DNA of 32,741 bases from Bacillota bacterium (lineage in GTDB: Bacteria > Bacillota > Limnochordia > DTU080): contig DULU01000027.1 in the NCBI GenBank assembly GCA_012840225.1, positions 1-32,741 on the forward strand, given 5' to 3'. The translations under genes and the position numbers were made by a program. The notes beneath the pieces were generated by a model. That model worked only from the letters and a program-made list of their open reading frames with translations. It made no database searches and had not been told where the DNA came from. This document shows, piece after piece, positions 1-32,741 of this stretch (position 1 is the stretch's first letter; each line of letters starts with the position of its first letter).

Positions 1-38
1 GAGTAAATCATTATGATGGTGTAAAGGAGTTAATTTCG

Positions 39-446
39 GTGGGTCGGGTATTTGTGAAAAACCAAGATGGAACACCCCTTTCTCCTTGCCATCCGGCTCG
101 AGCCCGCATCCTTTTGAAACAGGGGAAGGCCCGAGTGTACAGTGTGTTACCGTTTACCATTCAGCTCACCTACCGGATAGAAGAGGATAAAGGGGCTCCG
201 TTGCGGGTGGGCATCGACGACGGAGCACAAGAGGTGGGCTGGGCGGGCACAGACCGCGCGGAGAACCTCATCACCCTGTGCCAACCCTGCCATGAAGCCG
301 TTCATCATGGTACAACCGTTATAAATAACTACCTTATTATGAAAAGGAGAGAATTGCAGTTATGCAAAACCCCATCTCGGTATTTACCAAACCCTGGAAG
401 TGTGAGATCCCGGAACTGGCTGCCAAAATGGTTTCCCTGGGAGTGA
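39..446 (+). pseudogene. IscB-type (OMEGA) nuclease remnant, internally deleted
   Basis: Residues 4-47 match the N-terminal RRXRR/PLMP region of IscB-like RNA-guided nucleases (a G-x-PLSP-x-HPARAR stretch, then KQGKARV and PFTIQL). Residues 56-69 look like RuvC-I (VGIDDG..EVGWA). The frame then jumps straight to the end of an HNH domain (GTDRAENLITLCQPCHEAVH, residues 70-89). The bridge helix, RuvC-II, the first HNH histidines and RuvC-III are missing, so an in-frame deletion of perhaps 150-200 codons near base 245 is inferred. Similarity stops near base 314; the rest of the frame runs into the next gene. A GTG start at 39 follows AAAGGAG (23-29). The protein cannot be an active nuclease as read. 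IscB genes usually carry an omega RNA upstream; only 38 bases are visible here. Confidence 0.72.
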
Positions 447-1171
447 ACGGCATCGAACTCCCCGTCAGGCCCGGCTATCCCGTCAACCCGGACAATGCTC
501 TGGAAAAATTGCCGGAAGCGGCCGCCGAGCTGAAAAAGTACGGTCTTACCATCTATAGTGTGGCCGCACCGGTAGAGGAGAGGATCATCGAAGCTTGCGG
601 CGCCGCAGGCGTGCGCATCCTGCGCACCATGATCAGGATCGATAAGAAGCTCGGCTACTATGCTTCGGTCGAAAAGGAAAAAGAGCTTTACCGGAGCCTT
701 CTGCCCCTCCTGGAGCGTCATAAGGTAACCATCGGCGTGCAGAACCACTGTGATTACTTTGTGGGGAGTGCCCTCGGGCTGATGCATGCCATAGGCGAAT
801 TCTCTCCGGAGCAAGTAGGCGCCGTTCTGGATCCGGCCCATTGCAGCCTGGTCGGGGAGCCGGAAGCGTTGGCGGTGGAAATCTGCTGGTCGCACCTGGT
901 CTTAGTCAACCTGAAAAACGCTTTCCGCATGCGGCTGAACGGCCCGGAAGCGGCTGAGCCCATCTGGCGCACCTGGTGGACGACCGGCCGGCACGGTTTC
1001 ACTTCCTGGCGGGCGGTGGCGGCTGCTTTGTGCGAGCGCGGCTATGAGGGATCGATATGTTTCTGCGCCGAATACAGCAACCCCACCGGTGGCGACCTGA
1101 CCGAAGATGCCGTCATCCCACCGCTACAGGACGACCTGGCCTATGCCCGCGCCATTTGGCCGGTTAAATAA
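362..1171 (+). CDS. sugar phosphate isomerase/epimerase-like TIM barrel
   Basis: A 269-residue protein of the xylose isomerase-like TIM-barrel superfamily (AP endonuclease family 2 fold). Typical metal-ligand positions are visible: GIELPV near residue 30 (Glu), VQNHCDY near 126 (His), LDPAHC near 160 (Asp/His) and FCAEYS near 240 (Glu). Family members isomerise or epimerise sugars in the cytoplasm using a divalent metal; no signal peptide is seen. The ATG at 362 follows AAGGAGA (344-350). It is the first gene of a plus-strand run with an SBP, a dehydrogenase, Tex and a GH4 enzyme, which suggests it processes a sugar released by that set. The exact substrate cannot be read from sequence. Confidence 0.82.
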   Translation: MQNPISVFTKPWKCEIPELAAKMVSLGVNGIELPVRPGYPVNPDNALEKLPEAAAELKKYGLTIYSVAAPVEERIIEACGAAGVRILRTMIRIDKKLGYYASVEKEKELYRSLLPLLERHKVTIGVQNHCDYFVGSALGLMHAIGEFSPEQVGAVLDPAHCSLVGEPEALAVEICWSHLVLVNLKNAFRMRLNGPEAAEPIWRTWWTTGRHGFTSWRAVAAALCERGYEGSICFCAEYSNPTGGDLTEDAVIPPLQDDLAYARAIWPVK

Positions 1172-1243
1172 AGGTATTGCCTCACCGGCAAAGAAAGAAT
1201 AGAAAATATACACAATCCTGTGAGCCAAGAGGAGGTTGATAAG

Positions 1244-2491
1244 ATGAATAACCGGTTTCTGAAGGTAGTGGTCTTGGTATTGGCGGCGGTGTTGAGCCTC
1301 GGAACACTGACAGCGTCTGCCGCCCGCAGCATTGAGGTGTGGGCCTTCAGCAGTGTCAACGACCTGCAACAGCTGATACCACAATTTGAAAAATCGACCA
1401 AAGTCACCGTCCATCTGGTGGCCTATACCAGCAGAAACGATCGCAACACTGCCTTGCAGCAGCTGATGGCCGGCAGGGGACCGGATGTGGTGATCGGCAA
1501 TCTGGGCGACCCGGAGCTTTACAGCTCCCTGAACAGGCTGGTCGAGCGGTGGAATCAGTGGCGATTCATCACCTCCAAATTCGCTTTGCGGGATGAAGCC
1601 ACAGGCAACATATATGCCCTGCCGACTGGGATCAGGATCAACGGCATTGCCATCTTCAAACCGGCTTTTACCAACTCCGGCCTTGACCCCAACCGTCCCC
1701 CCGCCAGCTGGGAGGATCTGGCACAGACGGCCGCCAAGCTGACCAAGACCACCTCCCTGGGCCGGCAGGCCGGCTTTGAGTGCGCCTGGGATATAAATGT
1801 GGTGGAAGATTTTCTCACCCAAAACAATGGCCGCGTCGTCTCCGAGGACGGGCGGCGCTCCCTGCTCAATTCCCAGCCCGCCAAGCAAACCTTGGCCTTC
1901 CTGGCGCAACTTTTTCAGACGTCCCGCGATTATCAACATGAATATTGGGGCAATCACCGCTACAACTTCCCGCTGGAAGCGCCTATGAGCATGGGCAACT
2001 CTTCACAAGCGCGCGCTTTGGCCGGGATCGGTCAAGCCGGAAACGTGCACGGCGCCTTTGCCCCCAAACGCTGCACCAACTGCTCCATCGCCCCGCCGGC
2101 TTCGGCGACCGGTTATATCGGCATCGCCCGCACCGCCAAAAACAGCCAGGATGCCTGGAATTTCATCACCTGGTTCCTCTCTCCCGAGATCAGTGCGGCC
2201 TACAATGCCGGCTCCTATAACCTGCCGCCGCGCCTCGATGCCGCCAATCAGGTAGCCAAAGCGCAGCCGCTCTTGGTCGACTGGTATAAACTGCTGCCCA
2301 ATGCCCGCATTGTCAGCTATTCCGGCCGGGGTTATGAGGTGCTGGGAGCCGCCTTCTCCTCCCGGGATGTGGAAAGCATGTTCCGCAAGGTGTTGCGCGG
2401 CGAGATCGATTCGGCGGTGCTCCTCGACCAGCTGCACTATCAATACCAGGAAGCGCTGGATGCCGCCTGGGCGGCGGAACGTTTGCGGTGA
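1244..2491 (+). CDS. ABC sugar-binding protein, family 1, non-lipidated
   Basis: A 415-residue extracellular solute-binding protein of the carbohydrate-binding family 1 type. The ATG at 1244 is preferred over an upstream in-frame GTG at 1220 because AAGAGGAGG (1227-1235) sits 8 bases before it and would lie inside the longer version. The N-terminus is a signal peptide ending near TASA, followed by IEVWAFSS, a typical first strand. The GPDVVIG motif and the C-terminal NSQDAWNFITWFLSPE segment are typical of these proteins. There is no lipobox cysteine, so it would be released into a periplasm rather than anchored. No permease or ATPase gene is adjacent. It lies 73 bases after the isomerase gene and 87 before the dehydrogenase, probably in one transcript. 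Confidence 0.88.
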   Translation: MNNRFLKVVVLVLAAVLSLGTLTASAARSIEVWAFSSVNDLQQLIPQFEKSTKVTVHLVAYTSRNDRNTALQQLMAGRGPDVVIGNLGDPELYSSLNRLVERWNQWRFITSKFALRDEATGNIYALPTGIRINGIAIFKPAFTNSGLDPNRPPASWEDLAQTAAKLTKTTSLGRQAGFECAWDINVVEDFLTQNNGRVVSEDGRRSLLNSQPAKQTLAFLAQLFQTSRDYQHEYWGNHRYNFPLEAPMSMGNSSQARALAGIGQAGNVHGAFAPKRCTNCSIAPPASATGYIGIARTAKNSQDAWNFITWFLSPEISAAYNAGSYNLPPRLDAANQVAKAQPLLVDWYKLLPNARIVSYSGRGYEVLGAAFSSRDVESMFRKVLRGEIDSAVLLDQLHYQYQEALDAAWAAERLR

Positions 2492-2578
2492 GGCAGTGAG
2501 GACGGATGAGTAATGAGCAACAGCTACACTAATAAACACAGATAACCGGAAATTAGATGAGCTAAGGAGATGTTGTCA

Positions 2579-3625
2579 ATGGCTAATACACGTCGCATTC
2601 TGGGGAAATCGGCATCCGGACATTTTAAAATCGTGGAGGAGCCTATCCCGCCGCTCAAAAAAGGGGAAGTCCTGGTCGAGGTGCATGCTTCCGCTATCAG
2701 CCCCGGAACCGAACTCGGCAGGGTGAAGATCAGCGGGGAGAAGCCGGCGGAAAATGAGGTATTCCGGGGATTTGGGTACCAAAATGCCGGCATCGTATTG
2801 GAAACATCGGAAGATTACCCGCACATCAAGCCTGGGCAGAGGGTGGCCTGCATGGGTGCCGGATATGCCGTGCACGGCACTTATGCCTGCGTGCCTATTA
2901 ACCTGCTTTGTCCCCTGCCTGACAACGTCAGTTTTGAGGAAGGTGCTTTTATTGCCCTGGCGGCCACTTCCCTCAATGCCGTGCGCCGGGCGGAGTTGCA
3001 GTTGGGCGAGTTCGTCCTGGTCATGGGGCTGGGCATTGTCGGGCAGTTTGTGGCCCAGCAAGCCTGCCTGGCCGGCACCCATGTGTTGGCGGTAGACCGC
3101 TTTGCCCTGCGCGGGGAGGCGGCAAAGAAGTCGGGTGTGGAAAACATCTGCCTGGACCCCGGCACTTTGGTGGAAACGGCCGCCAAGTTTACTCGCGGCT
3201 ACGGCATGGACTGCACCTTCATCTGCTTCGGCGGCGATGCCACTGAGGCTTTCAACACCGCCGTCAAGACCATGAAGGTGACGCCGGACACCCATGTGTG
3301 CGGCCGGGTGGTCGTCCCCGGTGGAGCCACCATCACCCAACGCTTCGGCGCCGGTCTTGGCAACATGGATATCAGAAGCGCCGCCCGCACCGGTCCTGGA
3401 TACCACGATGAAGCCTATGAATATGGTGCCGATTACCCGAAAGTCTTCGTGCAGTGGACCACCAAGCGGAACCTGGAAGAATTGCTCGGCTGGATGTCGG
3501 CAGGAAAGATCCAGGTGAAACCGATGATCACCCATGTGGTGCCGTTGGACGAAGCGCCGGACGCCTGCCGGCTGATCATCGAGCATCCGGAGCAGACCCT
3601 GGGCGTCGTGCTGAAGATGAAATAA
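2579..3625 (+). CDS. medium-chain (zinc-type) dehydrogenase
   Basis: A 348-residue MDR-superfamily oxidoreductase. The N-terminal GroES-like domain has SAISPGTE at the place where catalytic-zinc enzymes carry a cysteine. This variant is known from zinc-independent or atypical members, so the usual zinc alcohol dehydrogenase chemistry should not be assumed. The Rossmann NAD(P) site is clear: VMGLGIVGQFVAQQA near residue 146, followed by an acidic/basic strand end (AVDR). The ATG at 2579 is chosen because AAGGAG (2564-2569) touches the earlier ATG at 2570 but is spaced 9 bases from 2579. Within this cluster it probably oxidises or reduces a sugar or sugar acid, alongside the isomerase-like gene. 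Confidence 0.85.
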   Translation: MANTRRILGKSASGHFKIVEEPIPPLKKGEVLVEVHASAISPGTELGRVKISGEKPAENEVFRGFGYQNAGIVLETSEDYPHIKPGQRVACMGAGYAVHGTYACVPINLLCPLPDNVSFEEGAFIALAATSLNAVRRAELQLGEFVLVMGLGIVGQFVAQQACLAGTHVLAVDRFALRGEAAKKSGVENICLDPGTLVETAAKFTRGYGMDCTFICFGGDATEAFNTAVKTMKVTPDTHVCGRVVVPGGATITQRFGAGLGNMDIRSAARTGPGYHDEAYEYGADYPKVFVQWTTKRNLEELLGWMSAGKIQVKPMITHVVPLDEAPDACRLIIEHPEQTLGVVLKMK

Positions 3626-3687
3626 GCCCTTTCGTAATAAGCGCTTCCCCGGGGTGAATAGCCATAGCCAGACAGCCGAGGTGTCCA

Positions 3688-5883
3688 ATGCCGGAAATAT
3701 CACATCCTGCAGAACAGCAAAAGATCCAGGCAGCGCGGCATGTCGCCGCGCTGCTTTCCATCCCCCAAAACCAGGTGCAAGCCGCTTTGGCTTTGCTCGA
3801 CGACGGCAACACCATCCCCTTCATCGCCCGCTACCGCAAAGAAGCGACCGGCGGCTTGGATGAAGTGCAGCTCAGGGAGATTGCTGCCGCGACCGAGAAG
3901 TATAGGGCTCTGGAAGAGCGTAAAGCGGAAGTGCTCCGCCTCATAGACGCCCAAGGCAAGCTCACTGCGGAATTGACCGCAGCCATCCGGCAGGCGACCA
4001 CCCTGCAGGCGCTGGACGACTTATACCGCCCGTACCGACCCAAACGCCGCACCAGGGCGAGCATAGCCCGTGAGCAGGGGTTGGAACCGCTGGCTTTCGC
4101 TTTGCTCCACCCCGGAGCAACTTGGTCGCAAATCCTGCCAAAGGCGCAAGCTGCTGCCGCCGCCTCCGACCAACTGGAAAAGGCTGATGCCGCCATAGCC
4201 GGTGCCGCCGATATCATCGCCGAACAGATCGCCGACGATCCGGCCACCCGAGAGAAGATCCGCACCCTGACTTTTAACCAGGGTATTCTCGTCTCTTCCG
4301 CTGCCGACAGCGGTGAAGAGAAAGTGGCACGCACGGTTTTCGAGCTCTATTATGACTATTCCAGCTCGCTGCGGGAGCTCAAGCCCCATGCCGTGTTGGC
4401 GCTGAACCGGGGGGAACGGACCGGGGTTTTGAAAGTGACTATCAAAGCGCCGGTGGAGACTATTTTGGCGACACTGCAAAACACCTGGATAAAAACCCGG
4501 GACAGGCAGGTAGGTGAGCTGCTGGCCGTCACCATCGCCGATGCCTACCACCGGCTGCTCGCCCCCTCCATCGAAAGGGAATTGCGACGCCGACTGACGG
4601 AAAGCTCCGAAGCCCAGGCCATCAAGGTGTTTGCCCGCAACCTGGAAAGCCTGCTGTTGCAGGCGCCGGTGCGAAACAAAGTGGTCATGGGCGTGGATCC
4701 GGGCTACCGCACCGGATGCAAACTGGCGGTGGTCGATGAGACCGGGCGGGTGCTGGCCAAAGCCGCCATCTATCCCCACCAGCCGCATAATCGGCGCCGG
4801 GAAGCCGCCGACTTATTGTCCCGGCTGATCGTCGCCCACCAGGTCGGCTTGATCGCCATAGGGAACGGCACCGCCTCCAGGGAAACCGAAAGCCTCATCG
4901 CCGAAGTGATCGCCGCCTTTCCGGACGTGCATTATCTCATCGTCAGCGAAGCCGGCGCTTCCGTTTATTCGGCATCGGACCTGGCGCGGGAGGAGTTGCC
5001 CGGGCTCGATGTGGCGGAGAGAGGCGCGGTCTCCATAGCCCGACGGGTGCAGGATCCCCTGGCGGAGCTGGTGAAAATCGAGCCCAAAGCCATCGGCGTA
5101 GGACAGTACCAGCATGATGTCGACCAGAAGGAGCTTTCTTCTTCCCTCACCGCTGTGGTGGAGTCCTGCGTCAATCGGGTCGGTGTGCAGCTGAACACGG
5201 CCTCTCCTGCCCTGCTGCAATATATCGCCGGGGTCTCCGCTACCGTTGCCCGGCGCATTGTCGCCTGGCGCGAGGAAAACGGGCCGTTTCGTTGCCGCAC
5301 CGATTTGCTTAAGGTGAAAGGCCTGGGGCCGAAAGCCTTTGAGCAGGCGGCCGGCTTCCTGCGCATAGCCGGTGGCGACATGCCGCTGGACAATACTGCC
5401 GTTCACCCCGAATCATACCCAATAGCCCTCGCCCTGCTGCAAAAGGCCGGGTTGTCCCTGGATTCCTTAAGCCGGGGACCGGAAGCTCTGGAAGCTTTGC
5501 GCCTGCTCGACGCGGCACACCTGGCTCAGGAACTGAACGCCGGCCTGCCCACCGTGACCGACATTGTGGCCGCCCTGCTCCGCCCGGGCCTTGATCCGCG
5601 CGAAGAACTGCCGCCTCCGCCATTCCGACGCGATGTGCTGCACATGGAGGACCTCAAACCAGGCATGCACCTGACGGGCACTGTGCAGAATGTGGTGGAT
5701 TTCGGAGCTTTTGTGGACATAGGGCTGAAAAAAGCCGGCCTTATCCATATTTCGCAGTTGGGCAAAGGCTATGTCCGGCATCCGCTCGACGTGCTGACGG
5801 TCGGCCAGGCAGTGGAAGTGCAAGTTTTGACGGTAGACCCGGAATTGGGCCGCATCGGCTTGGCCCTGGTTAGGCAGTTATAG
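3688..5883 (+). CDS. tex: Tex, RNA-binding transcription accessory protein
   Basis: A 731-residue Tex homologue of normal length for the family (compare B. subtilis YdcI). The order is: N-terminal helical Tex domain (IPFIARYRKEATGGLDE near 43-59), a YqgF/RNase H-like domain starting VMGVDPGYRTGCKLAVVDE near 331, helix-hairpin-helix repeats near 500-562 (VKGLGPKAFEQAAGFLRI), and a C-terminal S1 RNA-binding domain near 655-731 (GTVQNVVDFGAFVDIGLKKA). Tex is a cytoplasmic factor linked to transcription and RNA stability. It sits between two sugar-metabolism genes on the same strand, starting 62 bases after the dehydrogenase and ending 58 bases before the GH4 gene. The start follows GAGGTG (3678-3683). 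Confidence 0.95.
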   Translation: MPEISHPAEQQKIQAARHVAALLSIPQNQVQAALALLDDGNTIPFIARYRKEATGGLDEVQLREIAAATEKYRALEERKAEVLRLIDAQGKLTAELTAAIRQATTLQALDDLYRPYRPKRRTRASIAREQGLEPLAFALLHPGATWSQILPKAQAAAAASDQLEKADAAIAGAADIIAEQIADDPATREKIRTLTFNQGILVSSAADSGEEKVARTVFELYYDYSSSLRELKPHAVLALNRGERTGVLKVTIKAPVETILATLQNTWIKTRDRQVGELLAVTIADAYHRLLAPSIERELRRRLTESSEAQAIKVFARNLESLLLQAPVRNKVVMGVDPGYRTGCKLAVVDETGRVLAKAAIYPHQPHNRRREAADLLSRLIVAHQVGLIAIGNGTASRETESLIAEVIAAFPDVHYLIVSEAGASVYSASDLAREELPGLDVAERGAVSIARRVQDPLAELVKIEPKAIGVGQYQHDVDQKELSSSLTAVVESCVNRVGVQLNTASPALLQYIAGVSATVARRIVAWREENGPFRCRTDLLKVKGLGPKAFEQAAGFLRIAGGDMPLDNTAVHPESYPIALALLQKAGLSLDSLSRGPEALEALRLLDAAHLAQELNAGLPTVTDIVAALLRPGLDPREELPPPPFRRDVLHMEDLKPGMHLTGTVQNVVDFGAFVDIGLKKAGLIHISQLGKGYVRHPLDVLTVGQAVEVQVLTVDPELGRIGLALVRQL

Positions 5884-5941
5884 ACAGCTTTCGGATTTTC
5901 GACAACGCAGCAAAAACCGTATAAATAGGAGGCAATAGAAC

Positions 5942-7261
5942 ATGGCAAAAATCACCTTTATCGGTGCCGGTAGTTTCGGCTTCACCCGGGCCCTGGTGCG
6001 GGACATTCTCACCTTCCCCAGGCTCGCCGACAGCACCATCACCCTCATGGACATCAATGCGGAACGGTTGGCTTTTGCCGAGCGCGCCGTCACGAGGATC
6101 ATCAATGAAGGCGGCTATCCGGCTAAAGTGGAGACCACTTTCGACCGCCGGAAAGCGCTGGAGGGAGCCGACGTCGTCCTGGTCACCATACTGGCCGGCG
6201 GTGTGGATGTATGGCGCAAGGATATCGAGATCCCGAAACAATATGGGGTGGATATCTGCATCGGCGACACCCGCGGGCCCTCCGGTATATTCCGTGCCCT
6301 GCGCACCATTCCCGTGATGCTGGGCATCTGCCGGGATATGGAGGAGCTTTGCCCGCGCGCCGTCATGCTCAACTACACCAATCCCATGGCTATGCTGTGC
6401 CGGGCTATGCAGAGAGAATCGAAGATCATGGTCACCGGCCTTTGCCACAGCGTCCAGGGCACCGCCCGCCGGCTCGCCGGGTGGATCGGGGCAGACATGA
6501 AGGATGTCGATTATCTCTGCGCCGGCATCAATCATCAAGCCTGGTACCTGGAGTATAAATGGAAAGGCGAAGATGCCTACCCCCTCCTCCGGGAAGCGGT
6601 GCAAAGGCCGGAAATATACGAACAGGACATCGTGCGCAATGAGATGTTCCTGCATCTGGACTATTACGTCACCGAATCCAGCGGTCACAATTCCGAATAT
6701 GTCTGGTGGTTCCGCAAACGCCCCGACCTGATCGCCAAATATTGCACCGCCGGTCCCCATGGCGCCGGCGGCGAATATGCCCGCATCGTCAAGCGCTATG
6801 CGGCGAGGGAACACACTTGGGTGGCGGATATCGAAAAATGGTTCCAGGCCCCGCTGAATCTGCAGCGCGGCCAGGAATATGCCGCTTATATAATCAACGC
6901 CCTGATGGGCGGCGAGCCGTTCATCTTCAACGGCAATGTGCCCAACACCAATCTGATAGACAACCTTCCCCCAAAGGTCTGCGTGGAAGTGCCCGTCCTG
7001 GCGAACCGCGGCGGCCTCCACCCCATTCACGCCGGAGCCCTGCCGCCGCAGTGCGCCGCTTTAAACAACGTCAGCATCGCCGGGGAAGAGATGGCGGTGG
7101 AAGCGGCGCTGACCGGGAACCCCCGCCTGGTCTTCCAGGCTTGTCTCTATGACCCGCTGACTGCCGCCGTGCTCTCCATGGCGGAGATCAAGGACATGGT
7201 GCAATGCATGCTGAAGGAAAACGCTCCCTACCTGCCGCAGTTTAAAACCTTGACCGTCTGA
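5942..7261 (+). CDS. GH4 family glycosidase, alpha-galactosidase-like
   Basis: A 439-residue member of glycoside hydrolase family 4, which uses NAD+ and a divalent metal in an oxidation-elimination mechanism. The Rossmann start is [41 protein letters not shown] and GINHQAW are family motifs. The metal-binding cysteine motif reads LCHSVQGT near residue 167; CHSV is the signature associated with alpha-galactosidases (MelA type) rather than alpha-glucosidases or 6-phospho-enzymes. No signal peptide, so it acts in the cytoplasm on imported oligosaccharides. An AGGAGG site lies just before the ATG. It is the last gene of the plus-strand run and ends at a hairpin. Alpha-galactosidase is likely but substrate assignment within GH4 is approximate. 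Confidence 0.9.
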
Positions 7262-7296
7262 CGGACACCCCGACAGTTATTCCGCCATAAAGCCGG

Positions 7297-7345
7297 ACCG
7301 GCCACCAAGCGAAAAGGAATCAATCCTCTCGGGTTGGTGGCCGGT
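7297..7345. terminator. hairpin between convergent genes
   Basis: Perfect 12-base arms, ACCGGCCACCAA (7297-7308) and TTGGTGGCCGGT (7334-7345), enclose a 25-base loop. It lies between the GH4 stop and the convergent SBP pseudogene. No clear T-run follows in either direction, so it may end transcription weakly or only stabilise the mRNA 3' end. Confidence 0.5.
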
Positions 7346-7353
7346 TCCCGTCA

Positions 7354-7760
7354 CTATTTCTTGTGCAAATCGTCCAGTATGGCCTGGATCTGAGGAGTTA
7401 TCTGCAGGACACCTTCCATGATGCCGATCGAGCCGGCCCGCATCTTATACCACATGGGCGTGATGATCTGGGAGATTTGCGTACCGCCGTAACCTGAAAC
7501 GAGCCGCCATTTCCACAGCACATTCACCGCATCGGTAAATACCTGAGGGTTACAGCCGGGAGCCAGCTCGTTCCAACGCTCGAGGTAATCCCGGACGGTA
7601 GCCCGCAGCACGGGAGTGCGGTTTTCGGCTCTGGTAAAAGAACAGGGCGCCGTCGGTCTCATATGCCAGAAAGCGGATCAGCTTCCAGGCGTTCTCCTTG
7701 TTTTGTGAACCGGCGGTGATGACGAGCGCCATGAAGCTCGACTGAGCTGCCCGGGCTTTA
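7354..7760 (-). pseudogene. 3' fragment of a sugar-binding protein gene, frameshifted
   Basis: Reading the minus strand, one frame (7760 down to about 7640) encodes SSFMALVITAGSQNKENAWK and then LIRFLAYETDGA, the typical C-lobe of a family 1 SBP. The similarity then continues in another frame with RAENRTPVLRATVRDYLERW and onward to a stop at 7354. A one-base frameshift near 7630-7650 separates the two parts. A stop codon lies just upstream and no N-terminal half or signal peptide is present, so about two thirds of the gene has been lost. It is a different SBP subtype from the two intact copies downstream. This is a dead gene unless the frameshift is a sequencing error, and even then it lacks a 5' end. 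Confidence 0.75.
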
Positions 7761-7948
7761 GTCGGCTATCGCAACATGTCCAGTTTCACCCGCACCTTTC
7801 GCCAATACTATTCCTCGCCTCCCACCAGGTTTAAATGAGCCCGGCCAAATAGGGGCACAAGAGCGCTTTTCTTGCTATTGCCGGGCAAAACAGGCCTTGA
7901 ACCAAGACCAGTCAATATTTTACCAACGTGGTGCGTATTGGCAATAAA

Positions 7949-7957
7949 TGATACAAT
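7949..7957 (+). promoter_or_regulatory. extended -10 promoter candidate for the 8012 SBP gene
   Basis: TGATACAAT is an extended -10 (TG-n-TACAAT) about 50 bases upstream of the SBP start. No good -35 is found 16-18 bases upstream, which is tolerated by extended -10 promoters. The same ATGATACAAT string occurs before the esterase gene at 29141-29150. The rest of the gap 7761-8005 shows nothing else recognisable. Confidence 0.4.
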
Positions 7958-8011
7958 ATCAGAGGTACCTACCTGATCGCCAATATAGAATTTATAGGAA
8001 GGTGGATGCTG

Positions 8012-9289
8012 GTGAAGAAGTTTGTGTCCTTATCTGTCGCAGCACTGCTGATGTGGCTGGCGCTGTCTGCCGCTGTGGCGGCTGCGGCCAAACCGGTGCA
8101 ATATGTGGTTCATGGCAACGACCTGCAACTGTCCGTATATAGACAGGTGGTGGCGGAGTTTACGGCGGCGACAGGCATACCGGTGGAAATCATCACTACA
8201 ACCGGCGGCCAGAAAGGCAAGTGGGAAAAAGTGCTCACTCTCATTGCCGGCGGCGTCTCCCCCGATGTGGTCGGCGGAGTGAGCACCGAATTCGGGGAGT
8301 TTGCCATCAAAGGGCTGCTTTTGCCCCTGGACGAAATGATCAAAAAAGAAAACGCCAACATAAACAGGCTCATCCCCCCGGTGGTGGAAGCCCTGCAGTT
8401 CCAGGGCCGGCAATATCTTCTGCCGTATGGGGCCTCGGTATTGACCATGGTCTATAACATCCATCACTTCGACCGGGCCGGCTTGGCTTACCCACCGAAA
8501 CAGTGGAACACCGCCGAGTGGACCTACGACGCTTTCGTGCAAAACGCCAAGAAGCTCACGGTGAGGGACAGCGACGGGCGCATCACGCAATATGGGGTGG
8601 CCGGTTACTTCTGGGATTCCTGGATCACTTTGCCCTATCCTTGGGGCGGCCGCTGGGTGAGCGACGATTTGCGGACCTTCCTCGGCACCAGTGAAGAGGC
8701 CATTGCCTCCTTGCAGGCTTTCCAGGACCTCATACACCAGCATCAGGTGATGCCGACCGCCGGCGCCGTGGCCAATTTCACCGCCGGCAAAGGCGCCATG
8801 GCCGGGCTGGGCACCTGGAACATCTTAAGCCTCATCGATTCCAATGAGGAATGGGATTTCATGCCGTGGTTCCGGGTGAAAGAAACGGCACAGGCGGCCA
8901 TCAACCCGATAGGCTATTGCATTCTGAACACCTCGACAAATTTGGAAGGCGCCTGGGAACTGGTCAAGTGGATCACCTGGAACAAGAAGGCCAACCTGGA
9001 ATATGCCATTGCCGCGGGGGCCATCCCCGCCTTGCTGGACAATCTCCCGGAATGGCGCTCTCACTGGCAGAAAGTGATCGGCCGGCCTGTAACACCGGAT
9101 ATCGTCATCCAGCAGGCCGCCGTCCACGGGGCCATCATCCAGATCAGGAAGTCGCCGGCCTTCTGGACGATCAACGATATCATGAACACCGCCGCCACTC
9201 AGGCCATATATAATCGCAAATCAGCCCGTACGGCCCTCATGGAAGTGGCCGACGTCATCCAGGAACTGCTGCGGCAGACAGCCCCGTAG
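8012..9289 (+). CDS. sugar-binding protein, copy A of a duplicated pair
   Basis: A 425-residue family 1 extracellular solute-binding protein. The signal peptide (MKKFVSLSVAALLMWLALSA onward) ends in an alanine run before KPVQYVV and has no lipobox cysteine. GVSPDVVGGVSTEF and NLEGAWELVKWITW are the usual SBP motifs. The GTG at 8012 is preferred because AGGAAGG (7996-8002) is 9 bases away; an ATG at 8006 is only 3 bases from it and remains possible. It is about 87% identical by eye to the protein at 12091. A strong hairpin terminator follows, so it is probably a one-gene transcript. No transport permease or ATPase is nearby. Confidence 0.88.
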   Translation: MKKFVSLSVAALLMWLALSAAVAAAAKPVQYVVHGNDLQLSVYRQVVAEFTAATGIPVEIITTTGGQKGKWEKVLTLIAGGVSPDVVGGVSTEFGEFAIKGLLLPLDEMIKKENANINRLIPPVVEALQFQGRQYLLPYGASVLTMVYNIHHFDRAGLAYPPKQWNTAEWTYDAFVQNAKKLTVRDSDGRITQYGVAGYFWDSWITLPYPWGGRWVSDDLRTFLGTSEEAIASLQAFQDLIHQHQVMPTAGAVANFTAGKGAMAGLGTWNILSLIDSNEEWDFMPWFRVKETAQAAINPIGYCILNTSTNLEGAWELVKWITWNKKANLEYAIAAGAIPALLDNLPEWRSHWQKVIGRPVTPDIVIQQAAVHGAIIQIRKSPAFWTINDIMNTAATQAIYNRKSARTALMEVADVIQELLRQTAP

Positions 9290-9324
9290 GAGCGCTAAGC
9301 ACCGCCCCTCAGGAATGCTGAAAT

Positions 9325-9374
9325 GCCGGCAGACCTCTCGCCCGCCGGGCGGGAGGCCTGCCGGCGCCTGTTTT
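9325..9374. terminator. Rho-independent terminator, convergent
   Basis: Outer arms GCCGGCAG (9325-9332) and CTGCCGGC (9358-9365) continue inward as a nearly perfect stem of about 20 base pairs with two mismatches. GCCTG and TTTT (9371-9374) follow on the plus strand. It ends SBP copy A and may also serve the convergent gene that stops at 9380. Confidence 0.75.
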
Positions 9375-9379
9375 AAGCC

Positions 9380-11026
9380 TTATTCCCGCCACTTGATCAG
9401 GTTGATCACGGCCGTAACCACCCTGTAATCATACCAGGCCTCATCGGAGAGCCTGGTCATAAGGCGCGAGCGGATTCTCTGCAGCTGCTCGATATCCCCC
9501 TCGTCGGCCGAGAGGGCGAGAGTGCCGGCTACTTTGCCGATATCATAGCCTAAGGTCAACTCCAGATTATTGAGCAATATTTTTTTCAGGGTGGGGTTGG
9601 TAATTTTCACACCTTCGTCGCCAAAGGGGTTCGCCGGCGGCCCACACTCTTCAATCAGTTTAGGCAATTCTTCCCTGACGGCCGGAGCCAGAGCGGTATC
9701 ATACTGCAACCGGACAAGGGCTTGTCTCGCCTCCGGCAGGCGCAGGTGGCTTAAATGGGTGGCATTTTCCAGCCAGGCTTCCTGACTTTCACTTCGCTCC
9801 ATTTTGGCCAAGAGGATGGGGATCAATTTTTCCTCCTGGAAAAAGACCAGCAGGGCCAAGGCATTGTCTCTTCTTACGGCCTCATCCCCCACAGCGGCAC
9901 CGAGCAACAGATCCACAGTGTCGGGTTGGGCCACCGCAAAGGCATTCACCAGCATAAATTGCAGATAGCTTTGGCTCAGCGCCGCCTCTTCACCGAAGTT
10001 TATATCGAGCACCTGGTGCAAAAACGGCAGGGCAGTGGCCGGGGAGATCCTGGCGGTGAGAAAAGCCAGCATGATAAGTTGCTCCGGGAATGGGCGCAAA
10101 TCCTTACCGGCCATAACCTCCACCACCCGGACGGCCATATCGCCATCATCGGTCATGAGCAGGATCTTCGCCAGGGACATCTGGTAAAACAGCCAGTCCG
10201 CTCCTGCCGAGAGCATCTGCATGAGCTTATCTTTATATCTGTCTGCCTGGTTATATAGCCGGGCATCGACCGCACTTATTTCCTGCCACATGGCGGCAGC
10301 CTTGGCGGCGCTGTCTATGCTTTTATAGAAAGAAGCCACCTCTTCGAGCTCCGCTTCCGTCATGATATCGACTGTGGTGCGCAGCAGCGCCGCTGAACGC
10401 TCTATCCTTTCTGCAAAGGTAGAGGGTCTCTCCGTCACCAGTTCCTGAAAGGTAGGGTCGTCATGCAGGGCGACAAACTCCGGCAGGCCGATCACGGCCG
10501 TGCGCGAGGCGCCATATGGCCAGCCGAAGTTCTCCTGCAGTTTGAGCAAGGCCTCCTCCTTTCGGCCGGTAACAGCATAAAGCTGGGCATATTGCAGGCT
10601 CCATTCCGGCGCCGTTTCTCCACCGCTCAGGATGTCCAGTACCTCCTTTGCCGTCCGGTATTTGGCGGATTCCAGCGCCAGTTCGAACACCATCTCTCCC
10701 AAAAGGCTCGCCGCCCGTTGCCCGGCATCACGGGCATAGATGCCGAAAAGAAAATCTACCCCCTCCGCCGTCCTGCCGGTCTTCCGATAGGCATCCACCA
10801 TATGCCTGATGATGGTCGTAGCAGGCGACGGGTATGTATACTGCAGCGGTTCCCGCGCCAACTCCGCCTCGGCTATAGCCAACATCTCTTCATACTTGCC
10901 ATCCTTGATCAGCTCGCGGCAGTGCGCCAGGAGATCGGACTCAGCGAACGCTACTGAAAAATTCCACAAAGCCACGACAGCCACGACGACTACGGCAGCC
11001 GCCACCTGAGCCAACCGTCTTTTCAT
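9380..11026 (-). CDS. exported helical-repeat (TPR/HEAT-like) protein, unknown role
   Basis: A 548-residue protein that begins with a signal peptide (MKRRLAQVAAAVVVVAVVAL, cleavage near AFA) and continues as an almost wholly alpha-helical, Leu/Ala/Glu-rich chain. The early part resembles TPR units (KDGKYEEMLAIAEAELAREP; TGRKEEALLKLQENFGW). The later part resembles HEAT-like helices (LIPILLAKMERSESQEAWLE; LPEARQALVRLQYD). No catalytic motif or lipobox is seen. Its start overlaps the end of the AraC gene: GAGGAG (11040-11035) spans the AraC stop, and the fourth potential start, ATG at 11026, is 8 bases from it, so translation is probably coupled. An exported scaffold co-expressed with an AraC regulator and enclosed by two paralogous SBPs suggests a role with those SBPs, but this is inference. 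Confidence 0.75.
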   Translation of the reverse strand: MKRRLAQVAAAVVVVAVVALWNFSVAFAESDLLAHCRELIKDGKYEEMLAIAEAELAREPLQYTYPSPATTIIRHMVDAYRKTGRTAEGVDFLFGIYARDAGQRAASLLGEMVFELALESAKYRTAKEVLDILSGGETAPEWSLQYAQLYAVTGRKEEALLKLQENFGWPYGASRTAVIGLPEFVALHDDPTFQELVTERPSTFAERIERSAALLRTTVDIMTEAELEEVASFYKSIDSAAKAAAMWQEISAVDARLYNQADRYKDKLMQMLSAGADWLFYQMSLAKILLMTDDGDMAVRVVEVMAGKDLRPFPEQLIMLAFLTARISPATALPFLHQVLDINFGEEAALSQSYLQFMLVNAFAVAQPDTVDLLLGAAVGDEAVRRDNALALLVFFQEEKLIPILLAKMERSESQEAWLENATHLSHLRLPEARQALVRLQYDTALAPAVREELPKLIEECGPPANPFGDEGVKITNPTLKKILLNNLELTLGYDIGKVAGTLALSADEGDIEQLQRIRSRLMTRLSDEAWYDYRVVTAVINLIKWRE

Positions 11027-11038
11027 CATCATCACTCC

Positions 11039-11911
11039 TCACCCCTCAAAGGTCTGAAGATCGGATACGCTCCGGTTAAAAACCAGCCAGTTTTCATCAA
11101 CTCTGTTGGTAGCTCTGCGGTCGGAAAAACACCTGGCATAGTCTGTAGGCGTCATCCCCGTCACTTTCTTAAAATGCCTTCTGAAGTGGCGGGCGTCCTT
11201 CCAGCCATATACCTGTGATATCCTCGTTATGCTTATTTTTGGATCAATAGCCAAGTCTTGCTTAGCATGTTCCATTTTCATTTGTATCATCACATCATGC
11301 ACCGTCATGCCTAATTGGGTCTTAAACAACATCGTCAGATGAGTCGGACTGATAAACAAGCGTTCCGCCAATTGCCCCACCGAAATACCGAAAGGTAAAC
11401 TATCCCTCATTATCTTCAGCGCCTCAGCCACCAGCGAGGACGGAGTGCGGGCCAGGTGGCATTGGGTTTGCTCGCCATATTGCATGAGCTGGGATAATAT
11501 GATGACCAGGTAAGCATGGGCGGTCTCGTACCACAAGGGAGTCTCACGCCTTACACCCAGCAATTCTATGTTGTGCATCATTTCCACAATATTTTCCAGA
11601 AGCACTCCCGCCTTTATAAAAGCCGGCAGCTTCTTGGTCATCTCGAACCCGGCAGCGTCCGTCACCAAAAAACGGAGGTCGAGAACCTCAAATCTGGTGT
11701 GCGGTTGTGCCCAGATCTCGTGAGTCCAGCTGGGATGGTAGTAATGCATCTCACCGGCACCAATTTCATATAGCTGACCGTTCAGGACGACATAGCCCTG
11801 GCCGCTCAGCACATAACTGAGATGGAAAAAGCTATGCCGGTGCTCGATCACCTGCATCAGCTGCCGGTACCGGATTCTTCCCAAACGCAGCAGCGTAATT
11901 TGGATCGCCAA
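11039..11911 (-). CDS. AraC family transcriptional regulator
   Basis: A 290-residue regulator with an N-terminal cupin-like sensor (HSFFHLSYVLSGQGYVVLNG and GEMHYYHPSWTHEIW) and a C-terminal AraC/XylS DNA-binding domain with two helix-turn-helix units (ISVGQLAERLFISPTHLTML and ISITRISQVYGWKDARHFRR, ending KKVTGMTPTDYAR). The start is TTG at 11911, 7 bases after AAGGAGG. The gene is divergent from SBP copy B, with 179 bases between starts, and overlaps the Shine-Dalgarno site of the exported helical-repeat gene downstream. By position it probably senses a sugar and controls SBP copy B and its own operon. A short C-terminal tail of about 30 residues follows the HTH domain. Confidence 0.92.
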   Translation of the reverse strand: MAIQITLLRLGRIRYRQLMQVIEHRHSFFHLSYVLSGQGYVVLNGQLYEIGAGEMHYYHPSWTHEIWAQPHTRFEVLDLRFLVTDAAGFEMTKKLPAFIKAGVLLENIVEMMHNIELLGVRRETPLWYETAHAYLVIILSQLMQYGEQTQCHLARTPSSLVAEALKIMRDSLPFGISVGQLAERLFISPTHLTMLFKTQLGMTVHDVMIQMKMEHAKQDLAIDPKISITRISQVYGWKDARHFRRHFKKVTGMTPTDYARCFSDRRATNRVDENWLVFNRSVSDLQTFEG

Positions 11912-12090
11912 CTCTTCCCCTCCTTACCTGCAATATACCTATGTTCGGTGGTGAAAACTCAAATAAAATAACCCCTATTTTTTATGTTAATATTGTAGTT
12001 AGCGGTCACTGATAATATTTGGTAACAACTGCTGTTTATCCTTGCATTAGTTGTCTCGCCTGCCTAATAACAAGAGAAAGGTGAATGCAG

Positions 12091-13365
12091 ATGAAAAAAT
12101 GTTTTGTCGTGCTTGTCGTAGCGGTGCTGGCAGTGTTGATGTCGTTTTCCGTCGCCTGGGCGGCGAAACCGGTGCAGTATGTCGTTCATGCCAACAATCT
12201 GCAGCTGTCCGTCTATAAAGAAGTGGTGGACGAGTTTACGGCCGCGACGGGTATCCCGGTGGAAATCATCACCACGACCGGCGGCCAGAAAGGCAAATGG
12301 GAGAAAGTGCTCACCCTCATTGCCGGCGGCGTCTCCCCCGATGTGGTCGGCGGAGTGAGCACCGAGTTCGGGGAATTCGCCATCAAAGGCATTCTTTTAC
12401 CCCTCGACGAGCTGATCAAAAAAGATAATGTAAACATGAGCCGGCTCATCCCACCGGTAGTGCAAGCCTTGCAGTTCCAGGGCCGACAATACCTGCTGCC
12501 ATATGGAGCGTCGGTATTGACCTGGGTCTACAATATCCATCACTTTGACCGGGCCGGTCTGGCTTATCCGCCGAAACAGTGGAATACCGCCGATTGGACA
12601 TACGATAACTTAGTACAAACTGCCAAAAAACTGACCGTCAAGAACAGCGAAGGGGCTATTACCCAATATGGTATATCCGGACCTTTTATGGATTCCTGGA
12701 TCACTCTGCCCTACCCTTGGGGCGGCCGGTGGGTGACCGACGACTTGCGCACTTTCCTCGGCACCAGTGAAGAGGCCATTGCCTCCGTGCAGGCTTTCCA
12801 GGATCTCATACACCAACATCAGGTGATGCCGACAGGCAATGCCGTAGGCAATTTCACTTCAGGAAAAGCGGCCATGGCCGGGGTTGGCACCTGGAATCTC
12901 TTAAGCCTTATCGATTCCAATGAAGACTGGGATTTCATGCCCTGGTTCCGGGTGAAAGAGACGGCACAGGCAGCCATCAATCCGATAGGTTATTGCATCC
13001 TGAACACCTCGACCAACCTGGAAGGCGCCTGGGAACTGGTCAAGTGGATCACCTGGAACAAGAAAGCCAATCTGGATTATTCCATCGCCGCCGGAGCCAT
13101 CCCCGCCTTGCTGGATAATCTGCCGGAGTGGCGCTCACATTGGCAGAAAACAACCGGCCGTCCGGTGACGCCGGATGTGGCGATCCAGCAGGCCGCCTCT
13201 CATGGGGCAATCATTCAGATCAGGAAGTCGCCCGCCTTCTGGACGATCAACGACATCATGACTGCCGCGGTAAACGACGTCATCCAGAACCGCAAATCCG
13301 CCCGCACCGCCATTATGGAAGTAGCCGGCGTTATCCAGGAATTACTGGAGCAGACGGCTCCTTAA
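12091..13365 (+). CDS. sugar-binding protein, copy B of a duplicated pair
   Basis: A 424-residue family 1 solute-binding protein with a signal peptide (MKKCFVVLVVAVLAVL onward, cleavage near AWA) and no lipobox: the only early cysteine is at residue 4, before the hydrophobic core. The mature protein differs from copy A at roughly 50 of 400 positions. Changes cluster in putative sugar-facing or surface segments (for example VLTMVY/VLTWVY, GYFWDS/GPFMDS) and near the C-terminus. The ATG at 12091 is preferred over 12085 because AAAGG (12077-12081) is 9 bases away. The gene is divergent from the AraC gene and ends at a strong terminator. Confidence 0.9.
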   Translation: MKKCFVVLVVAVLAVLMSFSVAWAAKPVQYVVHANNLQLSVYKEVVDEFTAATGIPVEIITTTGGQKGKWEKVLTLIAGGVSPDVVGGVSTEFGEFAIKGILLPLDELIKKDNVNMSRLIPPVVQALQFQGRQYLLPYGASVLTWVYNIHHFDRAGLAYPPKQWNTADWTYDNLVQTAKKLTVKNSEGAITQYGISGPFMDSWITLPYPWGGRWVTDDLRTFLGTSEEAIASVQAFQDLIHQHQVMPTGNAVGNFTSGKAAMAGVGTWNLLSLIDSNEDWDFMPWFRVKETAQAAINPIGYCILNTSTNLEGAWELVKWITWNKKANLDYSIAAGAIPALLDNLPEWRSHWQKTTGRPVTPDVAIQQAASHGAIIQIRKSPAFWTINDIMTAAVNDVIQNRKSARTAIMEVAGVIQELLEQTAP

Positions 13366-13396
13366 TCGTTCGTTCGTTTACCACAGTTCGTTAGCT

Positions 13397-13451
13397 AAAA
13401 GGGCAGCCCCCCGCCGCCAGGGATGGCGAGCGGAGCGGGCTGCCCTTTTTT
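13397..13451. terminator. Rho-independent terminator, probably bidirectional
   Basis: AAAAGGGCAGCCC (13397-13409) pairs with GGGCTGCCCTTTTTT (13437-13451). The outer A-run and T-run allow it to work for SBP copy B on the plus strand and for the convergent GH172-like gene that stops at 13524. Confidence 0.88.
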
Positions 13452-13523
13452 GCTTTGCTATAGCCCAGCTTGGCCGGGTTTTTAAAACTTGGACAGGTTT
13501 TTTATAACTCAGCCGGTTATTTG

Positions 13524-14612
13524 TTAATAGAAATTCACCGGCAACCCGGAACGATCTTTTCCTTGACGGCTCTCCAGGCCGCCGAAACGATAGGGAAGAC
13601 GCTCATTCACAGGCAAAAGCAACGGCAGCTTCTTATGCGGCTCCATCTGGTACCAATAAGCCACGCTGGTCCAATCGCCGGAACGGTCATTGGCATGACC
13701 ATGTTCGATGGTGACCAATATCGACTTCCGGAAATAGATTGGATCCAGGATATGAAAACGGTATTGCGAATGCTTGCCGGTATAATCGCTGTTCCCTTTA
13801 AAGTGGTATCCGTAATAGGGAGTGGTGTAAGTCTGATGCAGCCTGTTATAATTCCAGGCCCCGCAGAAATAATCTTCGGTGCCCGTGCCATGCAGGGAAG
13901 GCGGCCAGATCTCCCCGTCTATAAAGATCATGTCGTCGCCTTCTCCCCACCAGCCGGGCTCGTTGGTGTCCAGGTTCAAATGGCAGCCGACATAATGACC
14001 TTTCCCGACGGCATCCAGGATGACATAATTGTCCTTCCCGCTCTTGTTCAGAACGGATTCCTGCCCCCTGCGGTTGGGCCCCCGCTCGGCTTCGGCCTTG
14101 GTTACCAGTTTACGATGCCATACGGCATGAAACCGGGCCTGGTCGGCCTCGATTTTCTCGTATGACTGGTAATCGATATAAAAATATATTACAGCATCTT
14201 CTTCTCCCTGGTTCTCAATGGTGATACGGGCACCATTGGCGAACGGCATGGGGAACCAGCAGTTGAAGGCCCGGTCCCACATTTGCAGAGGTGCCGACTG
14301 GAAATAGGTCACTATACCATGGCCCAGACCGAAAAAGTCACCGATTGGGCATTCCACGCTCGGTTCCGATTCATCGTCCCAAAACATTCTAAGCACCAGC
14401 TTGCGCAGGTAAAAGGGCATGCCGGAAGCTATGGTGACCCAGATGTGGCGGATACAGCCCGCTCCTGAAATCGCCGCAATGGTCTTCTCTTCCCCGGGAG
14501 CAAAAACCCAGTTGTCAGCATTCCCGCCGGTGGTATCATAGCTCGATATCCGCCGGGAGTGCACATCCCGCCAGCGCGCCAAATCGGACAGTGCTTGATC
14601 CATTTTCCTCAT
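13524..14612 (-). CDS. GH172 / DUF2961 family protein
   Basis: A 362-residue protein of the DUF2961 family, now grouped with glycoside hydrolase family 172, whose characterised members act on fructofuranosyl or D-arabinofuranosyl linkages. Family features are SGAGCIRHIWVTI near residue 50, the acidic segment EGDDMIFIDGE near 223-233, and GTGTEDYF near 241-248; the acidic residues in the last two are likely catalytic. There is no signal peptide, so it would act in the cytoplasm. The ATG at 14612 shares one base with the stop of the upstream gene (TGATG), implying translational coupling. An in-frame ATG at 14603 fits the Shine-Dalgarno spacing of AAGAGG (14620-14615) better. Exact substrate is unknown. 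Confidence 0.85.
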   Translation of the reverse strand: MRKMDQALSDLARWRDVHSRRISSYDTTGGNADNWVFAPGEEKTIAAISGAGCIRHIWVTIASGMPFYLRKLVLRMFWDDESEPSVECPIGDFFGLGHGIVTYFQSAPLQMWDRAFNCWFPMPFANGARITIENQGEEDAVIYFYIDYQSYEKIEADQARFHAVWHRKLVTKAEAERGPNRRGQESVLNKSGKDNYVILDAVGKGHYVGCHLNLDTNEPGWWGEGDDMIFIDGEIWPPSLHGTGTEDYFCGAWNYNRLHQTYTTPYYGYHFKGNSDYTGKHSQYRFHILDPIYFRKSILVTIEHGHANDRSGDWTSVAYWYQMEPHKKLPLLLPVNERLPYRFGGLESRQGKDRSGLPVNFY

Positions 14613-15397
14613 CACCTCTTGGATAGTATATCTTCGACCAGTTTGACGTTTTCTTCTATTATACCATCCTTGTCGCCCCGGTGCATGCCGACGTTAACCA
14701 CATCGGTGCTCTTTATGTTGGCAAAGGCATATTCAAAAGCCATGCGGGCCTCGATGCGCCCGGCTCCCATGATCTTATAAGCGATGCAGGGTTTTTGCAG
14801 GCGCTTGATGCATTCGACGGCTTTGGGTATATCGTCCAGCTGGAATTTATGCCCTTTGCCGAAGTGCAGGCTGCCGCAGTTGAAAAAGCAGACAGCATGA
14901 AAATCGGCGACTCCCAGGCTATCCACCCAATAATGCGCTTCGGGCGCATGCCCGGCCACTCCGACCGGCACCCCGGCTGCCCGGGCATGAGCGCAAAACG
15001 ATCTGACAGTTTCCTCATCCCGCTCGGCGTAGGCTTTGTCCACCACTCCGCCGTGCAGGTATAGCGCCCGGCAACCGATCTCCACCGCTTCGTCGATCGC
15101 CTGGAACATATTCTCATGCTTCCTGAAATTCACCTGCGTGATCCACTGCAGGGTCCCGCCCTCTTTCAGATACCTTTTCACCGCTTGTACCACATTTTCC
15201 GACTCATTGTTGGTGATCATGGTGTTTATCCCGGCCTGCTCCGCCCGGTGCCAGGTTTCCAGGATCCGCTCCTCGGTATGATACCTGAGCATCTCCTCAT
15301 CCCGGGCCTTGCTCTGATGGCTGAAGCCCCCGAAGGGGTTTGCCCCGATGATCAGGCGGGTTACCTTAAGGCCACAAAAATCCACAGTCGGTAGCAT
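14612..15397 (-). CDS. aldo/keto reductase-like TIM barrel lacking catalytic residues
   Basis: A 261-residue protein whose start (GLKVTRLIIGANPFGGFSH) and barrel layout resemble the aldo/keto reductase superfamily. The usual GINFFDTA..YG segment reads GINTMITNNESENVVQAV here, so the catalytic aspartate and tyrosine are absent. It ends with an AKR-like VVNVGMHRGDKDGIIEENV. It is therefore probably not a standard NADPH reductase; isomerase, lyase or binding functions are open. No signal peptide. It is translationally coupled to the GH172 gene and is preceded by a good extended -10 promoter, so the two form a small operon, perhaps acting on the same released sugar. Confidence 0.65.
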   Translation of the reverse strand: MLPTVDFCGLKVTRLIIGANPFGGFSHQSKARDEEMLRYHTEERILETWHRAEQAGINTMITNNESENVVQAVKRYLKEGGTLQWITQVNFRKHENMFQAIDEAVEIGCRALYLHGGVVDKAYAERDEETVRSFCAHARAAGVPVGVAGHAPEAHYWVDSLGVADFHAVCFFNCGSLHFGKGHKFQLDDIPKAVECIKRLQKPCIAYKIMGAGRIEARMAFEYAFANIKSTDVVNVGMHRGDKDGIIEENVKLVEDILSKR

Positions 15398-15411
15398 ACA
15401 TTTATCACCTC

Positions 15412-15449
15412 GGCTGCAATTATATCATGCAACTTTTAAGTTTGCAGCC
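15412..15449 (-). promoter_or_regulatory. extended -10 promoter inside a palindrome
   Basis: On the minus strand TGATATAAT (15427-15419) is a full extended -10. It is enclosed by a perfect inverted repeat, GGCTGCAA (15412-15419) and TTGCAGCC (15442-15449), with a smaller nested repeat AACTT/AAGTT between them. The position over the promoter core suggests an operator for the aldo/keto-reductase-like/GH172 operon. Confidence 0.6.
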
Positions 15450-15514
15450 TTTCCTCTTCTGCCGCCTTCAGGCCTTTATCGTGGAAGCTCTTTTTTCGGT
15501 ATCCGGCCGGGGAT

Positions 15515-16387
15515 CTATATGTCTATAGAGTAGGTATAACCATCGCTGGCGACGGCCAGGGAAAGAGGTTGATGCTCCGCTCCCTCCAGCACCCGCTTGA
15601 TGATGTCTGCCTCGGAATAGCCATCCCATTTGGAATTGATGTGAGTGATAATGGTGTGGCCGATCTCCCGCCCATGCAGGAAACGGCCGAGTTCATATGG
15701 GTCGACATGAGCCAACTCCGCGATCAAGAGGTCACAAGGTTCTGCATAGTCCGCCATCTCGTGTATGCCCTGCGGGCCGTTCAGGTTGCCTGAATAAGCG
15801 ATCCGCAGATGAGGAAACGCCAGGACGGCGCTATAGCTCTCGAAAGAATAGGCATGAGGAGCGCCCGTTTTCTGCAACTTGGTTTTGAACCAGTTCATGT
15901 GCTGGTTGGGATATGTCCGAATCGTAAGATGGCCGGGCAAGGCCATCACTTCACCAAGCCGGTCGGCTGAGACCCAGTGCAGTGGAAAGCCGAGAAATGG
16001 CTCACAAAGGTAGCTCGCCCGGAGATAATTCTGCAGCGCGGCAAGACCCTCAGCCGGTGCCAGTATGGTGAGCGGTTTCTTTCTTTTCAGATGCATGCAT
16101 GTTTTGATCACCTGAGCCAGACCGGCATGATGATCGGCGTGCATATGCGAGATAAAGATGGCGGCGATCTCCCGGTGATCGAAGTCGTGGCGTGCCAGGA
16201 GCGAGCTGGCTCCATCACCGGCGTCCAGAAGGTAATGGTAAGTATGGCAGGTGTGGCAAGCATTGCTCACGCCGGCTTGGCCATTATCCGACACCGCCTG
16301 TCTATAAGTCAGCACGATGGTCTGCCCAAAACGATGTTTCACAGGCATGCCTGAAGCTGTACCGAGAATAGTTACATCAATGCTCAT
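15515..16387 (-). CDS. MBL-fold (RNase Z-like) metallohydrolase
   Basis: A 290-residue metallo-beta-lactamase-fold protein of the RNase Z-like branch. It starts IDVTILGTASGMP and carries the metal motif SHMHADHH (His 81, His 83, Asp 85, His 86). Further ligands fall in HINSKWDGYSE and AYSGNL. An oddity is a Cys/His-rich insert ACHTCHTYHY (residues 43-52) just before the LLDAGDG loop, not usual for the fold. The ATG at 16387 follows AAAGGAGG by 9 bases, and the first 11 bases overlap the end of the PHP gene, so the two are co-translated. RNase Z, lactonase or phosphodiesterase activities all occur in this superfamily; pairing with a PHP hydrolase favours a small-molecule phosphodiester or lactone. 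Confidence 0.82.
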   Translation of the reverse strand: MSIDVTILGTASGMPVKHRFGQTIVLTYRQAVSDNGQAGVSNACHTCHTYHYLLDAGDGASSLLARHDFDHREIAAIFISHMHADHHAGLAQVIKTCMHLKRKKPLTILAPAEGLAALQNYLRASYLCEPFLGFPLHWVSADRLGEVMALPGHLTIRTYPNQHMNWFKTKLQKTGAPHAYSFESYSAVLAFPHLRIAYSGNLNGPQGIHEMADYAEPCDLLIAELAHVDPYELGRFLHGREIGHTIITHINSKWDGYSEADIIKRVLEGAEHQPLSLAVASDGYTYSIDI

Positions 16388-17177
16388 GAGAATTAGCCTC
16401 CTTTGCTCCCGCAATAGCAACCCCGGGCGTGGGATTTGGAGGCATAATATAGGCAATCCGGCTTTCGTCTATATCAGCCAATTGCAGGACCCGCATGGCC
16501 CAAATGAAATTGCCGACCCCCTGGTGGCTGTGGGCATCGCTGCCTAAGGTCAGCTCAACACCTTTGCCGGCGATATAGCTGACTATGCGGGCATATTCCT
16601 CCGTCACTTTGTCCAGCGGCTGAGTGCGGAACCACCACCACTGATCGCTCATCAGCTCAAATGCCACCTGGTTTTGCTTGCAGGCCAGAGCCAGTTCATC
16701 AAGGAGATCATCGGTAAACAGGGTCAGATCGACACCGGCCGGGGCCGCCACATTCAGCGGATGAGCCAGTATGCGCAAGCAGGGATTCCTGCGGCAGGCA
16801 TTAACCATGGCTTTGATGATGTTCTCGGCCCGCTGCTCAGGGTGTCCGGACTCAAAACAACCCTTGGTTTTCCTGTTCAGCTCGCCCAGAACCAGCTCAA
16901 GATGGGGAATCATCTCATCCGCAATGGAGAGATGCCCGTCTATATCAAGCACTACCGCTTCCACCCCGGCGATCACATGACAGGCAGCCTCTTTCCTCGC
17001 GGCGGCGCACTCTTGCTGCAGCCGTTCTGGATCAAACGAGTAGCGGTCACTGCAGTGATCGGTAATGGCAATTGTGTTGAGCCCATACACACCGGCGGTC
17101 TGGATCATCAACCGGATATCGGATTTGCCGTCGGAGTGAACGGTGTGAGTATGCAAATCCTGCCAAAGCATCGTCAT
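16377..17177 (-). CDS. PHP-domain metal-dependent phosphoesterase
   Basis: A 266-residue PHP-family hydrolase. The metal-binding motifs appear in order: DLHTHTVHSDG (residues 7-17), ITDHCS, GVEAV, ILAHPL and GSDAHSH, matching the trinuclear-metal site of histidinol phosphatase/PHP enzymes. The ATG at 17177 (or 17171) is chosen because GAGGG lies 4 or 10 bases upstream and the fold begins right there. A GTG at 17276 would add 33 residues unlike the family and would put the coding start inside the likely operator. Cytoplasmic. It overlaps the MBL gene by 11 bases. Substrate unknown; sugar phosphates or cyclic sugar phosphates are plausible. Confidence 0.85.
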   Translation of the reverse strand: MTMLWQDLHTHTVHSDGKSDIRLMIQTAGVYGLNTIAITDHCSDRYSFDPERLQQECAAARKEAACHVIAGVEAVVLDIDGHLSIADEMIPHLELVLGELNRKTKGCFESGHPEQRAENIIKAMVNACRRNPCLRILAHPLNVAAPAGVDLTLFTDDLLDELALACKQNQVAFELMSDQWWWFRTQPLDKVTEEYARIVSYIAGKGVELTLGSDAHSHQGVGNFIWAMRVLQLADIDESRIAYIMPPNPTPGVAIAGAKEANSHEH

Positions 17178-17260
17178 CCGTCCCTCAGTCATATATAACA
17201 AGTCATATGATCGGTATTCGTCACTTCGAAAATGATACCTACCCAAAGGTGCAAAAATAG

Positions 17261-17293
17261 GTGCATGATTATGCACGTTCTCTGCTCATTATA
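17261..17293 (-). promoter_or_regulatory. promoter with palindromic operator upstream of PHP/MBL operon
   Basis: On the minus strand a consensus -10 TATAAT lies at 17293-17288. It is followed within about ten bases by the perfect palindrome GTGCAT-N4-ATGCAC (17261-17276), which would sit just after the transcription start, a classic repressor position. The plus-strand string CATGATTATGCACGTT (17264-17279) recurs with one mismatch at 21124-21139. No good -35 is visible. Confidence 0.6.
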
Positions 17294-17382
17294 CTCCGGA
17301 TATAAGCTTGTTCGGGCATTCCGGTGCCGATAGCTGCAGCTTATGTGACGGCCCACCCGTTCGGTCTTTTGCTTCGAATACT

Positions 17383-19596
17383 TTATTCATAAGTGGCTAC
17401 TATTTCATCTATCAAGATTTCCACCTTCTCAGGCACATAGGAGGCCCGGCAACTGACCATCACGGACTGGAAACTTACAGGATAGTCAATCACGCCGTTG
17501 GCATTAGTTCCGGAATGGCTGGCGAAATGCTCGATAGGAGCGCTGATATACTTCCAACCGGTCCAGTCGATCGGCTGGGCGGCTATCACCACGAATCTCT
17601 CTCCGTAGCGGTCCACCACTTGGTAGTTGATCTGGCAGCCTGAATCATCGCCTTTTACCCATAGCCCAAGGCCTTTGGGCTCTCCCTCAACCGGAAGGGA
17701 AACAGGCCTCGTGATCTGCACGATGCGGCTTGAGGCCTCAAGATCAGGCCACATGGTGATCCTCGCTGCCGGGCAACCGCTCGGGGTCGCTTCTGTAGAC
17801 AGCTCCACACTCCCCTTGGCATTGGATGCCGTCATATTCCAGCCTACGAGACCGCTCTCAAAGTTGGTCACTACCTTGGTTTTAGCGAGCGACAGCCAGG
17901 CGGCGGTAACTGTGCTTATTCCCTTCTCGCCGGCCATTTTCCCGGTGAGCTCCAGTTCTCCAGTTTGGGCAGCAGGCGGCACCGTCACCGTAAAATCAAG
18001 GACGGCCAAGCCTAAAGGTGCCAGGTCGTAGGGCTTGGAGACTTCTTCTGCTGCCCAACCCGGCGGGAGATCAAGAGTGAACGTGCCTTTCAGGGAATGG
18101 GAAAACGGGTTGAGCAGTTGCACTTTCAGAGTAATCTCATCGCCGGGAGATCCAGAGAGTCTGTCGGGCGCCACCACAGGAGAAGGCACCACCTCAATCC
18201 CCTGCCTCAGCAGATAGAGCGGACTGCCCGTCAAAGTGAGGATCACCCGCTCATCCTTTAGTTGAGGATCAAGCCGCCGGCCGTCCCTGTCGAAAATCTG
18301 CAGCGCGCTCAGGTCACCTGCTGCCACCTCCACCTGGGAAGCCGTGGAGGTGCCCAGGTGAGATGCGTTCCACAGCACGGTAACAGTGGTGTCGTCCCTT
18401 TGGAAGTGCAGCGCATAGTTGTGTGGCCCGAGGTAATCGGCTCCGGCGTAATCCGCGCCCCGCAGCATGGCAATGGCCGTCTTCATCGCAAAATACGATG
18501 GTTTCTTCGTCCCGTCGGAGCGGACCACTCCTGTATGGGTCCACGGGGGATCGCTGCAGACAGAATCGTCCACAAAGTCGCAGGCGATGGCCAAGCCTTC
18601 GACCATCTGAGTAGACAGCGCCAACACCATGGTGCGGACGAGATAATTGGCCTGATCGTCGTCGGTTACATAAGCAGTGGTGGGAAGAGGCGGTGTAGGC
18701 CAGCTGGGCCACCCAATGGCGGCCACCCACAGGCGCATATTTGTTCCAGGAGCATATACATCAAAAACATCCCGCTTGAACTCAAAGATGCGTTCCAGGA
18801 AGGTCTGCTTCGAATAGCGACTACCTACGGCCGATTCAGGACTATCGGGTAGCCTGTATAAATGCACCGGCAGAAAACCGGACAGATCTTCAGGATCTAA
18901 ATTGGCGAATACCTGCCGCGGGTAATTGGTCGTAGCCCTGGCCGACAAACCGCCGGTCATGACAGGAATGCGCGGATCAACTGCCCGGCCGGCGGCGACA
19001 GCCTCCCGGTAGACCAGGGCATAATCGGCCGGCGGATTGGCGGAATCCCAGACCCGCTTATAGTCTTGTTCATGATTGATCTCCCAGGCTTCCACCAGGA
19101 GAGGTTTGCCGTCAGATCCCAGGGCGTCGTTTTTACCGTCGCCGTTGTAGCGTTCCACCGCCGCGGCGACAAAGGCGGCGAGATCTTTCGGTCTGGGCGT
19201 TTTTAAGGCTGACGGCGAGCGGCTCTCCGCCCAAAAAGGTGTTCTGGTGATCAGCCCATGCACCTTGAGCCCGGCCCGGTTGGCTATCTCGACTTTGGCG
19301 TCGAAGGTCTTCCAATTGTACACTCCGGGCAACGGCTGGGCATTGTCCCACCGTATGCCTACCCGAATCGAGGCCAGTCCGATATCCTTGGCATATTCGA
19401 CTATCTGGGCAAAAGAGGCGCTCTTGTGCACCACATCCGGAGAGAATACAGAGACGAAATTCTCGATCCGTACCGGCTCAGGCGCAGCGCTATAGGCTAC
19501 CGGTGCCATGGCGCCGATAATACAGCATAAATAAACAATAGCGGCAACGGCCAAAACCGTTCGCCTTGGTGACTGCTGAGGCAGATTTTTCATCAC
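17383..19596 (-). CDS. secreted clan GH-A-like multidomain protein, nucleophile missing
   Basis: A 737-residue exported protein. Layout: signal peptide (to about residue 37); TIM barrel of GH39/GH5-like clan GH-A type (about 45-370); a small beta domain; an Ig-like NEW3-type domain (about 475-565, SPGDEITLKVQLLNPFSHSL); and a C-terminal jelly-roll/CBM-like domain (about 575-737, NFESGLVGW and WTGWKYISAP). In the barrel the usual WEIWNEP reads WEINHEQD (Glu 176 kept, Asn replaced by His). The usual VTEIGWP nucleophile motif reads VAAIGWPS, with Ala 293 where Glu is expected. It may be a carbohydrate-binding or scaffolding protein rather than a hydrolase. GGAGG precedes the GTG at 19596 by 7 bases; an ATG follows at 19593. 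It lies downstream of an SBP gene. Confidence 0.8.
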   Translation of the reverse strand: MMKNLPQQSPRRTVLAVAAIVYLCCIIGAMAPVAYSAAPEPVRIENFVSVFSPDVVHKSASFAQIVEYAKDIGLASIRVGIRWDNAQPLPGVYNWKTFDAKVEIANRAGLKVHGLITRTPFWAESRSPSALKTPRPKDLAAFVAAAVERYNGDGKNDALGSDGKPLLVEAWEINHEQDYKRVWDSANPPADYALVYREAVAAGRAVDPRIPVMTGGLSARATTNYPRQVFANLDPEDLSGFLPVHLYRLPDSPESAVGSRYSKQTFLERIFEFKRDVFDVYAPGTNMRLWVAAIGWPSWPTPPLPTTAYVTDDDQANYLVRTMVLALSTQMVEGLAIACDFVDDSVCSDPPWTHTGVVRSDGTKKPSYFAMKTAIAMLRGADYAGADYLGPHNYALHFQRDDTTVTVLWNASHLGTSTASQVEVAAGDLSALQIFDRDGRRLDPQLKDERVILTLTGSPLYLLRQGIEVVPSPVVAPDRLSGSPGDEITLKVQLLNPFSHSLKGTFTLDLPPGWAAEEVSKPYDLAPLGLAVLDFTVTVPPAAQTGELELTGKMAGEKGISTVTAAWLSLAKTKVVTNFESGLVGWNMTASNAKGSVELSTEATPSGCPAARITMWPDLEASSRIVQITRPVSLPVEGEPKGLGLWVKGDDSGCQINYQVVDRYGERFVVIAAQPIDWTGWKYISAPIEHFASHSGTNANGVIDYPVSFQSVMVSCRASYVPEKVEILIDEIVATYE

Positions 19597-19613
19597 GCTC
19601 TCTCCTCCAGTAG

Positions 19614-19644
19614 CCGATACCGCCGATTTGCTCGGCGGTATCGG
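19614..19644 (-). promoter_or_regulatory. intercistronic stem-loop between SBP and GH-A-like genes
   Basis: CCGATACCGCCGA (19614-19626) and TCGGCGGTATCGG (19632-19644) form a perfect 13-base-pair stem with a 5-base loop. It ends five bases before the Shine-Dalgarno site of the GH-A-like gene and has no T-run on the minus strand. That argues for an mRNA-stabilising or processing element rather than a full terminator. Confidence 0.7.
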
Positions 19645-19687
19645 TCAAAAGCTCTATCCTTGGTTCATACGGCGGCTTTCGCTGCCA

Positions 19688-21028
19688 CTATTGCGCATAA
19701 TATTCCTCAAGCAGCGCCTGGGCGTATCTTTGATATTCATCAAGCACTTGCCGGGGAGTCATCGTTCCGGAGAAGGCCGGTGTGAGGAATTTACTTTCGA
19801 CCTGCTTGAGCCGATCTTCGATGGGTATCCGCGGCAGAGGTACGCTGGTCTCCATGGCCTGAATGATGGTCGGCCAGTGCGGATTACTGGTGAAATAGCT
19901 GCGATCGAGGGAGTATCTTCTCACCGGCGAGGGACGTCCCTGGACAAACATAAACCAGCGGGCGCCCACTTCGGAGGTGGTCAGCCACTTGACCAACAGC
20001 CAGCTCTCTTCAGGATGTGCAGCGTTTCTCGGGATGACATAGCCCCAGCCGCCTTCGGTTACGCCATGGCTCTCATATCCCTCATTATGCGGTAGTAATC
20101 CGACACCCAGATCCATATTGGGATTGGACGACATGATCTGGAACAGACGAAAGGCACCGCTGATCTCCATAGCCTTGCGCTCCGTGAAGAACGCATTGCG
20201 GTACACTCTGTTGAAGCGGGTAAGCTCGTCCACTCCCCGGTTCAACTCATTGGTAAAGTCTACCATCCACTCCAGGGTCTCTATATTCTTCTCACTGTTG
20301 AAGAGGAGTTTGCGCCCATCTTCTGTAGCGTAGCTGCCTCCGTTGGAATAAGCCCAGGCAAAAAACCTGCGGTTGGCCAAAGCGTTAACCTCGACGCCGA
20401 GCTGAGTCAAAGTGCCGTCTTCGTCATAGCGATTTAGCCTTTTGGCCGTATTCCACAAATCCGTCCAAGTCTTCGGCGACTTGGCGTCGTCCAGGCCGGA
20501 GTTCCTGAACAATTCTTTGTTGTAATAGAGCAGGTTATTCGCAGCCGATCCGGTGGCATGCGGCAGAATGTAGGTGGTTCCTTTCCAGACGGCAGTCTCG
20601 ATTTCCGCCGGGAAGAACATATCCTTGCCGATCCCGTCACGGCGCATATATTCATCTAAAGGCAGAACCATCCCTTTGTCGGCCACAGCCGGAATCTCCT
20701 CCCGGCCCAGCATCATCACATCGGGCGGTGCACCGCCGGCGGTGGAAATCAAAAATTTGTCATACCTTTCCGAGGATGACAAGACAATGTGATCTACCTT
20801 GATCCATGGATACTCCGCCATGAATTCGTCCAAAACCCTTTGCATGAGCGGTACCCGGTCACCATCCCATATGGTCCAAAGGGAAAGCTGTACCGGTTCG
20901 TTTTTTGTCGCTGCCGAAGCCGCCCATCCTAAAGAAGCCACGATGCCCAACAGCAATAATCCTGAGACTGCTCCTAAGGTCGCTCTTTTAATTAATTTTT
21001 TAAAAGAGCCGATCACGTTTTGCATCAT
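19688..21028 (-). CDS. ABC sugar-binding protein, family 1, DeoR-linked
   Basis: A 446-residue solute-binding protein with a signal peptide (RATLGAVSGLLLLGIVASLG, cleavage near ASA) and no lipobox cysteine. Family signatures are LSLWTIWDGDR, GGAPPDVMMLGREE, YYNKELFRNSGL and the C-terminal HPEESWLLVKWLTT. The start at 21028 (ATG ATG) is preferred because AGGAG lies 10 bases upstream; starting at 21136 would add 36 Arg/His-rich residues before the signal peptide. It is a distinct subtype from copies A and B. The gene follows a DeoR regulator and precedes the GH-A-like gene, with a stem-loop between. It probably binds an oligosaccharide whose uptake the DeoR protein controls; the permease must be elsewhere. 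Confidence 0.9.
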   Translation of the reverse strand: MMQNVIGSFKKLIKRATLGAVSGLLLLGIVASLGWAASAATKNEPVQLSLWTIWDGDRVPLMQRVLDEFMAEYPWIKVDHIVLSSSERYDKFLISTAGGAPPDVMMLGREEIPAVADKGMVLPLDEYMRRDGIGKDMFFPAEIETAVWKGTTYILPHATGSAANNLLYYNKELFRNSGLDDAKSPKTWTDLWNTAKRLNRYDEDGTLTQLGVEVNALANRRFFAWAYSNGGSYATEDGRKLLFNSEKNIETLEWMVDFTNELNRGVDELTRFNRVYRNAFFTERKAMEISGAFRLFQIMSSNPNMDLGVGLLPHNEGYESHGVTEGGWGYVIPRNAAHPEESWLLVKWLTTSEVGARWFMFVQGRPSPVRRYSLDRSYFTSNPHWPTIIQAMETSVPLPRIPIEDRLKQVESKFLTPAFSGTMTPRQVLDEYQRYAQALLEEYYAQ

Positions 21029-21123
21029 TTGCCGTTCACTCCTCATCCCTTTTTTGGTTGTTTGCGCAATAGATGCTTCGCTTGGTGCCGACCTTCTCCT
21101 TCCTCTTTCATGAAATCTACATT

Positions 21124-21139
21124 CATGTTTATGCACGTT
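21124..21139 (-). promoter_or_regulatory. second copy of the CATGnTTATGCACGTT motif
   Basis: CATGTTTATGCACGTT matches 17264-17279 at 15 of 16 positions. It lies in the 132-base gap between the DeoR stop and the SBP start, on the same strand orientation relative to the downstream gene. Only one half (ATGCAC) of the palindrome is intact; the other half is degenerate. Likely an operator, possibly for the adjacent DeoR protein. Confidence 0.5.
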
Positions 21140-21160
21140 TTCCGGGTATAAACGGAAACA

Positions 21161-21940
21161 TCATTCGTTGTAGCTCACCGGAACAACGACTGTGCGTATC
21201 TTAAGCAATCTCAATTCTTCCAGTACCTCTGCCGGGGCCAAGTCATCCGTCACGATCATATCGACTTTTTTGATATCGGCCACATGGTACATATGGCGGC
21301 ACCCGAATTTCGTATGGTCGGCCAGCAAGACCACCCGCTTTGCGTTGGCAATTAATACCTGTTTTATTTCAGCCACCTCCGAATGGGGATCGGTAAGACC
21401 CTCTTTAATGGTGAGGCCGCTGGTGGCCATGATGGCGGTGTCGAAATATAGAATTTCCAGCGACCTCTTGGTCAACAAGCCCCACAGGTAGCCCCTGTCG
21501 CCGATCGTCCCGCCGGTAATGGTGACGGTGATGCCGGGAACCTTTTTTAAATAGGATCCGATGCGGATGTCGTTGGTTATGATGGACATTGGTTCCTGTG
21601 GCGGATCGGCCACCAGAGCCCGGGCAAACTGGTAGGTGGTACTGCCGATATCCAAAGCCACAGGCTCACCTAGCGGCAACAAGGTCCGGGCCTTGGCAGC
21701 TATGGCCCGCTTGAAGCGCAACAGTGGATCACGGTCCAAACCGGTCCTGAGTTCCCAATCCTCCACCCACGAGGCCCCGCCATGAGTTCTGGTCACCAGT
21801 CCTTTTTGTGCCAAAATGCGCATATCACGGCGAATGGTATCTATGGAAACCCCGAACTCTGTCGCCAGGGCGTTGTTGTCCACATGCCTCTCGGTAAATA
21901 AACGCTCAAGAATGCGTTGACGCCGCTGCGAAACCAACAT
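21161..21940 (-). CDS. DeoR/GlpR family transcriptional regulator
   Basis: A 259-residue DeoR-family repressor. The N-terminal winged helix-turn-helix (residues 1-57) reads SQRRQRILERLF, then VSIDTIRRDMRIL and GLVTRTHGGA, the family signature. The C-terminal sugar-phosphate-sensing domain resembles a ribose-5-phosphate isomerase fold, with LDIGSTTYQFA, ITNDIRI, GGTIGDRGYLWG and LLADHTKFG. Such proteins usually release DNA on binding a phosphorylated sugar. The ATG at 21940 follows GGGAGG. It is the first gene of the DeoR-SBP-GH-A-like set and is the best candidate to bind the nearby palindromic motif. Confidence 0.93.
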   Translation of the reverse strand: MLVSQRRQRILERLFTERHVDNNALATEFGVSIDTIRRDMRILAQKGLVTRTHGGASWVEDWELRTGLDRDPLLRFKRAIAAKARTLLPLGEPVALDIGSTTYQFARALVADPPQEPMSIITNDIRIGSYLKKVPGITVTITGGTIGDRGYLWGLLTKRSLEILYFDTAIMATSGLTIKEGLTDPHSEVAEIKQVLIANAKRVVLLADHTKFGCRHMYHVADIKKVDMIVTDDLAPAEVLEELRLLKIRTVVVPVSYNE

Positions 21941-22050
21941 ATAATTCCTCCCGGCCTAACATATTTATATGGGCTATATTCTGCAAAGAAGTCAGAGCTA
22001 CCTTCCAAACAGGCATAAACAGGCACCGCTAACGGCTTCATCAAAATACA

Positions 22051-22100
22051 ACACCCCAGCGCCGGCGGTCCAGAGGACCAGTTGCTAATCGCTGGGGTGT
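22051..22100 (-). terminator. Rho-independent terminator
   Basis: ACACCCCAGCG (22051-22061) pairs with CGCTGGGGTGT (22090-22100); a smaller GGTCC/GGACC hairpin lies in the loop. On the minus strand the stem is followed by TGTATTTTGATG, so it ends the BNR-deacetylase transcript before the DeoR gene. Confidence 0.78.
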
Positions 22101-22146
22101 CGTGTCGAGATTTAGATTTAGTCTGGGTTAAGGCACACCTGGCGGG

Positions 22147-22971
22147 CTACGGCACAAACGGGAAGAGCCGCTTCTTGGCCTCCTCCGTCAGCCTGGCCCC
22201 ATACTCGCAAACCTCAAAGCTCTCGGCAAATTCGCACGTCCCGCCCTTCTCGCCGTAAATCTGCACCAGCTTTTCCCGGCAAAGGTCGGCTTCACGGCGG
22301 TATCTCTGGCGTTGCTTGTCGGTCAGCCAAGCATACCTCTCCGCCGCATCTTTAGGTACATCGCTCAGATTGCCGTCGGCCCATGGTAGCCATTCATATA
22401 CCTGCGATTCATGGCAGGCCACCATGGCAATCTTTTTATCCACCACAGGCGTGATGTCGACGGCTATATCAGGAGTGAACGGCACCGGTTTTTTGAAGTT
22501 ATCCGAGAAGTACATAATGACGCAGCGTTTCATCGGTGCCGGAGTCAATGGGACAAAATGAGGAACATTGATTTGGTATGAACAATCCTGCACCAACTGC
22601 GAAGTGTAACGATGGTCGGGATGGTAATCGTTCGGCCTGTGGGTGAGTATCAGATCCGGAGAAAACTCCCTGATCATAGCGATCAGGAGCTTGCGCGTAT
22701 ATAGATCCGGCATCAGCTCGCCATTGTTGATATCCACCACCCGCGACTCAATACCGATAACCGCCGCGGCCGCGGCAGCTTCATCCCGGCGCCGTCTGGC
22801 CAGTGGTCCGCCGCCCATGGCGTAATGGCCGGTATGTCCATTGGTCATGGAAACAAAGAGCACCCGGTAACCGCATTCAGCCCATAAAGCTGCACAACCG
22901 CCCGCCTTCAGCTCACAATCATCCGGATGGGCACCTATGGCCATAATTCTTATATCTTCCACGGCTATCAT
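22147..22971 (-). CDS. PIG-L/LmbE family zinc deacetylase
   Basis: A 274-residue PIG-L deacetylase-family protein. The zinc motif AHPDD lies at residues 14-18, and the second histidine region at RPNDYHPDHRYTSQLV. Known members remove N-acetyl groups from GlcNAc derivatives (mycothiol and bacillithiol pathways, GPI precursors, antibiotics). No signal peptide is present. It starts 26 bases after the BNR-propeller gene stop and shares its transcript, ending at a strong terminator. In this setting it probably deacetylates an N-acetylated sugar from the same glycan rather than making bacillithiol, but the substrate is not readable from sequence. Confidence 0.88.
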   Translation of the reverse strand: MIAVEDIRIMAIGAHPDDCELKAGGCAALWAECGYRVLFVSMTNGHTGHYAMGGGPLARRRRDEAAAAAAVIGIESRVVDINNGELMPDLYTRKLLIAMIREFSPDLILTHRPNDYHPDHRYTSQLVQDCSYQINVPHFVPLTPAPMKRCVIMYFSDNFKKPVPFTPDIAVDITPVVDKKIAMVACHESQVYEWLPWADGNLSDVPKDAAERYAWLTDKQRQRYRREADLCREKLVQIYGEKGGTCEFAESFEVCEYGARLTEEAKKRLFPFVP

Positions 22972-22997
22972 TCCCCTCTCCTTTTTGCGACCAAATA

Positions 22998-24404
22998 TTA
23001 TTTGATCGGTATTGGTTCGGCATAATCCCTGTCCATCTCGGCAGGAAAAACTCGGGCGTTACCGTCCTGGTCGCACATATATAGCCGCGACTCCGACGGT
23101 TTTCTGGCATGGCCGTCAGCCCAGAAAGCATAAAACTCCGGATGGGCGTTGTGGGGCTTGCGCACATAAGTATGATTGCGCTCACTGCCGCTTGTAATCT
23201 GCTTCTTTTTGGTCCAGCTCCGCCCCTGATCGTACGAGAGCCACAGGGCTACCTCGCCACCGGGATTGTATGGCTGAGGCCCTGTCTCCGTAGGCCCGAT
23301 AATCCGCCACACCCCATTTTCTTCAATATATATGGAGCCCATGTCGTAGTTGCTGTCCGAAGTGAAAGCCGACCTAAACTCCCAATGATCACCCAGCCAG
23401 TGGGCGATGGTCCACACCCGGGGATCATTCTTGGGACCAGCTTCATAGCCCTTGCTGGTTATATAAAGGATTACGGGCCGATCCTGTTCATCATAGGCTA
23501 CGTCGTTAATATAAACCTTGAGGCCTTCTTTTTCATAATCGCGCACCAAAGCGGCATTATGCGCTTCTCGCAGAGGCAGCTCCAACCCCCGGCACCGGTG
23601 TTCATCCTCACACCCGCACTCATACTGCGCTCCATCAGCGGTCCGCCAGGTGGCCCCGCCGTCGGCCGTCTCCAGGTAATAGAGATTGGTGCGATAATTC
23701 AAGCCCAAGCCGTTCGGGTGGTAGTTGAAAGCCGTCCCCACTTTTGTGCGGCCGGCGGCACTGGTTTGATAATGCCCCTCATCGATGGCGGCCAATCTCT
23801 GCCAGGTGGACCATTCCGCTCCGTCTCTCGTGGTCATGTAACAGGTGGTACGCTTCACCGGATAGTTGTATTTGGTGAAAAAACACTGAAACTTAAGCCC
23901 GTCCGCCACAGCCGGCCAAACCTGCATATATGAGAAATTGTTCATCGGCACCAATTCGCCGTTGTCATCTCTGCGCACCGCCTTCACTTCATGAAAACGG
24001 TCGATATCATAAGGCCGCTCGCTTTTGTGAATATATGAAGGCCGGCTGTTGCCGTGCGAGGTGGAAAAGATCCAAATGTAACCTTCGGCATCGACGCTGA
24101 TGACCGGATTGTCATGCGCGTCGGAGGTGGCTTTGTTGAGGAGAATGGTGGGCCTGGGAACCACACCCCGCTTGTGATCATAATAGGAGACCATATGCAC
24201 CAATTCGGTATAACTGCCTGGGGTGGTGCCGCCGTAGCAGAAAAAGGTTTTCTCCACTTCCGGACAATAGACCGCAAAAGGTTGGTGATTGGCCGGATAT
24301 GTTCCCAACCCGCCGCTATACTTATAAACATACTCATCATGGGATGGCTGGTTCATATACCAAATGCCTCTGTAACCGGTATCTTTCTGGTTTAAGGTAA
24401 CCAT
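22998..24404 (-). CDS. BNR-repeat beta-propeller protein (BNR_4-like)
   Basis: A 468-residue protein with the look of a multi-bladed beta-propeller of the BNR_4 type. Two Asp-box-like turns are visible: LETADGGATW near residue 248 and SYDQGRSWTKK near 395. Other conserved features are GTYPANHQPFAVYCPEV near 34, HDNPVISVDAEGYIWIF near 97 and NFSYMQVWP near 155. Relatives include polysaccharide lyases and sialidase-like proteins of unknown specificity. No signal peptide is seen, which is unusual for a polysaccharide-active propeller and suggests cytoplasmic action on imported oligosaccharides. The only clear Shine-Dalgarno (GGAG) is 13 bases from the ATG. It is followed by the PIG-L deacetylase gene. 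Confidence 0.75.
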   Translation of the reverse strand: MVTLNQKDTGYRGIWYMNQPSHDEYVYKYSGGLGTYPANHQPFAVYCPEVEKTFFCYGGTTPGSYTELVHMVSYYDHKRGVVPRPTILLNKATSDAHDNPVISVDAEGYIWIFSTSHGNSRPSYIHKSERPYDIDRFHEVKAVRRDDNGELVPMNNFSYMQVWPAVADGLKFQCFFTKYNYPVKRTTCYMTTRDGAEWSTWQRLAAIDEGHYQTSAAGRTKVGTAFNYHPNGLGLNYRTNLYYLETADGGATWRTADGAQYECGCEDEHRCRGLELPLREAHNAALVRDYEKEGLKVYINDVAYDEQDRPVILYITSKGYEAGPKNDPRVWTIAHWLGDHWEFRSAFTSDSNYDMGSIYIEENGVWRIIGPTETGPQPYNPGGEVALWLSYDQGRSWTKKKQITSGSERNHTYVRKPHNAHPEFYAFWADGHARKPSESRLYMCDQDGNARVFPAEMDRDYAEPIPIK

Positions 24405-24433
24405 TTGGACGGATCATCTCCATTTATTTTTAT

Positions 24434-24453
24434 TTATGTTTCATGCCACATAA
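24434..24453. promoter_or_regulatory. inverted repeat in divergent promoter region
   Basis: TTATGT-N8-ACATAA is a perfect inverted repeat 30 bases upstream of the BNR gene, in the gap shared with the divergent membrane-protein gene. The surrounding sequence is AT-rich. A regulator site is plausible; no clear -10/-35 pair was found. Confidence 0.35.
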
Positions 24454-24559
24454 GGCAATATTAAATCACGATGCACACAACTCCTGTTGGTCTGGTAAAA
24501 GACACCAGCGAATACAAGCCGAAAAAACACGAAATAATCCGAAAGGAGCCTTGTGGAAG

Positions 24560-25048
24560 ATGGATAATAGCCTCTTCGGCCTGCCGCCGGATCTGTGGTA
24601 TCCCCTTTTTGCCGCCTTCATGTTTCTCGCCATGATCACCCTCGTCCCCCGGGATCATATCAAGCGGCTTTTTGCCTATGGGATCCTTTTCGGTTTCATC
24701 GCCGGCTGGTTGGTGACAGTCACGGGCAGAGCATTAAACCTCTTTCAATACCAGCAGATGGGGCCATTCACCTTTATCGGCTCTCCTGTCCTGGTGAACA
24801 TGTCCTGGACGGCAGCACTGGTGGTGTTCCTGCACTTCCTGCCCCACAGGAGAGATGCTTTGTACTGGCTATATATTGCCGGTTTTTCTCTAATGTCCAC
24901 CATGATCGACGACGTCACCCACCGCGTGGGCGTCCTCAGGTATTTTTTCTGGTCGAGCTATGCTCGCTTCCCATTGGCTTTTGTATGGTTCTGGGTAGCT
25001 GCCGTCTTCTATCAAAAAAGGGAGTCGGCGCCGCCTGATGCGGGATAG
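24560..25048 (+). CDS. integral membrane protein, about five segments
   Basis: A 162-residue hydrophobic protein with about five predicted membrane segments: LWYPLFAAFMFLAMITLV, YGILFGFIAGWLVTVTG, VLVNMSWTAALVVFLHFL, ALYWLYIAGFSLMSTM and FPLAFVWFWVAAVFYQ. It has no motif I recognise; small proteins of this layout are common and uncharacterised in spore-forming Bacillota. The ATG at 24560 follows AAAGGAG (24542-24548) by 11 bases; an in-frame TTG at 24551 is too close. It is a single gene, divergent from the BNR gene and ended by a hairpin at 25064. An Asp-Asp in a membrane-proximal loop (MIDDVTHR) may be functional. Confidence 0.72.
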   Translation: MDNSLFGLPPDLWYPLFAAFMFLAMITLVPRDHIKRLFAYGILFGFIAGWLVTVTGRALNLFQYQQMGPFTFIGSPVLVNMSWTAALVVFLHFLPHRRDALYWLYIAGFSLMSTMIDDVTHRVGVLRYFFWSSYARFPLAFVWFWVAAVFYQKRESAPPDAG

Positions 25049-25063
25049 ACGGATAAATAAATC

Positions 25064-25088
25064 AAGCCCGCCAAAGTTTAGCGGGCTT
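25064..25088. terminator. bidirectional terminator between convergent genes
   Basis: AAGCCCGC (25064-25071) and GCGGGCTT (25081-25088) with a 9-base loop. CGTTTCG follows on the plus strand, and GATTTATTTAT follows on the minus strand, so it can serve both the membrane-protein gene and the coat gene. Confidence 0.8.
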
Positions 25089-25130
25089 CGTTTCGTATCA
25101 TGTTCATATCCACTGTCTACGGTTCTTAAT

Positions 25131-25706
25131 TTATTGCACCTGATACATGCCGTGGGTAATCATGTAATTGGCAATGCCCTCGCCATGCTGCTGCTCTTCC
25201 TGCTGAATATGCTGCAGTGCCTGACGAATCTGCGGTTTTACAGTTTCGAATATAGCCGTGTTATAGGCGCTGGCGATATATTTTTCCGTAGTGAGAGCAT
25301 CGGCGCATAAACTGGCATCATTCTGGTTGACCATACCGCCAAGTGCCTGCTGGCTCGTCTGCCACTGCAACTGATTACCACCTGCCCCAATCGCCTGCCG
25401 GCCGGCCTGCTGCTGGGTCATCTGGGACATTTGTCCGCCCGGCTGTGACAGCTGCTGCCCTCCTTGGGACATTTGTCCACTTTGCTGCTGGCTACCACCG
25501 CCTGCACCTGTGTTCGGCACCTGTCCCTGAAGCAACTGATTCACCGTGTTATAGTGCTGCTGCTCATTAGATTGATACTGTGAGAACAACTGCTTCAGCT
25601 GGGGATCTTTTACCTGCTGGGCATAATTCCCATATTTCTGAATACAAAGCTCTTCATGACGTAGCATATCCTTCAGGAGCATGCTTTCTTTCTGGGTTAA
25701 CTGCAT
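25131..25706 (-). CDS. CotF-like spore coat protein with Gln-rich linker
   Basis: A 191-residue protein with two ferritin-like helical segments typical of the coat F domain: an N-terminal part (ESMLLKDMLRHEELCIQKYG; SQYQSNEQQHYNTVNQLLQG) and a C-terminal part (DASLCADALTTEKYIASAYN; QALQHIQQEEQQHGEGIANY). Between them lies a low-complexity linker of about 65 residues rich in Gln, Gly, Ser and Met (residues 64-130). The ATG at 25706 follows GAGGAGG by 8 bases. CotF-type proteins sit in the endospore coat, so this supports a spore-forming host. The gene is alone on its transcript and ends at a bidirectional terminator. Confidence 0.88.
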   Translation of the reverse strand: MQLTQKESMLLKDMLRHEELCIQKYGNYAQQVKDPQLKQLFSQYQSNEQQHYNTVNQLLQGQVPNTGAGGGSQQQSGQMSQGGQQLSQPGGQMSQMTQQQAGRQAIGAGGNQLQWQTSQQALGGMVNQNDASLCADALTTEKYIASAYNTAIFETVKPQIRQALQHIQQEEQQHGEGIANYMITHGMYQVQ

Positions 25707-25835
25707 TTTTTCTACCTCCTCAGACTTAAGCATGCTCCCGCCATATCCGGATTATGCAATTCTTAGACATAGGTCCGTCCAAGCCCCGGGGCTGGTATTT
25801 AATTCATAAGCGGCAAATTATGTATTACCACTCCG

Positions 25836-28028
25836 CTATTTGATAAACACAATTTCAATGCGCCGGTTCTTGGCCATGTTTTCCGGGCTGGTGTTGGGGA
25901 CCAGGCCAAGGAAATCGAAGCTTTCATGGATGGCCGAAGGAAATGCCCGGCTGAAGTGCCGGCGCACGAAGGCATCGGTATTGGTGCCGCCCACATAATA
26001 GACCCGGCATACCGAATCCGGATCGACGCCGGACGCCATGATTTCCGCTCGCAGCCTTTCCACCACCGGCTTAAGGATGGGAGCAGCTACCTGTTCATCA
26101 TAAAGGTCGTGGCGCAGGCGGATACCTGCCAGCCGCGCTTTGGTGGGAAAGGGTACTATTTCACCCGCCGCTTCTTCACCGGGAGCTTTGTTCAGGAAAA
26201 TGCTTTCGTTGAACACAAAGTGTTCTTTCATCTGGCGGCAGGTATAGAGAAACTCCCGGTCCGGCTCGTTTTTGTCCACCTCCTTCAATAAATTATTCGG
26301 CACCAAATGCAAGGCGTCGACGCTTTCCAGCACTCTGTCGGCAGCAGTCTCCAACTGGAAAGCCAGACCGGCATCGAGGATGTTGCCACCCACCTGCGCA
26401 TCAAAACCGGAGAGGTAGTTTTTGTAGCGTTCCTGGATCTTGAGCAAGGTTTCATCCGGCACGAGAGCCGCCGAATAGCTGCCCAATATGCGCAGGGATA
26501 CCTCTCCGTGCAGCGTCTGCACTTCGGCAATCACCACGTCGGTGGTGCCGCCGCCGCTGTCCACCACAGCCACCCGGCTTCCGGCCGGCAGGTTCAGCAG
26601 CTCATCCTTCCGTCTTTTTTCGATACCAGTCAGAGCCGCTTGCGGCTCGGGGATAAAAGCGATGGCCTCTTCCGGCACCCGGCATTGCTTCAGGGCTTCG
26701 CGCAGCAGCTGTTCATAAGCCCGCACCTGTTTCTCCTCCCGGCCGTCGTCCAGCACCGGCCGGCTGAGAATATAGCGGACCTTCAAGTGCTCCCGGGACA
26801 ACGGACGTGCCGGATCGGCTTTCTGGAAGTAATCGTCAAGGCGCTGAAATATGCGCTGAAAATATTTAGCCAATAGCTCCTTGTTCGACGTTCCGGGGAT
26901 GGACGAGGTCACCAGGCTTTTGTTGTTGCGCAGATAGGTCTTTAAATTATCCACCACCACCTGATTCGGCGGCACGAGATTTTGCTTGCAAAGCATGGCC
27001 GCGCGCTGCCCCCAGGCCACCACCGAACCGTGCTCATCTATCAGCATCAAGGTGGGAAAGCGGGGCGTATTATCCACATCTCCCACAATGTCGATCGTCC
27101 CGGCCGGTTTGCTCTCCACAAGCCGCCGGCGCCATCTGACCCGCACCCCGGTGTTCTGAGTACCAAAGTCGATGGCCACCACCACATCCGGTCCCATAGT
27201 CGGCTGAGGTGACGACATCCTCAGCACGGGCACGCACACTTCATCCGGACCGGCATTCCACATAGGCTCGCCGCCACTGCCGGAGTCGAGGCGAAAGGTC
27301 AGTTCGGCAAAGCCGTTTGCCGCCACAGGCACCGGCTGCCGTCCCCTGCCCAGAGGCAAACCAAAGTGCATCACACTATAACCCGCTGGAACGTCGGAAG
27401 AGAAAATGCGCTGCTTGTCAGCGTCGTTCCAAATGCGCACATATTGCTTCCTCACCCCGGGAGGAAACAATACGGTCGGACTGCCGATAATCCAACGCTC
27501 CCTGTGGCTTAAAAGCCTAATATATTCCGCTACATAAAATGCTTGCTCGTTCCACCCGCTCTTTTCCCACCAGCGTTCCCGGTCCCGGACGGCATCATGG
27601 CTGCGGACGACGATGCTGCCGCCGATCAGCTGATCGGCGCGATGCTCGATTTCATATATCACATAAGCTCCGGGTGCAGCTTTGCGCTGATCTACCCCTA
27701 ATAGCTTTAGCCCGCGGGCTCTCGTCAGGTCAACAGAGACATTCACTGCTGCGGTGCCACGGTTGTGAGCCAGGAGGTAGAACCGGCCTCCGGGCGGTAA
27801 AACAATTTCCTCCCGGCAAGGCCGGCGGGTGGCGGAAACATACCAATCAATTATGGAAGCGGGGCGCCCACAATAGGCACAATAACGATCGCCTTCCTGA
27901 AATGGTTCACACTCTGCTCCACACTGCGATGTACAGCATATTGGTGCGCTGCGCTCGATACTCTGCACTTCTATATCCAATTCGCATTCACCGTAATAAT
28001 TAGTGATGGTATATATGACGTAAGTCAT
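25836..28028 (-). CDS. zinc-ribbon/Hsp70-like ATPase fusion
   Basis: A 730-residue protein with an unusual order. Residues 31-54 form a Cys-rich zinc ribbon (Cys 36 and 40, then CAYCG at 50-54). Residues 60-275 look like one or two beta-sandwich domains. An Hsp70/actin-type ATPase follows with all three nucleotide motifs: phosphate 1 VVAIDFGTQNTGVRVRW near 282, phosphate 2 VAVVDSGGGTTDVVIAEV near 487, and adenosine VYYVGGTNTDAF near 677. The chain ends soon after the ATPase, so the DnaK substrate-binding domain and lid are missing. No J-protein or GrpE gene is nearby. It is divergent from zupT and has its own promoter. Function unknown; it may recognise a partner through the zinc ribbon or beta domains. 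Confidence 0.82.
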   Translation of the reverse strand: MTYVIYTITNYYGECELDIEVQSIERSAPICCTSQCGAECEPFQEGDRYCAYCGRPASIIDWYVSATRRPCREEIVLPPGGRFYLLAHNRGTAAVNVSVDLTRARGLKLLGVDQRKAAPGAYVIYEIEHRADQLIGGSIVVRSHDAVRDRERWWEKSGWNEQAFYVAEYIRLLSHRERWIIGSPTVLFPPGVRKQYVRIWNDADKQRIFSSDVPAGYSVMHFGLPLGRGRQPVPVAANGFAELTFRLDSGSGGEPMWNAGPDEVCVPVLRMSSPQPTMGPDVVVAIDFGTQNTGVRVRWRRRLVESKPAGTIDIVGDVDNTPRFPTLMLIDEHGSVVAWGQRAAMLCKQNLVPPNQVVVDNLKTYLRNNKSLVTSSIPGTSNKELLAKYFQRIFQRLDDYFQKADPARPLSREHLKVRYILSRPVLDDGREEKQVRAYEQLLREALKQCRVPEEAIAFIPEPQAALTGIEKRRKDELLNLPAGSRVAVVDSGGGTTDVVIAEVQTLHGEVSLRILGSYSAALVPDETLLKIQERYKNYLSGFDAQVGGNILDAGLAFQLETAADRVLESVDALHLVPNNLLKEVDKNEPDREFLYTCRQMKEHFVFNESIFLNKAPGEEAAGEIVPFPTKARLAGIRLRHDLYDEQVAAPILKPVVERLRAEIMASGVDPDSVCRVYYVGGTNTDAFVRRHFSRAFPSAIHESFDFLGLVPNTSPENMAKNRRIEIVFIK

Positions 28029-28056
28029 AATTTACCTTTCTTGCCGCTAGTTCCTG

Positions 28057-28096
28057 CTGCCTTGAAATAATCAGGCATTAAGGCAGAAAAACTCAA
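28057..28096 (-). promoter_or_regulatory. promoter and inverted repeat for the Hsp70-like gene
   Basis: On the minus strand TTGAGT (28096-28091) and GATTAT (28072-28067) form a -35/-10 pair with an 18-base spacer. The inverted repeat CTGCCTT (28057-28063) / AAGGCAG (28080-28086) spans the -10 and may be an operator. Confidence 0.45.
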
Positions 28097-28161
28097 CCTT
28101 GTCATATTCAGTAATAGCGCCCCCCGCTAGTACCTCCCAGCTAGCAGCCACCAGACCAGAG

Positions 28162-28209
28162 GTGACCAAACCGGCGGTCACTGGACTAGATGCAACCCTG
28201 CCTGGTTGC
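28162..28209. repeat. two inverted repeats upstream of zupT
   Basis: GTGACC (28162-28167) / GGTCAC (28176-28181) and GCAACC (28192-28197) / GGTTGC (28204-28209) are perfect short inverted repeats within 50 bases. They lie 44-91 bases upstream of the zupT start. They may be binding sites for a metal-responsive regulator or part of a structured leader; they do not match a Zur box I know. Confidence 0.4.
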
Positions 28210-28252
28210 GTATATACTAGAATTACAGCAAAATTGCCTAGCGGAGAGGAGT

Positions 28253-29104
28253 ATGGGTTTGGATCTGGGGAATCTGGTTTATGCGTTCGGGCTAACGCTT
28301 ATTGCCGGTCTGTCCACCGGCATAGGCGCAGCGCTAGCTTTCTTCACCAGTCGCACCAACACAAGGTTTCTGTCGGTAGCTCTCGGTTTTTCCGCCGGGG
28401 TGATGATCTATGTCTCCATGATTGAAATTTTCTTCAAGGCTAAAGATGCACTAGTCTTCGAGCTGGGCGAAAAGCTGGGTTCCTGGGCCACGGCCGGAGC
28501 CTTCTTTGCGGGCATGTTTATCTTTGCTCTTATCGATACGGTGATCCCGGTGCCCCACGAGCCGAAAATGGTGGAGGACATCGACGGCACGGAAGAGGCC
28601 ACCGCTGCAGAACAGATAGCCGCTGGCAGCGCCACCAAACCTGAGGCCCAAGAAAAACTGATGCGCATGGGTCTCTTTTCCGCCCTGGCCATCGCCGTAC
28701 ACAATTTCCCTGAAGGCATGGCCACCTTTACCGCTGCCATCAAAGACCCCAGCCTGGGCCTGCCCATCGCCGTAGCCATCGCCATTCACAATATCCCGGA
28801 GGGCATTGCCGTATCGGTACCCATATTTTACGCCACCGGGAACAAGCTGCGGGGCTTCTGGTATTCGCTGATTTCAGGTTTGTCGGAACCTTTAGGTGCT
28901 CTGGTGGGCTTCCTGCTCCTGACCAGGTTCTTTTCCGACGCCGTCTTCGGCATCCTGTTTGCTGCCGTGGCCGGCATTATGGTATTTATCTCACTGGATG
29001 AATTGCTGCCGGCAGCCAGGGAATACGGCGAACACCATCTGGCCATCTATGGTTTGGTGGCCGGGATGATTGTCATGGCCGTCAGTTTACTTTTATTTGT
29101 ATAG
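28253..29104 (+). CDS. zupT: ZIP family metal (zinc) transporter ZupT
   Basis: A 283-residue ZIP-family transporter with about eight membrane segments. The metal-binding motifs in the central helices are both present: HNFPEG (residues 150-155) and HNIPEG (179-184). A variable acidic loop (residues 103-135, KMVEDIDGTEEATAAEQ) precedes them. Family members import Zn2+ and other divalent metals across the inner membrane. The ATG at 28253 is used, with GGAG (28243-28246) 6 bases before; an upstream ATG at 28190 would add 21 unrelated residues. It is divergent from the zinc-ribbon/Hsp70-like gene, with inverted repeats in the shared gap. Confidence 0.93.
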   Translation: MGLDLGNLVYAFGLTLIAGLSTGIGAALAFFTSRTNTRFLSVALGFSAGVMIYVSMIEIFFKAKDALVFELGEKLGSWATAGAFFAGMFIFALIDTVIPVPHEPKMVEDIDGTEEATAAEQIAAGSATKPEAQEKLMRMGLFSALAIAVHNFPEGMATFTAAIKDPSLGLPIAVAIAIHNIPEGIAVSVPIFYATGNKLRGFWYSLISGLSEPLGALVGFLLLTRFFSDAVFGILFAAVAGIMVFISLDELLPAAREYGEHHLAIYGLVAGMIVMAVSLLLFV

Positions 29105-29141
29105 GCGAATCAAGTAATGCGATATACAAATGTGGCATTTA

Positions 29142-29150
29142 TGATACAAT
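29142..29150 (+). promoter_or_regulatory. extended -10 promoter candidate for the esterase gene
   Basis: TGATACAAT, an extended -10, lies 27 bases before the esterase start. It repeats the string found before SBP copy A (7949-7957). No convincing -35 was found. Confidence 0.42.
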
Positions 29151-29177
29151 TGCCGTAGATCATTTGCAGGAGGAATC

Positions 29178-30134
29178 ATGATGAACAAACAGCCTCTACA
29201 TAAAGACTACCCGCAACCCGCAGAAGTGGACAACTGGTGCGCCGAACTATTGGCTGAAGCCGAAGCGCTGGAATTCACCGCCCAGCCGGTGGATTTCGTG
29301 CCGAATCCCACCGTGGATACCCGGCACGATGCCAACCTTTGCCGTTACATCGAGTTCTCCTCCCCATCCCAGGCCTACACGAATTTTTTCGCCATATTCC
29401 AATCCGCCCCGGCCAAGGGACCGGCGCCGCTCCTCATCCATCTGCCCGGATACGGTACGGAAATGACCAGGCACCCCACGCTCACCGCCCAGGGCTTCCA
29501 TGTCCTGCACGTCAACCCACAGGGGTATACCACTCCCCAAGGCAAAAACTTAGCCCTCCAACGCCACGGTACCTGGCCGGTGTTGCCCGATACCATTCTG
29601 ACGCAGGGGAAAACCGGTTACCGCGATTGGCTGCGCGATGCTCTGGTGGCAGTGCGCTGGGCGCGTTCCTTGCCGACGGTGCAAGCCGATCGGTTCGCCT
29701 TCTTCGGCACCAGCCAAGGCGGCGGTACAGCCTTATTGCTCGCCAGCATCATGCGCGACCAGGGCGTGTGCGCCGTGGCCGGCGATGTGCCGTTTTTAAC
29801 CAATTTCCCGCTCATGTGTGCCAAACAACCCGTCGGCGCCTATAATTTGGCCTACACCGCTTTGGCCAAAGTGGCGGCCGAAAATCCCGACTTGCTGCCG
29901 GCCTCCTGGCGAGCGCTGGGATTTGTCGATACTTTGAGCCACAGCCACCGTCTGACCATGCCGGTGCTCCTCACGGCGGGAAGTATCGACATAGCTTGCC
30001 CCACGGCCACTGTCCGCTCCCTGTTCGATGTATTGCCGGGCACCCGCAGTTATACGGAGCTTTACCAGCAAGGCCATGCCTATACCACGGCTTTCCTGCA
30101 CTTGGCCGCCGCCTGGTTCCGGCTTTACGTATAG
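29178..30134 (+). CDS. CE7-like acetyl esterase (AXE1 family)
   Basis: A 318-residue alpha/beta hydrolase related to carbohydrate esterase family 7 (acetyl xylan esterase / cephalosporin C deacetylase). The nucleophile elbow is GTSQGGG with Ser 179. The probable acid is Asp 271 in GSIDIA, and the probable base is His 300 in QGHAYT. Two CE7 hallmarks are altered: the RGQ motif region reads NPQGYTT and the usual HE reads HAY, so it is a divergent member. There is no signal peptide, consistent with deacetylation of imported acetylated oligosaccharides. GGAGG lies just before ATG 29178. It is preceded by its own promoter, 73 bases after zupT. Confidence 0.85.
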   Translation: MMNKQPLHKDYPQPAEVDNWCAELLAEAEALEFTAQPVDFVPNPTVDTRHDANLCRYIEFSSPSQAYTNFFAIFQSAPAKGPAPLLIHLPGYGTEMTRHPTLTAQGFHVLHVNPQGYTTPQGKNLALQRHGTWPVLPDTILTQGKTGYRDWLRDALVAVRWARSLPTVQADRFAFFGTSQGGGTALLLASIMRDQGVCAVAGDVPFLTNFPLMCAKQPVGAYNLAYTALAKVAAENPDLLPASWRALGFVDTLSHSHRLTMPVLLTAGSIDIACPTATVRSLFDVLPGTRSYTELYQQGHAYTTAFLHLAAAWFRLYV

Positions 30135-30166
30135 CGTGTTCTTTTATTATTAGCAGCTAAAAAGCT

Positions 30167-30172
30167 TATAAT
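30167..30172 (+). promoter_or_regulatory. -10 element upstream of the CBM9-like gene
   Basis: A perfect TATAAT 71 bases before the start codon, in an AT-rich stretch. No clear -35 is visible, so the assignment rests on the -10 alone. Confidence 0.4.
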
Positions 30173-30243
30173 GGTTGAAGTGCAGCTCAGTGTGGATTAA
30201 TATGGTAAAGGAACCTTATATTAATTTTATTTGGAGGTGTATT

Positions 30244-30885
30244 ATGAGGTTAGTTGGTAAAGTATTGGTATTGTCGTTGTTGGCTGTATTTGCCTTGTCG
30301 CTGGTCGCTATGGCTCAGACTCCCAATCTGACGCTGACGGCGGCCAAAGTGTCGTCAGCTCCGACTCTTGACGGTGTGGTCAACGACAAGGCGTGGGTGG
30401 AAGCCAGTCAAAGAGGAGCTAAGGTCGTCGTCGACCTGAATAATACCGGCGACAAAATTACATCGCTACCCAGGGTAGCTTATGTAGCCTATGACGATGA
30501 GGCTTTGTATGTGGCCTATATAAACTATACGCTCAATCCCGACGCCTTGACAGTGGGCAATGTCGTGCATAATAACGACGAGGTGGAGCTCTTCATTGAG
30601 CCGGCGGGCAAGACATACGTGCAGATCATAGTGGATAATGCCGGCGAGACCATGAATGGTCAACTGATTAACTATGCTGTCAAGAAAGCCGACATTCAAT
30701 GGATAGTGGAGTTGGCTCTGCCGTGGGCTAATCTGGAAGTAGATCCGCCCAAGCCCGGCGATCAATGGAAAATCAACTTAAACGGCCATCAGATCACCGA
30801 CGGCAATATGTGGTTGTGCTGGAATCCTACTTACGGCGGTTTTCTTAACCCCGACCGTTTTGCTACTTTGATATTCGGTGAGTAA
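30244..30885 (+). CDS. secreted CBM9-like sugar-binding protein
   Basis: A 213-residue exported protein. The signal peptide (MRLVGKVLVLSLLAVFALSL, cleavage near AMA) has no lipobox cysteine. The mature part is a single family 9-like carbohydrate-binding beta-sandwich: APTLDGVVNDKAWVEA at its start, VAYDDEALYVAYINY, NNDEVELFIEPAG, WIVELALPWANL and NPDRFATLIFGE at its end. Such modules usually sit inside larger xylanases or accompany outer-surface glycan systems; a free-standing secreted copy is less common. GGAGGTG precedes ATG 30244. A strong terminator follows at 30909, so the gene is a single unit. Confidence 0.82.
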   Translation: MRLVGKVLVLSLLAVFALSLVAMAQTPNLTLTAAKVSSAPTLDGVVNDKAWVEASQRGAKVVVDLNNTGDKITSLPRVAYVAYDDEALYVAYINYTLNPDALTVGNVVHNNDEVELFIEPAGKTYVQIIVDNAGETMNGQLINYAVKKADIQWIVELALPWANLEVDPPKPGDQWKINLNGHQITDGNMWLCWNPTYGGFLNPDRFATLIFGE

Positions 30886-30908
30886 TGAGGGCGCTAAGTC
30901 ATCTAGTC

Positions 30909-30944
30909 GCAGCCCCGGGCCAGATCCCCGGGGCTGCATTTTTT
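30909..30944 (+). terminator. Rho-independent terminator
   Basis: GCAGCCCCGGG (30909-30919) pairs with CCCGGGGCTGC (30927-30937), followed by A and TTTTTT (30939-30944). It ends the CBM9-like transcript. Confidence 0.92.
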
Positions 30945-31001
30945 CCAACTACCGGCCTACCCAAAACTCAACCGGGCCCCTTCGGCGCCAAGACCAGCCT
31001 A

Positions 31002-31308
31002 TTAAATGGCTTTCATGGTTGCATCGCTTTCCAGTCGCACCCAGGCAGAGCCGGAAGCATAGCGACCGACGACTTTGATCTTATGCTCGCCACGGCCAAT
31101 CGATATGTCCTGCGCCCCCTGAGCGTTCTGTTCGGCGATTACCAACACATCCCCATCGCTAGTAACCAAGACCAGCTTGAACCGCCCTTTACTAGTTTGC
31201 AGGTGGTATTGGACATGCAGAATGCTTGGCGCCTCCGCCTCGACAGCCCAGACGGTATGTTAGCAGCACCAGCATAACGGCCAACACCATCATGTATAGA
31301 CAACGCAT
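31002..31308 (-). pseudogene. small secreted protein gene with a one-base frameshift
   Basis: On the minus strand GGAGG (31324-31320) precedes ATG 31308, which encodes a good signal peptide core (MRCLYMMVLAVMLVLLT). That frame soon leaves the coding pattern. From about 31257 the adjacent frame reads TVWAVEAEAPSILHVQYHLQ and continues without a stop for about 80 residues to TAA at 31002, ending VRLESDATMKAI. Removing one base near 31257 would join them as LLTTVWA followed by VEAEAPS, a normal signal-peptidase site. The product would be about 100 residues, with a mature part rich in beta-strand pattern (FKLVLVTSDGDVLVIAEQ; GEHKIKVVGRYASGSAWV). I do not recognise the family. Either a recent inactivation or a sequencing error. 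Confidence 0.6.
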
Positions 31309-31503
31309 CAATTTCGTTACCTCCATGACAAGTGCTCCCAATGCTCCTTCATTTTACTGCAGTGCTTCCTCTCTGTAAATTGCCGCTATAGAAAGCCTCA
31401 CCTGGGTTCTCTTGGTACAAGAAATTTAGCAAACCATGTGGTATCATTTATTACGCAAGCTGAAATAATGGGGTATGTGATCCGTGGAATATTGGTGATT
31501 ATT

Positions 31504-32394
31504 ATGCAATATATAGACAAACATATGTATAAGCCCGTCCATCGGGTACGCAACATAGTTGAGGCAGATAACCTTGATATAATGGGTTTACACTTAAATA
31601 CCCTATTATACATTGAATATTTACCTGGTCACATTGACAAAGCACACACCCACGATTTTTGGCATCTGTTTTACGTTACCAAAGGCGAAGGGGTTATAGC
31701 CATAAATGATATTGAAGAAGAAGTATGTAGTGGCCATATTGCTATTGTCCATCCATTTCACGAACACTATTTCAGAAATATAAGTGGTGGCATAACCAGT
31801 GTGGTAGAGATCAAATGGGAATACAGTGATCAGGTAATAGAGGTTTTTTCTCCGCCCGCTTGCAGCGGCTTTTTCCGGGATCGATATGGCCTGCGCCAAT
31901 ATATAAACCGTATTATCGAGGAAATTGTCCATCAACCCATCGGTTGGAAATTGATCCTTAAAGCTATTGTCTTTGAGCTGCTTGTCTAAACCAACAGAGC
32001 ATTATTAAAAGAGCTCAGAAGTATCGGCAGCGAATCCTCATTAGGCAAGACCTATTCTTACCGACCGGTTTTGATGAAAGAAGTAGAAAATTATGTACAT
32101 AGTAAACTAGACCAACCACTATCGGTTGAAGAAATATCAACAAGGTTTCACATCAGTCCCAAGTATTTGTCCAATATTTTCAAAGCCGAGAAAGGTGAGA
32201 GTCTGGCTAGTTGGATCATAGACCGGAAAATAAACAAGGCCTGCCACCTGCTGGTTACACAAGAGGACAACTCGATAACAGAGATTGCCCGCCAGGTGGG
32301 TTATCACGACCCGCGTTATTTCAGCAGGCTGTTTAGGAAAAAAACAGGCCTGACTCCAACAGACTACCGCTCCAGGCACCTGCCGCTTGTATAA
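31504..32394 (+). pseudogene. AraC family regulator interrupted by an in-frame stop
   Basis: Codons 1-161 encode an AraC-type sensor domain with a cupin pattern (HIDKAHTHDFWHLFYVTKGE; GHIAIVHPFHEHYF). Codon 162 is TAA at 31987-31989. The same frame then continues without another stop through a linker to a complete AraC DNA-binding domain (LSVEEISTRFHISPKYLSNI; ITEIARQVGYHDPRYFSRLF, ending KKTGLTPTDYRS) and stops at 32394. A single C-to-T change (CAA to TAA) would explain it. The region is more AT-rich than the rest of the window, a sign of transfer or decay. The start at 31504 is uncertain because only a weak GGTGA precedes it. A second ATG at 32074 could in principle produce the DNA-binding domain alone. 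Confidence 0.78.
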
Positions 32395-32573
32395 TAAATG
32401 CTGGCGAAACACCACCCTGGATTAAACCGTTGTCCTTTCCATTGATCACCATCATTACTATCACCATGTGTACATTTGGTAGATCTCCTCGCAAGCATTG
32501 TTCGGATTGTCCACAGGAATAAAGAAAGCCTTGAAAAAAAGCTTCTCTATACATTACAGAAAGGGGTATATGC

Positions 32574-32624
32574 ATGCCACGATCATTGGTTAGAGTTATC
32601 ACGATTAGTCTGCTTGTTTTTGGT
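32574..32624 (+). pseudogene. 5' end of an exported protein gene, cut off
   Basis: GAAAGGGG (32559-32566) precedes ATG 32574 by 7 bases. The first codons give MPRSLVRVITISLLVFG, a typical signal peptide n- and h-region like those of the SBPs in this window. The frame then runs into sequence resembling an insertion-sequence end and stops at 32675 without a mature domain. It lies just downstream of the broken AraC gene, which could once have controlled it. Confidence 0.5.
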
Positions 32625-32741
32625 AATCTGGAGCTGAGAGTTTGGCAATGTAAAATTGAGAGTGGCCTGATATAAAAAAGGACCACACCAACCATCCGGG
32701 AGAACTCCCCTTTGAAAGCCAAACCATTCAAGGGGGGAATA
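32624..32741 (+). mobile_element. possible left end of an IS21-like insertion sequence
   Basis: From about 32624 the text changes to GGAGCTGAGAGTTTGGCAAT, then AAATTGAGAGTGGCC, with GAGAGT repeated 22 bases apart. This resembles the repeated terminal boxes of IS21-family elements. The window ends at AAGGGGGGAATA, which looks like a Shine-Dalgarno site for a gene starting just outside, as expected for istA. An imperfect hairpin, CCCCTTTGAA against TTCAAGGGG, lies at about 32705-32736. No transposase is visible, so the call rests on pattern only. Confidence 0.38.

Follow-up and report, generated by a model that had tools for sequence, protein, structure and literature searches.

The gene and its product

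The window, that is, the whole stretch of 32,741 nucleotides that was analysed, carries on its minus strand an uninterrupted open reading frame (25836–28028) with an ATG start and a product of 730 residues. A GAAAGG sequence upstream of it (28035–28040, minus strand) is a likely ribosome-binding site. All features described below lie on the same strand. The profile built for the family introduced in the next section matches the product with E=3.7e-284, over profile positions 3–695 of 815, identifying it as a truncated member of a zinc-ribbon/Hsp70 family. An N-terminal extension that is longer than in most relatives (residues 1–30; 27939–28028) precedes a zinc ribbon of the form C36-x3-C40 ... 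C50-x2-C53 (27870–27923). Next come a first, β-sandwich-like domain (approximately residues 60–165; 27534–27851) and a second β-rich domain (approximately residues 170–278; 27195–27521), both with approximate boundaries and both placed from the strands predicted for a homologue, L044, with lower confidence for the second. The four cysteines of the window protein are kept across the family; in a 16-row alignment C16, C30 and C33 (L044 numbering) are invariant and C20 is nearly so. Relatives match zinc-ribbon models, below the cut-off.

The remainder of the conserved region is an Hsp70-type nucleotide-binding domain (NBD; residues 279–697; 25938–27194), assigned from alignments and from profile comparison with DnaK. 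This domain of the window protein is 47% identical to L044 and L085, and its last helix is absent. It contains the phosphate-1 motif VVVAIDFGTQNT (residues 282–293; 27150–27185), with the core AIDFGTQNT, and the segment NLKTYLR (residues 361–367; 26928–26948), whose LKT lysine occupies the position of the Hsp70 catalytic lysine and is invariant in the 16-row alignment (K340 in L044 numbering). These are followed by an EP motif, the phosphate-2 motif VVDSGGGTTDVV (residues 488–499; 26532–26567), with the core DSGGGTTD, and the adenosine motif VYYVGGTNTD (residues 676–685; 25974–26003), which includes VGGTNTD. The catalytic Lys, Glu, Asp and Thr of Hsp70 proteins are present together with all three nucleotide motifs. 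Comparison of the family profile with DnaK by hhalign aligned 389 columns with E=3e-24.

Profile libraries give little hint of this. On the window protein, Pfam and NCBIfam returned only sub-threshold matches of the actin/Hsp70 type (SrfB, FtsA, EutJ and YegD), the Pfam scan gave no match to PF00012, and PADLOC gave no match. Membership of the SrfB family, as a full-length PF07520 protein, was rejected at a score of 12 bits (cut-off 27.1), as was membership of the YegD and EutJ families, for which the matches fell far below the cut-offs. The sequence-only reading of this locus had recognised intact Hsp70 nucleotide motifs, where libraries alone remained sub-threshold, and had placed a zinc ribbon and β domains before the ATPase; both observations are borne out. 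The zinc ribbon and β domains ahead of an Hsp70 ATPase are a conserved architecture, unnamed in the profile libraries searched.

Relatives in the Armatimonadota

Searches with the single protein found no family match in 101 relatives, 73 genomes of the class and 398 genomes of the phylum, nor in phages, plasmids, viral contigs or genome contigs. The family was found with a degenerate motif probe, an alignment with synthetic rows that conserved only the ATP motifs, which was tried on viral contigs and then on genome contigs, and which recovered loci L044–L048, L050 and L051 from the latter; two earlier probe designs had returned ordinary DnaK or nothing. The orphan appearance of the window protein thus reflects the sensitivity limit of single-sequence searching. 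L044 was the best match to the probe (45% over the entire ATPase, E=3e-111), and as whole proteins L044 and the window product share 42% identity over 674 residues (E=1e-166), with the same order of domains.

The records for L045–L048 name Chthonomonas, Chthonomonadaceae or Armatimonadetes. That for L044 is labelled Actinomycetota, but the genome collection assigns its genome to the phylum that also holds the Chthonomonas records, and it is probably a mislabelled metagenome bin. Almost all members of the family are in the Armatimonadota. With the family profile and a threshold of E≤1e-12, matches occur in 27 of 291 genomes of the Armatimonadota. Within the 398 genomes sampled from the host phylum, only two besides that of the window match, both over the ATPase only and at about 1e-11 to 1e-12, these counts being samples of one phylum and of the host phylum. 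The host genome itself contains only the window copy. No description of exactly this family was found in the literature searched, the coverage of which was incomplete.

The missing C-terminal domain

In a 21-row alignment, all 20 homologues possess a helix with the motif AVxxGA, which closes the lobe of the Hsp70 ATPase, and, beyond it, a further C-terminal domain; only the window copy is without them. From this helix to the end of the chain there are 109–150 residues in the homologues and eight in the window row. The counterpart of the motif in DnaK is NPDEAVAIGAA, in the last helix of the NBD. The NBD includes this helix in all 20 relatives and lacks it in the window protein, whose homology to the family stops near residue 697.

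The C-terminal β domain of the homologues comprises some 80–140 residues. An AlphaFold model of L044, calculated from the alignment of the family and with a mean pLDDT of 74 (85–95 in most ATPase blocks), has eight strands after the ATPase, located where DnaK has its substrate-binding β domain. In Foldseek this model finds DnaK and BiP, both full-length, as its best PDB matches, aligned over 600 columns, and the hhalign comparison of the family with DnaK stays collinear past the closing helix as far as the first strands of the substrate domain. Taken alone, the C-terminal domain gave no convincing sequence match to the DnaK substrate domain (E=0.2). The intact relatives have no SBD-α lid. For the window protein, a single-sequence AlphaFold prediction (pLDDT 35) was uninformative. 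The modelling and profile comparisons suggest that the family carries a lidless substrate-binding β domain after the ATPase, which the window copy would have lost.

Since all 20 homologues have the C-terminal domain and the window copy alone lacks it, the absence is a lineage-specific truncation, a loss in one copy and not a new design. The earlier reading, of a chain that ends where the peptide-binding domain should begin, was right as to the absent domain but not as to the exact end, which comes earlier and takes the last NBD helix with it. The reversed architecture without a substrate domain that it proposed does not hold for the family: the survey of genomes recovered the order of front module and ATPase in the relatives, but not the form that lacks the substrate domain.

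A MotB-like tail

Family homology gives way to a junction region (residues 698–705; 25914–25937), consistent with the end of the profile match at position 695 of 815. The last 25 residues, FLGLVPNTSPENMAKNRRIEIVFIK (residues 706–730; 25839–25913), match the C-terminus of the flagellar protein MotB, at positions 221–245 of 259. A profile of seven MotB sequences scores 21.7 bits, compared with 9.7 bits for the best of 3000 shuffles of the protein; the single-test E value of 4e-9 is optimistic, as the MotB sequences in the profile were themselves selected by similarity. In the phylum search the tail matches open reading frames of 240–290 residues in about 30 genomes, and in a pairwise comparison with one MotB 15 of 16 residues are identical (LVPNTSPENMA-NRR). 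The NCBIfam OmpA-type matches to the tail reach only 0.03–0.09 for the library. The window protein has only the last segment of MotB, without the peptidoglycan-binding core or transmembrane helix.

The host genome has a single OmpA-family protein, which is its MotB. This was rejected as the source of the tail, as it fits much worse than the MotB proteins of other genomes.

Gene neighbourhood of the relatives

In the relatives, the Hsp gene heads a cluster that encodes a GrpE-like protein (best match to PF01025 1.4e-5), a double-zinc-ribbon protein, a transmembrane vWA-like protein, so labelled from a DxSxS motif that visual inspection showed in a single member and without Pfam support, and a Tubulin_2 protein. 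The conserved Armatimonadota cluster is seen at L046:9158–18500, L083:2785–16093, L085:2522–13494 and L096:3–9536, sometimes with MotA/MotB-like genes following. Twelve loci have a homologue of Tubulin_2 (PF13809, best E=3e-57) close by the Hsp gene, most of the other loci ending at contig ends, with none in the stretches covered for L086 and L088. At L095:2139–5330, a Tubulin_2 protein has a sub-threshold rubredoxin-like match at its extreme C-terminus (PF21349, 1.5e-4). A scan for the Walker A pattern found no convincing P-loop GTPase near the clusters.

As regards Zorya, whose definition calls for ZorA and ZorB plus effector genes, MotA/ZorA-like and MotB/ZorB-like genes stand beside some distant relatives, and none is present in the window. 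At L097:4903–7556 such a pair adjoins a distant Hsp relative, with matches to ZorB models down to 7e-13. The tail could have arisen if the cluster had collapsed onto a MotB-like gene at its own end, an attractive idea in view of the MotA/MotB-like genes near the distant loci L083, L089, L091 and L097, but the close relatives with long contigs (L046 and L085) have no such genes.

The window encodes none of the cluster partners, and the genome of its organism gave no match to Tubulin_2. Solitary location need not mean that a gene is dead, however, since L086:6482–9217 is a full-length relative whose 7 kb or so of downstream sequence shows no recognisable partners; intact solitary copies may thus exist.

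Origin of the window copy

We consider it likely that the window gene is an old import, truncated and without partners, of an otherwise Armatimonadota family of zinc-ribbon/β/Hsp70 proteins, and that its tail comes from the 3′ end of a motB gene. In the tree it falls inside a seven-row clade with L044–L047, L085 and L086 (support 100/99). It is flanked by a ZIP gene on one side and a Coat_F gene on the other, whose closest relatives come from the family and class of the host, and its GC3 of 0.65 is like that of its neighbours, with no jump at the junction. The host-class flanks and host-like GC3 point to an old import resident in the host chromosome; a contaminant contig was rejected on the evidence of the flanks. 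Horizontal transfer would have been followed by loss of the rest of the cluster, and a deletion or recombination event would have cut away the final helix of the ATPase together with the C-terminal domain, fusing the reading frame in phase to the 3′ end of motB.

To judge from its motifs, the shortened protein may still bind nucleotide, but the allosteric cycle of Hsp70 would not be expected of it. We regard it as probably a relic or, at the most, a subunit consisting of an ATPase and front module, with its function probably lost or reduced. Against its being a relic, some 690 conserved codons remain open and GC3 is host-like, implying that the gene has been maintained or was truncated only recently.

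A functional new architecture, in which an ATP-driven switch recognises its target through the zinc ribbon and β domains and the MotB tail is neutral or adaptive, appears unlikely. The nucleotide motifs, zinc-ribbon cysteines and open frame are all kept, the host-like codon composition suggests long residence, and HSP70 proteins without the peptide-binding domain have been reported as second genes of some conflict systems. No second truncated form occurs, however, among the 101 relatives, 73 class genomes and 398 phylum genomes, the closing helix of the ATPase lobe is missing as well, there are no linked partners, and the end branch of the window gene measures 0.87, compared with 0.21–0.49 in the nearest rows. 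The N-terminally aimed switch of the sequence-only reading was argued from a truncated copy; it might hold for the intact family.

It is quite improbable that the junction arose in assembly, as a chimeric contig joining an intact hsp gene to the motB 3′ end of another organism. The assembly is fragmented (154 contigs, with 4.28% contamination), so that the junction could be such a chimera, and the tail is closer to the MotB proteins of other genomes than to that of its own. Both flanks belong to the host family and class, however, and a chimera would thus demand an in-frame join between two similar genomes, as well as a junction across which GC3 shows no jump. Finally, for all that only 25 residues are matched, with an optimistic E value and marginal library matches, it is very improbable that the likeness to MotB is accidental and the C-terminus simply a diverged family end, since the tail and MotB share their C-terminal ends, the match running to the last residue of the protein with near identity to one MotB and far above the shuffles, while the family's own C-terminus is unrecognisable in the window protein.

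Comparison with known systems

Like Hsp70/DnaK (PF00012), the window protein has the ATPase fold and the nucleotide motifs, in an alignment that is collinear at the level of the family profile, and the intact relatives carry a β domain in the place of the substrate-binding β domain. The window copy differs in having a zinc ribbon and two β domains in front, and neither closing helix nor C-terminal domain.

Conflict systems centred on a GAP1-N2 DO-GTPase have been described by Kaur et al. 2020 (PMC7159879). Tubulins belong to one of their themes and HSP70/GrpE to a separate one, which includes an HSP70 'sans its peptide-binding domain'. To that extent a comparable Hsp70 is already on record, which tells in part against the undescribed activity first suggested for this locus, although a description of the exact family was not found. 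The Armatimonadota clusters resemble these systems in having tubulin, or HSP70 and GrpE, with vWA and zinc-ribbon proteins. They differ in that Hsp70, GrpE-like and tubulin proteins occur together, in that some have MotA/MotB-like genes, and in that the Walker A scan revealed no convincing P-loop protein that could stand for the DO-GTPase. With the two themes brought together and no GTPase recognised, they have the look of a new variant. The window gene, in contrast to the GAP1-N2 systems, has no partner at all. A second precedent is the CoCoNuT/McrB-linked Hsp70 (PMC11090510), where Hsp70-like units, zinc ribbons and Ig-like β-sandwiches meet in one defence system. There the Hsp70 unit is fused to the McrB GTPase or to McrC-type proteins, whereas our relatives have no convincing P-loop protein nearby and no McrBC neighbour was noticed.

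The intact proteins have, in this order, a zinc ribbon, two β domains, an Hsp70 ATPase and a C-terminal β domain. Such a protein would act as a lidless Hsp70, with an ATP cycle that the GrpE-like factor encoded alongside could reset. It would bind or remodel partner proteins, of which tubulin-family polymers or the membrane vWA-like protein seem the best candidates, and its front part, zinc ribbon and β domains, might dock it to the complex. We tentatively suggest that the intact family may lie at the centre of an Armatimonadota machine not yet described. Its lidless zinc-ribbon Hsp70, with a GrpE-like exchange factor of its own, would control how a tubulin-family polymer assembles at the membrane, where the transmembrane vWA-like protein and, in certain lineages, a channel of the MotA/MotB type would also take part. 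A conflict or stress response would be the probable setting, and the window gene would be a stray across the phylum boundary. A role in conflict or defence is proposed by analogy with the systems above.

What looked like a new Hsp70 design is accounted for by truncation, a caution against inferring function from a single broken copy. The intact family is the more interesting object. For its members the prediction is that the Hsp70 has a dedicated exchange factor and a tubulin-like protein as its gene neighbour, a linkage that unites two themes reported separately in bacterial conflict systems; from them it might be learned how an ATPase of the chaperone type controls a tubulin polymer in bacteria.

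Finally, two features adjoin the gene in the window. The Coat_F/ferritin-like protein encoded at 25131–25733 is interrupted by a Gln/Gly-rich stretch, its host-class relatives matching only the two ends, and the intergenic region between the hsp and ZIP transporter genes (28060–28190) contains short imperfect repeats rich in CTAG and ACC/GGT.
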